Source: Marinicella meishanensis
GTDB taxonomy: Bacteria > Pseudomonadota > Gammaproteobacteria > Xanthomonadales > Marinicellaceae
DNA length: 64,000 nucleotides
Assembly: GCF_019931145.1 (NCBI RefSeq)
Contig: NZ_JAIOUV010000010.1
Location: 62,001-126,000 of the forward strand
Direction of reading: 5' to 3'
Part shown: positions 1-64,000 of the stretch, piece by piece
Numbering within the stretch: position 1 is the first letter of the stretch
Layout of the letters: every line of letters begins with the position of its first letter
The notes under the pieces: generated by a model
The model's database searches: none
Seen by the model: only the letters and a program-made list of their open reading frames with translations
What the model was told of the DNA's origin: nothing
Made by a program: the position numbers and the translations under genes

Positions 1-1887
1 CTCGCCAGTCACTTGCCACAAGTGAATCATGTTGATGGTGCTGTCAAAGTTTTCGGCGGTCACCGCAAACTGGCCGACCTCGGTGCCTGGGTACAAGCGC
101 AGGTAATTGGCAATGGCTTGTTCGTGTTCACCCAGCAGCATTTGGTAAAACGTGAGGTTGCCCAGATAGCTGTACTCATTGGGGTTGAGTTGAAACGCCC
201 GATCAAAACGATCAGCGGCTTGCTGATAATTGCCCTGATACATGTCGAGGGAAGCCTCGACGTAGATCAGTTTTTCATAACCCGGTGATTGCAGCTTGAT
301 TTCCTCGATGGTGGTCTGGGCCTGATCGGTCAAACCCAAATCCATATACAGGGATGCCAATTCGGCTTTGCGTGAGACATTGCCTGGGTCTTGTTTGATG
401 GCGATGCGTTGCCATTTGATCGCCTCATCCAGTTTGCCTTGGTTGGAATACACCATGGCTTTGCCACCGGCCGCACCTGGGTAATCTGGCGACAGTTCAA
501 CGATCCGCTCGAATTGTTCCAAGGCTTCATCATGGCGACCTTTGCCTGACAATATGGCACCAATGTTGGTCTGCACCACCGGTGAAATGGGATCCAGTTC
601 CACCGCTTTGCGGTACATCGCCAAAGCTTGGTCGGTTTGCCCCATGCGGTCCAATAAATTGCCATACCAATGGTAAGCGGTGGGATAATTGGGATTCAAT
701 TCCAAGGCCATTTCAAAGGCATTCTTGGCCCCTTCCAAGTCGTCTTTCTCCGCCAAATAGTTGGCGCGGCTGGTGTGGGCTTCGGCCAGTTGGGGATCCA
801 GTGCAAGTGCCTTTTCAATCAACGGCAAACCTTGTTCCATCATGTTGGCTTCACTGACATCACTGTATTCATTCAATAAGCTCCAGGTATCGGCTTGACC
901 CACATAGGCCAAGGCATAGTCTGGGTCCAATTCAGTGGCTTTTTGAAACAAGCTCAAGGCTTGGTACAGCGATTGGGTGTTCCGATTCAACAACCGTTGC
1001 CGCCCGGCCAGATAGGCATTGTAGGCATCCAGGTTGTCGGTTTGCTGCTTGCCCAGGGACTGCACTTCGGCATCGGTCAGCTGGGCCTTCAGGGCATTGG
1101 CGATTTCTTGTGACACTTCGGTTTGGATGCGAAAAATGTTGCTGGCAGTCAGCTCGCGGTTGTAGGTTTCTGCCCACAAGGGTTCTTCGCTTTGGGCATC
1201 AACCAATTTGACATTGAGCCGCACCTGATCGCCCACCCGTTGCACCCCACCTTCGACGATGTGGGCCACACCCAATTGGCTGGCAATGGCCCTGATCGGC
1301 ATGTCGGTGCTTTGGTAGTTCAGCACCGAAGTGCGGGAAATCACTTTCAAAGCCGAAATTTTCGACAGGGAAGTGATCAAATCATCATGGATCCCCACGG
1401 TGAAGGGCTCATTGTCGCTGGTGTTCGCCACATTGGTGAACGGCAACACCGCCAGCGATTTGTCATCGATGTTGGCGGTGACCGGAATGAATTCCGCATC
1501 GACCATTTCCTGCGTGGACGCATCTGTGGCCGCCGGTTCTGGCTCATCGCTCCAATGTTGCCACAGGCTCATGACGCCGACCACCACCAACACCCCCAAG
1601 GTCAGGTAATCCAATTTTTTCGCGGTGCGCTGTTCATTGGCCTCATCACGGACCACATCTTTGTCGCGTTTGATGCCTTCGGGGGTCATTTCAAAAGCCC
1701 AGGCAAACAAAATGGTGGGGATCAAGCCCAACAACACCAGGGCCATTAACAAGCGGTTGGCACTGGCATCCACTTCCAAGGCCTCGAACACCACATCACC
1801 CACTTGCAGCAACAACCAAGCGATGACCACATAGGCCGCGGTCACCCGGAATACATTGCGCCGTTTTAATTCCTGGAAAATACTCAT
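1..1887 (-). CDS. Membrane-anchored TPR protein, FlgO/TolB-like region (3' end outside window)
   Basis: The minus-strand frame stays open from an ATG at 1887 to the window edge, so the C-terminus is missing. The N-terminus begins MSIFQELKRRNVFRVTAAYV and has a cytoplasmic Arg/Lys patch. Two hydrophobic segments lie near residues 15-35 and 45-62, followed by the FAWAFEMTPEG turn. A third hydrophobic segment (LTLGVLVVVGVMSLW) precedes a domain starting DDKSLAVLPFTNV that resembles the FlgO/TolB N-terminal fold. At least eight TPR units follow (pattern AYNAYLAGR, ALALDPQLAEAH, AVELDPISPVVQ). This architecture is common in gammaproteobacteria, often annotated as adenylate-cyclase-like or CadC-like TPR proteins, but no cyclase or DNA-binding domain is seen here. 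The likely role is a protein-interaction scaffold at the inner membrane. The next upstream ATG (1895) hits a stop after one codon, which fixes the start. Confidence 0.88.
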   Translation of the reverse strand, partial: MSIFQELKRRNVFRVTAAYVVIAWLLLQVGDVVFEALEVDASANRLLMALVLLGLIPTILFAWAFEMTPEGIKRDKDVVRDEANEQRTAKKLDYLTLGVLVVVGVMSLWQHWSDEPEPAATDASTQEMVDAEFIPVTANIDDKSLAVLPFTNVANTSDNEPFTVGIHDDLITSLSKISALKVISRTSVLNYQSTDMPIRAIASQLGVAHIVEGGVQRVGDQVRLNVKLVDAQSEEPLWAETYNRELTASNIFRIQTEVSQEIANALKAQLTDAEVQSLGKQQTDNLDAYNAYLAGRQRLLNRNTQSLYQALSLFQKATELDPDYALAYVGQADTWSLLNEYSDVSEANMMEQGLPLIEKALALDPQLAEAHTSRANYLAEKDDLEGAKNAFEMALELNPNYPTAYHWYGNLLDRMGQTDQALAMYRKAVELDPISPVVQTNIGAILSGKGRHDEALEQFERIVELSPDYPGAAGGKAMVYSNQGKLDEAIKWQRIAIKQDPGNVSRKAELASLYMDLGLTDQAQTTIEEIKLQSPGYEKLIYVEASLDMYQGNYQQAADRFDRAFQLNPNEYSYLGNLTFYQMLLGEHEQAIANYLRLYPGTEVGQFAVTAENFDSTINMIHLWQVTGE

Positions 1888-1910
1888 CAAAGCATTGTAC
1901 GCGTTTCTCT

Positions 1911-1928
1911 GGTGATTTTTCAATCACC
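1911..1928. other. Inverted repeat upstream of the TPR gene
   Basis: GGTGATT-N4-AATCACC, a perfect 7-bp inverted repeat, lies 24-41 nt upstream of the TPR gene start. It could be an operator or a 5' UTR hairpin. Nothing else in the sequence decides between them. Confidence 0.35.
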
Positions 1929-1982
1929 GAAGGGGCCTCAGATCAGAATCTCACTGGGGACTACCAGACCCAGATCGGAGCC

Positions 1983-2010
1983 AAAAAAAACGGCGCCAAA
2001 GCGCCGTTTT
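1983..2010 (-). terminator. Rho-independent terminator after the 2033-2956 gene
   Basis: On the minus strand CGGCGC and GCGCCG form a 6-bp GC stem with a 4-nt loop, flanked by A and T runs and followed by eight T. It lies 22 bp past the stop of the secreted beta-propeller-like gene. Confidence 0.85.
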
Positions 2011-2032
2011 GGGGTTCCGGCAAAACCAATGA

Positions 2033-2956
2033 TCAACAATCAAAATTGCCGCGGAAGATGATGTCAGTCAGGGCACAAGATGTTTTTGAGGCACCGTAAT
2101 GTTCGCCCAAGGGGTTGTCCACCGCCAAGGCCGTGACCGCCCCGGTACAGACATCGATGGTGCCATAGGTGTTGGTACCGCCGCCGGTGTAAATGTAGCC
2201 ATACATCCGCTGATCCTCGCGGTCATAGGTGATGTCTTGGGCAAAATTGGCATTCAAGCCGGTGGGGCCCACCACCGTCGCGGCACCACTGGTTGGATCA
2301 ATGGTGTAGATGTTGTCATCGCCAATGTCGTGACCATATAAGGTGCCATTACAGTCACTGGTGATGGCGATCAATAAGGGTGTGGTGGTTTGTGAACCCA
2401 CCACGGTCAACTCGCCGGTGACGAGGTCACAGGTGTATAAAGTGGTGGTGGTCCCGTCGGTGCTGGTCGCGTAACACTTGCCATCCGGCCCAATGGCCAA
2501 GCCGGTCACGGTGTCGGGTGCCGGCACATTGGTCAAGGGGCCGATGATGTTCAAGGCGCCGTTGCTTTGGTCGATGGAAACCAGATTCTTGTTGATGTTT
2601 TCCAACCCATACAACACATTGCCATTCTCATCGAATGCCATGGCAAATATATCGCTGGCGACCACGCCCAGTGTGTTTTGCGTGGAGAAATCATCCACTG
2701 GATGGGTGGACATGGTGTCGGTCGACCGACTCTCATAGATATAGGAAGTGGCAACAGATCCTCCGCGCACCGATTTGCTCACCGGCAATGACTTGTGCTC
2801 TACTGGCACAAAATTGGAGCACACTTCAGGCTCCTGTTGCAGGGAACCAGCCTGATGCAAGTAAGCACAGAAATCATTGACCCCTGCCTGGGCCGACGCT
2901 GCCAGCCACAGACCCATTAAGGTCAGTCCTTTGATCAAGATATTTTTGCGTTTCAT
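2033..2956 (-). CDS. Secreted beta-propeller-like protein with 'IFRGNFD' tail
   Basis: A 307-residue protein whose start is the ATG preceded by AGAGGT at about 7 nt; an upstream in-frame ATG has no such site. The N-terminus is a signal peptide (MKRKNILIKGLTLMGLWLAA...AQA). The mature part contains several strand-like repeats of the type 'LYxIDxxTGxxTxVG' (VLYGLENINKNLVSID, CYATSTDGTTT, NIYTIDPTSGAATVVG, YGTIDVCTGAVTAL), as in propeller or PQQ-like proteins that read out a state along a time series. The protein ends DIIFRGNFDC, close to the tails of other secreted proteins in this window. It has its own terminator and an upstream inverted repeat. Function is not recognised; it is probably extracellular or surface-exposed. 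Confidence 0.85.
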   Translation of the reverse strand: MKRKNILIKGLTLMGLWLAASAQAGVNDFCAYLHQAGSLQQEPEVCSNFVPVEHKSLPVSKSVRGGSVATSYIYESRSTDTMSTHPVDDFSTQNTLGVVASDIFAMAFDENGNVLYGLENINKNLVSIDQSNGALNIIGPLTNVPAPDTVTGLAIGPDGKCYATSTDGTTTTLYTCDLVTGELTVVGSQTTTPLLIAITSDCNGTLYGHDIGDDNIYTIDPTSGAATVVGPTGLNANFAQDITYDREDQRMYGYIYTGGGTNTYGTIDVCTGAVTALAVDNPLGEHYGASKTSCALTDIIFRGNFDC

Positions 2957-2991
2957 AACAGCCACCTCTTTCTTATACAATAATGGCGCCT

Positions 2992-3015
2992 ATGATGGCA
3001 CAAGAATGCCATCAT
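2992..3015. promoter_or_regulatory. Perfect 9-bp inverted repeat, operator-like
   Basis: ATGATGGCA-N6-TGCCATCAT is a perfect 9-bp inverted repeat 36-59 nt upstream of the start at 2956, with no other gene close to it. The size and spacing suit a dimeric repressor site. It could also fold as an RNA hairpin if the transcript starts further upstream. Confidence 0.45.
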
Positions 3016-3064
3016 TGCCAGCCATTGGCGCATTGATTTTGGGCTGAATATATGGGGGTGAGAT

Positions 3065-3091
3065 GGCCCTGGCACCGAATGGACCAGGGCC
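3065..3091 (-). terminator. Hairpin after glyS, no U-run
   Basis: GGCCCTGG and CCAGGGCC form a perfect 8-bp stem starting 17 nt past the glyS stop. No T-run follows on the minus strand, so it may stabilise the 3' end or act with Rho rather than terminate intrinsically. Confidence 0.4.
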
Positions 3092-3107
3092 TGACATTTT
3101 AACCGTT

Positions 3108-5192
3108 TCAGCTTTTGACCAGTTGTGACAAATCCGCCACCATGCCAGTCAGTCGACCGACCTGAGTGAGTTGGGTCAAGCGATTGATTTTGATCGCCTC
3201 ATCCTCGGCGTTGACCATCACATCGACAAAATAACGGTCCAAGGGGTCGGCCAGTTGTGACAACAGTGCATAGGCTTGGGCATAGTTTTGGGCCTCAACC
3301 AAAGAGGTCAGCTGTCCTGCCACCTCATTCAATTGTTGATACAAGTCATGCTCCACCTCTGCCTCAAACAAAGCCGTGTCGACCTGATTTAGATACACAT
3401 CCACTGCCAGGTCCTGGGCGGACTTGGCGATGATGTTGTGCGAGCGTTTGTTGGCTTCAATCAAAGATGACGCAAAGTCCTGGGTCTTGAAGGCCTGGGT
3501 GGCCTGCACCCGGGCATCGAAATCCACCAAATCATCAGGCCTGACACCACTGACAGCCCCAACCACATCATGCGGCACACCCTGGGATTGGTATTGGTTT
3601 TTCAATCGATCCAGGAAAAATCCAAAGACTTCAGCTTTGATGGCATCGTCTACAGCAAAACCCAAGTTGTCGAATGCTTGACCCAATAATTTTTGATGAT
3701 TGATGCGAAGGCGGCAGTCTTTCAAAATGTTGATCACCGACAAAGCCGCGCGGCGCAGGGCAAAAGGGTCTTTCGAACCCGAAGGTTTCTTGCCCACGGC
3801 AAAAATACCACACAGGGTGTCCACCTTGTCGGCCACGGAAATTGCCTGACCCAGTGCCGTTGCCGGCAAATCATCGCCCACAAAACGCGGCAGGTACTGA
3901 TCGCGAATGGCTTGGGCCACCGCATCAGACTCCCCTTGTGCGGCGGCATAGTAGCCACCCATCAATCCTTGCAAATCAGGAAACTCATCGACCATGTCGC
4001 TCATCAGGTCTGTTTTCAACAACTCGGCAGCCCGATCGGCATCGGCCAGTTGAAAATCCATTTTTGGCTTCATCCAATGCAACAGCGACTTGATGCGCTG
4101 ACACTTGTCGGCAATGGTGCCCAAGGTTTTTTCAAACACCATTTTTTCCAACAAGGGGATGTTATCTGCCAGGGGCCTGGCTTGGTCTTTTTCCCAAAAA
4201 AAGCGGGCATCGGCCAGCCGTGGGGTGATGACTTTTTCAAAGCCTTTTTTGACCGCTTCGGGGTTGCTGGATTCGATGTTGGCCATGGCCACAAAATACG
4301 GCATCAGCTCGCCCTTTGAGTTCTCCACCGGGAAATACTTTTGGTGTTTTTCCATCGATGAAATCAAAGCTTCTTTGGGCACCGACAAAAAGTCTTGGCT
4401 GAATTCACCCAGCACCGCCACTGGTTTTTCCACTATGCTGGAGACCTCGGCCAATAAGTCTGGATCGATTTTCACCACCCCATTGATGCCTTGGGCGGCT
4501 TGGGTGGCCAGGTCTGTGATCAGCTGTTCGCGGGCGCTTTGGTCAACCATGATGTCGGCTTGTTGCAACACCGACACATAATCTTTGGCGTGAGGGATGT
4601 GGATGGTTTCATGGTGATGAAAGCGATGACCCAGACTGGCCGAGCCCGCTTGGATGCCGAACAACTCCATGGTGACGACCTGATCATCCAACAGCAACAC
4701 CATCCAGTGGACCGGTCGAATGAAACTGAATTCGTTGTCGCCCCAACGCATCGGCTTGGGAATCGGCAGTTGTTTGATGGCCTGGGCGATGTACTCAGGC
4801 AACACCTGGTCAATGCGCAAACCGGCTTCCTGCACCGTGTGAGTCAGGTACTCGCCTTTGTCGGTGTCGACCCGCGACAGTTCGCTCACCTCGACGCCCA
4901 AAGAGCGGGCAAAACCCAGCGCCGCCGGCTTGGGTTCGCCAGCCTCATCAAAGGCCGCGGCCACCGCTGGGCCCCGCTTTTCCAGCCGCTGATCGGCCAG
5001 CTGTTGGTCAATGCCAAACAACTGAAAAGCCAGTCGCCGTGGTGAGGCGAACCAGCGTGACTCGGTTTGGTCCCAATTGAAACCGGCCTCAGCCAGCTGT
5101 CGGGTGACGCCATCAAACAAGGCTTGGGACAAGCCATACAAGGCTTTTGGTGGTAATTCTTCACAACCCAATTCAAACAAGATGTCTGCCAT
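3108..5192 (-). CDS. glyS: Glycyl-tRNA synthetase beta subunit
   Basis: This 694-residue protein is full length for the family. With GlyQ it forms the alpha2beta2 enzyme that charges tRNA-Gly in the cytoplasm. The beta subunit mainly binds tRNA. The N-terminus MADILFELGCEELPPKAL is the family signature. The conserved blocks RFFWEKDQ, KPSGSKDPFALRRAA and a C-terminal DALR-like anticodon-binding region are all present. The start is the ATG at 5192, with AAGGAGG 7 nt upstream; a TTG two codons earlier is disfavoured. glyS starts 2 bp after the glyQ stop, so the two are cotranscribed and probably translationally coupled, as in most bacteria with this form. I see no frameshift or missing motif. 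Confidence 0.98.
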   Translation of the reverse strand: MADILFELGCEELPPKALYGLSQALFDGVTRQLAEAGFNWDQTESRWFASPRRLAFQLFGIDQQLADQRLEKRGPAVAAAFDEAGEPKPAALGFARSLGVEVSELSRVDTDKGEYLTHTVQEAGLRIDQVLPEYIAQAIKQLPIPKPMRWGDNEFSFIRPVHWMVLLLDDQVVTMELFGIQAGSASLGHRFHHHETIHIPHAKDYVSVLQQADIMVDQSAREQLITDLATQAAQGINGVVKIDPDLLAEVSSIVEKPVAVLGEFSQDFLSVPKEALISSMEKHQKYFPVENSKGELMPYFVAMANIESSNPEAVKKGFEKVITPRLADARFFWEKDQARPLADNIPLLEKMVFEKTLGTIADKCQRIKSLLHWMKPKMDFQLADADRAAELLKTDLMSDMVDEFPDLQGLMGGYYAAAQGESDAVAQAIRDQYLPRFVGDDLPATALGQAISVADKVDTLCGIFAVGKKPSGSKDPFALRRAALSVINILKDCRLRINHQKLLGQAFDNLGFAVDDAIKAEVFGFFLDRLKNQYQSQGVPHDVVGAVSGVRPDDLVDFDARVQATQAFKTQDFASSLIEANKRSHNIIAKSAQDLAVDVYLNQVDTALFEAEVEHDLYQQLNEVAGQLTSLVEAQNYAQAYALLSQLADPLDRYFVDVMVNAEDEAIKINRLTQLTQVGRLTGMVADLSQLVKS

Positions 5193-5194
5193 GA

Positions 5195-6115
5195 TCAAGC
5201 CTCCTTGCTTTGGTTTTTCAACACCGGAAAGCCCAAAGCTTCACGGGATTGGTAGTACATTTGCGCCACTTGTTTGGACATGTTGCGCACTTTGAGGATG
5301 AACTGCTGCCGCTCGGTGACACTGATCGCTTTGCGCGCATCCAATAAGTTGAACAGGTGCGAGGCTTTCAAGGCCTTTTCATAGGCGGGCAGTGGCAAGG
5401 CTTGTTCGATCAAAGCCAAACAGGCCTGTTCGGCTTCATTGAAGGCCGTGAACAAGGCCGGCACGTCGGCATGCTCAAAGTTGTAAGCCGATTGTTCCAC
5501 TTCGTTCTGATGGTAAACATCGCCATAGGTGACGGTGCCATTGGGCGTTTCGGCCCAAATCAGATCGAAGATGCTGTCTTTGTTTTGCAGGTACATGGCC
5601 AGGCGTTCCAAACCATAGGTGATTTCACCCATCACCGGTTTGCATTCCAAGCCACCGACTTGTTGGAAGTAGGTGAATTGAGTGACTTCCATGCCATTGA
5701 GCCACACTTCCCAACCCAGGCCCCAGGCCCCCAAAGTCGGTGATTCCCAGTTGTCTTCCAAAAAACGGATGTCGTGCTCCAAGGAATCCACGCCGATGGC
5801 CGCCAACGATTGCAAGTACAAATCCTGGATGTTTCTGGGCGATGGTTTGAGCACCACTTGGAACTGATAATAGTGCTGCAAGCGGTTGGGATTTTCACCA
5901 TAACGGCCGTCGGTGGGTCGGCGACATGGTTGCACATAGGCACTGTTCCAGGGCTCGGGTCCGATGGCCCTGAGGAAGGTGGCCGGGTGAAACGTGCCCG
6001 CCCCCACTTCCAAGTCCAGCGGCTGGATGATCACGCAGCCATAGGCCGCCCAAAATTCTTGTAATTTGAGGATCAGGTCCTGAAAAGTCAGGCACTGAGT
6101 TGGGTTGTTTTCCAT
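5195..6115 (-). CDS. glyQ: Glycyl-tRNA synthetase alpha subunit
   Basis: A 306-residue protein carrying the catalytic class II core of the alpha2beta2 enzyme, which makes glycyl-adenylate and transfers glycine to tRNA. Recognisable blocks are [38 protein letters not shown], the motif 2 region [19 protein letters not shown], and [18 protein letters not shown]. The start is the ATG at 6115 (MENNPTQCL). An upstream in-frame ATG at 6148 overlaps the -10 box of the promoter and so cannot be the start. The gene is first in the glyQ-glyS operon. Confidence 0.97.
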
Positions 6116-6146
6116 GGGTTGATTCCAGGACAAAGCAAAACCCTGC

Positions 6147-6152
6147 ATTATA
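6147..6152 (-). promoter_or_regulatory. Sigma-70 -10 element for glyQS
   Basis: A consensus TATAAT on the minus strand lies 31 nt upstream of the glyQ start, which gives a short leader. A good -35 hexamer at 16-18 nt is not evident. Confidence 0.6.
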
Positions 6153-6198
6153 CTGAAAGTCCGCGCCAAATCACCATCCCTGGTGTGTATTTAATGCT

Positions 6199-6612
6199 TT
6201 ATTGCCACCCGCCCTGGTCCCAATCCATCACGTCCCACTCCCAAGCTTGCACTTGACAATCAACCTGCACATCATCCACCCCACCGACCGGCAGCGCTGG
6301 GCCTGAATTTTGGCTCAAGGCACAGCTTTGGGTTTGTGGTTGGGACGGCAATGTGGCCACCTCAACCCGCCAGGCATGCCCGGCCAAAACAGGCAACTCA
6401 AAGACAAAGCGGCCATTGTTGTTGATTGCCAGGGTTTCATTGCCAGAGACACTGATCAAGGACAGGGTCAACGGCGAGGATGACAAGCCGGTTACCGAAC
6501 CGGCCACCAGGAAGCGGTTTTCAAAGCCGGTTTTGAACACCAAATCCTGGGCCATTCCAGGGCCAGCCAGCAGCAACCAGCCCAAAGTCATCATTGTTTT
6601 CATCGTGCGCAT
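6199..6612 (-). CDS. Small secreted protein with one Gly/Val-type beta-sandwich repeat
   Basis: A 137-residue protein. The start is the ATG preceded by GGAGG at 8 nt; this site lies just after the stop of the YadA-head-like gene, so the two probably form an operon. A signal peptide ends near GPGMAQ, and the mature protein begins DLVFKTGFENRF. That opening matches the 'D-x-[IVL]-F-x-x-G-F-[DE]' pattern found at the C-terminus of other secreted proteins here, but at the opposite end. The rest (VTGLSSSPLTLSL, LAINNNGRFVFELP, TQSCALSQNSGPALP, VQVDCQV) matches a repeat common in large bacterial surface proteins, present here once, with two Cys that could pair. Function unknown. Confidence 0.8.
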   Translation of the reverse strand: MRTMKTMMTLGWLLLAGPGMAQDLVFKTGFENRFLVAGSVTGLSSSPLTLSLISVSGNETLAINNNGRFVFELPVLAGHAWRVEVATLPSQPQTQSCALSQNSGPALPVGGVDDVQVDCQVQAWEWDVMDWDQGGWQ

Positions 6613-6626
6613 GACCACTGCCTCCA

Positions 6627-7922
6627 TCAATCATCTTCCAGCAGGGTGCCAGCCACCCAATCGGCGGATCCGAAGGCATCGCGGTTGAAGCCACCACTGA
6701 CGGTCGACTCGGTGCCAATGGTCAGGTTGGAACGACCACCGGTCACCGAGGACCAGGTGGCTGCGGCGCCGGTCTGGTTGAGGAAGCCGCCAGTGACCAC
6801 CGATTGGCGGCCATTGGTGATGTTGTTTTCGCCACCCAAAATGGCGCTGTATTCGGCTTGGGCGCTGTTTTCCCAGCCGCCACTGACCACGGCATACAAG
6901 CCCGAAGCGACGTTGTCAGCCCCACCACTGACCACACTGTAGGAGCCGCTGGCCACATTGCCGATGCCACCATGCACACTGCCATAGGCTTGGCTGGCTT
7001 CGTTTTGCCGGCCACCGGTGACGCTGGTGCGGTTGGCGGTAGCCAAATTTTGGTAGCCACCAGCGATGCTGGCATGGGCGCCAGAGGCGGTGTTGGTGTC
7101 GCCACCACTGACCGCCGCATAGGTGCCAGAGGCCACATTGTCTTCCCCGCCCAAAATGGCCGCGTGCACGCCGGTGACTTGGTTGTCATTGCCACCCACG
7201 ATGACCGAGCGGTCTTGGGTGATCAAATTTTGTGAGCCCCCCACGATCACCGAGTCGACATCCCTGACGCGGTTGGCCGAGCCACCCAAGATGCTGGCAT
7301 GGCTGCTGTTGGAGATGTTGTACTTACCGGCCACAATGGCGCCGCCAGAGACGTAAGAATTACCGGTGCCCATGATCAAGTTGTGCGAGCCGCTGTGTTG
7401 GTGTTCACCCCAGGTGCCGCCATTCGCCTGACAATCGGTGGCATTGTTGTATTGTCCTTTGGAACAAAATGCCCCTGGCAGCACCGCATTGTCCCAGTTG
7501 TGACCAATGATCAAGTTACCCAGGCCATTGAAGGTGGTGTCATTCACGCTCTGATCAAAGCCGTTGATGATTTGCACATTGATGCCATCGAACACCGCCG
7601 TCTCATAACCGTCATAACTGCCCATCCTGAGGTGACCATCCAGCGCCAGCACCGAGTTACTTTGTAATGCGGAGATGGTGGCCTGTTGTTGTGTCACCAG
7701 CGTTTGCAGGGCCGTGATCTGGGCTTGCAAATCAGCCAAATCGATCTCGGCAGCGGCCAAGCGCGTGTGGTTGTCATTGACCGCACTGGCGGTGGCATTG
7801 AAGTTGTCATTCACTTCATGGGCCCGGGCTGGGGTGTTGGGGCTGAACACATTGGGTAAATTCAGCTCGGCGGCAGGGACGGTGAATGACCACAACATCC
7901 CGATGATGATGGCTGCTCTCAT
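6627..7922 (-). CDS. Secreted YadA-head-like repeat protein with coiled-coil, no membrane anchor
   Basis: A 431-residue protein. The start is an ATG with AGGAG 7 nt upstream. A signal peptide (MRAAIIIGMLWSFTVPAAE) is followed by NVFSPNTPARAHEVNDNFNA and a heptad-rich stretch (about residues 55-100) predicted to form a coiled-coil. From about residue 130 there are some seventeen short repeats of the form 'xVSGGxxNxASGxxAxV', as in the left-handed beta-roll of trimeric autotransporter heads. The chain ends GTLLEDD with no YadA-type C-terminal barrel. It is therefore either a secreted trimeric fibre or one held by other means. The downstream small secreted gene starts 15 nt past its stop. Confidence 0.85.
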   Translation of the reverse strand: MRAAIIIGMLWSFTVPAAELNLPNVFSPNTPARAHEVNDNFNATASAVNDNHTRLAAAEIDLADLQAQITALQTLVTQQQATISALQSNSVLALDGHLRMGSYDGYETAVFDGINVQIINGFDQSVNDTTFNGLGNLIIGHNWDNAVLPGAFCSKGQYNNATDCQANGGTWGEHQHSGSHNLIMGTGNSYVSGGAIVAGKYNISNSSHASILGGSANRVRDVDSVIVGGSQNLITQDRSVIVGGNDNQVTGVHAAILGGEDNVASGTYAAVSGGDTNTASGAHASIAGGYQNLATANRTSVTGGRQNEASQAYGSVHGGIGNVASGSYSVVSGGADNVASGLYAVVSGGWENSAQAEYSAILGGENNITNGRQSVVTGGFLNQTGAAATWSSVTGGRSNLTIGTESTVSGGFNRDAFGSADWVAGTLLEDD

Positions 7923-8105
7923 GGCAAGGCTCCTGTCAATTAATGATGCCAGCATCCTACTGCCCACCACCGCTCAGGGCTTCTGAAAAGTCCTGAATAA
8001 ATCTGCCTTGTGGCCATACCTGTACAAAAAACATGACTTCATACCCCTCAGAATTCACCCCGGCGTTGTTACAATGTTTGGCTTTTCACACCGAGACTGA
8101 ATGCC

Positions 8106-10523
8106 ATGAAGCCGATTGTTTATTTTTTGATGGGGTTGTTGTGCTGCGCCAGCGTTGCCGCCCAGGAAGCCATCACCTACCAACAACCACCCCAAGCCAT
8201 TGTGGATTTGATCGACATCGAACGGGCCCCGTCGGTGATCGCCAATGACGACAAAAGCCACATGTTGTTGCTGTATCGGGATCAATACAAATCCATCGCC
8301 GACCTATCGGCCAAAGAGTTGCGCCTGGCTGGCCTGCGCATCAACCCCAAAACCAACATCGGCAGTCGCACCACTTTTTACAACAACCTGCGCTTGATGG
8401 AGGTGGCCAGCCGCGCCATCCATGACATCCAAGGTTTACCCGCTGACCCACGTTTGGCCAATTTCAATTGGTCGCATGACCAAAGCAAAGTGGCATTCAC
8501 CCACACCAGTGAAAACGGGGTTGAGCTGTGGTATGCCGACTTGACCAATCGCCAGGCCAAACAACTGACCCCACCGCATTTGAATGCCAACATGGGTTCG
8601 GTGATCAGCTGGTTCAAAGACGACGAATCCTTGTTGGTGAAAAAACTGCCGGCAGACCGCAAAGCCTTGATTGACGGTGCTGATGCCATCCCCACGGGGC
8701 CCACGGTGTCCAACAGTGACGGTTCCAAGGCCCAAAACCGCACGTATCAAGACCTGTTGAAAAATACCAACGATGAATTCAACTTTGAACAGTTGGCCCA
8801 CGCCGAACTGGTAAAAGTCAACCTGAAAGGCAAAAGCAAGGCCTGGCAACCCAGCGCCATGTACACCTCGGTTGATTTTTCACCGGACGGCAAGTACGTC
8901 GCCGTGACTCAGGTCCAACGGCCCTTTTCATACCTGGTGCCTTACCGCCGCTTCCCGCAGCTGACCCAAATTTTCAAAGCCAACGGCCAGTTGGTCAGCA
9001 ACTTCAACACCGTGCCATTGACCGAAGAAATTCCCAAAGGATTCATGGCTGTGCGCGAAGGCAAGCGCGATTTGCAATGGCGGGCCGATCAACCGGCCAC
9101 CATGGTGTGGGCCGAGGCCCTGGATGGCGGTGATCCGGAACAAGAAGTGAGTCACCGCGATGAGGTGTTTCAAGTGGCCGCTCCATTCGATGGTCAACCC
9201 GAAAGCCTGTTCAAAACCATTGACCGCTTTTATCAGGTGATCTGGGGGGATGCCAACCACGCCCTGTTTTATGACTACTGGTGGAACACCCGCCTGGTCA
9301 GAACCTCGATGTTTGATCCATCCAAGTTGGACCAAAGTCCTGTAGAGCTCAACCGCAGAAATTATCAGGATGCCTATGCCGACCCCGGTAACTTTGTCAC
9401 CGTGCCCAATGAATGGGGTCAGGATGTGCTGTTGATTGAAGACCAACAAGCCTATCTGATTGGTGACGGTTTCACCGCCGACGGTCAGTTCCCTTTCATT
9501 GACCAATATGACCTGCAAAGCAAAACCACCACCCGCATGTATCAATCGGCTTACACCGACAAAATTGAGGACCTGCGTGATGCCATTGACATGGGGGCCG
9601 GTACGGTGTTGGTGCGCATCGAATCACCCACCGAGTTTCCAAACTATTACATCCGCAACATCAAAGACGAAAGCCTCACCCAAATCACCGATTTTGCCAA
9701 CCCATTTGCGTCGATTGCAGGCATCCACAAAGAAGTGATCACCTACCAACGTGATGACGGTCTGGAACTGTCTGGGGTGTTGTATTTGCCGGCCGACTAT
9801 GACTTTGAAAACAAGCCCAAACTGCCGATGGTATTGTGGGCTTATCCGACCGAGTTCAAAGACAAAAACAGCGCCTCGCAAAACACCAACAACCCCAATG
9901 AATTCACTTATCCGTACTACGGTTCAATGATTTATTGGGTGACCCAGGGTTATGCCATTTTGGACGATGCCTCGTTCCCCATTGTCGGCGAAGGCGATGA
10001 AGAACCCAATGACACTTTCGTCAAGCAACTGGTGGCCAATGGCCGCGCGGCGATTGATGCGGTGGACCAGATGGGTTACATCGATCGCAGCCGGGTGGGC
10101 GTGGCGGGCCATTCCTATGGCGCCTTCATGACCGCCAATTTGCTCAGTCATTCAGATGATTTTGCCGCCGGCATTGCCCGCAGCGGCGCGTACAACCGCA
10201 CCCTCACCCCGTTTGGTTTCCAAGCCGAAGAACGCAACTATTGGGAAGCCCCGGAGATCTATTACAACATGTCCCCGTTCATGCACGCCGATACCATGAA
10301 CGAGCCGTTGTTGTTGATCCATGGAGAAGCGGACAACAATTCCGGCACCTACCCGCTGCAGACCGAACGTTACTTCAACGCCCTCAAGGGCTTGGGCGCC
10401 ACCGCCCGCATGGTGATGTTACCGAAAGAAAGCCACGGTTATCGGGCCAAAGAATCCATCTTGCATGTGATTTGGGAACAACACCAATGGCTGGAAAAAT
10501 ACGTCAAAAACAAAACGGATTGA
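8106..10523 (+). CDS. Secreted S9 family peptidase (glutamyl endopeptidase-like)
   Basis: An 805-residue protein with a signal peptide (MKPIVYFLMGLLCCASVAAQ). A seven-bladed propeller-like region (about 30-540) precedes an alpha/beta-hydrolase domain. The catalytic triad reads S670 in GHSYG, D743 in HGEADNNSG and H777 in ESHGY. The hydrolase domain (VLWAYPTEFKDKNSAS, then GVAGHSYGAFMTANLL) is closest to the S9D glutamyl endopeptidase-type branch of the prolyl oligopeptidase family, though exact specificity cannot be read from sequence. It probably acts in the periplasm or outside, trimming peptides from protein digestion. The gene stands alone and converges with the subtilase gene. Confidence 0.92.
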   Translation: MKPIVYFLMGLLCCASVAAQEAITYQQPPQAIVDLIDIERAPSVIANDDKSHMLLLYRDQYKSIADLSAKELRLAGLRINPKTNIGSRTTFYNNLRLMEVASRAIHDIQGLPADPRLANFNWSHDQSKVAFTHTSENGVELWYADLTNRQAKQLTPPHLNANMGSVISWFKDDESLLVKKLPADRKALIDGADAIPTGPTVSNSDGSKAQNRTYQDLLKNTNDEFNFEQLAHAELVKVNLKGKSKAWQPSAMYTSVDFSPDGKYVAVTQVQRPFSYLVPYRRFPQLTQIFKANGQLVSNFNTVPLTEEIPKGFMAVREGKRDLQWRADQPATMVWAEALDGGDPEQEVSHRDEVFQVAAPFDGQPESLFKTIDRFYQVIWGDANHALFYDYWWNTRLVRTSMFDPSKLDQSPVELNRRNYQDAYADPGNFVTVPNEWGQDVLLIEDQQAYLIGDGFTADGQFPFIDQYDLQSKTTTRMYQSAYTDKIEDLRDAIDMGAGTVLVRIESPTEFPNYYIRNIKDESLTQITDFANPFASIAGIHKEVITYQRDDGLELSGVLYLPADYDFENKPKLPMVLWAYPTEFKDKNSASQNTNNPNEFTYPYYGSMIYWVTQGYAILDDASFPIVGEGDEEPNDTFVKQLVANGRAAIDAVDQMGYIDRSRVGVAGHSYGAFMTANLLSHSDDFAAGIARSGAYNRTLTPFGFQAEERNYWEAPEIYYNMSPFMHADTMNEPLLLIHGEADNNSGTYPLQTERYFNALKGLGATARMVMLPKESHGYRAKESILHVIWEQHQWLEKYVKNKTD

Positions 10524-10573
10524 GGCCATTCTGGGCGAGTCACCGACCGTGACGCGCCCCCTCCTTTGACACC

Positions 10574-12850
10574 TCAGTCTAGCGGGCAGTCAAAGCCATC
10601 GGCAAACAACCAATCGGCCGGTCTGAAATCTGGTTGGCAATTGTGACAGACCAGGGCAAAATCTTGCTGCGGTGCCCCTGGGTTATGGGGGTCCAAGGCA
10701 TCGGCCTGGATGTTGCTGGCCAGCACTTCAACATCAATCGCCTGACAGCGGTGTTGTGACGGGGTCAAAAACACCGCTTCCATGTTGTTCATGGCATCGG
10801 CATCACCACCACTGATGGAACCACCATTGGCATCAAATTGATTGCCCAGATAAGTTGCATCGGTGGCCACCAACAGATCCAAGTCATTGACCCAAGCGGG
10901 GTTGGTACCACCCAAACCGGCCCCAGGGGCATCGGTCCAGACCAACATCAAGCGCATCGGCTCGGCTGGATTGATCGGCAGCAATGACTGTCGCCAATTT
11001 TGGCCCGAATCATCAAACACGGTGGCTTGGTCATGGAACCAGAAAGCACTGCTGGGGTTGATCACCGCATCGAGGTTGATGCGGCCCCAACCTTGTTGGC
11101 GATTTGGCGCATGACCCATGACATTGCCATCGGCATCGTCGTTCCCTGCCAAGTCATCGGCCACCACACTGAACACCGCTTTGATCAAAGCCGGGCTGGG
11201 GTCCACCCCATGGGCCAAGCGGTGCTGTTCAATGAACAAAGCAATCGACCCGGAAACCACCGGCGAAGCCATGGACGTGCCGCATTTCATGCCATAACCA
11301 CTGCTGCTGTCAGGGGCTTCGGTGCGGCAGCCTGGGGCCACCACATGGGGCACCAAACGCCCATCACAAGCCGGTCCATGGGCGCTGTTGGACGACACAT
11401 CAAAGATGGCTGAAATTTGGGTGGCATTTGAGTTTTGTAATTTGGTCGAACCAATGGCAAACAAATTCTTCGCCTCATCCGGAGAGCCCAAGGATGAAGG
11501 CTGACACAAGCCCGTGTTGCGGTCGCCGTTGCCGTTCATGATTGACCACACCGCCAGCACCGGTTGCTGCCCGGCCACATCCGGATTGGCATCGCGGGAG
11601 ATCATGTCCACTTCCATGGTCGGGATGTCATAACCTTGGGGGGTGCCGGTGGGGCCCCAGGAATTGTTACTCAACAAGGCCCCACTGGTTTGTGAGTCTT
11701 TATAGATCGCCAACATGCCACCGGCCACCATGCCACCGCTGGTCCCAGGACCCGTGCCCAACATCGGCGCATACAGCTGCTCCACCATTTGCACGCCTGG
11801 GGCCACGCCCAGGCCCCGGTTGAAGCCAGCGGCGTTCAATGAATTGGCTTGACCGGTGCCGCCGATGGCCCCGGCCACATGGGTGCCGTGTGAATCGGTG
11901 TCATCGTCACAACTGTCACTGACCCCCACACAAGCGATCACATTGGGTAAATCCGGGTGGTTTTGATGTATGCCACCATCGACCACCGCCACGGTGATGC
12001 CACTGCCATCCAAGCCGGTGTCCGACAACCACGTCTCGTATCCGGTCTGTACTTGGTTGTTGCCGTCGTAATTACCGACAATGGACTGTTGGCTCATTTC
12101 ACCCCGGGGGCCCCCGTCGGTTTGGACCTGCTGGACCGTCAGCACCGAGTTGATCTGGGCAGCGGCCAGGAATTGATCGCCGGCCAGGGTGAAGGTCAGG
12201 GCCGACAGCTGGCGGTTGATGGGATTACTGTGTTCGATGACGGCCCCAAGTTTCACCAACTGCTCGCTGGCTTGGGTCAACTGGGGGTGGTAAACCATTG
12301 CCATCACTGGTACCCTTTGGGCCGATAAATCCCGATGACTGACTGGCACGCGGAAAGCCGGCAGCAAGGGGTTGATTTGGCGCACCGGGGTCAGTTGTTT
12401 TACCGCCGCGAGTTGCCCGTCAGTCAGCCAAACGATCCAGGAAAATGGTGCCAATGGACTGATCAAGGTCACCGACTGATTGGACAACAGCTGCAGCCAG
12501 GACTGTTTGATGGGGCCGTTGAATTGCACCAAATACAAGCCCGCTCCGCTTGATTGGTGGGCACTGAACCAGGGACCGGCCGGTCGCTCTGTGTCTGACA
12601 GGTCCAGTTTTTGCTGATCGACTTGGTAATCAAATGGGCGTTCAATGACTTGTCCCTGGATGCCTGGTGACCGGGCCATGGCTTGTGCCTGGTTGATCCA
12701 AATGAAGTGTTCATAATGCACCCCTTGGCCTTGCAGGCTGGCGCGCAATTCCGCAGAAGGGTGTAAGATTTTCAGCCAATGATCGGCGTCATCATGGGCC
12801 CATGTTTGGCCGGTTAACAACAACAAAGCGCTGGATATGATTTTATTCAT
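10574..12850 (-). CDS. Secreted subtilisin-like serine protease (S8)
   Basis: A 758-residue protein with a signal peptide ending near TGQTWA. It has an N-terminal pro-region of about 250 residues and a subtilase domain. The catalytic residues are D291 (VAVVDGGIHQNHPD), H321 (SHGTHVAG) and S526 (GTSMASPVVSG). An Ala/Gly/Asp-rich jelly-roll-like C-terminal part contains VNDLDLLV, typical of S8 proteins with a C-terminal P-domain-like fold. The chain ends DWLFADGFDC plus three residues, matching the tail pattern shared with other secreted proteins here. It is predicted to be an extracellular endoprotease. It converges with the S9 peptidase and diverges from rnpB. Confidence 0.93.
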   Translation of the reverse strand: MNKIISSALLLLTGQTWAHDDADHWLKILHPSAELRASLQGQGVHYEHFIWINQAQAMARSPGIQGQVIERPFDYQVDQQKLDLSDTERPAGPWFSAHQSSGAGLYLVQFNGPIKQSWLQLLSNQSVTLISPLAPFSWIVWLTDGQLAAVKQLTPVRQINPLLPAFRVPVSHRDLSAQRVPVMAMVYHPQLTQASEQLVKLGAVIEHSNPINRQLSALTFTLAGDQFLAAAQINSVLTVQQVQTDGGPRGEMSQQSIVGNYDGNNQVQTGYETWLSDTGLDGSGITVAVVDGGIHQNHPDLPNVIACVGVSDSCDDDTDSHGTHVAGAIGGTGQANSLNAAGFNRGLGVAPGVQMVEQLYAPMLGTGPGTSGGMVAGGMLAIYKDSQTSGALLSNNSWGPTGTPQGYDIPTMEVDMISRDANPDVAGQQPVLAVWSIMNGNGDRNTGLCQPSSLGSPDEAKNLFAIGSTKLQNSNATQISAIFDVSSNSAHGPACDGRLVPHVVAPGCRTEAPDSSSGYGMKCGTSMASPVVSGSIALFIEQHRLAHGVDPSPALIKAVFSVVADDLAGNDDADGNVMGHAPNRQQGWGRINLDAVINPSSAFWFHDQATVFDDSGQNWRQSLLPINPAEPMRLMLVWTDAPGAGLGGTNPAWVNDLDLLVATDATYLGNQFDANGGSISGGDADAMNNMEAVFLTPSQHRCQAIDVEVLASNIQADALDPHNPGAPQQDFALVCHNCQPDFRPADWLFADGFDCPLD

Positions 12851-12947
12851 GGCAAAGGCAGGCGGTCAAAGTCAACATTCTACTCACTTTTTCGGAGTCT
12901 TTTAAAGATCAGAATCACATATTGACGGTAATTGGGTGGTAATTGGG

Positions 12948-12978
12948 TTGTATTTGCCTGAACAAAGCCCAATAATAC
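12948..12978 (+). promoter_or_regulatory. Probable rnpB promoter
   Basis: TAATAC at 12973-12978 lies 7 nt before the first base of the RNA as defined by the P1 stem. A TTGTAT at 12948-12953 is a poor -35 (19-nt spacing). The discriminator is C-rich (CCCTCT), a feature of stringently controlled promoters. Confidence 0.5.
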
Positions 12979-12984
12979 CCCTCT

Positions 12985-13328
12985 GAGTTGGTCGGGCAAT
13001 CGCGGTGTCGATGACATCGAGGAAAGTCCGGGCTCCACAGGACAAGGTGCCGGATAACGTCCGGGGGGCGCGAGCCCACGGCCAGTGCAACAGAAAAGAT
13101 ACCGCCTGTCATCGACAGGTAAGGGTGAAATGGTGCGGTAAGAGCGCACCGCGACTTTGGTAACAAAGGCGGCATGGTAAACCCCACCTGGAGCAAGATC
13201 AAATAGGAAAACAGATCGTGTGGTCCGCACGTGTTTTCGGGTAGATTGCTTGAGGCTGTCAGCAATGGCGGTCCCAGATGAATGATTGCCGCGTGAAAAC
13301 GCACAGAACCCGGCTTACAGACCAACTC
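12985..13328 (+). ncRNA. rnpB: RNase P RNA, bacterial class A
   Basis: This is the catalytic RNA of RNase P, which matures the 5' ends of tRNAs. The invariant core is clear: GAGGAAAGTCCGGGCTCC at 13,019, CCAGTGCAACAGA, GGTAAGGGTGAAA, GGTGCGGTAAGAGCGCACC, and the 3' block ACAGAACCCGGCTTACAGACC. The ends are set by P1, where GAGTTGGT pairs with ACCAACTC. P2 is GGCAATC with GATTGCC. At about 344 nt it is shorter than the E. coli RNA (377 nt). Much of the difference is P3, which here is a 6-bp hairpin with a 3-nt loop (13,004-13,018). No terminator is visible before relA. Confidence 0.97.
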
Positions 13329-13357
13329 ACTTTTGACCTGAGCAATGCCTTTGAACC

Positions 13358-15418
13358 ATGAATGACGGTGCCAATCACGACAACGACTCATTGTGGCTGG
13401 ATGACAGTCACTGTTCCAAGGCGCATTGTGCGAACACCATTGACGTGCTGCAAGCCTTGCAAGCCGATGAAGAAATCATTGCGGTCTACCGTTGGTTTCA
13501 TACCATCCGCAATGACCAATTGACCCTGGAAGACTTGTCGGATCAAGCCAGCGACAAACAGCTGTCAACCCTCAATGACCTGATCAAAATCCACCAGGCC
13601 GATTGGTTACTGAAACCCAAATCCAGCAACGCCGAAGGCCTCAGGCGCCTGCTGTTCGCGATGATCAATGACGTGCGGCTGGTGCTGATCCTGTTGGCAG
13701 AACAATTGGTTTTGATGCGAGCCGCCGTTGAATTCAACGAAGACTTACAACAACAATTGGCCACCTCCACCATGACTTACCACGCGGCTTTGGCCAACCG
13801 CTTGGGCGTGTGGCAAATCAAGTGGGAATTGGAAGACTTGTCGTTCCGCTTTTTGGAACCCCAAAAATACCAAAAGATTGCCCGCAAATTGGCCGAAAAA
13901 CGCAATGACCGCGAACAGTTCATTCACAGCTGCTCTAAACAGTTAACCGCTGCATTGCAACAGAACAACATCACCGCTGACATCGCCGGCCGGCCCAAAC
14001 ACATTTACAGCATTTTCAAAAAAATGCAGAAGAAAAACCTCGAATTCGAAGGTTTATTCGACATCCGGGCCATCCGGGTGTTGGTCGACACGGTGGCCGA
14101 TTGTTACGCCACTTTGGGCATTGTGCATGGTACCTGGTCGCACATCCCCAAGGAGTTCGATGACTACATCGCCCAACCCAAGGGCAACAATTACCAGTCA
14201 TTGCACACCGTGGTGGTGGTCGAAGGCAAAACCCTGGAAGTGCAGATCAGAACCCATGACATGCACGAGCACGCCGAACTCGGGGTGGCAGCCCATTGGC
14301 GCTACAAGGACGGCTCCAAACAAGACCAAAGCTATGACAACAAAGTCAACTGGATGCGGCAATTGTTGTCCGAGCACAGCACGGCCGATGACTTGCTCGA
14401 AGCGTTCCAATCCGACACCCAAGAAGAACGGATTTATGTGTTCACCCCCACTGGCGATGTGATTGATTTACCCTTTGGTTCCACCCCGGTCGATTTCGCT
14501 TATCAGGTGCACACCGAAGTGGGCCACCGCTGTCGTGGGGCCAAAGTCAACGGCTCCATCGTGCCCTTGACCCGGGCCCTGAACACCGGTGATCAAATCG
14601 AAATCCTCACCGCCAAAACCGCCAAGCCTTCCCGTGATTGGTTGCATGAACAATCGGGCTATTTGCAAAGTGCCCGGGCCCGGGCCAAAGTGCGGCATTG
14701 GTTCCGGGAAAACGATTTTGACAAAAACCTACAAATTGGCAAAGAAATGCTGGAGAACGAATTGAACAAATTCGCCTTGCAGAATGCCGACATGCAAAAG
14801 CTGCTGGAATCATTCAACCTGCAGCACCTGGATAAGCTGTATGCCATGATTGCCACCGGCGACATCACCGTCAATCAAGTGCTCAGGCGGGCTGATCTGC
14901 AACTGCACCCAGTCAAGAAATACGCACACAAACAAAACACCAAGAAAACCACCAGCCGGCAACCCAGTGGCAGCCTGATTGTTGAAGGGGTGGATTCATT
15001 AAAGACCACTTTGGCCAGTTGTTGCAACCCGGTCCATGGCGATGCCATTGGGGGTTTCATCACCCGCACCCGCGGCATCAGCGTGCACCAGGCCAGTTGT
15101 GATAACTACCTACACATGATCGCCGATCAACCCAACCGCCTGGTCAACGTGCGCTGGAGCGATGACGTTTCAGAAGACATCATCACCAGTTTGTTGATCG
15201 TGGCCAACAACCGCAAGCACGTGATCAAGGACATCAGCGCCCTGCTGGCCCACCACCGGGTCGACATCACCGCCTTGCACGCCGAACCGGATCATGAGGC
15301 CGGTTTGGTCAACATCAACATCGCCATCCAAATTCGGGATTTTGATCACTTGAGCGAAGTGATCAGCCGCTTATCCAGCCTGGAACACATCAACAGCATC
15401 CAACGCAACATGCATTGA
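13358..15418 (+). CDS. relA: GTP pyrophosphokinase RelA (ppGpp synthetase I)
   Basis: A 686-residue protein that transfers pyrophosphate from ATP to GTP/GDP when ribosomes stall on uncharged tRNA. The N-terminal pseudo-hydrolase domain (about 30-190) lacks the HD metal-binding motif, so hydrolase activity is not expected. The synthetase domain runs from GRPKHIYSIFKKMQ. It has EFDD at 266-269, the EXDD form diagnostic of monofunctional RelA, and YQSLHTVV. TGS (IYVFTPTGDVIDLPFGSTP), the conserved-cysteine region (SCCNPVHGD) and a C-terminal ACT/RRM domain follow. It is about 60 residues shorter than E. coli RelA, mostly at the N-terminus. The start lies 29 nt after rnpB with no obvious promoter or strong ribosome site, so cotranscription with rnpB is likely. 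Confidence 0.95.
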   Translation: MNDGANHDNDSLWLDDSHCSKAHCANTIDVLQALQADEEIIAVYRWFHTIRNDQLTLEDLSDQASDKQLSTLNDLIKIHQADWLLKPKSSNAEGLRRLLFAMINDVRLVLILLAEQLVLMRAAVEFNEDLQQQLATSTMTYHAALANRLGVWQIKWELEDLSFRFLEPQKYQKIARKLAEKRNDREQFIHSCSKQLTAALQQNNITADIAGRPKHIYSIFKKMQKKNLEFEGLFDIRAIRVLVDTVADCYATLGIVHGTWSHIPKEFDDYIAQPKGNNYQSLHTVVVVEGKTLEVQIRTHDMHEHAELGVAAHWRYKDGSKQDQSYDNKVNWMRQLLSEHSTADDLLEAFQSDTQEERIYVFTPTGDVIDLPFGSTPVDFAYQVHTEVGHRCRGAKVNGSIVPLTRALNTGDQIEILTAKTAKPSRDWLHEQSGYLQSARARAKVRHWFRENDFDKNLQIGKEMLENELNKFALQNADMQKLLESFNLQHLDKLYAMIATGDITVNQVLRRADLQLHPVKKYAHKQNTKKTTSRQPSGSLIVEGVDSLKTTLASCCNPVHGDAIGGFITRTRGISVHQASCDNYLHMIADQPNRLVNVRWSDDVSEDIITSLLIVANNRKHVIKDISALLAHHRVDITALHAEPDHEAGLVNINIAIQIRDFDHLSEVISRLSSLEHINSIQRNMH

Positions 15419-15422
15419 AGTC

Positions 15423-15449
15423 AGCAGCAATCAATCCACAGTTGCTGCT
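15423..15449. terminator. Hairpin between convergent relA and the 15449 gene
   Basis: AGCAGCAA and TTGCTGCT form a perfect 8-bp stem in the 30-bp gap between the two convergent stops. No T-run follows on either strand, so intrinsic termination is uncertain. Confidence 0.4.
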
Positions 15450-16042
15450 CAATATTCACAGGTCTTGGCTTCCTCACCCGCCTTCCTGACGTTGGAAATC
15501 AACAATTCTGGAATGGGGTGGGGCCACATTTCATAGACCCCGCCACCGGCCATCACTGGACAACTGGAAGTGGGGTGCAAGTTGCCAGCCAAGTCGATCA
15601 TGTCAATACTGACTTTGATGGGAAAATCATGGGGATTTTTGATCACCAACCGCATGCCGTTGTCGTCATCGTTTTGCGTCAATTTGAAAACGATCCCGGC
15701 CCCATTCTCTGGTGCCATGTGCCAGTCCTTGAACACCCCGCCTTGCAGTTGACCGGCCACTTTCACCGCTTCCCCGGCCAGCACTGAAATTTGCTCGCCT
15801 TGAATCACCGGCCAATACACTGCGGCCTTTTGATTCATCACCCCCTGATCGGTGCGCAGTTTGAAATGGACATTCTGGCGGCAGGGGTTGCTGGCACAAT
15901 ACACCTCCATTTCAACATATTGAGCCCGCTCTTGCGTTGTCCCATTGATGGCGACATCGGGTGACACCAATTCACCACCAAGGGCACCGGTCATCAGGAC
16001 CAGCAGTCCCCAGCCCATGCATCGTTGTGTGTTTTTAGCCAT
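15449..16042 (-). CDS. Secreted protein of unknown function with Cys pairs
   Basis: A 197-residue protein. The start at 16042 (MAKNTQRCMGW) has AGAGGG 8 nt upstream, inside the stem of a terminator-like hairpin. A longer frame from 16078 would translate through that hairpin. A signal peptide-like segment (WGLLVLMTGALGGE) is followed by a beta-rich domain with ASNPCRQNVHF, TSSCPVMAGGG and a terminal KTCEY, so at least four Cys are available for disulfides. It lies just downstream of a dsbA-like gene, consistent with, but not proof of, dependence on it. No family recognised. Confidence 0.72.
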   Translation of the reverse strand: MAKNTQRCMGWGLLVLMTGALGGELVSPDVAINGTTQERAQYVEMEVYCASNPCRQNVHFKLRTDQGVMNQKAAVYWPVIQGEQISVLAGEAVKVAGQLQGGVFKDWHMAPENGAGIVFKLTQNDDDNGMRLVIKNPHDFPIKVSIDMIDLAGNLHPTSSCPVMAGGGVYEMWPHPIPELLISNVRKAGEEAKTCEY

Positions 16043-16069
16043 AAAAAATGCCCTCTTTAAAAGGGCATT
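16043..16069 (-). terminator. Terminator hairpin that also contains the next gene's ribosome site
   Basis: On the minus strand AATGCCCT and AGGGCATT form an 8-bp stem with a 7-nt loop, followed directly by six T and then the ATG of the 15449-16042 gene. It sits 22 bp past the stop of the dsbA-like gene. The Shine-Dalgarno (AGAGGG, complement of 16,051-16,056) lies in the 3' arm. Confidence 0.65.
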
Positions 16070-16090
16070 GTAACGCATGCTTGAAGCCTG

Positions 16091-16720
16091 TTACTGATTC
16101 AACAAATCAACCGTGGCTTGCAAGATGTTGTCCGGCGTTTTTAATTGATCAAAATCGGGTTTTTCGCGGCCATTGACCACCAATGACGGGACCCGTGAAA
16201 TGCCCATGGCTTGGGCCATTTTTTTGGCTTGGCGCATTTTTTGATCCACGGCAAATGAATTGGCGGTGGAGACAAATTGCTGGCGATCAATACCATGAGC
16301 CACCGCCAGCCAATCGGCGATGTCATCCACACTGCGCAAGGCTTTTTTGTGTTGGTGAATGGCCGCGAACAGGGATTCATGCACCCCATCCAGTTGTTCC
16401 ATGATTTCCAATGCATGGTAGGCTTTGGCATGGGGTTCCCATTGGGCATAAAAGGCCACCGGCACCCGCACAATGGTTTGGCCCTCAGCCAGGCGACCAG
16501 TCAATTGCTTCATGTAAGGTTCAAAGGCATTACAACCCGGGCACATGTAGCTGAAAAACTCATACACCACCGGCCCTTCTTCGGCGGCTGTCCACGATGG
16601 TGTGATCAATTCATAATGAACCCCGGCTTGCCAGGGGCTGGCCGCTGTGGCGACGTCATTTGGATTGGCCTGAGCCGAGTGCAGCGCAAAGACCAATGAC
16701 CAGAACAATAATATTCGCAT
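16091..16720 (-). CDS. dsbA: DsbA-like thiol:disulfide oxidoreductase (CPGC)
   Basis: A 209-residue protein whose start at 16720 has GGAGG 7 nt upstream. The signal peptide ends near ALHSAQA. The thioredoxin fold has the active site C60-P-G-C63 (FFSYMCPGC). A helical insert follows, then the cis-proline loop RVPSLVVNG. DsbA donates disulfides to secreted proteins in the periplasm and is reoxidised by DsbB. E. coli DsbA has CPHC; a Gly in place of His should make the Cys less reactive and the enzyme less oxidising, so a different role among the two paralogues is plausible. It is a tandem paralogue of the next gene upstream, separated by a terminator. Confidence 0.9.
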   Translation of the reverse strand: MRILLFWSLVFALHSAQANPNDVATAASPWQAGVHYELITPSWTAAEEGPVVYEFFSYMCPGCNAFEPYMKQLTGRLAEGQTIVRVPVAFYAQWEPHAKAYHALEIMEQLDGVHESLFAAIHQHKKALRSVDDIADWLAVAHGIDRQQFVSTANSFAVDQKMRQAKKMAQAMGISRVPSLVVNGREKPDFDQLKTPDNILQATVDLLNQ

Positions 16721-16743
16721 GTTGATTCCTCCAATCAAAATTC

Positions 16744-16769
16744 AGGGCCTGTTAACACCAACAGGCCCT
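16744..16769. other. Perfect 10-bp hairpin in the dsbA leader
   Basis: AGGGCCTGTT-N6-AACAGGCCCT is a perfect 10-bp stem ending 23 nt upstream of the dsbA start. It lies between the terminator of the upstream dsbA paralogue and the dsbA ribosome site. Only a short T stretch follows on the minus strand. It may be a leader hairpin or an operator. Confidence 0.5.
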
Positions 16770-16815
16770 AACATAGACGCCGTCTGATTCAATTAGTTGC
16801 AAGTTTATTGGTCGG

Positions 16816-16850
16816 CCACAAAAAAACCGGCCTGAGCCGGTTTTTTGTGG
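16816..16850. terminator. Rho-independent terminator after the lipoprotein DsbA gene
   Basis: CCGGC-CTGA-GCCGG is flanked by A7 and T6 tracts and by CCAC/GTGG, forming a long stem 18 bp past the stop of the 16868-17665 gene. It can work on both strands. Confidence 0.85.
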
Positions 16851-16867
16851 TCATTGACATCGAGGGC

Positions 16868-17665
16868 TTATTCACTCAAACCCATTTGATCCAATTCCAT
16901 GGCGACCAAATGATTGGTCACCGTGATGATGTCGTCGCGGGTTTTGAACGCCCGGGTGTTGGGGGCGTACTTGCCGTTGGTGATCAGGGTTGGGGTTGAT
17001 GACACGCCCATGGCTTGCATCATTTGCATGCCTTTGCGGATTTGACCGTCGACCATGAACGATTTGGCGGTGGACAAAAACTGGTCCTTATCAACGCCAT
17101 ATGATTGGGCCGCCCACACCGCAATTTCATCGATGGTGCGGAACACTTTTTTGTGTTGGTGAATGGCTTTGAACATACCTTCATGGGCTTGGTCAACCAT
17201 GTTCATGGCTTCGAAGGTGTAGTAGGCTTGGGCAGCGGGCTTCCACTGCTCATAAAACACCACCGGCACCCGCACAATTTTCGCGTTCTCTGGCAATTGT
17301 TTGTCCAGACGCTTCATGTAGGGCTCGAAGGAAGCACAGTGGGCGCACATGTAACTGAAAAACTCATAAACGATGACGGCTTCATCGGTGTTGGTGTCCC
17401 AGGCTGGGTTGATCACTTGATAGTGAATGCCTGGTTGGAAGTCCACCGCGCTGGCCGCGGTTTGAGCGACGCCTTGGGCCGCATCTTGGACGGCCTCTTT
17501 GGCTGCCGCAGCGACGTCCTCAGCTTGGTCTTTGGCGGCTGCCACGGTTTCAGCGGCCATTTCTTTGGCTTCAGCCGCCACAGCCTCTTTGGCTTCGCTT
17601 TGGTCATCGGCGTGTGAACAGCCCCAAAACAACAGGACTGCCATGAACAGGGTCAATGATTTCAT
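16868..17665 (-). CDS. DsbA-like lipoprotein with Ala-rich helical linker (CAHC)
   Basis: A 265-residue protein. The signal has a lipobox (LLFWGC, Cys16), so the mature form should be a lipoprotein. Residues 22-75 are an Ala/Glu/Lys-rich stretch with 11-residue periodicity (EAVAAEAKEMAAETVAAAKD), predicted as one long amphipathic helix that would hold the catalytic domain off the membrane. The DsbA domain follows, with C107-A-H-C110 in FFSYMCAHC and the cis-Pro loop STPTLITNG. The CxHC form is the usual oxidising DsbA active site, so this may be the main periplasmic oxidant and the CPGC paralogue a specialist. The cytochrome c4-dsbA order is common in gammaproteobacteria. Confidence 0.9.
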   Translation of the reverse strand: MKSLTLFMAVLLFWGCSHADDQSEAKEAVAAEAKEMAAETVAAAKDQAEDVAAAAKEAVQDAAQGVAQTAASAVDFQPGIHYQVINPAWDTNTDEAVIVYEFFSYMCAHCASFEPYMKRLDKQLPENAKIVRVPVVFYEQWKPAAQAYYTFEAMNMVDQAHEGMFKAIHQHKKVFRTIDEIAVWAAQSYGVDKDQFLSTAKSFMVDGQIRKGMQMMQAMGVSSTPTLITNGKYAPNTRAFKTRDDIITVTNHLVAMELDQMGLSE

Positions 17666-17724
17666 TCTTTTTCCTCGTAAAATTTGGCTATTAGACTCAA
17701 TCGATGGCGATTGGTTTCCTGCGA

Positions 17725-18354
17725 TTACTCGGCCGCTTGCAAACCTTGCAAGTAACTGGCAACCGCTTCGATTTCTTCATCGGTCATGTATTGTGCCACA
17801 CCGGCCATCACTTGGCCGTTCACATCATCTGGATTGGCGGTTTTTTGACCGGCTTTGTAGGCTTTCAATTGCAACACGGTGTAAGCCGCATGCTGATTGG
17901 CCAGGATCGGGTACCCAGATAAGGGGTTGCCTTGACCGGTGGGGCCATGACAAGCCATGCAGGCAGGGATGTTGCGGTCTTTGTCACCGGCTTGATAGAT
18001 TTTCTTGCCCAACTCAACCTGATCGGGATTGGCGGCTTTCAGGGCCAACTCCTGACTGCTGAAGTAAGCGGCCAAGTCAGCCATGTCTTGCTCAGACAAA
18101 CCAGCGGCCATGGGGGCCATCATGGCGTTGTCCCGTTCCCCACTTTTGTACAACTGCAACTGTCTGACCAGGTATTCGGCGTGTTGCCCGGCCAGGCTGG
18201 GCCAAATTGGGTTGACGCTGTTACCGTCGGTGCCATGGCAAGCCGCACACGTGGCTGACAGGTTTTTGCCATTCTCGGCATCACCGTCGGCCATGACCGA
18301 CATCGACCACAGCAAACAAACTGACACCCATAATTTAATTGTGATTCGTTGCAT
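17725..18354 (-). CDS. Diheme cytochrome c4
   Basis: A 209-residue protein: a signal peptide (VSVCLLWSMSVMA) followed by two homologous cytochrome c domains. Heme sites are CAACH (36-40) and CMACH (132-136), each followed by HGxxG. Met ligands lie in MMAPMAAGLSEQDM and in the second-domain equivalent NGQVMAGVAQYMTD. It carries electrons in the periplasm between the bc1 complex and terminal oxidases. It lies upstream of the dsbA genes and diverges from engB, the arrangement seen in Pseudomonas and relatives. Length is normal for the family. Confidence 0.95.
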   Translation of the reverse strand: MQRITIKLWVSVCLLWSMSVMADGDAENGKNLSATCAACHGTDGNSVNPIWPSLAGQHAEYLVRQLQLYKSGERDNAMMAPMAAGLSEQDMADLAAYFSSQELALKAANPDQVELGKKIYQAGDKDRNIPACMACHGPTGQGNPLSGYPILANQHAAYTVLQLKAYKAGQKTANPDDVNGQVMAGVAQYMTDEEIEAVASYLQGLQAAE

Positions 18355-18392
18355 ATTAACCCCTGATGGTTTGCTTTTGTAAAAATCGCCGT

Positions 18393-18398
18393 ATTATA
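18393..18398 (-). promoter_or_regulatory. -10 element for the cytochrome c4 gene
   Basis: Consensus TATAAT on the minus strand, 38 nt upstream of the cytochrome c4 start. The -35 region at 16-17 nt is poor. Confidence 0.5.
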
Positions 18399-18526
18399 GC
18401 CCATTAAGCCCAAAACATGACATATCTGCCCCAGAAAAAATGCCGCCAAAGCTGCCATCAATCAGGCAAACGTATCAAAATCAACCCAACTCATTTAAAA
18501 TGGCTGCTTTTGTTCGTAACAATTCA

Positions 18527-19141
18527 ATGTCAAACTTGTTCAGCCATTGTGAATTTCTGATCAGTGCTTACAAAACCAGTCAATTGCCGCCCGATGAAGG
18601 CATGGAAATCGCCTTTGCCGGACGCTCCAATTCAGGCAAATCGACCACCATCAATGCCTTAACCAACCACAAAGGCCTGGCCAAAGTGTCAAAAACGCCG
18701 GGGCGCACCCAGTTGTTCAATTGTTTTCAATTCCAACCCAACATGCGACTGGTTGATCTGCCGGGTTACGGCTATGCCAAAGTACCGGCCAAAATGAAAA
18801 AACACTGGGACAAAGAGATTGATTCATACCTGATGAATCGACAGTCACTGATTGGTGTGGTCATCATCATGGACATTCGCCACCCCATGAAAAAATTTGA
18901 TGAGCAAATGCTGACTTGGGCCCACCAATCGGGCTTGCACTCACATGTGTTGTTGAACAAAGCCGATAAGCTCAACAACAATGACATCAAGAAAACCCTG
19001 ATGCAGGTGAACCAACAAATCAAGCAGTACAGCCAAAGCACCACCTGCCAGGTTTTTTCGGCCTTGCGTCGCCAGGGCACCGCCGAATTGTCACAAATCC
19101 TGACGCCTTGGTTCACTGCCAGCGAAAACGAGCATCCATGA
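18527..19141 (+). CDS. engB: Ribosome biogenesis GTPase EngB (YihA/YsxC)
   Basis: A 204-residue essential TRAFAC GTPase needed for 50S subunit assembly. The G motifs are GRSNSGKST (G1), TPGRTQ (G2), DLPGYG (G3), NKAD (G4) and FSAL (G5). The start at 18527 (MSNLFSHCEFL) aligns with the E. coli protein. Earlier in-frame ATG codons at 18500 and 18440 would add residues with no homologue, and none has a clear ribosome site. The stop overlaps the next start as ATGA, so the next gene is probably translationally coupled. Confidence 0.95.
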   Translation: MSNLFSHCEFLISAYKTSQLPPDEGMEIAFAGRSNSGKSTTINALTNHKGLAKVSKTPGRTQLFNCFQFQPNMRLVDLPGYGYAKVPAKMKKHWDKEIDSYLMNRQSLIGVVIIMDIRHPMKKFDEQMLTWAHQSGLHSHVLLNKADKLNNNDIKKTLMQVNQQIKQYSQSTTCQVFSALRRQGTAELSQILTPWFTASENEHP

Positions 19142-20247
19142 AGGAACAACACCGATGTGATGGCATGTTGACCATCGAGTGCCAGTTGCCTCAAAGCCAT
19201 GTGCTGAGCAAAGATGAGGCCAGCGAATTGACCGCCTTGGTGGCCCGGGATTTGGCGGCGGTGTTGGGCATCAACCAAGATTCGGCCTTGGTGTTTTGTG
19301 CCGCCACCTTCGGCTCAGAACAGTTGTTGCAACCCCAATTCCCGATCCAAGCCCACATCAGTCAATACGCCTCGGCTGCCTTCCAAGGGACCGCCCATGA
19401 CAATCAAGTGCTGTCCATCGGCGCCAGTAACGGACGAATGCCCAGCGGTTTGACCCCCACGCAACCTTCGCAAGCCCTGCTGCACATGCCGTTCTGCCTG
19501 TTCACCCAAGACCGCCATTTGGCCGAGCAGTTTGAAGCGCAATTGATGCACAAAGGCATGGTGTCACCACCGACCTATGCCGCCTTGAATTCGCGGCTCA
19601 ACACCACAGGGGTCAATGTGATCAAACACGCCAATTACATGACCTATTTGGATTTGGTGGCGATGATGCACAACCATTATGAGCACCTCGGTCTGGGTCA
19701 TTTGTGGCAAATCATTGAAACGGCCCTGGTCAGTGAGGCCCCCAAAACCGCGGTGCAGACCCCCATCCACAACCATTTTTTCCTGGTCGACCATTTGTTG
19801 TTCACGCCGTTTTTCTCCTGGTCACAATTTCGCCAACACTTTGCGACCGAAGACACCGCTGACTACATCACTTGGTTGATGGCCCAACGCCTGTCGCTGG
19901 GCGCCTTTGCCACCCATGGCTTGTCGATCCGGGCTTTCCAAGCCGAAACCTGGCCGCTCAGCGAAGAGCGGGTGTGTTTGGGGCAGTTTGAACAACAACG
20001 CATCAAGCGCGCTTATTGGACCGAGCGCCATGCCATTCATCCACCACACCCAGACCAGGCGGTGTATCACATGGACGAACAAGCCGGGGTGGTGGCCGTC
20101 AGCTGGACCGATTCTGCAACAGCAACCACCACGGTGCATTATCCAGTGACGCCACAGGGCATCGGCGACATTGAACAACAACTGCCCAGCAATACGCAGC
20201 CAGCCATCCAACAGCCTTTGACCGACAACCCCGAATGGTTAACATGA
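19138..20247 (+). CDS. Unrecognised cytoplasmic protein between engB and uvrD
   Basis: A 369-residue protein. The start at 19138 overlaps the engB stop (ATGA); a second ATG at 19165 is also possible. It has no signal peptide or membrane segment and is rich in His and Gln. Conserved-looking stretches are SQALLHMPFCLFTQDRHLAE, VIKHANYMTYLDLVAMMHNH and HNHFFLVDHLLFTPFFSWSQ. The His clusters could bind metal, but I cannot assign a motif. Its stop overlaps the uvrD start (ATGA), giving a three-gene chain engB-this-uvrD with tight coupling. That suggests a housekeeping role tied to ribosome assembly or DNA repair, but only by position. Confidence 0.78.
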   Translation: MKEQHRCDGMLTIECQLPQSHVLSKDEASELTALVARDLAAVLGINQDSALVFCAATFGSEQLLQPQFPIQAHISQYASAAFQGTAHDNQVLSIGASNGRMPSGLTPTQPSQALLHMPFCLFTQDRHLAEQFEAQLMHKGMVSPPTYAALNSRLNTTGVNVIKHANYMTYLDLVAMMHNHYEHLGLGHLWQIIETALVSEAPKTAVQTPIHNHFFLVDHLLFTPFFSWSQFRQHFATEDTADYITWLMAQRLSLGAFATHGLSIRAFQAETWPLSEERVCLGQFEQQRIKRAYWTERHAIHPPHPDQAVYHMDEQAGVVAVSWTDSATATTTVHYPVTPQGIGDIEQQLPSNTQPAIQQPLTDNPEWLT

Positions 20248-22430
20248 CTCTGAACACCGAAGACATCCTGAAGAACCTCAATGAGAACCAAACCGAGGCC
20301 GTCACCACCGAGGCCCAACATGCCTTGGTTTTGGCCGGCGCCGGCAGCGGCAAAACCAGGGTTTTGGTGCACCGCATCGCCTGGTTGATCGCGGCTGAAT
20401 ATGTCTCGCCCTACAGCATCCTGGCCGTCACCTTCACCAACAAAGCGGCCGCTGAAATGCGCAACCGCATCGCTTTCATGTTACAGCGGGAAATTCGGGA
20501 CATGTGGATCGGTACTTTTCATGGCATCGCCTTGAAACTGCTGCAAATCAACACCGAAGCAGCCGGCTTACCGAAAAACTTCCAGATCCTCGACTCGGAT
20601 GACCAATACCGCCTGATTCGACGTTGCTTGGCAGATCTGGAGCTGGATGAAAAACAATGGCCACCACGCACCATCCAAGCCTTCATCAACGACCAAAAAA
20701 ACGACGGCTTGCGCGCCCATGAAGTGGAAGATTTCGGCGATCACAACAACCAAACACTGATCAAAGTGTTCGGCCATTATGACGACCACTGTCAACGGGC
20801 CGGGTTGGTTGACTTTGCCGAAATGTTGTTGCGCGCCCATGAATTGTTGCTCAATGACCAGGCGGTGCTGCAGAAATACCGCCAACGTTTCAGCCACATC
20901 CTGGTGGATGAGTTCCAAGACACCAATGCCATCCAATCGGCCTTCATCCAATTGCTGGCCGGTGCGCAAAACAAAGTGCTGGTGGTGGGCGATGATGATC
21001 AATCCATTTATGCCTGGCGCGGTGCTCGGGTCGATCACATCCTGGACTTTCAAAACCTGTATGCCAACACCGCGCTGTATAAACTGGAGCAAAACTACCG
21101 CTCCACACAAACCATCCTGGATGCCGCCAACGGGGTGATTGCCAACAACAAAAAGCGGCTGGGCAAGAACCTCTGGTCAGCGCAGGAAAAAGGCGATCCC
21201 GTGGGTGTTTATGGGGCCCATTCAGAGTTTGATGAAGCGTTCTTTGTCGGCGAAAAAATCGAAAGCCTGCTGGCCGAAACCACCAGCGCCGATGACATTG
21301 CCATATTGTATCGTTCCAATGCCCAATCCCGCTTGTTGGAAGAGGCTTTGTTGAAACGCAGCATACCGTATCAGATTTACGGCGGTTTGCGCTTTTTCGA
21401 ACGCTTGGAAATCAAAGACGTGTTGGCCTACTCGCGCCTGGTCAACAACCGCCACGACGACATCGGTTTTGAGCGGGTGATCAACACCCCAACCCGCGGC
21501 ATCGGTTTGAAAACCGTCAACCTGATTCGCAACTACGCACAAATGCAACAAAGCAGCCTGTGGCAAGCGGCCCAGACCTTGATACAAGAGAAAAAACTGA
21601 CCCAGCGCGCGGCGACGTCGCTGGCGGCCTTCATCAACTTGATCGACGAACTGGAATCGAACAATCAGGACCAGCCATTGGAGCAGTTGTTCAGTGACGT
21701 CATTGAACGCACGGCACTGAAAGACCATTACTTGAAAGAACCGCCGGAAAAGGCGCAAACCCGGTTGGAAAACTTGGACGAGTTGATCAATGCCGCCGAA
21801 ACCTTTGTCATCAGTGAGGAGGATGCGGCCCTGGGCTTGACCCCGCTGGCGGCGTTTTTGGCCCAAGTCAGTCTGGACGCCGGCGACACCAGCCAGGTCA
21901 ATGAACCCCACGTGCAACTGATGACCCTGCACTCGGCCAAAGGCTTGGAATTCCCCGTGGTGTTCATCGTCGGCATGGAACAGGGCTTGTTCCCACACCA
22001 AAATTCGATGGAAGATTTCAATAAACTGCAAGAAGAACGCCGCTTGGCCTATGTGGGCATCACCCGCGCAGAGAAGCAATTGTTCATGAGCTATGCCACC
22101 TCGCGGCGCATGCGCGGCAAAATCAATGCCTGTCAACCGTCCCAGTTTTTGCGCGAAATCCCCAAAGAGTTGATCCAACAAATCCGCGGCAACATCCACC
22201 CCACTCAATATGTTTCCAGCCCGCAAACCCGCACCCCGTACCAGAGCCAGCGGCAAACGGTGCCCGATTCACCGTACCAAATCGGCCAAACCGTCCGCCA
22301 CAACAGCTTTGGTGAAGGGGTGATCACCGACATGAGCGGCAAGGGCGATTATTTACAAGTACTGGTGCAATTCAACGACGTGGGCCCCAAAGTGCTGGCC
22401 GTCAAGTTTGCCAAACTGGAGATCCTTTAG
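20244..22430 (+). CDS. uvrD: DNA helicase II (UvrD)
   Basis: A 728-residue superfamily 1A 3'-5' helicase. It removes the UvrC-incised oligonucleotide in excision repair and unwinds nicked DNA in mismatch repair. Helicase motifs are Walker A (LAGAGSGKTRVL), TFTNKAAAEM (Ia), VDEFQDTN (II), VGDDDQSIYAWRGA (III), LEQNYRS (IV), LMTLHSAKGLEFP (V) and EERRLAYVGITRAEKQL (VI). The C-terminus (IGQTVRHNSFGEGVITDMSG) is the Tudor-like tail that contacts RNA polymerase in UvrD and PcrA. Length and collinearity with E. coli UvrD support uvrD rather than rep. The ATG at 20244 is chosen because it overlaps the preceding stop. Confidence 0.97.
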   Translation: MTLNTEDILKNLNENQTEAVTTEAQHALVLAGAGSGKTRVLVHRIAWLIAAEYVSPYSILAVTFTNKAAAEMRNRIAFMLQREIRDMWIGTFHGIALKLLQINTEAAGLPKNFQILDSDDQYRLIRRCLADLELDEKQWPPRTIQAFINDQKNDGLRAHEVEDFGDHNNQTLIKVFGHYDDHCQRAGLVDFAEMLLRAHELLLNDQAVLQKYRQRFSHILVDEFQDTNAIQSAFIQLLAGAQNKVLVVGDDDQSIYAWRGARVDHILDFQNLYANTALYKLEQNYRSTQTILDAANGVIANNKKRLGKNLWSAQEKGDPVGVYGAHSEFDEAFFVGEKIESLLAETTSADDIAILYRSNAQSRLLEEALLKRSIPYQIYGGLRFFERLEIKDVLAYSRLVNNRHDDIGFERVINTPTRGIGLKTVNLIRNYAQMQQSSLWQAAQTLIQEKKLTQRAATSLAAFINLIDELESNNQDQPLEQLFSDVIERTALKDHYLKEPPEKAQTRLENLDELINAAETFVISEEDAALGLTPLAAFLAQVSLDAGDTSQVNEPHVQLMTLHSAKGLEFPVVFIVGMEQGLFPHQNSMEDFNKLQEERRLAYVGITRAEKQLFMSYATSRRMRGKINACQPSQFLREIPKELIQQIRGNIHPTQYVSSPQTRTPYQSQRQTVPDSPYQIGQTVRHNSFGEGVITDMSGKGDYLQVLVQFNDVGPKVLAVKFAKLEIL

Positions 22431-22445
22431 TCATTGAACCTGAAG

Positions 22446-23858
22446 TCATGGATCGGGGTTCAGCCGGACCTGGTATTTGTGCTGGAACAAAGCCCCGTAT
22501 TGGGCCAACAAACCTTCGGCCGCAGCGGCATTGGTGAATTGTTGCACGGCAAAGCCAATCACTGGCAAACCGGCCAAGCCTGAGCCCGAAAGCGGCGTTG
22601 TGGGACTCGTGTCAGGGAAAACCAGCCGCCCAAAGCCGTCCTCAGTGGTGGCCTGATTGCCGATGTTGGTTAAAAATATTGCCCAGTTTTCAGATCCCAA
22701 CAACTCAGATTGAATGCCGACGGTAGCTCCTGCTTTTACCCATTGAATCACCTGCGTGGATTGGCAAAATTCTGGCCATGTGGATCGCTGCGTACAAGAA
22801 GCACTGCCGCAACCTGGCCAATGCTGTTGCACACTGGCTCGATCCCACAACAGATAATCAAACGCCTGACAAGCTTGGCTGCCGTCCCAGGTGGCCGAAA
22901 ACGGTGCCACAGCAGGGTCAGTGGCGGTATGGAATTTTTTGGTTGGAAAGTTCAGCACCCATTCTGTTTGAGCATTGATCGCCTCGTTCAAAGCATACTC
23001 GTTGAACACAGCAGCGTGTGTCAACACCTCTGAAACTGCTTGAAAGCCATGTTCCCAAGTGGCCACACTGACCCACCCTTCTGGCAGGATCACCCTTGAC
23101 TCCGGGTAGGCAGCACTTAAATCAGGCAGCTGACTGCCAACAGCAGTGTGAGCCCCTTGCCCCTGCCAAAAATTTTGCAATGCCACCGCGTCATAATTGA
23201 AAGCCAGGCCTTGTGACACATTGACGATGGTTGCAAAGCCATACAGTCCTCCGCCAGGTTCAGCTTCATCTGCGGTGTCATAGATGTCATTGTCGGACCA
23301 ATCCCGTTCAATCTCAGAACAGTTGGCCGGCACGCCATTCATTCCATGTTTTGCCCATGACACAGTTTGCCCAGTAAAAGTGGCCATCTCAAACACCTCA
23401 ATGTGCCCCTCAGTGGTACGTTTCATGTTGTTGTTATTTGGGTCAAAATCCTCGTCAATGCCAAATGATAAAAATTCTTGACCTGCCTTCACAAGATAAG
23501 GAACACATGATGTGTCACCAGAAACATGCACTGCTGTGGGTTCACCTGAGTGGCCAGCGAGGTAAGAAGTGCCAGAAATCAGCGCCCCGGTCCACACATC
23601 ATAACCATCTAAGTAGACATTGAACGATAAGACATTAATACCAATGTCACTTTCCATAAAATTAATTTTGATGGCTTTGGTTTCGGCGGTGGTGTTGACC
23701 ACCGAATATAAGGTGTTCAAGTCATTATTGACGGTGTAATAAGGGTAAATCAAGACCTCACCGGTACCCTGCGGATTGACTTGGACGGCGCTTGCCGAAC
23801 AGGCCATCAGCAGCGACAACCCAAGCCAACTGTTGAGCTTCCTTGGTAAACCATCCAT
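22446..23858 (-). CDS. Tandem secreted paralogue 1 of 4
   Basis: A 470-residue protein. The start has GGGAG about 7 nt upstream. A signal peptide (LGLSLLMACSASA) is followed by QGTGEVLIYPYYTVNND, LYSVVNTTAETKAIKINFME, SFNVYLDGYDVWTGALI and GDTSCVPYL. A closing block reads GLPVIGFAVQQFTNAAAAEG, then LLAQYGALFQHKYQVRLNPD. The family recurs in proteobacteria as an uncharacterised secreted or cell-surface protein. The N-terminal half looks like an all-beta fold, and several Cys are conserved among the four copies. No catalytic motif is visible. Here the Cys-rich insert in the last third (GCGSASCTQRSTWPEFC) differs from the other copies. Confidence 0.85.
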   Translation of the reverse strand: MDGLPRKLNSWLGLSLLMACSASAVQVNPQGTGEVLIYPYYTVNNDLNTLYSVVNTTAETKAIKINFMESDIGINVLSFNVYLDGYDVWTGALISGTSYLAGHSGEPTAVHVSGDTSCVPYLVKAGQEFLSFGIDEDFDPNNNNMKRTTEGHIEVFEMATFTGQTVSWAKHGMNGVPANCSEIERDWSDNDIYDTADEAEPGGGLYGFATIVNVSQGLAFNYDAVALQNFWQGQGAHTAVGSQLPDLSAAYPESRVILPEGWVSVATWEHGFQAVSEVLTHAAVFNEYALNEAINAQTEWVLNFPTKKFHTATDPAVAPFSATWDGSQACQAFDYLLWDRASVQQHWPGCGSASCTQRSTWPEFCQSTQVIQWVKAGATVGIQSELLGSENWAIFLTNIGNQATTEDGFGRLVFPDTSPTTPLSGSGLAGLPVIGFAVQQFTNAAAAEGLLAQYGALFQHKYQVRLNPDP

Positions 23859-23875
23859 GAGTCAGCTCCCTGGAC

Positions 23876-25279
23876 TCACTGATCCGCGTTCAGTAACACC
23901 TGGTATTTGTGCTGGAACAAAGCCCCGTATTGGGCCAACAAGCCTTCGGCCGCGGCGGCATTGCTGAATTGGTTCACGGCAAAGCCGATCACCGGTAAAC
24001 CTGACTTGGACACACCAAATTCTGGTGTCGTGGCAGAGGCATCGGGAAATTCCATCCAGGCCATGCCACTTTCGGTGACGCCGGCTGCACTGGAAAACAC
24101 CACCGACATTTGATTGGATGAACCCAGTACCGCCGAGGTGCTGCCCGGAGAGGTCCCATACAACGAGAATTCCATCACGTTACTGGCCTGACACACCAAT
24201 GGCAACATGGGCCGGGGTGGACAGGGCGAACCGATGCAACTGAAATCATTCAGTGTTTTGGATTCCCGATCAAACACCGTCCACTTGATGGTGTCACAAG
24301 CCTGACGGCCATCCCAGGCGCTGATGAAGGGGGCAACCACTTCCTCGCCGGTCGTGTGATGTCTTTTGGTGGGGAAATTCATCACCCACTCGGAACGGCC
24401 ATTGATGATGGTCTCCAAGGCATATTCATTGAACACCATGGCGTGGGTCAACACTTCAGAAACCGCCTGAAAGCCATGCTCCCAGTTGGCTTCGATCAAG
24501 GTGCCATCCGGCATCAGCACCTTGGACACAGGTGCGGCCGAGCTCAAATCGGGTTCGAGCTCACCCGGAGACGTGTGCTGACCGGCCCCTTGCCAAAAAT
24601 TTTGCAAGGCGATCGCATCATAGGTAAAGGCCATGCCCTCGGCCACGTTGACGATGGATGCCGTTCCATACAAGCCAGCGGTGGGCTCGGCCTCATCGGC
24701 GGTGTCGTAGACCTCGTTGTCTGCCCAATCAGACTCAATGGCGGCGCAATTGGCTGGCACGCCGGTGAAATTGTGATCGGCCGATGCCACGGTTTGGCCG
24801 GTGAAGGTGGCCAATTCGATCACCTCCATGTGGCCTTCGGTGGCCCGTTGCATGCTTTTGTTGTCTACTTCCAGATCCAAGTCAATGACAAAAGGTAAGA
24901 ACTCTTGATTGGCCTTATTCAGAAACGGTGCACAGGATGTGTCGGCGGTGACATGGGTGGCATTCGGCTCTCCGACGTGGGCACCGACGGTTGATGTGCT
25001 TGAGACCAATGCACCGGTCCACACATCGTACGCATCGAGGTACACATTGAATGACAGCACCACCAAGCCAATGTCACTTTCTAAAAAATTGATCCGAATG
25101 GCCTTGGTGTCGGCGGTGGTGTTGACCACTGAATACAGGGTATTCAAATCATTGTTGACGGTGTAATAAGGGTAAATCAACACCTCTCCAGTGCCATCGA
25201 CGCTGTGCTGCACCGCCTGGCTTGGGCCGGTCAAACAAAGCAGTGGTAAAGCGCATTTCAAAATGGTTGACGTTTTCAT
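23876..25279 (-). CDS. Tandem secreted paralogue 2 of 4
   Basis: A 467-residue protein with an AGGAGG ribosome site 8 nt before the start. The signal peptide is MKTSTILKCALPLLCLTGPSQA. It is collinear with copy 1 throughout, and the last 60 codons are nearly identical to copy 1 at the DNA level. The variable region in the last third has CIGSPCPPRPMLPLVC, a CPxP-type Cys loop. Spacing to copy 1 is 17 bp, so the two are cotranscribed. It is probably extracellular or periplasmic; function unknown. Confidence 0.85.
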   Translation of the reverse strand: MKTSTILKCALPLLCLTGPSQAVQHSVDGTGEVLIYPYYTVNNDLNTLYSVVNTTADTKAIRINFLESDIGLVVLSFNVYLDAYDVWTGALVSSTSTVGAHVGEPNATHVTADTSCAPFLNKANQEFLPFVIDLDLEVDNKSMQRATEGHMEVIELATFTGQTVASADHNFTGVPANCAAIESDWADNEVYDTADEAEPTAGLYGTASIVNVAEGMAFTYDAIALQNFWQGAGQHTSPGELEPDLSSAAPVSKVLMPDGTLIEANWEHGFQAVSEVLTHAMVFNEYALETIINGRSEWVMNFPTKRHHTTGEEVVAPFISAWDGRQACDTIKWTVFDRESKTLNDFSCIGSPCPPRPMLPLVCQASNVMEFSLYGTSPGSTSAVLGSSNQMSVVFSSAAGVTESGMAWMEFPDASATTPEFGVSKSGLPVIGFAVNQFSNAAAAEGLLAQYGALFQHKYQVLLNADQ

Positions 25280-25309
25280 GGTTAAATCCTCCTGATCATA
25301 TCTGTTGTC

Positions 25310-26749
25310 TTATGGTGTGGTTTCGGTGGCAGCCAAAGTCTGCTGCCCAAGGTGCTTAAACAAACTGCCGTATTGGGCCAGCAAACCTTCGGCGGCACCG
25401 GCATTGGTGAATTGCATCACCGCAAAGCCAGTAACGGGTAAGCCTTGCAAGCCCGCTCCACTGATGGGCACTGCCGGCTCGGCATCCAGGAAATGGACGC
25501 GACCGGCGCCACTGGGCAGCCAATCGCCACCCGGAATGGCCGCGTATCTGTTCATGTGGTTGCGTGATCCCAGTACGGCGGTGCGATCAAAATGTGTGGG
25601 GGCATTGTAGATGAATTCCATCACGGTGATGGCTTGGCACAATTTGGGATAAATTCCACCTGGCGGTGGCAACACCCCACCATTGGGAATGCCATCCTCA
25701 TAGCGGGTTTCCCGATCCCACATCTCAACCCGATAGCGGTCACAAGAGGTGAGGTCATTGCCCTGCCAAGGTGCCAGGAACGGCGGCAACAAGGCCAAAT
25801 CGCCGCTGTTGGTGTGGAATTTGCGGGTTGGTGAGGTCATCACCCACTCGGTGTTGGCGTTCAACACCGTTTCCAAGTTGAATTCATTGCCCACCTGGGC
25901 CTGGGTCAGCACCGCTGAAACAGCTTGAAACCCATGGGTCCATTCGGCTTGAATCAATTGGCCATCAGGCAACAAAACCGTGGATTCCGGCACGGCCGAA
26001 TCCAAGTCAGGCAAGGCAGCACTGGGCTCGGTGTGATTTTCAGCAGTCAAACCAAAATTCTTCAAGGCCAGTGCATCATAATGGAACGCCAGGCCTTCAT
26101 TCACATTGACCAATGAGGCGCTGCCCAGCAAGTCGCCACTGGGGTCTTCATCGGGTCCCAAGACCCAGCTTCCGGCTTGCCACACGTTTTCCAAGCCAGC
26201 GCAATTGGTTGGCACACCCCGGTTGCTGTGGTCGATCATTTGCACCGCTTGTGGGGTCACCAGATTGGCCATTTCATACACTTCCAGGTAGCCTTCTCTT
26301 GAACGGCTCATGTCTCGATTGTCAGGATCCAAGTCGGTGTCAATCACAAACGGTAAGAACTGTTGGCCGCCTTTGTTCAAGAAAGGCGCACACGAGGTGT
26401 CTCCCGAAACATGCAGCACGGACGCTTCACCCAGGTGCTCATCGATGGTGGACGTGGTCGGCACCAACGCCCCGGTCCACACGTCGTATGCGCCCAAGTA
26501 TACATTGAATGTCAACACATCAAGACCAATGTCCCCTTCCAAAAAGCGGATTTTCACCGCCTTGGTGTGGCTGGAGGTATTGACCACTGAATACAAAAAA
26601 TTCAGGTCGTTGTTGACCGTGTAGTAGGGATAAATCAACACCCCGCCCACGCCATTGGATGCCACCGAAACGGCTTGAGAGGTAACCGCCATCCCTGACA
26701 GCAATAAAAACATCAACCAGTTCACCGCATATTTCATAACAGGTTTCAT
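25310..26749 (-). CDS. Tandem secreted paralogue 3 of 4
   Basis: A 479-residue protein. The start at 26749 overlaps the stop of copy 4 as ATGA and has a G-rich ribosome site (GGGGGTGA). The signal peptide is WLMFLLLSGMAVTSQA. The core blocks are GVGGVLIYPYYTVNNDLNFL, VKIRFLEGDIGLDVLTFNVY, GDTSCAPFLNKGGQQFLPF and GLPVTGFAVMQFTNAGAAEG. The last-third insert is Pro/Gly-rich (NGGVLPPPGGIYPKLC) with fewer Cys than the others. It ends TLAATETTP, a different tail from copies 1 and 2. Confidence 0.85.
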   Translation of the reverse strand: MKPVMKYAVNWLMFLLLSGMAVTSQAVSVASNGVGGVLIYPYYTVNNDLNFLYSVVNTSSHTKAVKIRFLEGDIGLDVLTFNVYLGAYDVWTGALVPTTSTIDEHLGEASVLHVSGDTSCAPFLNKGGQQFLPFVIDTDLDPDNRDMSRSREGYLEVYEMANLVTPQAVQMIDHSNRGVPTNCAGLENVWQAGSWVLGPDEDPSGDLLGSASLVNVNEGLAFHYDALALKNFGLTAENHTEPSAALPDLDSAVPESTVLLPDGQLIQAEWTHGFQAVSAVLTQAQVGNEFNLETVLNANTEWVMTSPTRKFHTNSGDLALLPPFLAPWQGNDLTSCDRYRVEMWDRETRYEDGIPNGGVLPPPGGIYPKLCQAITVMEFIYNAPTHFDRTAVLGSRNHMNRYAAIPGGDWLPSGAGRVHFLDAEPAVPISGAGLQGLPVTGFAVMQFTNAGAAEGLLAQYGSLFKHLGQQTLAATETTP

Positions 26750-28143
26750 AACTCACCCCCTTCCACCAATTTGCCTTTGTGGACGAACAGGTTGCCGTAT
26801 TGGGCCAACAAGCCTTCAGCGGCCCCTCCATTGGTGAATTGATTCACGGCAAACCCGGTGACTGGTAGACCAAACAACACTTTACCTGAATTGGGTACCA
26901 TGGCGGCATTGGTCGAGGCAAAAGTCACCTTGGCCCAGCCATTTTCAGTGACGGCTGTGGCCGGGGTCACGACCTTCAAAAGGTTGAATGAGCCCAGCAC
27001 CTTCGATTGTTCCAGTGCGACATCCGCCGGAGACAAAAACTCGAGCACTTGGGAGGTCAGACAAAACTGAGGATCCGGTGGCCTGGGACCACAAGCGAAT
27101 CCACATGAAGTGATGATCGGAGATTGTTCTTCGCGGTCCCATATTTCAAGGTCATAGGCGTCACACGCAGCCTGACCCGACCAACCCGAAGAAAACGGTG
27201 GTATGGCGGTCAATGCCTGGGTCGTGTGGTATTTTTTGGTGGGGAAGTTCATCACCCATTCGGTCTTGCCGTTGATGAATTGATCATACGCGTATTCATT
27301 GTAGACTTCGGTTTGCATCAACACCGCGGAGACCGCTTCAAAACCCGATGGCCATTGTGACACGACCAAGGCATCATCATTCGACAAGTGGGTCGATATT
27401 GGCTGGGCCGAACTCAAATCCGGCAGCACGTCACCGACGCTGGTATGGATGCCGGCACCCCCCCAAAATTGGGTCAGGGCCAAGGCATCAAAGCCAAAGG
27501 CGATGCCCTCACCCACATTGATGATCGAGGCTTTGCCGCTCAATCCGCCACTGGGTTCGGCCAATGCCTCGCGGTCCCAGGTGTCATCTTGCCACTCTGA
27601 CTCAAACAGCTCACAGTCATTGGGCAGGCCATCCGAGTGCGTCAATGCCGCCAACACCTCGGCCTCGGTGATCACGCCCATTTCAATCACCTCCAAGTGT
27701 CCTTCACGGGCTCGGCGCAAAGAGTCATTGGAACCGTCCAGTTCCAACAAGAACGGTAAAAACTCTTGGCCCAAGCCAAATCGATTGAGGTAGGGTGCAC
27801 AAGAAGTATCTGCGGTCAAATGCGAGACGCTGGGCTCACCTTCATGACCCGCGATGGTTGAATCCACGGCAAGCAATGCCCCGGTCCACACATCAAACGG
27901 CGCCAAATACACATTGAAAATCAACACCTCACGACCTATGTCGCCTTCCAAAAAGCGCACTTTGATGGCCTTGGCTTCATCGGTGGTGTTGACCACCGAA
28001 TACAGGGTGTTGAGTTCGTTGTTGACGGTGTAGTAAGGGAAAATCAACACTTCACCCTGACCATGCGGGTTCAGTTGAACCGCTGCTGCGGGTAAGCTGA
28101 AGGCGCCGCATAAGCAGAACAAAAGTTTGGCTGAAAAGCGCAT
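26746..28143 (-). CDS. Tandem secreted paralogue 4 of 4 (first in transcription order)
   Basis: A 465-residue protein and the promoter-proximal member of the array. AAGGAAG precedes the start. The signal peptide is MRFSAKLLFCLCGAFSLPAAA. The family blocks are QGEVLIFPYYTVNNELNTLY, AIKVRFLEGDIGREVLIFNV and APFDVWTGALLAVDST, ending near GLLAQYGNLFVHKGKLVEGG. The Cys loop in the last third (SCGFACGPRPPDPQFC) resembles that of copy 2. The terminator at 28234-28263 separates it from the gene upstream, so the four copies form one transcription unit of about 5.7 kb. Confidence 0.85.
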   Translation of the reverse strand: MRFSAKLLFCLCGAFSLPAAAVQLNPHGQGEVLIFPYYTVNNELNTLYSVVNTTDEAKAIKVRFLEGDIGREVLIFNVYLAPFDVWTGALLAVDSTIAGHEGEPSVSHLTADTSCAPYLNRFGLGQEFLPFLLELDGSNDSLRRAREGHLEVIEMGVITEAEVLAALTHSDGLPNDCELFESEWQDDTWDREALAEPSGGLSGKASIINVGEGIAFGFDALALTQFWGGAGIHTSVGDVLPDLSSAQPISTHLSNDDALVVSQWPSGFEAVSAVLMQTEVYNEYAYDQFINGKTEWVMNFPTKKYHTTQALTAIPPFSSGWSGQAACDAYDLEIWDREEQSPIITSCGFACGPRPPDPQFCLTSQVLEFLSPADVALEQSKVLGSFNLLKVVTPATAVTENGWAKVTFASTNAAMVPNSGKVLFGLPVTGFAVNQFTNGGAAEGLLAQYGNLFVHKGKLVEGGEL

Positions 28144-28233
28144 GGATTTTCTTCCTTAAAAAATTAATCACCCCGCATCCTACCAAGCAAAATGTTAAGA
28201 AAAGATTAACCCACCCTTGACTGAAACAAATTG

Positions 28234-28263
28234 AAACAAAAAAGGCCGCCAACGCGGCCTTTT
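28234..28263 (-). terminator. Rho-independent terminator after the seven-repeat secreted protein
   Basis: AAAGGCCGC and GCGGCCTTT pair around a 4-nt loop and are followed by about seven T on the minus strand. It lies 20 bp past the stop at 28283. Confidence 0.88.
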
Positions 28264-28282
28264 GCATGGCTCAGGGCTGGCC

Positions 28283-30892
28283 TCAATCCAATCCCGACTT
28301 GAAAATAAAGTCTGGTTTCAACTCAAAATCGATGTCAACCACGGTTTCATTGCCGGTGATTTCAACCGGTACCGCGAGCAATGGGTCACAGCTTGACATC
28401 GGACAATAAGCCCCCCCGTAAGCCGCATCCAGCAAGGCGCCGTTGTTGGCCGTGGTCAAGTAATACAACCCCGGCGGAAATCCCACCGTCATGTAGTTGC
28501 CATTGTCATCGGTTTGGTAACTGCCAAAAAAGTCGCCCTGGCCATCGTAAACATTGACATTGACGCCACCGGCCGGCAATTGGCTGAAGGCATCACGCAC
28601 TTGTCCAATGATGGTGCCTCCAGCATCCAAACTGAAATCAATGGTGCCGCCGCCAGCCAAGGCATCGGGGGCACCACCCAAGACGATGGGGTCACCGGTG
28701 GTCACATCACAGGCAGAACCAGGACAAGGTGTGCCATCATACAGGATGTCAATCCAGCCACCGGCTGCGGTTTGATTGACCCCCAAAAAAGGCAAGTTTG
28801 AGCCGTTGTTGGTCAAGGCATAATAAGTCCCCGCTGGTAAGCCCGAGACGGTGAAAAACCCAACCACATCGGTGGTGGCCCAGTTGGCGAAGTGGCCCAT
28901 GTCGTCATACACCAACACGTGCACATCGGGAATCGGTGTGGATGAACCGATTTCGGTGATGGTGCCAGAAAAACTGAAACCCGGAGACAAGGCAAAATCA
29001 ATGCCCGTGGTGGTGGCATTGGCCGCTTCGGCCACCGGATCTCTTGGGTTCAGGCGCACATATTCATTGACCACCACATTGCCTGCGGTCAAATCACAGG
29101 TCACACCGGGACAATCGATGTTGCCACCTGGGGCGTATTTCTCCATCACGTATGGGCTGATCATGTCACCAGTGAACATGGAGCCAGTTCGGACCGAATA
29201 ACTTCCGGCAGGCATGGCCCGAGCCGACGTATATGTGCCATCAGGATTGATAAAGGCCCCTCCAGCGACTTGACCGGCGGCATCATAAAATTGCAGGAAA
29301 TGATTTTGGGTGGTGGTGCCGATAGGTAAACCTGTGGCGGCATCGGTAACGGTACCACTGATTTTCCCACCATAATCCAAAAAGTAATTCACCCCCAGCT
29401 TTTGCTCCTGGGCACCCAACACCACAGGATCGCCTCCGGCACCGCGATCACAACCACTCCATGGACAGGGCTTGTTCTCATACAGTTCTCGTTGAAAAAA
29501 TTCACGCCCCAAATCGCCACCTTGGACAAAGTACATGCCAGGCAGTAAGCCACCGATGGTGTAAGTCCCGTCAAAGCCAGGGTCAGTGTCAGTGCCGTAA
29601 AGGATCAAATTCCCCAACAACCGATTGGCGTCATTAAACAAGAATATCAAACCAAACTGTTCCACCGTCTCGGTGGGGTGGTCATTATTCAATATGATGC
29701 CCGAAATGCTGGCACCAAACTCCACCGAAAAATCAATGTTGGCGGTGTTCACGCCATTGCTCAGGGCAATGTTGTCGCCGGCACCATTAAAGACCAAACT
29801 GGAACAGGCATTACATTGAATGTTGTTGTAAATTTCTGGGATGTGCAAATTACCTGCTGAATTTGGATTCAAATAAAAAACGTAATTGCCGGCCGGTATG
29901 CCGCTGACCGTGTAGCCACCGCTGCCATCAAAAACGGCTTGGATGTACCAATTAAAGGTTAAGTCACTGGGGTCCACCATCGACAAATTAAAGGTTTCAA
30001 CCGCCGCAGCCGTATCTTGATCGACCAGTTGGCCACTGATTGAAGCACCCACCGTCAATGACAGGTCTACGCCATTGCGCACTTCAGCAGGCGTCAAAAC
30101 AACCGTGCTGTTGACATCCGGCTCACAGTTCTGGCACTGCACAGTGCCTGTCGCATCGTACATCGCATCAACATAAATGTCAGTGGCGTCTTGTGAGGTC
30201 AAATAATACTCACCGTCGGGTAGCCCCTGGAAGCTGTAAAGGCCAGTGGGATCTGACGTTTGATACAGGTAAAATGAATGATTCAAACCCCGCAGTGTTA
30301 TTGGTTGGTCAACCACTGGAGCCGCGCCGCTGGTGACTTGTCCGTTGATGACTGCACCCACTGTCAAATCCAAGTCAATGTTGGAGATCATGGCACCGGT
30401 GGCAACCATGATGGTGCTGTTGGCATCGGGCTGGCAGTTTTGACACGCCACAGTGCCGGTGGATGAGTACATGGCATCAATAAAAACATCGTTTTGATCG
30501 TTGGCCAACACATAGTAATCACCGGCATCAACACCCACAAATGTGTATTCACCCAAAGCATTGGTCACGGCATTGTTGACGTACACATTGGTTCCTACTT
30601 CGACCAAATTCAGATTCACATTGGGCTGATTCACGGCACCTGATTGCACCACCCCTGAAATGGTTGCCGTGCCACCCTGCGACAACATTTCCACTGGCGT
30701 TGGATTATGCTGTTGCAACTGATTGGCTTGGTAAGTTAATTGCGAAATGAATTTCTGGTGCTGCAATGGGGTGATTCGACTTTCAATCAACAGCCCATCG
30801 TAAACCGTCTTTTGTGTTGCCAAGTGATCTTTGGTGGTGGCCTGGATGGACAGACTCATCCCCATAAAAACCATTAATGTGAGTAATTTCAT
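28283..30892 (-). CDS. Secreted seven-repeat protein (carboxypeptidase-regulatory/CNA-B-like)
   Basis: An 869-residue protein. The start at 30892 has GGGAG upstream; the frame extends further but without a signal. The signal peptide is MKLLTLMVFMGMSLSIQA. After a helical stretch (70-110) come about seven repeats of 110-130 residues. Each has a 'xISGxVxxxxxxxPxxxxxV' opening, 'GxYxxxGLPxGxYYxxT', and a Cys pair. The pair is CxxC in the first three repeats (CQNC, CQNC, CNAC) and C-x4-C in the last four (CPWSGC, CPGVTC, CPGSAC, CPMSSC). This is the fold of carboxypeptidase-regulatory-like or CNA-B stalk domains, built to extend from the surface. It ends DFIFKSGLD, the shared tail. Confidence 0.88.
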   Translation of the reverse strand: MKLLTLMVFMGMSLSIQATTKDHLATQKTVYDGLLIESRITPLQHQKFISQLTYQANQLQQHNPTPVEMLSQGGTATISGVVQSGAVNQPNVNLNLVEVGTNVYVNNAVTNALGEYTFVGVDAGDYYVLANDQNDVFIDAMYSSTGTVACQNCQPDANSTIMVATGAMISNIDLDLTVGAVINGQVTSGAAPVVDQPITLRGLNHSFYLYQTSDPTGLYSFQGLPDGEYYLTSQDATDIYVDAMYDATGTVQCQNCEPDVNSTVVLTPAEVRNGVDLSLTVGASISGQLVDQDTAAAVETFNLSMVDPSDLTFNWYIQAVFDGSGGYTVSGIPAGNYVFYLNPNSAGNLHIPEIYNNIQCNACSSLVFNGAGDNIALSNGVNTANIDFSVEFGASISGIILNNDHPTETVEQFGLIFLFNDANRLLGNLILYGTDTDPGFDGTYTIGGLLPGMYFVQGGDLGREFFQRELYENKPCPWSGCDRGAGGDPVVLGAQEQKLGVNYFLDYGGKISGTVTDAATGLPIGTTTQNHFLQFYDAAGQVAGGAFINPDGTYTSARAMPAGSYSVRTGSMFTGDMISPYVMEKYAPGGNIDCPGVTCDLTAGNVVVNEYVRLNPRDPVAEAANATTTGIDFALSPGFSFSGTITEIGSSTPIPDVHVLVYDDMGHFANWATTDVVGFFTVSGLPAGTYYALTNNGSNLPFLGVNQTAAGGWIDILYDGTPCPGSACDVTTGDPIVLGGAPDALAGGGTIDFSLDAGGTIIGQVRDAFSQLPAGGVNVNVYDGQGDFFGSYQTDDNGNYMTVGFPPGLYYLTTANNGALLDAAYGGAYCPMSSCDPLLAVPVEITGNETVVDIDFELKPDFIFKSGLD

Positions 30893-31111
30893 GCTTTTCT
30901 CCCGTTGACTGTTATTGTGCAATGAATGATATACCCAATAACGCACATCATGGGCATTGGTGAAACAAAATTCTTTGCTGACCCCCAATATTTCGAAACA
31001 ATTCACATATTTATGACCTCAATGGCCAAAATTCTGGGCAGTCTGCCATCGCTCAAGTAGCTGTTTGCTCGAAGGTTGGCCGATGGCTGACCGTGGATTG
31101 AATGAATTTGT

Positions 31112-31119
31112 GGTAAAAT
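31112..31119 (+). promoter_or_regulatory. Possible extended -10 promoter for the 31187 gene
   Basis: TGG followed by TAAAAT at 31114-31119 gives an extended -10 with a leader of about 60 nt. No -35 match at the right spacing. Confidence 0.35.
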
Positions 31120-31186
31120 GCGTGCCACACCGACCCAGGGCCCTGAGTCCTGGTGATTTTAGGAACACCACCAACAAGGAGTTTTC

Positions 31187-32791
31187 ATGAGCAAACCACT
31201 GCACTGGGTCATCTTCGCCTTATTGATCAGCACCCAACTGTCCGCCAACCAATTATTTTCTTTGCAACAAGACAAGGAAGGCAAGGAGTTCACCAACCAA
31301 CTGTCCGAGCACAACGCAGCCGATGGTACAGTGAAAAAAGCAATCACCTTGAGCCCAACCTGGAAGCGGGACATGATGCGTTTGCTTTTGCCACCCAGTG
31401 ATCACCTGTTTTTTTATGGCATGATCGATGGCAAACAAGCGCGCATTCAAATGGTTGATAAAAGTGACATCAGTCAAATCAAAACCATTGACACCGCACA
31501 CTTGCATGAGCGATTGATCAACAACGAGCGACTGTATCAATTCTTCCACCTGACTGCAGACCAAAAACACTTGTTGGTGCATGTGGGTAAGAAAAAAAAT
31601 CAACAGCTGTTGGTGATTGATGTGCAACAAGGCGTGATTGCCAAGGCCATTGCATTGAGCAAATTCAAAAATGAGGTGTCTGTGTCTTCAGACCAACAGT
31701 ACCTCCTGGTCAACAACACCAGCCGCGATGAGTTGACGGTGTTGCGGATGTCTGATTTTTCGGTTGCACTGACCAGTAAACTGGGTGACTACCGTCAGTT
31801 TGGCACCATTCACCAAGACCATTTGTATTTGACCAAACAGTCGGGACAAAAACCCAAGGCACAACACTGGGTTCAGGCCATTGATCTCAACTCGCATGAA
31901 AAAGTGAGTTTCCCAGCCCGCAGTCAGGTGACACCTGTATTTGCCACCAGCGAACAAACCGGACGTTTGTTCACGGTTGCGGCTGACGAACGGGGCAAAA
32001 ACATCGTCTTGAGTGAATTGACGGGTACTTCAATCAAGCCCATCAAAACATACCCTGTGAAGCGAATTGACCTGCAAGAGATGATCGTCATGGACGATTA
32101 CCAGCAGATTTTGGTCAAAGGCTTTGACAAGTTGGTGTTGATCAATTTAACCGATGATTACCCGCACACCTACACCAAATTACCGTTTGATACGGCTGAT
32201 TATGCCTACAACACCCGAGGTGACTTGCTGTATTTACGTGAAGGTTCTGGCTCCGAAGTGGCGGTCGTCGATGTGGCCAATGGCGAGCTGATAGAACGTT
32301 CTGGCACCGGTCGACCGGGGGTCAAGTTTGGTCAATTCTTGGGCACCGTGGTTTTGGCGGGAGCCACTGGCTTCGGTTTGAATTACATGCAAATCGTTTA
32401 CAAACGTTCGAGCACGGGGATGATCTTGAACCACCAGGAAAACAATTTATATGTGATCAATTGGAAAACCAATGACGTGACCCGCTTCACAGCGGCTGAT
32501 TTGAGCAACCGCGAAGCCATTGCCACTGGTGGTGGTACCGGACTGCTCTATCAGAGTGATGACGCCCAGGCACCGGTGTGGGTGTTCAGCGGCAAGCAAA
32601 TCACGCAGATCAATGATGCCGATTTCACCGTGACGCAAGCCATCGAATATGAATCCTTGGTGGGCTTTGATGGCGAGCAAGACTTTTTCATCATCAAAAC
32701 TGAGGACGAGGTCCAAACCCATGACATGAAAACCGGGCAAATCATCAGCCGATGGCCGATGACCAAAGCCCATTTAATCTGGTCAGAGTGA
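31187..32791 (+). CDS. Exported beta-propeller-like protein
   Basis: A 534-residue protein with AAGGAG 5 nt before the start and a signal peptide (WVIFALLISTQLSA). The body is a run of short four-strand repeats (HLLVHVGKKKNQQLLVIDVQ, YLLVNNTSRDELTVLRM, RLFTVAADERGKNIVLSELT, VAVVDVANGELIERSG), as in WD40/YVTN-type propellers. No Cys pairs, enzyme motif or lipobox is visible. It probably acts in the periplasm as a binding scaffold. It stands alone between the repeat protein and tex, with which it converges. Confidence 0.8.
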   Translation: MSKPLHWVIFALLISTQLSANQLFSLQQDKEGKEFTNQLSEHNAADGTVKKAITLSPTWKRDMMRLLLPPSDHLFFYGMIDGKQARIQMVDKSDISQIKTIDTAHLHERLINNERLYQFFHLTADQKHLLVHVGKKKNQQLLVIDVQQGVIAKAIALSKFKNEVSVSSDQQYLLVNNTSRDELTVLRMSDFSVALTSKLGDYRQFGTIHQDHLYLTKQSGQKPKAQHWVQAIDLNSHEKVSFPARSQVTPVFATSEQTGRLFTVAADERGKNIVLSELTGTSIKPIKTYPVKRIDLQEMIVMDDYQQILVKGFDKLVLINLTDDYPHTYTKLPFDTADYAYNTRGDLLYLREGSGSEVAVVDVANGELIERSGTGRPGVKFGQFLGTVVLAGATGFGLNYMQIVYKRSSTGMILNHQENNLYVINWKTNDVTRFTAADLSNREAIATGGGTGLLYQSDDAQAPVWVFSGKQITQINDADFTVTQAIEYESLVGFDGEQDFFIIKTEDEVQTHDMKTGQIISRWPMTKAHLIWSE

Positions 32792-32805
32792 AGGTGTCTT
32801 GAAAC

Positions 32806-32832
32806 GATGGGCAGCCAATTTGGCAGCCCATC
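32806..32832. terminator. Hairpin between convergent 31187 gene and tex
   Basis: GATGGGCAGCC and GGCAGCCCATC pair over 11 positions with one mismatch, loop AATTT. It lies 15 bp past one stop and 30 bp past the other. There is no T-run on either side. Confidence 0.45.
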
Positions 32833-32861
32833 ATCATGGGTTCAGTCAACGGCTGCGGCCA

Positions 32862-35180
32862 TTACGTCTTGGCCTTCTTGAAGGCGTCGGCCAAGGCCCC
32901 GGCAAAGGCCCCTTGCGGCGCTCGATCCTGGCGATGCTGGCGGCGTGACTTGTTGGCTTGACCCGAGGGCCGCTTGTTGTTGGCTGACTTGCTCGGTTTG
33001 GCTTTGGCCTCGCCCGACTTGGCACTCAAAGCAATGCGCTTGCGTGCCACATCCACATCCAACACCCGCACCTGAATCACCTGGCCGGCTTTGACCACAT
33101 CAGCCGGGTCTTTGACGTAGCGATCAGCCAATTCGGAAATGTGGACCAAACCATCCTGGTGTACGCCGACATCGACAAACGCCCCAAAAGCGGTGACGTT
33201 GGTCACCACCCCCTCCAAACGCATGCCCACTTGCAAATCCTTGAGGTCGTGGACCTGATCGTCAAAGCGCGCGGTCTTGAATTCACCGCGTGGATCTCGT
33301 CCGGGTTTTTTCAATTCTTCAATCACGTCTTTGATGGTGGCCACCCCAAACTGATCGTTGGCAAAATCACGCGGATTCAATTGGCTCAAAGGTCCCATTT
33401 GACCAATCACTTGCTCAATCTGGGTGTTCATGTGTACCAACATGGATTCCACCAGGGGATAGGCTTCGGGGTGCACCGCCGATTGGTCCAACGGCTGGTC
33501 ACCGCCGCGGATTCGCAAAAAACCGGCACATTGTTCGAACATTTTGTCGCCCAACCGACTGACTTTGAGCAGTTGTTGGCGGTTTTGAAAACTGCCATGG
33601 GCATCGCGGTACTTGACGATTTCCTGGGCCACCGAATCGGTGACACCGGCCACGTATTTCAACAAGGGGGCCGAAGCGGTGTTCACATCCACGCCCACTT
33701 TGTTCACACAGTCTTCGACACAATCACCCAGCGCCCGACTCAACTGGGCCTGGTTGACGTCGTGTTGGTATTGGCCCACACCGATGGCTTTGGGGTCGAT
33801 TTTGACCAATTCGGCCAAGGGGTCTTGCAAGCGTCGGGCGATTGACACCGCACCCCGGTAGGACACGTCCAGCTCGGGAAATTCTTTGGCCGCCAACTCA
33901 GAGGCTGAATAGACCGATGCACCGGCTTCGGAGACCATGATTTTTTGCGCTTTGATGGCCGGCTGTTGTTTGAGCAGCTCAGCGGCCAACTGATCGGTTT
34001 CTCGCGAAGCCGTGCCGTTGCCGATGGCGATCAATTGCACCCCGTGCTTGGCACACAATTGCGCCAGGGTTTGCTTGGCTGGCTCCCATTGTTTTTGCGG
34101 TGCATGGGGATAAATCACCGCTGTGTCAAGCAGCTTGCCATTGGCATCCACCACCACGGTTTTCACCCCCGTGCGGAAACCAGGATCCAGGCCCATGGTG
34201 ACCCGTCCCCCGGCCGGGGCGGCCAACAACAGGTCTTTGAGGTTGCGGTTGAAAATCTGGATCGCCGCCTCATCGGCTTGTTCACGCAGTAAATTTTGCA
34301 GCTGCAAGTTCAGTTTCAACAACAGTTTGGCTTTCCAGGCCAATTCAATGGTGCGGGCCAACCAAGCCGATTGTTCAATGTCCCAGCCGGTGTGGCGCAC
34401 CAAACGACCGATTGCCGGATGGCCTGTCAGTGACTCTTGCAACACATCGCGGTGATCGATGCTGACTTGCAATACCCCTTCATTGCGGCCGCGGAACAAG
34501 GCCAGCATGCGGTGTGATGGGATGTCTTTAACCGCCTCAGAAAAGGCAAAATAATCTTTGAAGCGGGCGGCTTTGGGATCGGTCTCTTGGCCTTTGATCA
34601 CCCGCGCCATGACCACCCCTTGCGACCACAACCAATCGCGCAAACCCTGGATCAGGTCGGCGTCCTCGGCCAGGTCCTCCAGGGCGATTTGTCGGGCACC
34701 TTCCAAGGCACTGTCCACATCAACCACTTGCTGTGCGGCATCGACATAATCCACCGCCAAGTCTGCGGGCGTGGCAGCCGGTTGTTCAATCAACCGTTGT
34801 AACAAAGGTTCCAAGCCGGCTTGGCGGGCTTTTTGGGCTTTGGTCAAACGTTTTTTCTTATACGGCAGATACAAGTCTTCCAATCGGGTTTTCGTGTCTG
34901 CAGCCATGATGGATTGGCGCAATTCAGCATTGAGTTTGCCTTGTTCGTCGATCGCTTTGAGGATCGTTTCACGGCGGTCATCCAGATCCCGCAAGTAAGT
35001 CAAACGCTCCGCCAATTGACGCAATTGGGTGTCATCCAAACCGCCAGTGACTTCTTTGCGGTAACGGGCAATGAAGGGCACCGTGTCACCACCATCGAGC
35101 AACTCGATGGCACTGGCAATCTGTTGTGGACGGGCGTTGATTTCCGCGGCTATGGTATTCACGTGTGGGTTTTGGGCCAT
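32862..35180 (-). CDS. tex: Tex-family RNA-binding transcription accessory protein
   Basis: A 772-residue cytoplasmic protein. Domains in order are the Tex N-terminal helical region (TVPFIARYRKEVTGGLDD), a YqgF/RNase H-like domain (MGLDPGFRTGVKTVVVDANG), helix-hairpin-helix motifs (VGVDVNTASAPLLKYVAG), and an S1 RNA-binding domain (GMRLEGVVTNVTAFGAFVDV). A basic C-terminal tail rich in Lys/Arg/Gln follows. Tex binds single-stranded RNA and affects transcription and stress survival. The start at 35180 (MAQNPHVNT) has AGGA 6 nt upstream; two earlier ATG codons are possible. Length matches the family. Confidence 0.95.
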   Translation of the reverse strand: MAQNPHVNTIAAEINARPQQIASAIELLDGGDTVPFIARYRKEVTGGLDDTQLRQLAERLTYLRDLDDRRETILKAIDEQGKLNAELRQSIMAADTKTRLEDLYLPYKKKRLTKAQKARQAGLEPLLQRLIEQPAATPADLAVDYVDAAQQVVDVDSALEGARQIALEDLAEDADLIQGLRDWLWSQGVVMARVIKGQETDPKAARFKDYFAFSEAVKDIPSHRMLALFRGRNEGVLQVSIDHRDVLQESLTGHPAIGRLVRHTGWDIEQSAWLARTIELAWKAKLLLKLNLQLQNLLREQADEAAIQIFNRNLKDLLLAAPAGGRVTMGLDPGFRTGVKTVVVDANGKLLDTAVIYPHAPQKQWEPAKQTLAQLCAKHGVQLIAIGNGTASRETDQLAAELLKQQPAIKAQKIMVSEAGASVYSASELAAKEFPELDVSYRGAVSIARRLQDPLAELVKIDPKAIGVGQYQHDVNQAQLSRALGDCVEDCVNKVGVDVNTASAPLLKYVAGVTDSVAQEIVKYRDAHGSFQNRQQLLKVSRLGDKMFEQCAGFLRIRGGDQPLDQSAVHPEAYPLVESMLVHMNTQIEQVIGQMGPLSQLNPRDFANDQFGVATIKDVIEELKKPGRDPRGEFKTARFDDQVHDLKDLQVGMRLEGVVTNVTAFGAFVDVGVHQDGLVHISELADRYVKDPADVVKAGQVIQVRVLDVDVARKRIALSAKSGEAKAKPSKSANNKRPSGQANKSRRQHRQDRAPQGAFAGALADAFKKAKT

Positions 35181-35327
35181 GCTCATTCCTGTCATTTTTG
35201 GCTAAAAAAGCGACGCATTTTAGCATGTCAGTCTCGATTCAACAGGAGAATTGTGACCCGATCACAGATCGGCCCACAGGCCGCCGATTACAGGCCCTTG
35301 ACCATCGCCTGTCAGTCAAAATGTCGT

Positions 35328-35333
35328 TATAAT
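35328..35333 (+). promoter_or_regulatory. -10 element for the transglutaminase/Sel1 operon
   Basis: Consensus TATAAT with the start ATG 30 nt downstream. TTGACC occurs upstream but at 24 nt spacing, so the -35 is weak or the promoter is activator-dependent. Confidence 0.5.
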
Positions 35334-35362
35334 GGGTCGTTTTAAAAGCGAAGGATTTAGGG

Positions 35363-37363
35363 ATGAATATTTTTTACTGTGCCTGTCTTTGGGGCCTCGC
35401 CATCATCAGTGCCCCCACCCAGGCCGCATTGACCATCACCACCCAACCCGATTGGGTCATCGAACACCAACCAGGCGCCGCACCAACCGACACCAAAGGC
35501 TTCGGTACGTCTTACCTGTTGTTTGACCAACAATTGGATGTGACGGCCGAGCAACAAACCGATTTCACCCGCATTGTGGCACAAATCAACAACGCCAGCG
35601 GCCTGTCTGAACAAGGCAAAATTTCATTGGCCTACGACCCCAGTTATCAAAGCCTGCAAGTCCACCATGTACACATCATCAGAAACGGCCAAGTGATCAA
35701 TGTGCTGGAGCAGCTTGAGTTTGAATTGATCCGGCAAGAAGCCGAACTGGATCAAGGCATCTACAATGGTCGGGTGACCGCTTTGTTGCTGTTGGAAGAC
35801 TTGCAAATCAACGACACCTTGGATTACGCCTTCACCAAAGTCGGGAAAAACCCCATTTTCAACAACCATGTGTTTGAAGTGTTCAGTTTGGAATGGGGCA
35901 TTCCCGTGGCCGATTTACACATCCGGGTGACGGTACCCAAAGACAAAAAGCTCCAATACCGCACCCTGAAAAAACAACGCAAACCCAAGAAAACCAAACA
36001 AGGTGAGCGCCAGAGCCACACCTGGCACCTGTCGCAAATCCCCGCCATGGATTACCAGGGCGGGTACCCCAAATGGTATGAACCGCGTGATTACCTGGAG
36101 ATCTCTGAATTCAAAGATTGGCAACAGGTGGCCACTTGGGCCAGTGAGGTGTTCGCCATCAATCTGGAGCTGGATGTGGCAACCACAGGCTTGGTCAGAC
36201 AATGGCAACAACGCCACCCGGATGAACTCACCCTGGCGACCAAAGCTTTGCAGTTTGTGCAAGATGAAATTCGCTACCTGGGCATCGAAATTGGCATCAA
36301 CAGCCACCAACCCCGGGTGCCGGCAGAAACCTATGCCACCAAATACGGCGATTGCAAAGACAAGACCATGTTATTGCATGCCATGTTGCGGGCCATGGAC
36401 ATTGAGTCCAAACCCTTCTTGGTCTCCACAGAACTGGACAAAAGCATCGTCAACCGCTTGCCCAGCCCGGGACTGTTCAACCACGTGATTTTGCAAATTG
36501 AGTTGGCCGGCAGCTCGTACTGGGTGGACCCCACCACCATCCATCAGGGTTCCCTGTTGAACCGCCTGAGCTTACCCGACTTTGCCTATGGCCTGGTGAT
36601 TGATGCGCAAACCAAACGGCTCAGCCCGATGGCCCGCAAAGACACCCAGGTCACCCTGTCAAAAACCGTTGAGACCCTACAACTCAAGCCCGACGCCAAG
36701 ACCATTCCCTTGTCGATAGAAACCCAGCACCAAGGTGAGTTTGCCGAATACTGGCGTTCCCGTTTGGCCAACACCACCGAGCAACAAATTCAAAACCAAT
36801 TTGAGTCACACACCAACCAAATGTATGGCTTGGCCGCCGCCACCGATGATTTGCAAGTGGTCGATGACGTGGCCGACAACCTGTTGACCATAGCAGAAAG
36901 CTATGAGCTGCAAGACGCCTGGCAACAGAACAACCGCTATGAGTTCATCGATACCCATGCACACAGCCTACTGTCCTATGTGGAAATGCCCAGCCGCATC
37001 AACCGCGACAGCCCACTGGCCCTGGCCCACCCGTTGACCATCGAACACCAGTTCATCATCGATGATCCCAGCAAGAAAATGGAATTCGCTGAGCGCGACA
37101 TTGACATCAGCACACCACACCTTTCTTACCAAAAATCGGTCAGCAAAAAAGGCCAACAAATCACCATCACCCACCAACTCAAAACCCTCAGCGACCACGC
37201 CGAAGTGGATGACTTGAAAGATTACTATGACACCATCAAAACCATCAAAGGCCACCTGTCGGAGGCGGTGGGTTTGCCCATCAAACAGAAGAAACGCATC
37301 AAGGAAAGCAATGACCGCTTGAAATCGGCCTTGCAAGACATGTTAAAGGAGAAGAAAAAATGA
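35363..37363 (+). CDS. Exported DUF3857 / transglutaminase-like protein
   Basis: A 666-residue protein with a signal peptide (MNIFYCACLWGLAIISAPTQA). The DUF3857 domain spans about 45-240 (YQSLQVHHVHIIRNGQVINV). The transglutaminase-like core spans about 290-400, with C331 in YGDCKDKTMLLHAML, H374 in LFNHVILQ and D389 in YWVDPT, so the Cys-His-Asp triad is intact. The C-terminal DUF2569-like beta region is followed by a basic helix (KQKKRIKESNDRLKS). In bacteria this pairing is found in periplasmic proteins of unknown substrate, thought to act as peptidases or crosslinkers. Its stop overlaps the next start as ATGA; the two genes are one unit. Confidence 0.9.
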   Translation: MNIFYCACLWGLAIISAPTQAALTITTQPDWVIEHQPGAAPTDTKGFGTSYLLFDQQLDVTAEQQTDFTRIVAQINNASGLSEQGKISLAYDPSYQSLQVHHVHIIRNGQVINVLEQLEFELIRQEAELDQGIYNGRVTALLLLEDLQINDTLDYAFTKVGKNPIFNNHVFEVFSLEWGIPVADLHIRVTVPKDKKLQYRTLKKQRKPKKTKQGERQSHTWHLSQIPAMDYQGGYPKWYEPRDYLEISEFKDWQQVATWASEVFAINLELDVATTGLVRQWQQRHPDELTLATKALQFVQDEIRYLGIEIGINSHQPRVPAETYATKYGDCKDKTMLLHAMLRAMDIESKPFLVSTELDKSIVNRLPSPGLFNHVILQIELAGSSYWVDPTTIHQGSLLNRLSLPDFAYGLVIDAQTKRLSPMARKDTQVTLSKTVETLQLKPDAKTIPLSIETQHQGEFAEYWRSRLANTTEQQIQNQFESHTNQMYGLAAATDDLQVVDDVADNLLTIAESYELQDAWQQNNRYEFIDTHAHSLLSYVEMPSRINRDSPLALAHPLTIEHQFIIDDPSKKMEFAERDIDISTPHLSYQKSVSKKGQQITITHQLKTLSDHAEVDDLKDYYDTIKTIKGHLSEAVGLPIKQKKRIKESNDRLKSALQDMLKEKKK

Positions 37364-40300
37364 ACCTCAAAATGCTGACCCTGACCCTCTTTTTGGGCCT
37401 GTTCCACCTGCCTGCTCAAGCCAACTATTTCAGCGACAAAGCCAATCAGGTGATCTCGCTGGAGGTCATGAAAGCCCAGCAACAAGCCTTTGAGGACCGT
37501 TTGGACCAAACCGCTTTGTGGCAAGCCATTGAGGACTTACCCATCGGTGATGGCGACGAATTTTCAGATACCGTTTGCCTACAACACATCGATCAAATCG
37601 ACCAGCTACTCACCGAATATTTTTACTCATTGCAGCTCCAGAAACTGGCGCTGGACTGCCACAATTTGCTGTCGAATGAAGATCAAGCGGCGGTCAATGA
37701 AGCCAACCTGCTCACCTTGGCGCAGTTGATCACCGACTCGGGTGATGGCGAAGACCTGGACTCGGCGTTCTGGATCACCGACATCAATTCGGCCTATGAA
37801 TTTCTCGAATTGGCTGGTTTTGAAGTCATTGATGGCGAGTTGAAGCTGCACAAGAACCAGACCTATCTGGCGGCGTTGGTGCAAGGCGATGAGGTACTGG
37901 CTGAATACCGCTACTTCAAAATGAGTCAATTCTTCAGGGGCATCAACGACACCGTTGGCGAATTGTTGGACGAAGACGAAGCCCACTTTTTCAAAGTGAT
38001 GAATTTGGTGCTCAAAACCGAATTGAAAGACAACGAAGGCTTGTTCACCCTGGCCTATGCCGACATCACCGAAGCGCAGGTCCTGCTGGCCAATTTGCTG
38101 TTGGGCAAAACCAATAAATTCCCCACCTTGTATGCGGATGCCTTTGATTTGTTCGCCCAAGCGGCGGCCAATGGCAGTGTCATTGCCAAATACAACCAAG
38201 CCTACCGCATCTTCATCGATGGGATGGAAGACCAGTACACCTTGGGTCATGAACTGATCACCGAAGCCTTGAGTGCCCGCTACGCACCAGCACTGACTTT
38301 AGCCGCCATCGTGCGGGAACAAAAGCTGGGCATCAAACGGGACCGCAAAACCGTGGCGAATTTGATTTCCTTGATGAATGAACAAGGTGAGCCAGGTGAG
38401 TATGAACTGATGATTGGTCGTTACATGCTCAGCGAACGCATATGGGACAACCAAAAACTGGCCAAAAAATACCTGGATCTGGCGATCGAAAAAAACAACC
38501 CCGAAGCCATGATACTGTACGCCTTCATGTACAAACGCGGTTATGCCGTGAACCAAAGCGACAAAAAAGCCCATGAATGGTATGTCAAAGCCACCAAACA
38601 CGACAAAACCGGTAAAGCATGGACCCGGGTTGGCATCAATCTGGTGGATGGAACCGGTGTCAAAAAGAACCCCAAAGCGGCGCTGAATGCCTTCATCAAA
38701 GCCAGTGAATTGGGTGACTCAGATGGCTACCTGTATGCCGGCATTCTGCAGTATGTCAATGACTACGAATTGCAAGACTTTGCCAAGGCCCATCAACATT
38801 TCCTGCAGGGACATGAACAAGGTAATTTACTGGCCACCTTGAATCTGGCCAAAACCTATTTTCATGGGCATGGGGTCAAACAGGACTTCCAGCGGGCTTT
38901 TGCATTGTTCAAACAATCCGAGGAAGGGAATTACTATGACAGCGACATTTATTTGGCGGTTTCTCATTACCAAGGCTTGGGCACCACAGTTGACACCGAT
39001 CAAGGCTTGTTCCTGTATCGCAAAATCATCAATGACAACAAAAGCTTCAATGCCAACCGCAAAAACGTGGTTTTGGCCAATTTGAATTTGCGTTTGTCCT
39101 ATGTCGGCGAGCACCAACACGCCACACCCAGTGTCAACCTGGTGGCTGAGCTGGAGCAACGGGCCGCAGCCAACGACGCCAGTGCCATGTATCAGCTCGG
39201 TTATCTGCATTACATGCGATATGCCAATGACATGGACCGCGAATCCGGCCTCAAATGGCTGCAACAAGCGGCCGCAGCGGGCATTGCCCAGGCCCATTTC
39301 CAGCTGTCTCGCTACCACCGCTGGGCAGGTGATGACGCCAAACAATCACGACACCTGGAACTGGCCAAGCAGCTTGGTGATCCAGAACCGATTTTTGATG
39401 CCGCCACTGACCTGTTGGATGACAACCCGGCGCAAGCCCTGGCCATCATTCAAGAGACGGCTGACAAGGGTTTGATTTTTGCCATCAATAAATTGGCCAA
39501 AATCTATGCGGCCGGAGAAGTGGTGACCGCTGATTTTGCCAAATCGGTGGCATACAGCCGCCTGGCCCATTCCGTGGGTGACACCTACGCGCTGAAACGA
39601 ATCCTCAAGCAGTACACCAAAAAACAAATCAACCAAGAACTGCTGAGCAACACCGTCCAATTGTTGGAGGTTGAAGCCGAAGACACCCAATCCACCTCGT
39701 TGATGCGCATATTGGCTGAGTTTTATGCCAATGATGAAATGCCTGAGTACAACCCAGAAAAAGTCGTGCACTGGTATGTGCGGGCCTTTGAGGCCGGTGA
39801 CAAAGAGGCCATCATTGAGCTGGGCAAGCGCTACATGTATGGCATTCAAATCACCCAGAACTTTGACCTGGCCCAATTTTTCTTCACCAACGCCGCCGCC
39901 AAACGCGAATTCACTTGGGCCGACTTGGTGGATGAACCCGGCAGCTTTTGGGTGGCTTTGATGCTGCAAAAAGGCCTGGGTGTGGAACAAAACCTGGAAG
40001 CGGCCCGACAAATCTACGCCAACAACTTCCACAGCAGCCGCAAAAAAGAAGCCAAAAACAACTATGCGGTGATGACCTGCCAAGCCGAACACACGAATAA
40101 GAAAGAACGCAAAATCGCCCATGAAATCATCCTGGATCTGAGCACCGATTCCAGAACCGTGATGTTCAATTTGGGCTGGATGTACGAACACGGCATTTGT
40201 ACCAAACAAGACCTGGCAGCGGCCAAACTGGCTTACCAACAGGCGGCCGACAAAAATTCACCACATGCCTTGTATCGCTTGCATCAATTGCATCAGTCCG

Positions 40301-40497
40301 GTGAACTGTTTGAACAAAACGAGGTGCTGGCGGCCGAATACCTGGACCGATCCATTGAGACTTCGAAGAAAGTCAGGCACCACAACATGATGAGCACCTT
40401 TTTGGACCTGCCTTACATCAAAAACCTCAAGCTGGACCTGCCGGCAGCCCAACCACAAGCCTTGCCAGCCGCCGCCCAATCCGGTGACTCACAATGA
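37360..40497 (+). CDS. Giant exported Sel1/TPR-like repeat protein
   Basis: A 1045-residue protein with AAGGAG before the start and ATGA overlap with the preceding gene. The signal peptide is MLTLTLFLGLFHLPAQA. From about residue 230 it is a solenoid of 36-residue Sel1-like repeats, e.g. PEAMILYAFMYKRGYAVNQS, AYLYAGI-type helices, NLLATLNLAKTYFHGHGVKQ, SAMYQLGYLHYMRYANDMD and FNLGWMYEHGICTKQDLAAA. Sel1 repeats bind other proteins. Coupling to the transglutaminase-like protein suggests a periplasmic complex. It overlaps the convergent PqqB-like gene by 9 bp tail to tail. Confidence 0.9.
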   Translation: MNLKMLTLTLFLGLFHLPAQANYFSDKANQVISLEVMKAQQQAFEDRLDQTALWQAIEDLPIGDGDEFSDTVCLQHIDQIDQLLTEYFYSLQLQKLALDCHNLLSNEDQAAVNEANLLTLAQLITDSGDGEDLDSAFWITDINSAYEFLELAGFEVIDGELKLHKNQTYLAALVQGDEVLAEYRYFKMSQFFRGINDTVGELLDEDEAHFFKVMNLVLKTELKDNEGLFTLAYADITEAQVLLANLLLGKTNKFPTLYADAFDLFAQAAANGSVIAKYNQAYRIFIDGMEDQYTLGHELITEALSARYAPALTLAAIVREQKLGIKRDRKTVANLISLMNEQGEPGEYELMIGRYMLSERIWDNQKLAKKYLDLAIEKNNPEAMILYAFMYKRGYAVNQSDKKAHEWYVKATKHDKTGKAWTRVGINLVDGTGVKKNPKAALNAFIKASELGDSDGYLYAGILQYVNDYELQDFAKAHQHFLQGHEQGNLLATLNLAKTYFHGHGVKQDFQRAFALFKQSEEGNYYDSDIYLAVSHYQGLGTTVDTDQGLFLYRKIINDNKSFNANRKNVVLANLNLRLSYVGEHQHATPSVNLVAELEQRAAANDASAMYQLGYLHYMRYANDMDRESGLKWLQQAAAAGIAQAHFQLSRYHRWAGDDAKQSRHLELAKQLGDPEPIFDAATDLLDDNPAQALAIIQETADKGLIFAINKLAKIYAAGEVVTADFAKSVAYSRLAHSVGDTYALKRILKQYTKKQINQELLSNTVQLLEVEAEDTQSTSLMRILAEFYANDEMPEYNPEKVVHWYVRAFEAGDKEAIIELGKRYMYGIQITQNFDLAQFFFTNAAAKREFTWADLVDEPGSFWVALMLQKGLGVEQNLEAARQIYANNFHSSRKKEAKNNYAVMTCQAEHTNKKERKIAHEIILDLSTDSRTVMFNLGWMYEHGICTKQDLAAAKLAYQQAADKNSPHALYRLHQLHQSGELFEQNEVLAAEYLDRSIETSKKVRHHNMMSTFLDLPYIKNLKLDLPAAQPQALPAAAQSGDSQ

Positions 40498-41412
40498 AAT
40501 GGCCAGGCCCCGGTGAGCCACCCGAAAACCAGCGGCCAGCACCTGTTGACTGGCCGCTGAGTCGAGGTTGATCAATGGGTTGCTGTGGTTGAAATGGATG
40601 AAAATGATTTTCTGCTTCTGAGCCGCTGGTAAGTCCGCAAACAAGGCCATGCTTTCGGTCACAAACGGATGGGGAATTTCACTCATGTCGCGGTTGGGAA
40701 TTTCGCCGTTGGCAAAAAAAGTGGCGTCCAATAAGGCGTGATCCACTTGCTGGATGGCTTGCTTGATGTCCGTGTCCCACTTTTGCCATTTGTCGATGTC
40801 AGGAATGAACAACACCTTGCTGTTTGGCCCCTTGATCTGGTAACCCACCGTTTCGGTGAACTCATCGCGGTGAGGCACCAACATCGGGGTGATGACCAAG
40901 CGTTGATTCAAAGCCACGGGTTGTGCCTGTTGTAAATCCATCAAGCGGATGTTGCCCAATTTGACCAACTGACTCCAAGGGCCATGCTCTTGCAGGAATT
41001 TTTTGAACCGGGGCATCACGTAGACCGGCACGTCTTGGGTGCCGGCCGCTTCACGCCCCAAATGCAGCAACCCGGTGTAATGGCCCATGTGACCATGGGT
41101 CAGGAAGATGCCATGTAGGTCGTATTGACCATCCGGCGCCAGCTGGTGCAAATGGTGCATTTGTTCGCGGATGTCCGGGGTGGCTTCAAACAAAAATTTT
41201 TGTTGGGCACCGTGATCCACCACCGCCAATGAAGTCGCATAACGTTTGGCTGTAGGATCATCCCACCCGGCTTGACAATGGGGCCGATAACAATTCAGCT
41301 GGGGATAGCCTGCATCTTGGGCCACACCCAACACATGCAGAGTGACTGAATCGGCGGCCACAGCCCATTGCCCGCCCCACATCAACAAACACCACAAAGC
41401 CCATAAACGCAT
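40489..41412 (-). CDS. Secreted PqqB-like metallo-beta-lactamase-fold hydrolase
   Basis: A 307-residue protein. The start is the ATG at 41412 (MRLWALWCLLMWGG) after GAGAG; a TTG upstream is disfavoured. A signal peptide ends near QWAVAA. The MBL fold follows: LHVLGVAQDAGYPQLNC and the metal motif LTHGHMGHYTGL (HxHxxH, with Gly where Asp is usual). Further metal ligands are PHRDEF, IPDIDKW and IHFNHSNPL. The opening matches PqqB. No pqqA, C, D or E genes are nearby and this protein is exported, so PQQ synthesis is unlikely. It is probably a distinct periplasmic hydrolase of the PqqB-like branch. Confidence 0.85.
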   Translation of the reverse strand: MRLWALWCLLMWGGQWAVAADSVTLHVLGVAQDAGYPQLNCYRPHCQAGWDDPTAKRYATSLAVVDHGAQQKFLFEATPDIREQMHHLHQLAPDGQYDLHGIFLTHGHMGHYTGLLHLGREAAGTQDVPVYVMPRFKKFLQEHGPWSQLVKLGNIRLMDLQQAQPVALNQRLVITPMLVPHRDEFTETVGYQIKGPNSKVLFIPDIDKWQKWDTDIKQAIQQVDHALLDATFFANGEIPNRDMSEIPHPFVTESMALFADLPAAQKQKIIFIHFNHSNPLINLDSAASQQVLAAGFRVAHRGLAISL

Positions 41413-41435
41413 GAGAACTCTCGCCAAATCAAAGC

Positions 41436-41444
41436 ATCATAGCA
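41436..41444 (-). promoter_or_regulatory. Extended -10 promoter for the PqqB-like gene
   Basis: TGC followed by TATGAT on the minus strand, 24-32 nt upstream of the start at 41412. No good -35. Confidence 0.5.
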
Positions 41445-41553
41445 CAGCCTTTTCGGTCTGTTGACAGCCGCTGGATGTTTGCAAAAAGTGACTACTGGGA
41501 TTCGAATTGGCCGCTGATTTGTGTCACAATCATTGTTTTATTCAGGACGAATC

Positions 41554-42183
41554 ATGAAAAACTTGTTGTTGAAACCCATCCTCAAAGGGGCCTTGGTGGC
41601 CATTCCCGTGCTGGTCACTGTGTGGGTCACTTGGAGCTTGGTGAAATGGATTGATGGCTTGGGCAAAATGGCCCTCAAGCCGTTTTTGTTGGACCATTTG
41701 ATCTTTCCAGGCAGCGGCCTGATCATCATGGTCTTGCTGTTGTGGGCGGTGGGCTTGTTGTTCCAGTTCAGTGTGATCAATTGGGTGTTCAAGAAAGTCG
41801 AACAGTCTGTGCTGCGCTTCCCACTGGTGAAAACCGTGTACTCAGCGGTCAAAGACCTGGCCGGCATGTTTGATAATTCCCAACAAAAAAACCAACAGGT
41901 GGTGCTGGTAGACATGCAAAAAACCGGCCTGGGACATTTGGTGGGGATGGTCACCAATGACCAACTGCCACAGGTGATCCGCGATGCCGATGGCGCTGCC
42001 GAGACTGACTTGGTGGCGGTTTATTTACCCATGAGTTACATGGTGGGTGGCTACACCATTTTCATCGAACGGTCACAAGTCACCCCAGTAGACTGGTCGT
42101 TTGAAGAGGCCATGCGCTTTGCCTTGACGGCGGGTGTCTCACAAAAACCCGAAGCGGTGACTGACAAAACCGCCCAGCCCTGA
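41554..42183 (+). CDS. DUF502 family membrane protein
   Basis: A 209-residue protein. The start at 41554 (MKNLLLKPILKGALVAIPVL) follows AGGA by 6 nt. Two transmembrane segments (about 10-32 and 55-78) flank a short loop with WIDGLGKMALKPFLLDH. The conserved family blocks are RFPLVKTVYSAVKDL and YLPMSYMVGGYTIF. DUF502 proteins are inner-membrane proteins of unknown function found across proteobacteria. A GC-rich hairpin follows the gene. Confidence 0.9.
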   Translation: MKNLLLKPILKGALVAIPVLVTVWVTWSLVKWIDGLGKMALKPFLLDHLIFPGSGLIIMVLLLWAVGLLFQFSVINWVFKKVEQSVLRFPLVKTVYSAVKDLAGMFDNSQQKNQQVVLVDMQKTGLGHLVGMVTNDQLPQVIRDADGAAETDLVAVYLPMSYMVGGYTIFIERSQVTPVDWSFEEAMRFALTAGVSQKPEAVTDKTAQP

Positions 42184-42198
42184 ACCAACGGCCTGCTT

Positions 42199-42219
42199 GC
42201 GGCGCTCCTTCGGCGCCGC
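42199..42219 (+). terminator. GC-rich hairpin after the DUF502 gene
   Basis: GCGGCGC-N7-GCGCCGC, a perfect 7-bp stem 16 bp past the stop. No T-run, so termination is possible but not certain. Confidence 0.45.
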
Positions 42220-42283
42220 ATTCAATGGACAGTGAACAATGATTTTTAGTATCATGTGCGCTTTCATTTGATATCCCAAAGCC

Positions 42284-43954
42284 ATGGCTGAATACATCTA
42301 CACCATGATGGGGGTGAGCAAAACCGTGCCACCCAATCGTGAAATCATCAAAGACATCTCTTTGTCCTTCTTTCCCGGCGCCAAAATCGGTGTGCTGGGC
42401 TTGAATGGCGCCGGTAAATCCACCGTGTTGCGGATCATGGCCGGCATCGATCAGGAGTATTCGGGAGAAGCCAGGCCCCAACCCGGCATCAAAATTGGAT
42501 ACCTGCCCCAAGAGCCCCAACTGGATGACGACAAAACCGTGCGCGATAATGTCGAAGCGGGCATGGGCGATGTGAAAAATCTGCTGACCGAGTTCGATGA
42601 AATCAACATGCAGTTCGCCGAGCCCATGAGCGATGATGCCATGAATGATTTGTTGGCCAAACAAGCCGAGTTGCAAGAACAAATCGATGCCGCTGGCGGC
42701 TGGGATTTGGACCGCACCATGAACATGGCGGCCGAAGCCCTGCGCTTGCCACCCTGGGATGCCGAGGTCAAAAACCTTTCGGGCGGTGAGAAGCGCCGCG
42801 TGGCATTGTGCCAATTGTTGTTGTCATCGCCGGACATGTTGTTGTTGGATGAGCCCACCAACCACTTGGATGCCGAAACCGTGGCCTGGCTGGAACGCTA
42901 CCTGCATGACTTCACCGGCACCATCGTGGCGGTGACGCATGACCGCTACTTTTTGGACAACGCCGCCGAATGGATTCTGGAGCTGGATCGGGGTCACGGC
43001 ATTCCCTGGAAAGGCAATTACTCTTCCTGGCTGGAACAAAAAGAACAACGCCTGGAACAAGAGTCCAAACAGGAACAGGCGCACATGAAAACCATCAAAC
43101 AGGAACTGGAATGGGTGCGCTCGAATGCCAAAGGTCGCCGCACCAAATCCAAGGCCCGCTTGAAACAGTTCGAGGAGCTGCAATCCAAGGAATTCCAAAA
43201 ACGCAACGAAACCTCACAGATTTACATCCCACCTGGACCGCGACTGGGTGATGCGGTGATTGAGTTCAACAACGTGTCCAAGGCCTTCGAAGACAAGTAC
43301 CTGATCGATGATCTGTCGTTCAAAGTGCCACAAGGTGCCATCGTCGGCATCATCGGCCCCAACGGTGCCGGTAAAACCACCTTATTCAACATGATCGCCG
43401 GCACCGAACAACCGGACGAAGGCAGCATCAGCATCGGACCCACCGTGGAATTGGCTTATGTGTCACAAAGCCGCGAAGACCTGGGCCATGACCGACCTTT
43501 GTTTGAAGAAGTGGCTGATGGCGAAGAAGTGATCAAAGTCGGCAACTACACCCTGCCCGCCCGGGCTTGGCTCAGCCGTTTCAACTTCAAGGGTGCCGAC
43601 CAACAAAAATTGGTCAAGCACCTCTCAGGTGGTGAGCGCAACCGCCTGCAACTGGCCAAGGTGCTGAAACTCGGTGGCAATGTCTTGATGCTTGACGAAC
43701 CAACCAACGATTTGGACGTGGAAACCTTGCGGGCTTTGGAAGAAGCCTTGCTGAACTTCGCCGGTTCGGTGCTGGTGATCTCACATGACCGCTGGTTCCT
43801 GGACCGCATCGCCACCCACATATTGGCCTATGAAAACAACTCCCACGTCGAGTTCTTTGAAGGCAACTACACCGAATACGAACAGGACTACAAAAACCGC
43901 CACGGCAAAGCCCTGCAACCCGAACGGATCAAGTACCGGCCATTGAAGAAATGA
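42284..43954 (+). CDS. ettA: Energy-dependent translational throttle protein EttA (ABC-F)
   Basis: A 556-residue cytoplasmic protein with two fused ABC ATPase domains and no membrane segments. Domain 1 has Walker A GLNGAGKST, signature NLSGGEKRRV and Walker B LLLDEPTNHLD. Domain 2 has GPNGAGKTT, HLSGGERNRL and LMLDEPTNDLD. The long charged linker (EQKEQRLEQESKQEQAHM) reaches toward the ribosomal E site. EttA binds the E site and gates the first elongation steps according to the ADP/ATP ratio. The N-terminus MAEYIYTMMGVSK and the length of 556 match EttA rather than Uup, YheS or YbiT. Confidence 0.97.
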   Translation: MAEYIYTMMGVSKTVPPNREIIKDISLSFFPGAKIGVLGLNGAGKSTVLRIMAGIDQEYSGEARPQPGIKIGYLPQEPQLDDDKTVRDNVEAGMGDVKNLLTEFDEINMQFAEPMSDDAMNDLLAKQAELQEQIDAAGGWDLDRTMNMAAEALRLPPWDAEVKNLSGGEKRRVALCQLLLSSPDMLLLDEPTNHLDAETVAWLERYLHDFTGTIVAVTHDRYFLDNAAEWILELDRGHGIPWKGNYSSWLEQKEQRLEQESKQEQAHMKTIKQELEWVRSNAKGRRTKSKARLKQFEELQSKEFQKRNETSQIYIPPGPRLGDAVIEFNNVSKAFEDKYLIDDLSFKVPQGAIVGIIGPNGAGKTTLFNMIAGTEQPDEGSISIGPTVELAYVSQSREDLGHDRPLFEEVADGEEVIKVGNYTLPARAWLSRFNFKGADQQKLVKHLSGGERNRLQLAKVLKLGGNVLMLDEPTNDLDVETLRALEEALLNFAGSVLVISHDRWFLDRIATHILAYENNSHVEFFEGNYTEYEQDYKNRHGKALQPERIKYRPLKK

Positions 43955-43972
43955 TGGCAGCAAGACACAACT

Positions 43973-44001
43973 GATCGGCGCTTGAAGCTCAAGTGCCGAT
44001 C
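43973..44001. terminator. 13-bp hairpin after ettA
   Basis: GATCGGCGCTTGA and TCAAGTGCCGATC pair over 13 bp (one G-U) around a 3-nt loop, 19 bp past the ettA stop. No T-run follows, so it may be a Rho-assisted terminator or an mRNA-stabilising stem. Confidence 0.55.
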
Positions 44002-44057
44002 GCTGTTCCTGATATAACCGCTGGCTTTGTACTTTTAACCTATACAGCTATTAAATT

Positions 44058-44066
44058 TGGTATGAT
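44058..44066 (+). promoter_or_regulatory. Extended -10 promoter for the metalloprotease gene
   Basis: TGG followed by TATGAT at 44061-44066, start codon 30 nt downstream. No convincing -35. Confidence 0.5.
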
Positions 44067-44095
44067 GTTTGTGAACCAAAACACAAAGACCGACC

Positions 44096-47000
44096 ATGAT
44101 TCGACTCACCACCCAAGTCTTGTTGACCGTATTCGCCACTTGGGCCTTCGCCCAAACCATAGAATCCCAGCTGCCCGAAGCCTATGCCGGACTGAATGAC
44201 AGCGCTTATCACCGCATTGAATTGACCCACAACAAATCCACCGCCTTGGGTTTTCGCTTGGGCGAGCGGCTGATTCAAGTGCCCTTGACTCAGGCCAAAG
44301 CCACTGGCACCCAAGCGGGCAACGTCAGTTTCACCCAAGCCATCCCCGGTGGCAGCATCTCGGCCACCCGCGGCAAAGACAGCCTGTTCGGACAACTGCG
44401 TTTGGACAACAAACACCACATCCTCACCACCAATCAGGCGGGGATTTGGGCGGTGGAACTGCCGCAATCGGGCTTGCGTTACAACGACTGTGGCATGGAC
44501 CATGACCACAGCCAACACCACAAAGCCCTTGAACTGCCGGTACCTGCCAAGAACAGTCAGGTGGCCGGCACCGTGATCGATGTGCTGATGTTGTACGACC
44601 AAGCCATCCGTGATCGCTACCCTGGCAATTTGTTGCAAGCCCGGGTCGATCAATATTTTCACGTGTCCAACCAATCCTATGCCAATTCCGGCATCGACCT
44701 GGCCATACGACAGGTGGGTTTGGAACAAACGGGTTACAACTTTGACGACGCCAATGGGTTTTTACGCAACAACATACAAACTGTTTTGGCGAATGGCGTG
44801 GGGTTACAAGGCTTAGAAAACCTGCCACAACTGTATGCCGAAACTGGCGCTGATCTGGTGATCTTTCTGCGCACCCACAGCATTGAAACCCGGGGCAATT
44901 GTGGCATTGCTTTTTTCCCAGTATCAGACGGTGTGGGCGGGTTTGATCCCAGCTATGGCGTCAATGTCATGGCCGATGGCATGAGCAGTTGGTCAGTGTG
45001 TACGGATCAACTGATGGTGCATGAAATCGGGCACAATTTGAGTGCCGGACACCACAATTGGGACCCCACCCAATTTGGTTTCCCAGCGGCAGCTCGGGGT
45101 TTTGCCGTGCTCGGCCAATACGGCACCATCATGGGTTCTTTTGGCACCGGACAACCTGACCGGTTTTATGAGCTCGATGTGTTTTCCGGCCCATCGGTTC
45201 AGTGTGGTGGGGCGCCCTGTGGTGCCGCCAACCAAACCGACAACATCAGTGTGATTAACAGCCTCATGGGACCCGTATCTAACTACCAACCCAGCATTTC
45301 ATCAGCACCCATGCCCGATGATTTCACCCGGGCCATGCCAGACCAAGACGGGGATGGGGTGATTGATTGGGATGATGCCTTTCCATTCAATGCCAATGAA
45401 ACCAATGACGCCGACAGCGATGGCGTGGGTGACAACGGTGATGCCTTTCCCAATGACTTCAGTGAACAGCTCGACACCGATGGGGACGGCATCGGTAATA
45501 ACACTGACTTCGATGATGACCAGGATGGCATCCTTGATGGCGAAGATGACTTTCCCTTGGACCCCACCGAAGTCAAAGACAGTGACCGCGACGGGGTCGG
45601 TGACAACACCGATGCCTTGGTTTTTGAGGTTTTAGAAACCCGTGACCACGACGAAGATGGCATTGGCAACCACGCCGATGACGATGATGACAACGATGGG
45701 GTGATTGACTTATCAAGCGATCTGCAAGACGTGCTGGTGATGAGCTTAGGCAACAACCGCATTTTGCGTTTCGATGCACACACCGGCCTGGCCAAGGGCA
45801 TTGAAGTGTTGCCAGATGACGGTTTGCTGACTTTTCAGTCCGATTTGACTGTAGATAACCGAACTCAAACCCTTTATTACAGTACCAACAGCAGCATCAA
45901 AACTCTGGATTTGATGAATCGATCGGCCAACCCTAAACTGTTGTTGCCAGCCTATGCCGACGAAGGGGCTTCCATTGGCACGGGATTCCCAACCGCACTG
46001 GAGAACGGTCCATTTGATCGCTTGGCAGTGGCTAAGTTGCAACGCACCAACCTGGATGCTTATGATTTCACCAACATCAGTAACATCAATCAATACTTTT
46101 TGGGGTTCCTGGCAGATGCCGAAACAGAGAACATCATAGACCTGAAGAACCGCAATGGCTATTTGTATGCCCTGGGCCAGAACAATCGGGTATACAAAAT
46201 CAGGAACGTGGTCTTTGACCAACCCACTGATCTCAGCGTGGTGGGTAATGGCAACATGGCTTGGTTGGAAGACCCTTATGCATTTGCAGTGACGGACAAT
46301 GACATCTTGATTCACACCGATCAAAAACGCAACAAACTGTTGCTGACCGATGGCAATGACGGTTCCTTTGAAGGTGTTTTTGCCGACATCGCCGAATTGG
46401 GTTACTCCAACCCCACAGGCATTGTGCTGACACAGGATGGCCGGGTGCTGGTGGCGGTCAGTGATCAAAACGCCATTCTCCATTTTGATTTGGCATCAGG
46501 CGAGTTCTTGGGCGAGTTGGTCAGTGGTTTGGGGCTGAGCCAACCCCACAAAATGGTCTTGGTGTCACAATTGGTTGATCGCTTTCATGAGGATGAGAAC
46601 AAGGTGATTCGACCCAATGCCGGCAGTTGGTACAACCCGGCCTCAGCCGGGCGTGGTTTCAACATCGGCATCTTCGGTGACCGCATCCAGGTGCTGTGGT
46701 ACACCTATGACGAACAAGGGCTGCCGATCTGGTATTTCACCGCCGATTTCCTGGAAGGCATGACTTACGACACCGAAATCCTGAAAACCTTTCAGATCGA
46801 TGACAGCACCATCACCTTTGAATCGGTGGGCACCTTGCGCATTGATTTTGCCAATGAACGCCAAGCCAACGTGACTTGGCAACTCGGTGATGATTCGGGC
46901 TCTGAGCCCATCGAGTGGTTGCAATTCAGCGGTGAACCCGAAGGGCAAAATTACACCGGCTTGTGGAGCCGTCCGGACAGCCCTGGTTGGGGTTTGGCGG

Positions 47001-47329
47001 TGACCACCATCGGTGAAAAGTCCATCACCATCCCCTTCATCTATGACAGCGCCGGTGAGCCCCGTTGGGTGATCAGTGGCGTGGTGGATGGCGCTGCCCC
47101 CTTGGCATTTGAGATGTTCACCGCTTTCAGTGACAACCTCTGCCCCAGTTGTTCAGGGCCACCCGATGCCGAATTGATTCCTTCGGGCACCATGACCTTG
47201 GGTTTGAACCTGGATGGCGATTCGACTTGGAGCAGTGCGGTGTTGTGGGCCGATCCGGTGCCAGGCACCTGGGACTTGGATGCCATTGAATTGATCCGCA
47301 TCAACAGCGACCCGGTCAGACCCCGCTGA
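44096..47329 (+). CDS. Secreted multidomain metalloprotease (reprolysin-like)
   Basis: A 1077-residue protein with a signal peptide (MIRLTTQVLLTVFATWAFA). A pro-region precedes the catalytic domain (about 155-400). Its zinc site is HEIGHNLSAGHH at residues 309-320, the HExxHxxGxxH metzincin motif with Ser for the usual Gly spacing, followed by a Met-turn candidate TIMGSF. Next come about five calcium-binding thrombospondin type 3-like repeats (DQDGDGVIDWDDAFP, DADSDGVGDNGDAFP, DTDGDGIGNNTD), a propeller-like domain (about 540-830) with 'DxLxxxxxNxIxxFD' repeats, and a C-terminal domain opening GSWYNPASAGRGFNIGIFGD. That last domain is common in secreted proteins of this lineage. It probably cleaves extracellular protein. 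Confidence 0.92.
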   Translation: MIRLTTQVLLTVFATWAFAQTIESQLPEAYAGLNDSAYHRIELTHNKSTALGFRLGERLIQVPLTQAKATGTQAGNVSFTQAIPGGSISATRGKDSLFGQLRLDNKHHILTTNQAGIWAVELPQSGLRYNDCGMDHDHSQHHKALELPVPAKNSQVAGTVIDVLMLYDQAIRDRYPGNLLQARVDQYFHVSNQSYANSGIDLAIRQVGLEQTGYNFDDANGFLRNNIQTVLANGVGLQGLENLPQLYAETGADLVIFLRTHSIETRGNCGIAFFPVSDGVGGFDPSYGVNVMADGMSSWSVCTDQLMVHEIGHNLSAGHHNWDPTQFGFPAAARGFAVLGQYGTIMGSFGTGQPDRFYELDVFSGPSVQCGGAPCGAANQTDNISVINSLMGPVSNYQPSISSAPMPDDFTRAMPDQDGDGVIDWDDAFPFNANETNDADSDGVGDNGDAFPNDFSEQLDTDGDGIGNNTDFDDDQDGILDGEDDFPLDPTEVKDSDRDGVGDNTDALVFEVLETRDHDEDGIGNHADDDDDNDGVIDLSSDLQDVLVMSLGNNRILRFDAHTGLAKGIEVLPDDGLLTFQSDLTVDNRTQTLYYSTNSSIKTLDLMNRSANPKLLLPAYADEGASIGTGFPTALENGPFDRLAVAKLQRTNLDAYDFTNISNINQYFLGFLADAETENIIDLKNRNGYLYALGQNNRVYKIRNVVFDQPTDLSVVGNGNMAWLEDPYAFAVTDNDILIHTDQKRNKLLLTDGNDGSFEGVFADIAELGYSNPTGIVLTQDGRVLVAVSDQNAILHFDLASGEFLGELVSGLGLSQPHKMVLVSQLVDRFHEDENKVIRPNAGSWYNPASAGRGFNIGIFGDRIQVLWYTYDEQGLPIWYFTADFLEGMTYDTEILKTFQIDDSTITFESVGTLRIDFANERQANVTWQLGDDSGSEPIEWLQFSGEPEGQNYTGLWSRPDSPGWGLAVTTIGEKSITIPFIYDSAGEPRWVISGVVDGAAPLAFEMFTAFSDNLCPSCSGPPDAELIPSGTMTLGLNLDGDSTWSSAVLWADPVPGTWDLDAIELIRINSDPVRPR

Positions 47330-47338
47330 AGGTGACCC

Positions 47339-47380
47339 AAAAAAACCACCCGCAGCCCCTTTGGCCGCGGGTGGTTTTTT
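47339..47380. terminator. Bidirectional terminator between metalloprotease and oligopeptidase B genes
   Basis: CCACCCGC and GCGGGTGG form an 8-bp stem flanked by A7 and T6, between two convergent stops. It should terminate both genes. Confidence 0.9.
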
Positions 47381-47398
47381 CATCTTAAGTGTCTGGAT

Positions 47399-49576
47399 TT
47401 ACTCCTTAATACCAGCCAGTTTCAACAAAAACACATAGTCTTCAGCGGTTTCTTTGTAGTAGGCAAAGCGGCCCGAAGCCCCGCCGTGACCGGTGTCCAT
47501 GTTGGTGCGCAACAGCACCAGCTTGTCATTGGTCTTCAGGTCACGCAATTTGGCGGCCCATTTGGCCGGTTCCCAATACTGCACCTGTGAATCATGTAAA
47601 CCGGTGGTGATCAAGATGTTGGGATAATCCTGGGCTTTGACCTGATCATAGGGTGAATAGGACAGCATGTATTCATAAGAGTCCTGGTTCTTGGGGTTGC
47701 CCCATTCGTCGAATTCACCGGTGGTCAAGGGGATGTCTTCATCCAACATGGTGGTGACCACATCCACAAAAGGCACCGCGGCAATCATGCCGTCGTACAA
47801 CATGCCATCCAAATTGGCGACCACGCCCATCAACAAGCCTCCGGCACTGCCACCCCAGGCATAAACCCGCTTGGGATCACCGTAATTTTCGGCCAACAAG
47901 GCTTTGGTGGCGTCGATGAAATCGGTGAAGGTGTTCATCTTGTTGAACATTTTGCCGTCTTCATACCATTGACGGCCTTTGGCTTGGGAGCCACGGATGT
48001 GGGCGATGGCAAAAATGAAGCCCCGATCCAACAACGACAAGCGGCTCAAAGAAAACCGCGGGTCAATCGATGAACCGTAGGAGCCGTAGCCATAAACCAA
48101 CAACGGCCGCTGATTCAAGGCGCCCAAATCTTTCTTGTAAACCAAAGACACCGGCACCATGGCGCCATCGCGGGCTCTGATTTCCAGGCGTTGTGATTGA
48201 TACAACTCGGGGTTGTGTTCACCGTTGATGCGGTCTTGTTTCAACAATTTTTTCTCACCACTGTTCAAATCAATTTCCATCACGCTGCCCAGTTGGGTCA
48301 AAGAATCATAGTCATAACGCATGGTGTTGTGATTCTGCTCGGGGTTGTAGGCCACACTCATGGTGTAGGTGGCTTCATCGGATTGGATCAACTTGCTTTC
48401 ACCGCTGGCCCAGTTCAGGGCTTTGAGGTGGCGGATGCCGTCTTTGCGTTGTTCAACCACCAACCAGTCTTGGAAGGTTTCCACATCGTAAATCAGGGTT
48501 TCGTCGTCATGTGGCACCACTTCTTGCCATTTGGATTTATCGGTGGAATCGCCAATCGGTGCTTTCATCACCCGCGAGTTCAAAGCATTCCAATTGGTTT
48601 TGATGATCCAGTCGCCGTTGAAATCCTCCACGCTGTATTCATGCTTGGGCTCACGCGGCAACACCGATTTGAATTCACCGGTGGGATCGTCGGCCGGCAG
48701 GTACATGATTTCGGTCAGGGTGGTGGCACCGGTGTAAATCATGATGTAGTCTTTCGAACGCGAAGTGTAACAAGCGATGTAGAAAGTGTTGTCTGGCTCC
48801 TCATACACCAGCACATCTTCACTGGTGGGGGTGCCCAACACATGTCGGTACACCTGGTAAGGCAACAGGGTGGTGGGGTGTTTGCGGGTGTAAAACACGG
48901 TTTTGTTGTCTTTGGCCCAGGCCATGGAACCGGTGGTGTTGGTGATCACGTCTTCCAGCATTTCGCCGGTTTCAAGGTTCTTGAACCGGAGGTCATACTG
49001 CCGGCGGGAAACGGTGTCCTCTGAAAAACCATAAATTTTGTGGTCATGGCTGACGCTTTGGCTGTTTGACGCATAATAAGCATGCCCTTCAGCCAGCTGA
49101 TTCACATCAATCAGGATTTCTTCTGCGGCTTCCATGCTGCCCTGTTTGCGGGCATAAATGGGGTATTCCTGGCCTTCGGTGAATTTGCGGTAATACCAAT
49201 AATCATCGATCTTGTACGGCACCGATTCGTCGTTTTGCACAATGCGGGCCACGATTTCATTGTAGATGCGGTCGGTGAAGGCTTCTTGATCGGCCATTTG
49301 CTGGCGGGTGTATTCATTTTCTGCATTCAAGTAGGCCAACACATCGGCGTCTTCACGGGTGTCATCCCGGAGCCAATGGTAATTGTCAATGCGTTCATCA
49401 CCATGGATCTCAAACACATGGGGTCGTTTTTCGGCAATGGGTGGTTGGGTGTCGGTCATGACAGGCTCCTCGGTTTGGGGGGTGGGTTCAGCTTGGCTGG
49501 AAGCCGTGGTCTCAGTGGCTTCTTGTTGACAACCCAAGAGGCCCAAAATGGTTAATAACAACAGTGTTTTGTTCAT
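47399..49576 (-). CDS. ptrB: Lipoprotein oligopeptidase B (S9A)
   Basis: A 725-residue protein. The start is at 49576. The signal has a lipobox (LLTILGLLGC), and the mature N-terminus is a Thr/Glu/Pro-rich linker. The propeller region (HVFEIHGDERIDNYHWLRDD, RQQMADQEAFTDRIYNEIVA) is typical of oligopeptidase B. The hydrolase domain has S577 in GGSAGG, D662 in GLHDSQV and H697 in GHGGASG. Oligopeptidase B cleaves short peptides after Arg/Lys. E. coli PtrB is cytoplasmic, so a lipid-anchored form acting on the outer side of the inner membrane or in the outer membrane is a difference in location. It converges with the metalloprotease gene. Confidence 0.92.
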   Translation of the reverse strand: MNKTLLLLTILGLLGCQQEATETTASSQAEPTPQTEEPVMTDTQPPIAEKRPHVFEIHGDERIDNYHWLRDDTREDADVLAYLNAENEYTRQQMADQEAFTDRIYNEIVARIVQNDESVPYKIDDYWYYRKFTEGQEYPIYARKQGSMEAAEEILIDVNQLAEGHAYYASNSQSVSHDHKIYGFSEDTVSRRQYDLRFKNLETGEMLEDVITNTTGSMAWAKDNKTVFYTRKHPTTLLPYQVYRHVLGTPTSEDVLVYEEPDNTFYIACYTSRSKDYIMIYTGATTLTEIMYLPADDPTGEFKSVLPREPKHEYSVEDFNGDWIIKTNWNALNSRVMKAPIGDSTDKSKWQEVVPHDDETLIYDVETFQDWLVVEQRKDGIRHLKALNWASGESKLIQSDEATYTMSVAYNPEQNHNTMRYDYDSLTQLGSVMEIDLNSGEKKLLKQDRINGEHNPELYQSQRLEIRARDGAMVPVSLVYKKDLGALNQRPLLVYGYGSYGSSIDPRFSLSRLSLLDRGFIFAIAHIRGSQAKGRQWYEDGKMFNKMNTFTDFIDATKALLAENYGDPKRVYAWGGSAGGLLMGVVANLDGMLYDGMIAAVPFVDVVTTMLDEDIPLTTGEFDEWGNPKNQDSYEYMLSYSPYDQVKAQDYPNILITTGLHDSQVQYWEPAKWAAKLRDLKTNDKLVLLRTNMDTGHGGASGRFAYYKETAEDYVFLLKLAGIKE

Positions 49577-49701
49577 GGTATGCTCTGATTGATGAGTAAT
49601 GAAATTGCGATCTGCCATATTAAAACAGATGGGCTGCAGAAAAACATGACTAAAGTAACGAGTTTTTGTAAGGAAACATCGATTGTGGGGTCTTTTGTGA
49701 C

Positions 49702-50217
49702 ATGAGCATGAAAGAAAGAAAGTTTGATGCCCTGCTGGGGATCTACTACGAGGACCTGTACCGCTTTGCTTACTGGCTTGGAAAAGACGAGCACATGGCC
49801 AAAGATCTGGTGCAAGAAACCTATTTGCGCGCCTGGCGGGCGATTGATTCTTTGAAAGACCAAAAAGCCGCCAAAAGTTGGATATTCACCATCCTGCGCC
49901 GCGAGTTTGCCCGGCAGTTTGAAAAAAAACTACCGATCATCAACAGTTTGGATGAGATGGTGACCGATGTGGAAGATGCCAATCACCGCACCCCGGATGA
50001 ATTGATGGACATCAACCTCACGCGGCAGGCCATGATGAAACTCGAGAGCAAATACGCCGAACCCCTGATGTTGCAAGTGATCGGTGGCTTCAGCTGCGAT
50101 GAAATCGCCCAACAACTGGAGATCAGCCCCAGCGCGGTGATGACCCAACTCTTTCGTGCCAGAAAACAACTGACTTCCCATTTGACCAGGGCAAGTAAAA
50201 TAGGTAACAAGATATGA
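49702..50217 (+). CDS. ECF-type RNA polymerase sigma factor
   Basis: A 171-residue protein with region 2 (about 8-75: DALLGIYYEDLYRFAYWLGK, DLVQETYLRAWRAIDSL) and region 4 (about 110-165: GGFSCDEIAQQLEISPSAVM, TQLFRARKQL). It lacks regions 1 and 3 and is of typical ECF length. A start two codons in (49708) is equally possible. The stop overlaps the next start as ATGA, and the next gene encodes its likely partner. Confidence 0.92.
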   Translation: MSMKERKFDALLGIYYEDLYRFAYWLGKDEHMAKDLVQETYLRAWRAIDSLKDQKAAKSWIFTILRREFARQFEKKLPIINSLDEMVTDVEDANHRTPDELMDINLTRQAMMKLESKYAEPLMLQVIGGFSCDEIAQQLEISPSAVMTQLFRARKQLTSHLTRASKIGNKI

Positions 50218-50927
50218 ATTACTTTGAATTTAAACAAATATTGGATGCCGATCCTTATTCACAAAACCCCGAATTTTTGCATGCCAAAAAGCATGACAAG
50301 CGTTGTCGCCAGGCTTACCAAAAGGCCATGGCCCAAGAGCAGATGATCCTGGACGCCTTGCAGGTGCCGGTGCCTGAGCACAACATCGAACACATCAAGT
50401 TTCACCAGGCTCAAGACCGCCAATCTCGATTCCGCCAGAATTTCATGGCGCTGGCCGCCTCGGCGGTGTTGGCGGTGGGCGTCGGCTTTTTCATGCTGAA
50501 CCAAAGCACCGAATCGGATTTGGAAAAATTCATTCACGAAGCATTGGCCATGGAGCCAGCTGTTTATAAGGGTGCAGATGAACTGCCTCAAGAAACCTTG
50601 AAACCCCTGTTTGCCAGCATCAACACCGCCATTGAAGGCGAACTGGGTGACGTGCATTTCATGAAGCTGTGCCCCACCCTCAATGGTCAAGGTGCGCGCA
50701 TGGTGGTGATGAATGAACTGAACCAACCGATCACTGTGCTGTACATGCCCAATTCACCGGTGGAAGAGGCCGTGAACATGCAAATGGACGGCCTCAAAGG
50801 CAAAATTGTGGCGCTGGAACAAGGCTCGGCGGCGATCATCGCCCAGCCCCACCAAAGCACCGCACAGATTGAGTCCAACCTGATCAATGCCATCAAACCG
50901 TTGAACCAGGGCCACCAGGGCCTGTAA
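50214..50927 (+). CDS. DUF3379-like membrane protein, putative anti-sigma factor
   Basis: A 237-residue protein. A cytoplasmic N-terminus of about 77 residues (MNYFEFKQILDADPYSQNPE, HDKRCRQAYQKAMAQEQMIL) is followed by one transmembrane segment (FMALAASAVLAVGVGFFML) and a periplasmic domain of about 140 residues with one Cys. The N-terminal block resembles DUF3379 proteins, which often sit next to ECF sigma factors. Its position and ATGA overlap with the sigma gene suggest it holds the sigma factor at the membrane. The stop codon lies inside the left arm of the palindromic element. Confidence 0.82.
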   Translation: MNYFEFKQILDADPYSQNPEFLHAKKHDKRCRQAYQKAMAQEQMILDALQVPVPEHNIEHIKFHQAQDRQSRFRQNFMALAASAVLAVGVGFFMLNQSTESDLEKFIHEALAMEPAVYKGADELPQETLKPLFASINTAIEGELGDVHFMKLCPTLNGQGARMVVMNELNQPITVLYMPNSPVEEAVNMQMDGLKGKIVALEQGSAAIIAQPHQSTAQIESNLINAIKPLNQGHQGL

Positions 50928-51181
50928 ACACCTACTGAAGGGCGACTGCTGGATCGTATTTTTCAGCCATCAAGGAATCAGTCGTGAAGTGTGGTCATTC
51001 CACATGAACGAATGGAATGACGCTGAGGGGTGGAAAATACGACCCAGCCCCATGGGTTCAGTCCACAAAGGCCACACCCTGCGTTGCTCATCGCTCGATT
51101 GGAATGACCAAACCACGCTTTTCGCGCCTTGATTGTGACCTTTGTAACCTGAACAGTTGTCATTCAGCAGGTGTTTACAGG
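50921..51181. repeat. Nested palindromic element, three-way-junction fold
   Basis: A 261-bp element with imperfect 19-bp terminal inverted repeats (CCTGTAAACACCTACTGAA at 50921-50939; complement at 51163-51181, one mismatch), with weaker similarity continuing inward. Two further inverted pairs lie inside. The first is 50948-50962 with 51034-51048 (15 bp, one mismatch), capped by GTCATTCC/GGAATGAC. The second is 51056-51071 with 51139-51154, two runs of 6 and 7 bp around a symmetric 3-nt internal loop. Together they define a closed stem and two branches. It fills most of the 415-bp gap between the DUF3379-like gene and the OmpA-type gene. I see no gene in it. It could be a MITE-like fold-back element or a structured RNA. 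Confidence 0.65.
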
Positions 51182-51342
51182 TCCCACACCCCTTCTCTCC
51201 AAATGCCTTGGTCTGCCGTGCCCACCACGCAGGCCAAGGTTCTCTTTTGTCAGCAAAGGTTAAATCGCCCAAATAAGCGATGACTTTGAAATACCCTGTT
51301 GCTAAAATGCCCGCAATGTACATTTTTTCATCAGGTTGAACC

Positions 51343-53655
51343 ATGGAACATCACAAACTCAAATGCCTCACCGCGGCCTTGCTGGCCACTTTTGGCGCCG
51401 GCGCGCAAAACAATGACAACACCGCCGGTCAAAGCAGCATATCTGGCACCGAAGACCAGATCAATTATGCTTATGCCGGTGACGACACCCGCCTGGGCAT
51501 TGGCATCGACAACGACGGTGAGTTGATTGGTGATTTCTTGAAATCATTCAACACCGACTGGGACCGCAACTGGATGGGTGAAGTGTGGTTGTCGGACGGC
51601 GCCGGTGGTTTGAAACTGGACTACCATCGCTTGTCAGGGGCCAATGAAAAAGGCGATTTGATCCTCAACGAAGACGACATCAAAATCTGGAAGTATTTTG
51701 CTGCAATCGACCAAAACACCTTCGATGACCGCAAAGTCACCGTCGGTTTTGGCGCCGAGGCCAAAGACCGTTTCTGGAATGTCAACCTGAGTTCCGCCGT
51801 CACCGGTTCACGCCTGGTCAACCAATCTTCGACCTCGGTCACCACCGACATATTTGGTCAGTTAGAAGGCCGCCCTTTTATGCAATCACAAACGGTGGAA
51901 ACCATCATCCGCAATTACGAGCACCCCTATGAATGGGGCTTGGGCGGTCGCCTGGGCAAGTACTTCGACCAAAGCCTGGTGCGCCTGACCGGTGGTTTGG
52001 ATTACGAACAAGGTGATTTTGACTCAGACCAGTTCACCGCCAGCCTCAACGTTGAAAAATACTTTGAAAACACCGGTCACTCGGTGGCCTTGTCGGTGGA
52101 ACAAATCCGCAAAACCGGTGATTTTGAGACCGACAAAGACGACACCCGCGCCAAACTCATGTACCGCTATGACTTTGGCCAATCATTCAAACCCACCACC
52201 GTGGAAGAAGAAGTTCAGGTGGTGGACGAAGACCGCTTGGCACAAATGAAACTGGACAACCGCCAGGTGGTGCAAAACCAGGTGGACCTGTCCTCCATGG
52301 CCTTTTTCGATTTGGACAAGGATTTCATCCGCGAAGATGCCGCTGTTGAATTGCGCACCCTGGTGGAACAGATCAAAGCCTCTGAATTGGCCAGCAGCAT
52401 TAATATTGTCGGTCACACCTGTTCGATCGCTTCGGATGCGTACAACCTGGACTTGTCAGCACGTCGCGCAGCCAGCGCCAAAGCTTTTTTTGTGGAACAC
52501 GGCATCGATGCCGACATCATCATGACCAAGGGCATGGGCGAATCGCAGCCAGCCTTTGACAATGATGGTCCGGACCAACCGAAAAACCGCCGCGTCGAAA
52601 TTGCCTTCCTAACCATCGAAGAAGACTTCATCGAAGTGGACATCGCCGATGAAGACATGCCGATGAAAAGGATCAAACGCAAAGTCGATGCACCGGCAGC
52701 CTGGATCAGCCGCGCTTTGCGCAACCCAGCACAACACAAACGCACCGTGGATGTGTACCGCTACCAGGAAACCGAAACCAACACCACTTTGGGTGAAATC
52801 GTGTTCCTCAACGCCTTACCGGTCGCCAATGACGATGGTCTGACCATCAACCGCAATTCGGCCGGCATCGTCATCGATGTGTTGGGCAATGACACCGATG
52901 AAGACGTCAATGACGTGCTGGTGATTGAGTCCACCACCGCAGCCAGCAACGGCACCGTGGTGAACAACGGCGACGCCATCACTTATACCCCCAACAGCGG
53001 GTTTGTCGGCACCGACAGTTTCACCTACACCGTGTCCGACGGTGAAGGCGGCACCGACACCGCCACCGTGACCGTCACCGTGGTCAACACCGGCCCCATT
53101 GCCAATGACGATGCCACATCCCTGGCCGTGGGTGAAACCGTGGTGGTGGATGTGCTGAACAATGATTCGGATCCAGATGGTCAGGTCAGCGAATTGAGCG
53201 TCATCGATTTCACCTCGAGCAGCGCCGATTTGACCGTGGTCAACAACGGCGATGGCACTTTGAGCATCACCGCCATGGCCGGTGCTGTGGGGCTGAACAC
53301 CATCACCTACACCATCAGTGATGCCGATGGCGCCACTGACCAAGCCACCGTCAGCGTGACTGTGGCCGACCCCAACACCGCGCCAGTGGCCGTGGACGAT
53401 GCCTATTTCACCAACATGAACCAATCGCGCACCATCAACGTGCTGCTCAATGACAGTGACCCCGATGGCGACCCATTGACCTTGGTCTCGGTCAACACCG
53501 ACGGTTTGATTGGTGAAGTGATTGATGTCAATGCCGACGGCACCATGACTTATGTGCCACCGGCCGATTGGTGTGGCGAGACCAGCTTCACCTACACCAT
53601 CACCGATGGCACCCAGGAAGCCACCGCCACGGTGGTCATGACGGTGCTCGATTGA
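51343..53655 (+). CDS. Outer-membrane protein: beta-barrel, OmpA domain, three cadherin-like repeats
   Basis: A 770-residue protein. A short signal-like N-terminus (LKCLTAALLATFGAGA) is followed by alternating strands with aromatic residues (about 40-290: WMGEVWLSDGAGGLKLDYHR, RFWNVNLSSAVTGSRLV), likely an outer-membrane barrel. An OmpA C-terminal peptidoglycan-binding domain follows (about 320-430: MAFFDLDKDFIREDAAVELR, NIVGHTCSIASDAYNLDLSA, NRRVEIAF). Then come three tandem cadherin-like repeats with the 'VANDDxxxxxxGxxVxxDVLxND' motif (about 485, 585, 680). The start lies 161 bp after the palindromic element. Confidence 0.9.
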   Translation: MEHHKLKCLTAALLATFGAGAQNNDNTAGQSSISGTEDQINYAYAGDDTRLGIGIDNDGELIGDFLKSFNTDWDRNWMGEVWLSDGAGGLKLDYHRLSGANEKGDLILNEDDIKIWKYFAAIDQNTFDDRKVTVGFGAEAKDRFWNVNLSSAVTGSRLVNQSSTSVTTDIFGQLEGRPFMQSQTVETIIRNYEHPYEWGLGGRLGKYFDQSLVRLTGGLDYEQGDFDSDQFTASLNVEKYFENTGHSVALSVEQIRKTGDFETDKDDTRAKLMYRYDFGQSFKPTTVEEEVQVVDEDRLAQMKLDNRQVVQNQVDLSSMAFFDLDKDFIREDAAVELRTLVEQIKASELASSINIVGHTCSIASDAYNLDLSARRAASAKAFFVEHGIDADIIMTKGMGESQPAFDNDGPDQPKNRRVEIAFLTIEEDFIEVDIADEDMPMKRIKRKVDAPAAWISRALRNPAQHKRTVDVYRYQETETNTTLGEIVFLNALPVANDDGLTINRNSAGIVIDVLGNDTDEDVNDVLVIESTTAASNGTVVNNGDAITYTPNSGFVGTDSFTYTVSDGEGGTDTATVTVTVVNTGPIANDDATSLAVGETVVVDVLNNDSDPDGQVSELSVIDFTSSSADLTVVNNGDGTLSITAMAGAVGLNTITYTISDADGATDQATVSVTVADPNTAPVAVDDAYFTNMNQSRTINVLLNDSDPDGDPLTLVSVNTDGLIGEVIDVNADGTMTYVPPADWCGETSFTYTITDGTQEATATVVMTVLD

Positions 53656-53659
53656 TCCG

Positions 53660-53929
53660 ATGGATCCATTTGAGCAACTGCAACAACAATTCGTGGCCTC
53701 ATTTGAGGCCAAAGCCACGGCCCTTGAACAAGCGCTTGCTGAGAACAACGTGCAAGCGCTGACCGTGAAACTGCACCAACTGGCCGGTTCCAGCGGCAGT
53801 TATGGCTTTGCTGACATGGCGCAATTGTGTGCTGACATCGAAACCATGGCTCAGCAGGCCACCGACCTCAACCCGGCCATCACCTCCCACACCCAGCGCT
53901 TGATTCAGTTGTTGCGGCAGCCCGGCTGA
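53660..53929 (+). CDS. Standalone HPt phosphotransfer protein
   Basis: An 89-residue, all-helical protein with the phosphotransfer signature LHQLAGSSGSYGF; His39 is the expected phospho-acceptor. HPt domains pass phosphoryl groups between response-regulator receivers in phosphorelays. It starts 4 bp after the OmpA-type gene, so it is cotranscribed with it. No hybrid kinase is in the window, so the donor and acceptor are not visible. Confidence 0.85.
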   Translation: MDPFEQLQQQFVASFEAKATALEQALAENNVQALTVKLHQLAGSSGSYGFADMAQLCADIETMAQQATDLNPAITSHTQRLIQLLRQPG

Positions 53930-53937
53930 GTCCGGCT

Positions 53938-54486
53938 TCAAGCTTGTTGGGCGGGGGGGTTGGTCAGTGACTCGGCGTCCAGCTCGGGCGCTGATGGCGG
54001 CTTGATCTGGTCTTTGGGCAGGTAGCGCAGCCATATCAACCACACCACCAATGCATCCAGCACAATCAAAGCCTGCCACAGGTAAGTGTGGAAGAAATTG
54101 AACCAATTCATGTCCCATTGCAACAAATAGAACAAGGAGATGATGCGCACGGTGTTCAATCCTTGAATCGCCAAGAAACCCCAAAACAAGCCTTTCAGCT
54201 TATACAACCAAGGCGAAGGAAACGCGATCACACCGGCCAACAAAATGATCATGGCCTCAACCCCATTACAGCCAGGGGCAATTTGAATCGACAAGCCGGT
54301 GGTGGCATCTTCGATGATGTCACGGTAGGTGATGACATTGGAGTCGAACAAGGCAATCAACCAGGTGCAAAAGCTGGCCAAACCCGAGGTGAAAGGTAAA
54401 ATCACCGCTTGTCGGACGGGTTCATAAATCTCCAACAACAACAGCCCCACCACCAGGGTCAAAAACAAAATCAAAAATCGCAACAT
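53938..54486 (-). CDS. xrtH: Exosortase H (XrtH-type)
   Basis: A 182-residue, five- or six-span inner-membrane protein. The exosortase catalytic residues are C73 in APGCNGVEA, R114 in NTVRI and H133 in FHTYLWQ. Its short length and compact form match exosortase H, which by family knowledge processes proteins carrying IPTLxxWG-CTERM tails and transfers them to the cell surface or extracellular matrix. No protein in this window has such a tail, so its substrates are elsewhere. It converges with the HPt gene. I see no accessory PEP-CTERM gene nearby. Confidence 0.88.
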   Translation of the reverse strand: MLRFLILFLTLVVGLLLLEIYEPVRQAVILPFTSGLASFCTWLIALFDSNVITYRDIIEDATTGLSIQIAPGCNGVEAMIILLAGVIAFPSPWLYKLKGLFWGFLAIQGLNTVRIISLFYLLQWDMNWFNFFHTYLWQALIVLDALVVWLIWLRYLPKDQIKPPSAPELDAESLTNPPAQQA

Positions 54487-54590
54487 GGACGAATCAACTC
54501 ATGGATATCGGGCTCATTTTAGCAAAGCCCAATTGGCCGCATGATGGCTTCATATTCTGAGCCGTTTGTTTTACAATCAATTAATCAACG

Positions 54591-54624
54591 CTTAACGAAG
54601 TCTTAACACAAATGTTAGTATGAT
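54591..54624 (+). promoter_or_regulatory. PmrA/PhoP-type direct repeat and promoter of the two-component operon
   Basis: CTTAAC-N5-CTTAAC (54591-54596 and 54602-54607) is a direct repeat with 11-bp period, as bound by OmpR-family regulators; CTTAA-type half-sites are like those of PmrA and QseB. A TATGAT -10 (54619-54624) begins 11 nt downstream, the usual distance for class II activation by PhoP and PmrA. The gene that follows encodes an OmpR-family regulator, so autoregulation is the simplest reading. Confidence 0.65.
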
Positions 54625-54649
54625 GGATTCCAACGTCAGAGTTCTCCAA

Positions 54650-54769
54650 ATGAATTTGACTATTATCCGGGCATCTTTGATTTCCCAAGGCGTTTTGCAA
54701 CACCTTGGGATTTTTTTTAGCCACAAAGGGAGGTTGCGACCCTGTTGGTGCGCTCTTGATAGGTGTTGA
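54650..54769 (+). other. Possible 39-codon leader ORF spanning the terminator
   Basis: ATG at 54650 opens a frame (MNLTIIRASLISQGV...) that runs through the terminator stem and T-run to a TGA ending at 54769. The ribosome site is weak. If translated, a ribosome on it would disrupt the terminator. Could be chance. Confidence 0.25.
54683..54718 (+). terminator. Rho-independent terminator in the leader of the two-component operon
   Basis: TCCCAAGG and CCTTGGGA form an 8-bp stem, with a further GTT/AAC pair inside, followed by eight T. It lies downstream of the box and promoter and 100 bp upstream of the response-regulator start. It would either end an RNA of about 88 nt or act as an attenuator. 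No annotated gene lies upstream on this strand except the leader ORF. Confidence 0.88.
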
Positions 54770-54817
54770 ATTGAGGCAGAACGGAATAAAAACCCAACCC
54801 AAAGAGACAGGAATACG

Positions 54818-55504
54818 ATGAAAATACTTGTAGTTGAAGACAACACCGACATTGCCGCCAACATTGTCGATTATTTTGAGGACCGCGATCACATTGTGGA
54901 TTATGCCGGTGATGGCGTCACCGGCTTGCATTTGGCCGTGACCAACGATTTTGATGTCATCATACTGGACTTGATGTTGCCTGGTATGGATGGCTTGGAT
55001 CTGTGCAAGAAATTGCGCAAAGAAGCCAAAAAGAGCACCCCAGTGATCATGCTGACGGCGCGAGACACCTTGGAACAAAAGCTCGAAGGCTTTGAGTTCG
55101 GTGCCGATGACTACATGGTCAAACCCTTTGCCCTGCAGGAGTTGGAAGCCCGGGTGATGGTGTTGGGCAACCGCAAGAAACAAAACCTGAACCGCATGTT
55201 GACGGTGGCCGATTTGGAGTACAACTTGGACAGTTTGACCGTGAAACGTGCCGGCCAGCCAATCAAAATGAACCCGACTGGCTTGAAACTGCTGCAGATC
55301 CTGATGGAGTCCAGCCCGTATGTGGTGCCCAGGGAAGAACTGGAAGTCAAAGTCTGGGGCGAAGAAATGCCCGATTCGGATTCCTTGCGGGTGCACATCC
55401 ACGGTCTGCGCACCAGCATTGACAAACCATTTGGCAAAAACCTGATCCACACCAGACATGGTATCGGCTACCATGTGTCAGACCCGGATGAACTTTCGGA
55501 GTAG
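54818..55504 (+). CDS. OmpR-family response regulator
   Basis: A 228-residue protein. The receiver domain has acid pocket E7/D8, phosphorylation site D51 (VIILDLMLPGMDGLDL), T-loop MLTARD and the KPF switch. A winged-helix DNA-binding domain follows (about 130-225: LTVADLEYNLDSLTVKRAG, LRVHIHGLRTSID, LIHTRHGIGYHV). AGGA precedes the start by 5 nt. It overlaps the kinase start by 17 nt. The direct-repeat box upstream suits this family. The regulon is unknown; a PmrA/QseB-like role is suggested only by the box. Confidence 0.95.
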   Translation: MKILVVEDNTDIAANIVDYFEDRDHIVDYAGDGVTGLHLAVTNDFDVIILDLMLPGMDGLDLCKKLRKEAKKSTPVIMLTARDTLEQKLEGFEFGADDYMVKPFALQELEARVMVLGNRKKQNLNRMLTVADLEYNLDSLTVKRAGQPIKMNPTGLKLLQILMESSPYVVPREELEVKVWGEEMPDSDSLRVHIHGLRTSIDKPFGKNLIHTRHGIGYHVSDPDELSE

Positions 55505-56780
55505 CATCAAAAGCCGGATTGTCATTGGCTTTCTGGCATTCAGCACCTTACTCACCAGCCTCTTTGCCATCAGTTCATTGAGCATTCGTCAGCGCCTGCA
55601 AAATGATTTGATCGCCCAAACCATCCAGGAGGATTTGGATTCGTACATGCTGAAACTCAGCCTCAATCCGAATTTGATCAGTGAGGAGCAGGTGTCTACC
55701 AACATCGAAGCCTTCATCACCACCCCAGCCAAACTGCATTTGGACCTGCCGGCCCATTATGCCGATTTGACCGAGGGCACCCATGTCTTGAACGAAGGTA
55801 ACAAAACCTACATCGTGGCGGTCAACAAACGACACCGACTGAACAACCAACCGGTGTGGGGCTTCATCAAAAACGACATCAGCCACATCGACTCCTCGTC
55901 ACAACCTTTGATTCTGGTGTTCACCGCCATGTTCCTGGTGTTTTTGCTGTTGGCTTATGTTTTGGCCATTTACGTGTCCAAGCGCGCCCTCAAACCCTTG
56001 AGTAAATTGGCGGCCATTTTAGAAACCCTGGATGCCGACACCCATTTGGAACCTTTGGCCCCACAGTTCCATGATGATGAAGTGGGACAGGTGGCGCGGG
56101 CGTTGGATAAATACGCCGAAAAACTCACTGATTACGTGATTCGGGACAAAGAATTCAATGCCGACGTCAGCCATGAATTGCGCACCCCTTTGACGGTGAT
56201 CCGCAGCACCGTGGAATTGATCAAATCCAATCCCAAGATCACCGACAAGGAATTGGACCGCGTTAAACGCATTGAACGGGCGGTGAAACAATCCACCGAA
56301 CTGACCGAAACCCTGTTGCTGTTGGCCCGAGAAGAACGCAAAGAGCACCCGGGGCATGAACGCACCCAACCCGGTATGATCATCAAAAACATCATTGATG
56401 GCTTTGAACCCACTTTAAAACTGAAGCCGGTGAAAACCAAAATCACCGAAAACGACTGGCTGCAAGTCAAGGCCCCGGAATCGGTGGTTTCGGTGGTGCT
56501 CAGCAACCTGATTGGCAACGCCATCAAATACACCACCGAAGGCACGGTTCACATCATCCTCAACAAAAACAGCGTCACCGTGCAAGACGAAGGCATTGGT
56601 GTCACCGAATCTGAATTGCCGAAACTTTTCGACCGCCACTATCGGGTAGGCAAATCCAACAGCAAAGGCTCTGGGCTGGGATTAGCTATCGTCAAAAGAC
56701 TGTGCGACCTGTATAATTGGGACATTGAAATTAAACGCAACAACACCACCGGTTTGTCTGCGACTTTGACATTCAACTGA
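55488..56780 (+). CDS. Membrane sensor histidine kinase
   Basis: A 430-residue protein partner of the response regulator. Transmembrane 1 (IVIGFLAFSTLLTSLFAIS) is followed by a periplasmic sensor region of about 110 residues without recognisable metal ligands, transmembrane 2 (LILVFTAMFLVFLLLAYVLA) and HAMP. The HisKA site is H229 in DVSHELRTPLTVIRST. HATPase_c has the N box SNLIGNAIKYT, G1 DEGIGV and G2 GSGLGLAIV. The start at 55488 (MNFRSSIKSRI) is chosen because it gives a normal N-terminus; 55458 is an alternative. The signal it senses is not evident. Confidence 0.93.
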   Translation: MNFRSSIKSRIVIGFLAFSTLLTSLFAISSLSIRQRLQNDLIAQTIQEDLDSYMLKLSLNPNLISEEQVSTNIEAFITTPAKLHLDLPAHYADLTEGTHVLNEGNKTYIVAVNKRHRLNNQPVWGFIKNDISHIDSSSQPLILVFTAMFLVFLLLAYVLAIYVSKRALKPLSKLAAILETLDADTHLEPLAPQFHDDEVGQVARALDKYAEKLTDYVIRDKEFNADVSHELRTPLTVIRSTVELIKSNPKITDKELDRVKRIERAVKQSTELTETLLLLAREERKEHPGHERTQPGMIIKNIIDGFEPTLKLKPVKTKITENDWLQVKAPESVVSVVLSNLIGNAIKYTTEGTVHIILNKNSVTVQDEGIGVTESELPKLFDRHYRVGKSNSKGSGLGLAIVKRLCDLYNWDIEIKRNNTTGLSATLTFN

Positions 56781-56836
56781 GCAGGGTTGGCCTGCCTGGT
56801 TGAATGCTGTGCAGCTGTGTGTAACGGAATAATTGA

Positions 56837-58420
56837 GTGAATCAGCCCCTTTCAGATGCCGCCAAAAAAATCTTGTCCTGTTGTCGACAAGGACAATTGG
56901 ACCAAATGTTGAAACTGTTGGACCAAGGCCTGGCCATCGATGAAGTCAAACACCCCGATTTTGCCCCACTGAATGTGGCGCTGAAACACGGCCGCTGGAA
57001 AGTGGCCAAGCATTTGTTGGCGAATCAAATGATGCCGCATGAACACCACTGCCCGCCCTTGATCGCTGCCACCCAACACAACAAAGACACCACCCAAGGC
57101 TTGGAGCTGGTGTTTGCCCACACCGGTGATTTGGATGTCACCGACCGCAACGGTCGCACCGCCTTGATGACGGCTTGCCTGTTGGGTCACGAAAAGAAAG
57201 TCCAATACCTGCTCAAATCCGATCATGACATCGATGTCACCGACCAGCAAGGCATGAACGCCTACTTGGATGCGGTGATCAGCCAATCCAATGTGGTGCT
57301 TGACTTGTTGTTGCAGCAAACGGTGGATGTACATCATTGCAATGCCCAGGGCGACAATGCCCTGTTGTTGGCCTTGCAACAAAGAACGCCCAATGCCAAA
57401 TTGGTCAAAACCTTGCTCGAGCACAAGGTGGACTGTACCCACAAAAACCAACGCGGCAAATCAGCTTTGGCCGTGGCAGAAAAAAAACACCCGAGCATTT
57501 TTAAACTGTTCGTGACACAGATTGAGGCCGACAAACAAATGGAACTGCCCTTGTTCACTGATGCCGATCCGGCCGAGGCCTCGGCTGCGCCACCCACTGC
57601 AACCATTGCTGTCGACCGCCAACAACCGACGACCGTGCCCACGATCGCAGCCACAACCACAGCCAAGACCAAGCCCTCTGATGAAGTCACCCAACAATGG
57701 TTCACGGCCATTGCTGAGGGCAACCTGGGCCGCATCAATAAACTGCTGGTGGATGGGGTCTCCATCGACATCACCGATGACAAAGGCTGTACCGGTCTGA
57801 TCCACGCAGCCGGCAAAGGGCACCGCGCCGTGGCCTCATTTCTGATCCAAAATCAAGCCGACATCGAACACCGCTCAGCCAATGGCAGCTCGCCCATGTC
57901 CAGTGCCATCATGAGCAACTCCCGGGCTTTGGTTGGGCTGTTGTTGAGTCACGGCGCCCAAGCCAATGGCGCCGGTCCGGGCGGCTACCCTTGTTTGTCT
58001 TTGGCCGCTTCCCAGTGGAATGAAGCCTGCCTGAGCATGCTGTTGGATGCCGGCGCCGACATCAACACCTGTGATGATACCGGCATGGGTTTGTACCATC
58101 ACATCGCCCTGGCTGCCGAATATTATGGCAACACCGCCAAAGCCAAAGCCGCTTTGCGACTGGTATACCAATATGGTTTGGACATCAACACCCCCAATCC
58201 CCAGGGCAACACCGCCTTGCACATCCTGTGTGGCGCCTTGAAAAGTCGCCAATATGCAGCCGATGACAGCCATGTGGCAAACATCGCCCATGAAATGTTG
58301 AAGCTGGGGGCCACCCCCAAATCCACCAACCACCAGGGATTCACTGCGCTACAATATGCCAAAAAGCACGCTTTATTGAATACCAAAGGCGTGATCCTTT
58401 CATTCATAGATGCCTGGTAA
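56837..58420 (+). CDS. Cytoplasmic ankyrin-repeat protein
   Basis: A 527-residue protein with a GTG start. No signal peptide or membrane segment. Two ankyrin blocks are separated by a Pro/Ala/Thr-rich linker (about 240-285: SAAPPTATIAVDRQQPTTVP). Block 1 has DRNGRTALMTACLLGHEKKV, LLKSDHDIDVTDQQG and NAQGDNALLLALQQRT; block 2 has DKGCTGLIHAAGKGHRAVAS, ANGSSPMSSAIMSNSRALVG, LDAGADINTCDD and PQGNTALHILCGAL. It starts 56 bp after the kinase and ends 5 bp before a sigma factor gene, so it is likely part of the same operon. It probably binds a protein partner, perhaps the sigma factor. Confidence 0.88.
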   Translation: MNQPLSDAAKKILSCCRQGQLDQMLKLLDQGLAIDEVKHPDFAPLNVALKHGRWKVAKHLLANQMMPHEHHCPPLIAATQHNKDTTQGLELVFAHTGDLDVTDRNGRTALMTACLLGHEKKVQYLLKSDHDIDVTDQQGMNAYLDAVISQSNVVLDLLLQQTVDVHHCNAQGDNALLLALQQRTPNAKLVKTLLEHKVDCTHKNQRGKSALAVAEKKHPSIFKLFVTQIEADKQMELPLFTDADPAEASAAPPTATIAVDRQQPTTVPTIAATTTAKTKPSDEVTQQWFTAIAEGNLGRINKLLVDGVSIDITDDKGCTGLIHAAGKGHRAVASFLIQNQADIEHRSANGSSPMSSAIMSNSRALVGLLLSHGAQANGAGPGGYPCLSLAASQWNEACLSMLLDAGADINTCDDTGMGLYHHIALAAEYYGNTAKAKAALRLVYQYGLDINTPNPQGNTALHILCGALKSRQYAADDSHVANIAHEMLKLGATPKSTNHQGFTALQYAKKHALLNTKGVILSFIDAW

Positions 58421-58425
58421 CGACG

Positions 58426-58974
58426 GTGAAGAAACGCAAACTGGAACAACTTTTTCAGCAACACCAACACCTGATTGAAAAGGCCGTCTACAGCAAAAAC
58501 ATCCAAATCAATGGCGTCACCGCTGACGATGTGTACCAGGAAGTGTGCATCCGCTTGATAAAAATTCTGGAAAATGACCGAGAAATTGAAAACCTTTCGT
58601 CTTATATATACAGAACGGCAGCCAATGTGATTGTTGACCTGGCCAGGAAACACAAACGCTACACCCAAGATGTGGCCTTACCTGACCAAGACCCAACAAC
58701 CCCAAGCCAGGCACCCGATTTGATCAGTGAAGAGCTCGAACCCGAGCAAAGTGTCATTGATCAAGAAGTTCAGAATCAGGTGCTGCAAGCCATTGAGTCT
58801 TTGCCAGAGAGTCGACGGATCGCGGTCAAACTGCGACTTCAGGGTTACTCGGTAAAGGAAATGGCTGAAATCACAGGCTGGCCTTATTACAAGGCCGAGA
58901 ACCTGTCGAAGCGAGCCATGGCCGCCTTGAAAGAACAGTTACAGAAAATGAACATCACTTATGAATTGAATTGA
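58426..58974 (+). CDS. Second sigma-70 family (ECF-like) sigma factor
   Basis: A 182-residue protein with a GTG start. Region 2 (about 12-80: VTADDVYQEVCIRLIKILEN, LSSYIYRTAANVIVDLARKH) and region 4 (about 120-170: VLQAIESLPESRRIAVKLRL, YSVKEMAEITGWPYYKAENL) are present. A Pro/Asp/Glu-rich linker (DQDPTTPSQAPDL) separates them. It differs clearly from the sigma factor at 49702. It lies between the ankyrin gene (5 bp) and a membrane-protein gene (24 bp). Confidence 0.88.
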   Translation: MKKRKLEQLFQQHQHLIEKAVYSKNIQINGVTADDVYQEVCIRLIKILENDREIENLSSYIYRTAANVIVDLARKHKRYTQDVALPDQDPTTPSQAPDLISEELEPEQSVIDQEVQNQVLQAIESLPESRRIAVKLRLQGYSVKEMAEITGWPYYKAENLSKRAMAALKEQLQKMNITYELN

Positions 58975-58998
58975 GTGATCCAAATTGAGAAACGAAGC

Positions 58999-59532
58999 AT
59001 GAGCATCAAGTTAACCGAAGATCAATTGGCTGGAATTTTCCAGAACCACAGCAAGCAGCACACAGCCACCAGTCAGCCTGGTGACTGCCTGTCAGCCCTG
59101 CCAGCCTCTGAGTCACGATTACAGCATGTGGAAGACCTGGCCAATGACCACACGGCGGCCCAAGCCACCAAATTGGCCATGACCTTGCAAGACTGGAGCC
59201 AAATCATGGCCCAGTCCATCGAAAATTCTCGCCGTTCATGGTTCAGCCTGTTGGGCATGAACACCCCATTGAAAACCTCATTGGCGACAGTGGCCTTCGC
59301 CATGGCCGTGGTGGTCGCGGTGCCGGAGTTCAAGCAACTGGATACCACAACACAACAAACCCTCAGCCATGACATGGCGCATGACGACATCATCACCCGC
59401 TTACCATTTCATGGTGATGTGATTAACCAAGTGCCCTTTGACCAAAACGGCGATGCCTTGATGCGCGGTGGATTTGATGCGTCACCGGCACCCGCCGAGC
59501 ATGACGACTTGTTCAACGGCTCTTTTGGCTGA
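58999..59532 (+). CDS. Single-pass membrane protein, putative anti-sigma factor
   Basis: A 177-residue protein. The start at 58999 (MSIKLTEDQLAGIF); a GTG at 58975 is possible. The cytoplasmic N-terminal region (about 1-95) contains QPGDCLSALPASESRLQHVE, like the opening of ZAS-type anti-sigma domains but without the zinc Cys/His set. One transmembrane segment follows (TSLATVAFAMAVVVAVPEF), then a short acidic periplasmic tail ending DDLFNGSFG. Position after the sigma gene and topology suggest it is the sigma partner. The tail weakly recalls the secreted-protein tail pattern. Confidence 0.72.
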   Translation: MSIKLTEDQLAGIFQNHSKQHTATSQPGDCLSALPASESRLQHVEDLANDHTAAQATKLAMTLQDWSQIMAQSIENSRRSWFSLLGMNTPLKTSLATVAFAMAVVVAVPEFKQLDTTTQQTLSHDMAHDDIITRLPFHGDVINQVPFDQNGDALMRGGFDASPAPAEHDDLFNGSFG

Positions 59533-59555
59533 ATTCCTCTTCCCGGATCGACCCA

Positions 59556-60410
59556 TTGCACACCGTCAATGAATGGCTGACTCAGTCCATTCAAAGGCTG
59601 TCACAGCCCATTGCCCAACCCCATGATTTGCGGCCCAATGACCTGCGCACGCTGCTGTGTCATCAGTTGCAATGCACCACTGCCTGGTTGTTTGCCCACC
59701 CTGACCACCCCTTGTCATCAGCAGATCTGCAGCAACTGAATGCCTGGCGAGACCAGTTGCTTGATGGCATGCCGCTGGCCTATCTCATCGGCAAACAAAT
59801 GTTTTGGGATTTGGATTTGGCGGTGAATGCCGCCACGTTGATCCCCCGCGCTGACACCGAAACCGTGGTTGAAACGTCCATCGAACTGTTAAAAGATTCA
59901 GCACCTGAGCACATCTTGGATTTGGGAACCGGCAGTGGCGCGCTGGCTTTGGCTTTGGCCCGGGTGTTTCCCGCGGCCCAAGTCACGGCCACCGATCGAT
60001 CATCTGCGGCCTTAAAGACCGCGCAATTCAATGCCCAGCAAAATGACATCCAGAATTGCCAGTTCATCCTGGCCGATTGGTTCAGCCAGGTGCCCGAGCG
60101 AGGTTTTGATTTGATCGTCAGCAACCCGCCTTACATCGCAGCCAACGACCCCCATTTGACGGCATTGACCCATGAACCGATCGAGGCCCTGGTGGCCGCT
60201 GAGGATGGTCTGGCAGATTTCAAAACCATCTGTGAACAAGCCCCGGCCTACCTGAATGCGGGTGCTTGGCTGGTGTTCGAGCATGGTTGGCAACAAAAAA
60301 CCGAGGTACAAGCACTGTTGCGGCAAGCCGGGCTGACGGACATCAACAGCCGAGCGGATCTGGCCGGCCATGACCGGGTCAGTTATGGACGACAACCCAG
60401 TTCCGGCTGA
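59556..60410 (+). CDS. prmC: Peptide chain release factor N5-glutamine methyltransferase (PrmC/HemK)
   Basis: A 284-residue protein that methylates the Gln of the GGQ motif in RF1 and RF2. It has an N-terminal helical domain. The SAM-binding motif is DLGTGSGALALALA (122-135), and the catalytic NPPY is at 190-193 (LIVSNPPYIAAND). PRADTE upstream is also characteristic. The start is TTG at 59556, since no ATG or GTG gives a full N-terminus; ribosome site weak. It is 23 bp after the putative anti-sigma gene. In many genomes it follows prfA, which is not here. Confidence 0.95.
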   Translation: MHTVNEWLTQSIQRLSQPIAQPHDLRPNDLRTLLCHQLQCTTAWLFAHPDHPLSSADLQQLNAWRDQLLDGMPLAYLIGKQMFWDLDLAVNAATLIPRADTETVVETSIELLKDSAPEHILDLGTGSGALALALARVFPAAQVTATDRSSAALKTAQFNAQQNDIQNCQFILADWFSQVPERGFDLIVSNPPYIAANDPHLTALTHEPIEALVAAEDGLADFKTICEQAPAYLNAGAWLVFEHGWQQKTEVQALLRQAGLTDINSRADLAGHDRVSYGRQPSSG

Positions 60411-60418
60411 ACCGATTT

Positions 60419-60733
60419 TCAGATTTTGATTTTGCCGGTGATGACCTGCCAAAACATGACCCAATCTCCGGCCAAACTGTACCAGGGGTGGGAAAAAGTC
60501 GCCGGTCGATTGTGCTCAAAGAAAAAATGACCCACCCAGGCAAAACCGTAACCAATCACCGGCAACAGCCACAACCACACCCATTGTTGGGTCAACAACA
60601 CCGCCGCGGTCACCAACAACACCAAGGCGGATCCAATCACGTGTAATCGGCGGCAGATTGGGTTGCTGTGCTCTTGCAAATAATAGGGATAGAAATCTTT
60701 GAAAGATTTGAATTGTGGAGAATGTTCACTCAT
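60419..60733 (-). CDS. DUF962 (Mpo1-like) membrane protein
   Basis: A 104-residue protein with two or three hydrophobic helices. It opens MSEHSPQFKSFKDFYPYYL, with the family motifs HSNPICRRLHVIGSALVLL and WVGHFFFEHNRPATF. Conserved His (LHVIG, GHFFFEHN) are those of Mpo1-like dioxygenases acting on 2-hydroxy fatty acids. It converges with prmC with an 8-bp gap. Confidence 0.9.
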   Translation of the reverse strand: MSEHSPQFKSFKDFYPYYLQEHSNPICRRLHVIGSALVLLVTAAVLLTQQWVWLWLLPVIGYGFAWVGHFFFEHNRPATFSHPWYSLAGDWVMFWQVITGKIKI

Positions 60734-60807
60734 CCATTCATGATAGCACAGACGGCCGCTCAATGGCTCGCCATAAGCCGCTTAGAACGGTGGCCACTTG
60801 GTCCCTT

Positions 60808-60836
60808 TTGCCATTGCCAGACGCAATCGTTATAAT
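60808..60836 (+). promoter_or_regulatory. Sigma-70 promoter of the peptide transporter operon
   Basis: TTGCCA (60808-60813), 17 bp, TATAAT (60831-60836): near-consensus promoter. The start codon lies 26 nt past the -10, a short leader. It is the best-formed promoter in the window. Confidence 0.85.
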
Positions 60837-60862
60837 GATTGCCCGACCACAAAACGTCTGTC

Positions 60863-62668
60863 ATGGTGACTCACATAAAATTTACTTTGATTGTATTGAC
60901 GGCCCTTGGGCTGGTGGCCTGTGGTCAGGATGACCGCAGCGCTTATGGCACCCCAACTTCCTCGATCATCAATGGCACCAAAATTTACCGCCACTCGATT
61001 GATGGCAAACCCACCAGTTTGGACCCCATCAAGGCCTCGACCATATACAGCAACTTTTTGGTGGTCAACATTTTTGACACCCTGTACAGCTACAAGTATC
61101 TGGCCAGACCCTACCAGCTGAAACCCAATTTGGCGGCGGCCATGCCAACCATCAGCGAAGATGGCCTGCGCTACGAAATCAAACTCAAAACCAACGCCCG
61201 CTTTCATGACCACCCGGCATTCGACAACGGCCAAGGCCGGGCGGTGGTGGCCAGTGATGTGGTGTATTCCATCAAACGCTCATTCGATCCCAAGAACAAC
61301 GCCTCTGGGGCCTGGTTGTGGCAAGGAAAAATTCAAGGCTTGGATGATTGGAAAACCCAAGGTGCCGATTACGACGTCCCGGTTGCCGGCTTACAAGCCA
61401 TTGATGACCACACCTTGGTCATCCAGTTAACCCAGGCCTACCCCCAACTGATTTATTCCTTGGCCACCGGTTTTTCTGGCATTGTGCCACGCGAAGTGGT
61501 CGCAGCCTTGGGCGCAGAGTTTGGTTCCAAACCGATTGGCTCTGGCCCATTCTATTTGGATCGCTTTGATTCAGAAACGGCTTACCTGAAGAAAAACCCC
61601 CGGTTCCGATCTGAACCTCTGGACATCTATTTTGAAGGCTTTGATGAAGCCAAACACGGCGCCTTGGGCATCCAAGCCCTGCATGGCCTATCACCGCCCT
61701 TTGTTGATCAACTGGAAATTAATTTCATCAAGGAAACCGCTTCCCGTTGGCAGTCATTCACCAAGGGCAATGAAATCCAGTACACCACGGTGCCCAAAGA
61801 CAAACAAAACACCGTGTTGATGAGCAGAAATCCAATCCGCTTACATCCCCAAATCACCCAAAATTACCACCACAGCTATGGCATCGAAGCGGGTTTTGTC
61901 TACCACGGCTTCAATATGCAGGATCCCACATTTGGCCATGCCAGCGATCCTGAGCAAGATGCCAAAAACAAAGCCCTGCGTTGTGCCATCCGCCAGGTGC
62001 ATGACTGGCAACAAAAAAACCAGGCTTTCTATTTTGGCCTGGGTACCGTGTTTCCAGGCATCATCCCGCCCAGTGTGCCCGAATATGACCCCAACCTCTC
62101 TCGCGATTCGATCACCACCGACGTGGCCGCTGCCAAAGCCCTGCTGGCAGCCCATGGCTGGCAAACCGAGGACTTGCCGGTGTTTGAATATCACGTCAAT
62201 GGCAGTGTCTTACAAAAACAATTTTTTGAGCAATTGCGCGGCTTCTTGAATCAATTGGGTTACCCCAACAACCGCATAGAATACGTACCCTACCCCAGTT
62301 TTGGCAACTTCAACCAAGCGGTCAAAAACCGCCAAGTGCCGTTTTTCTTCATGGGCTGGACTTTGGATTATCCCGATGCCGAAAACACCTTGCAGTTGTT
62401 TTATGGCCCCAATGAAGCCCCGGGATCAAACAACTTCAATTACCAAAACCCCGCATTTGATGCCTTGTTTGAACAATCCAGCACCATGCAACCATCGCCC
62501 GAACGCACCCGCCTGTACCAACAAATGAATCAAATGGTGATCGATGATTGTGTGGTCATTTCCGGTTTGTCCCGGAACAAAATTCACTTGTGGCACAAGA
62601 ATGTGATCACCTTCCCGGATCGTGAAATCGTGGGTGGATTCCACCTCAGGTACGTTGATGTGAAGTGA
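60863..62668 (+). CDS. Peptide ABC transporter substrate-binding lipoprotein
   Basis: A 601-residue protein. The start at 60863 (MVTHIKFTLIVLTALGLVAC) has a lipobox LVAC. SBP_bac_5 family: SLDPIKASTIYSNFLVVNIF, YEIKLKTNARFHD, ASDVVYSIKRSFDP, GSGPFYLDRFD and LDYPDAENTLQLFYGPNEA. It captures oligopeptides (or similar) in the periplasm for the two permeases that follow. It is longer than E. coli OppA (about 540). The secreted peptidases in this window would supply substrates. Confidence 0.92.
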   Translation: MVTHIKFTLIVLTALGLVACGQDDRSAYGTPTSSIINGTKIYRHSIDGKPTSLDPIKASTIYSNFLVVNIFDTLYSYKYLARPYQLKPNLAAAMPTISEDGLRYEIKLKTNARFHDHPAFDNGQGRAVVASDVVYSIKRSFDPKNNASGAWLWQGKIQGLDDWKTQGADYDVPVAGLQAIDDHTLVIQLTQAYPQLIYSLATGFSGIVPREVVAALGAEFGSKPIGSGPFYLDRFDSETAYLKKNPRFRSEPLDIYFEGFDEAKHGALGIQALHGLSPPFVDQLEINFIKETASRWQSFTKGNEIQYTTVPKDKQNTVLMSRNPIRLHPQITQNYHHSYGIEAGFVYHGFNMQDPTFGHASDPEQDAKNKALRCAIRQVHDWQQKNQAFYFGLGTVFPGIIPPSVPEYDPNLSRDSITTDVAAAKALLAAHGWQTEDLPVFEYHVNGSVLQKQFFEQLRGFLNQLGYPNNRIEYVPYPSFGNFNQAVKNRQVPFFFMGWTLDYPDAENTLQLFYGPNEAPGSNNFNYQNPAFDALFEQSSTMQPSPERTRLYQQMNQMVIDDCVVISGLSRNKIHLWHKNVITFPDREIVGGFHLRYVDVK

Positions 62669-63639
62669 TGAACACTTGGTTGTTTATCGGCAAAAAACTC
62701 CTGGAAGGCATCCCTTTGGTGTTGGGTGTGACGCTGGTCTCATTCATGCTGATGGTCCATTTTGGGCCCGATTTGACCTATTCACTGCTGAGCAAGAACG
62801 CCTCACCTGAGGCCATTAATGAAATCCGCTCGGTGTTGGGTTATGACCAACCCTTTTGGCAACGTTATCTGCATTACTTGTCTGAATTGCTGCGCTTTGA
62901 CTTTGGCTTGTCGATGGTCAAAGACCAGCCGGTCTCGACCATGTTGCAGGAGGCCATGCCGGTGTCCCTGCTGTTGATGCTGCCGGGTTTTGTGCTGGGC
63001 AATTTGCTGGCCCTGGTGCTGGCATCCAAAGCCGCTCAGCACCGGGGTCAATGGCAAGACAAAACCATCATGGCCGTGGCGGTGATGGGCATGAGCATTT
63101 CTTTTTTGATTGTGATCATCGGCTTCCAGTTGATCTTCTCATCCAGTTATGGCCTCAATTGGTTCCCAGTACGTGGCTGGCAGGTGTTTGATGCCGAAGG
63201 TCATTTCTCTTGGTTGGCCTACGCCAAATACGTCACGGTGCCGACTTTGGCCATTGTGTTTGTGTCGTTGGGTTACAACACCCGCTTTTACCGGGCCGTG
63301 CTGGTCGAAGAATTGAACAAAGACCACGTCACCACCGCCCGGGCTTTCGGCCATGGGCCAGGCGCCATCCAATACAAATACATGTTGAAAAACGCCTTGG
63401 TCCCGATCACCACCCGGGTGTTGTTCTCCATCCCATTGGTGGTCATCAGTGGCTCCTTGTTGATCGAAAGCTACTTTGGCATCCCCGGCATTGGTATGGT
63501 GACGTATGATGCCATCGTGGCCGGTGACCAACCGGTGCTCAAAGCCATCGTCGGACTCACCGCGGTGTTATTCGTGGCGGTGTTGACTGGGGCCGAAATT
63601 CTGTACCGGTGGTTTGATCCCAGGATAGCCTTGAAATGA
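62668..63639 (+). CDS. Peptide ABC transporter permease, OppB/DppB-like
   Basis: A 323-residue inner-membrane protein with about six transmembrane segments. The TMD signature is ARAFGHGPGAIQYKYMLKNA, with LIESYFGIPGIG near the C-terminus. The start overlaps the preceding stop by one base (TGATG). It has a larger periplasmic insert (WFPVRGWQVFDAEGHFSW) than E. coli OppB, a form seen in many marine gammaproteobacteria. Confidence 0.93.
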   Translation: MNTWLFIGKKLLEGIPLVLGVTLVSFMLMVHFGPDLTYSLLSKNASPEAINEIRSVLGYDQPFWQRYLHYLSELLRFDFGLSMVKDQPVSTMLQEAMPVSLLLMLPGFVLGNLLALVLASKAAQHRGQWQDKTIMAVAVMGMSISFLIVIIGFQLIFSSSYGLNWFPVRGWQVFDAEGHFSWLAYAKYVTVPTLAIVFVSLGYNTRFYRAVLVEELNKDHVTTARAFGHGPGAIQYKYMLKNALVPITTRVLFSIPLVVISGSLLIESYFGIPGIGMVTYDAIVAGDQPVLKAIVGLTAVLFVAVLTGAEILYRWFDPRIALK

Positions 63640-64000
63640 CTGCGATTAATCCCAGCATCCAGCCACCGCATGCCAGCTTATGGCTGAAATCCTGGCAGCA
63701 TTTCAAACAAGACCGCATCGGCATGTTGGGCTTGCTGATTGTGCTGCTGTACTTTTTGTTGGCTTGTGGCGTGTGGCTCGGTCTCTGGGGCCAAGGCTGG
63801 AGTGAAATTTCAGCCCAATTCAATCAAGGCCCTTCTGCCAGCCATTGGTTGGGCACCAATGCCATCGGTCAAGACGTCGCAGAACGGGGCATTTATGCCA
63901 CCAAAGTGGCCTTTGAGGTCGGTCTGGTGGTGACCGTGCTGGCCACTTTGCTTGGGGTGTTGTTGGGAGCGGTGGCCGGTTTTTACCAAGGCAGCTGGAT
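63636..64000 (+). CDS. Peptide ABC transporter permease, OppC/DppC-like (partial)
   Basis: Runs past the window end; the first 121 residues are seen. ATGA overlap with the preceding permease. The N-terminal cytoplasmic tail and first transmembrane segment (MLGLLIVLLYFLLACGVWLG) precede the OppC-type N-terminal block HWLGTNAIGQDVAERGIY. The rest of the operon (ATPases) should follow outside the window. Confidence 0.9.
   Translation, partial: MTAINPSIQPPHASLWLKSWQHFKQDRIGMLGLLIVLLYFLLACGVWLGLWGQGWSEISAQFNQGPSASHWLGTNAIGQDVAERGIYATKVAFEVGLVVTVLATLLGVLLGAVAGFYQGSW

Follow-up and report, generated by a model that had tools for sequence, protein, structure and literature searches.

A 267-bp palindromic element of Marinicella meishanensis, very likely a MITE, carries two inverted copies of a widespread hairpin unit

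REP/REPIN sequences, associated with RAYT, combine inverted hairpin units within one mobile element, and REP super-families are reportedly the subject of a published study. Bacterial MITEs more generally are mostly regarded as what deletion has left of insertion sequences, and their folds are usually taken to follow from the inverted repeats, as set out in two reviews (PMC10969869, PMC5896051). The same sources describe ERIC as an intergenic palindromic MITE (PMC10969869), and QMITE1 and QMITE2 of Coxiella burnetii as gammaproteobacterial MITEs with stable predicted folds and with small RNAs from some copies; QMITE1 is reported to lack orthologues in other genomes, and QMITE2 to have direct repeats of 7-11 nt and a GTAG REP (PMC5896051). 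Repeated, mostly intergenic stem-loop families, including Pae-1 and Ppu-9 of Pseudomonas, have been grouped by species by Cozzuto et al. 2008 (PMC2267715).

Here we describe an element in a 64,000-nucleotide stretch of Marinicella meishanensis DNA (the whole stretch analysed, hereafter the window). Like ERIC, it appears as an intergenic palindromic MITE; homology to ERIC was rejected, as the one E. coli ERIC locus compared reached at best 9.2 bits with the model of the hairpin unit introduced below and did not contain its core. It differs from REPINs in having terminal inverted repeats (TIRs) and, in its family, TA flanks, and a REPIN was rejected because the three Y1_Tnp genes of the M. meishanensis genome have no unit in their loci. 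QMITE1 and QMITE2 share with it the MITE nature and stable folds, and are set apart by their description only (PMC5896051); the families of Cozzuto et al. were likewise compared by description, and may overlap with the copies of single species (PMC2267715). With MITEs and insertion sequences of the IS5 family it has in common nearly matching terminal repeats, TA flanks and, within the element, no transposase gene of its own. Unlike those insertion sequences, it holds a folded module that is absent from the inside of the five IS5-family copies found in another genome (G224), with one unit just outside a copy, and that is common to elements with other ends. An earlier note on this DNA had called the element not previously described, and this holds for what was covered: a literature search including PMC5896051, PMC10969869, PMC4853749 and PMC2267715, mostly of open-access text and with sequences in figures and supplements outside its scope, gave no earlier description, and Rfam gave no match at gathering score in 14 loci, with other Rfam searches yielding only matches far below that score.

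The element spans positions 50918-51184 of the window (267 bp), with CA on either side (50916-50917 and 51185-51186), its flanks having been compared over 20 copies of the same genome. A 31-nt terminal inverted repeat bounds it: the left arm (50918-50948, plus strand) begins with GGGCCTGTAAACACC, where other copies mostly have GGGCCTGTTAACACC, and the right arm (51154-51184), located by an inverted-pair search, reads GGACCTGTAAACACC on the minus strand, the two being 84% complementary. The earlier note had recognized these repeats as 19 bp long, bounding 50921-51181, so that its account stands for their presence and falls short in their length and by 3 bp at each side of the element. It had also placed the start inside the stop codon of the DUF3379 gene. 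That TAA codon (50925-50927, plus strand) does lie within the element, inside the left terminal repeat, the element itself beginning at 50918. The gene in question (ORF 50214-50927, PF11859) is the 5' neighbor and is itself downstream of a sigma-factor gene; the 3' neighbor is an OmpA-domain gene whose frame starts at 51343, 161 bp past 51181 as had been stated. The OmpA-domain protein (51343-53655) contains three bacterial Ig or cadherin-like stretches. Of the two ORFs that overlap it (124 and 88 aa), neither had a match in a Pfam search.

Between the terminal repeats, two further inverted pairs delimit branch 1 (50948-51048) and branch 2 (51056-51154), and the predicted fold of 50921-51181 consists of a closing stem and two branches, in agreement with the nested two-branch structure already proposed. 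With RNA parameters this fold reaches -107.5 kcal/mol, where shuffled sequences average -74.3 (z -6.8), and with DNA parameters it is equally exceptional (z -6.9), none of 200 shuffles reaching the stability of the element in either case.

Using the window element as a blastn query against its own genome (4.0 Mb in 15 contigs), we obtained 35 matches, the window element included and a few of them being second, opposite-strand matches of one copy. Twenty copies are near full length, namely the window copy and 19 others at 80-92% identity, and model R2 of the hairpin unit reports 54 units at E up to 0.01. Among the 61 genomes searched as relatives, blastn gave a match in four, again counting the own genome, and one genome of the same genus carries a full copy at 81% identity. 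The lack of a second copy, named in the earlier note as part of what would refute its reading, is contradicted by the matches in the own genome. The nearest DUF3379 genes are found in four Marinicella records (68-74% identity), in which the gap between the DUF3379 and OmpA genes lacks the element and yields no unit with model R2. The DUF3379 proteins of these four relatives end 6-7 residues earlier, and no exact empty site was seen among the loci compared.

The oriented copies of this genome usually end in GGGCCTGTTAACACC, and the ends of other copies read GGGCCTGTTAACAC. Taking identical elements once over all loci collected, 38 distinct elements have ends of the type GGG[CT]CTGT, and these are flanked by TA on both sides in 22 cases, on one side in 14 and on neither in 2. 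The window copy, with flanks CA/CA instead of TA, is outside this count because its end differs from the pattern. The end pattern was searched in nine genomes. In G224, a single-contig genome from another family, five inverted pairs of GGGCGTGTTAACACTA lie about 808 bp apart and correspond to insertion sequences of 807-808 bp whose ends read GGGCGTGTTAACACTAAT; all five are flanked by TA on both sides. The end of this insertion sequence differs from the usual end of the M. meishanensis copies at one of the first 14 bases. It has two reading frames matching DUF4096 (PF13340) and DDE_Tnp_1 (PF01609), with a stop in the frame searched in two of the five copies, and the best NCBIfam model for both frames is IS5 NF033580, the DDE half scoring above the cut-off (129 vs 110 bits) and the first half just under it (104 vs 110 bits). 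G224 carries the element as well, and two of its copies at different sites (264 identities, 1 mismatch, 1 gap) point by their near-identity to recent movement in that genome. The C-terminal half of the G224 transposase was matched in 7 of 24 unit-carrying genomes, G224 included.

A second end type, GGGTCTGTTGACGTTTCGCG in element L150, resembles the end of an 826-bp insertion sequence of another genome (G363), which has ends TAGGTTCTGTTGACGTTTCGCGG and a transposase also assigned to NF033580. The one element of G363 whose ends were read (L105) has other ends, unlike those of the G363 insertion sequence, and in genome G401 the insertion-sequence ends do not fit the element either. A profile search of the M. 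meishanensis genome gave no match to DDE_Tnp_1 (PF01609) and none to DDE_3 (PF13358), so that the autonomous relative with nearly the same ends was found in another genome (G224) and none in the own one. An IS630/Tc1-mariner origin, considered because of the TA flanks, was rejected given the lack of a PF13358 match in this genome and the IS5-family assignment of the insertion sequence with matching ends. At 267 bp (below 500 bp), present in multiple copies and without a transposase gene, the element is very likely a MITE; this interpretation, which the earlier note had offered as a fold-back or MITE-like element, is well supported by the copies, TIRs and TA flanks, by the four relatives without the insert and by the IS5-family insertion sequence. 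The matching ends suggest that an IS5-type transposase is likely to have mobilized it, and the copies in the genome of the window are probably no longer mobile.

Beyond what had been noted before, branches 1 and 2 are homologous, aligning with each other once branch 2 is taken from the minus strand (copy alignment A2), and the element thus contains two units in opposite orientation, which means that each DNA strand has one unit in core orientation. The unit consists of ATCAAGGC, a helix, a small hairpin, the other strand of the helix, and AACGC. Unit 1 (50953-51043, core on the plus strand; model R2, 64.6 bits, E 2.9e-17) has one substitution in each core motif (CAAGGA, GACGC), and unit 2 (51061-51148, core on the minus strand; 84.7 bits, E 1.7e-23) has both motifs intact. 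The palindromic center CCCATGGG (51049-51056), identified from the sequence and from alignment A2, separates the two, and these are the only units that model R2 finds in the 64-kb window.

An alignment of 28 of the units read (A3), from which model R1 was built, contains 22 predicted pairs, 17 of them with compensatory changes, and in a search of 121 relatives' genomes model R1 matched 51, counting the own genome. In the larger alignment A4 (48 units, 45 distinct, from 34 loci), the source of model R2, 88.8% of cells are paired compared to 59.3% when shuffled and 31-48% in slid controls, and both sides change in 21 of the 22 pairs, figures that are favored by the fitting of A4 to the model; alignment A5 was likewise model-fitted. 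Most helix pairs therefore covary in either alignment, as a structured element was expected to do in the earlier note. The unpaired core is nearly fixed across the 48 units of A4, with CAAGGC conserved position by position in 45, 45, 47, 48, 47 and 46 units, and AACGC in 46, 47, 48, 45 and 42. The folded module is likely under selection.

The unit occurs widely across the phylum, in elements with several types of ends. At a threshold of E up to 1e-4, and counting the own genome once in each sample, model R2 matched 139 of 370 genomes in a class-level sample and 109 of 397 in a phylum-level sample, other classes being among the latter. Unit-bearing elements differ in their ends, which read GGGCCTGTTAACAC, GAGACCTTTGC, GAGCCTATCC, GGAGCCTCTGAAC, TAGCCCGCATATTTCATGAGG and others. 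Two elements from two genomes of one genus (L148 and L149) illustrate this: they differ at 7 of 214 inner bases, compared to 9 of 25 and 10 of 27 bases in their ends (ungapped), with complementarity kept within each element. Genome G051 has 18 listed units of equal score, and the one copy read there has ends TAGCCCGCATATTTCATGAGG. The unit also lies on plasmid records of Methylophaga frappieri and Azotobacter chroococcum, and a Halomonas record was matched by blastn only. Searched against phages and plasmids, the window element gave no match, and a relative of it from genome G421 matched no phage and four plasmid records. Among the loci that served as negative controls, model R2 found nothing in seven IMG/VR viral contigs with the end motif, nor in the three Y1_Tnp loci and the four Marinicella loci mentioned above. 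Phage or plasmid cargo was rejected, as the window element is unmatched in both and the seven IMG/VR loci are without the unit.

We compared the predicted stability of the two strands for 99 units from 62 loci, omitting repeats from the own genome and some near-duplicates (e.g. L067, L068, L080, L089, L099). The core strand gives a more stable fold than the complement in 90 units, a less stable one in 8 and a tie in 1, with a mean difference of -6.4 kcal/mol, compared to 154 vs 145 among 300 random flank windows. Among the 20 own copies found by blastn, which are related and thus not independent, the core strand is the better one in 19 of 20 for each unit, and the same comparison gives 7 of 20 for the whole element. 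The structured non-coding RNA that the earlier note had given as a second option is possible for the internal modules, with their covariation and strand-specific fold. At columns 33-90 and 34-89, G.A and A.G occur in 58 and 61 of the 99 units, forming a tandem G.A motif that cannot form on the complement strand. G.U exceeds A.C by 118 to 27 over all pairs of the 99 units, and by 30 to 7 in the 14 pairs that are at least 85% Watson-Crick. The ratio over all pairs carries a bias from predicting the structure on the core strand, and it is not used on its own. The bias can be seen when the own copies are read on the plus strand: G.T exceeds A.C in unit 2 (30 to 17 cells), which is antisense there, and in the ends (40 to 24 cells). 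Mismatches private to single own copies are, on small counts, even (G.T/A.C 4/4 in unit 1, 7/7 in unit 2 and 8/7 in the TIRs), suggesting neutral decay of individual copies, with any selection acting on the propagating lineage. G.U and sheared G.A pairs are tolerated in DNA too, which counts against reading these pairs as evidence of RNA. We lean towards RNA over single-stranded DNA as the form in which the unit would work.

For the gene context, element ends were found for 60 of 73 loci; those that fell out were shorter than 2,000 bases or had no clear inverted repeat. Genes were called crudely, as ORFs of 150 codons or more. There are 37 gene 3' ends no more than 60 bp to either side of an element end and 22 gene 5' ends between -30 and +60 bp, the two intervals being of unequal size. 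In several cases, on an uncounted reading of the sequences, the TA target and the element's first G together form a TAG stop codon, by which the element would enter a stop codon harmlessly. Elements scored with a single unit and located beside a gene 3' end are sense in 7 cases and antisense in 10 (n=17). Excluding loci L141-L151, which were scored with one unit each though most hold two, leaves 3 sense and 8 antisense (n=11), a tally from which L147, apparently single-unit and sense, was removed along with the others. These tallies give no sign of a 3'UTR role.

One genic site was shared between genomes. In four genomes of a sister genus, two of them nearly identical (L079, L080, L084, L090), a single-unit copy adjoins a fabG-like gene at its 3' end; by Pfam this gene encodes a short-chain dehydrogenase, and it is located behind an acyltransferase-domain gene. 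Between lineages, the apical domain of this copy is identical at 49/61, 50/61 and 56/59 positions (80-95%), compared to 7-11 of 14-15 in the stems and 38-45% over the following 89-100 columns. The core of this copy is antisense to the fabG-like gene.

Taken together, we consider it fairly probable that the element is an IS5-type MITE, moved in trans, that carries a strand-specific folded module, probably RNA. Such a non-autonomous element, whose TIRs fit an IS5-family transposase acting in trans, would insert at TA, and transposases of the IS5 type would have moved the copies. With two homologous units inverted between its ends, one unit would fold correctly whichever side transcription comes from, and the working unit would then be RNA produced by read-through transcription as opposed to single-stranded DNA. 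Since the unit is common to elements with different ends, selection may act on the propagating element, perhaps via a host factor common to the phylum. More tentatively, and with somewhat less than even confidence, the unit may represent an undescribed class of mobile structured RNA that is found phylum-wide inside MITEs swapping ends to use different IS5-type transposases, in which the inverted pair would guarantee one sense copy upon transcription of either strand, and from which some copies, e.g. the one beside the fabG-like gene, would have been taken over by the host. The module, absent from the matching insertion sequence, keeps its core and pairing while ends and stems are replaced, across 109 of 397 genomes of the phylum sample. 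If this holds, small transposons contain a nucleic-acid part that is under selection, and much intergenic sequence that lacks an Rfam family becomes open to annotation and testing.

A different reading, which we regard as unlikely though with an appreciable chance of being right, is that the unit works as single-stranded DNA, folding on an exposed (e.g. lagging) strand and guiding the transposition machinery or a replication factor, with RNA irrelevant. The DNA-parameter fold is as exceptional as the RNA fold, and DNA-level events follow the hairpins, including an inversion of the branch-2 tip and one-branch, hybrid and end-only derivatives; the lack of a sense bias beside genes would fit as well. 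However, the combination of conserved internal-loop letters and stems that vary freely is more reminiscent of a structured RNA, and cut-and-paste by DDE transposases requires no folded single strand. It is more improbable still that the module has no function, with template switching or arm conversion preserving the complementarity of its palindromic arms, and with a core that is just ancestral sequence carried by the MITE. Ends and stems do change symmetrically, arm-to-arm copying in palindromes could also yield compensatory changes, and the nearly equal private G.T and A.C mismatches are those expected without selection on single copies. Yet arm conversion should erase the internal loop, whereas CAAGGC and AACGC are nearly invariant in 48 units with varying stems, the fold favors one strand, and the apical domain at the fabG-like site is 80-95% identical vs 38-45% over 100 columns downstream. 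Finally, a host regulatory RNA selected in place, with the MITE only as its carrier, seems very doubtful: the orthologous single-unit copy at the fabG-like site, kept in four sister-genus genomes with its tip conserved and its stems diverged, speaks for it, but its core is antisense to the gene, the private mismatches of the own copies are even, and the site of the window copy is empty in the four relatives examined.

Beyond these near-full-length copies, the M. meishanensis genome contains a number of derivatives. Head-to-tail dimers with a shared junction sequence are found at C10:262529-263052 and C11:36292-36812, along with part of one at C8:278400-278552, and these two sites and the partial third look as if the dimer moved as one unit. 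In the copy at C15:186504-186763 (L026, 1495-1774), the branch-2 tip lies inverted between the two arms of its stem, and the copy at C8:119868-120023 (L029) is a hybrid in which the 5' half of unit 1 is apparently joined to the 3' half of unit 2. Five weak units at C9:112471-113579 (in L032), three of them spaced by 148 bp, apparently form a tandem array. The window itself holds a 24-bp end-only remnant of a second copy, GGGCCTGTTAACACCAACAGGCCC, at 16745-16768; another such remnant lies at C8:410151, and a similar end-only copy (L140) is present in G421.
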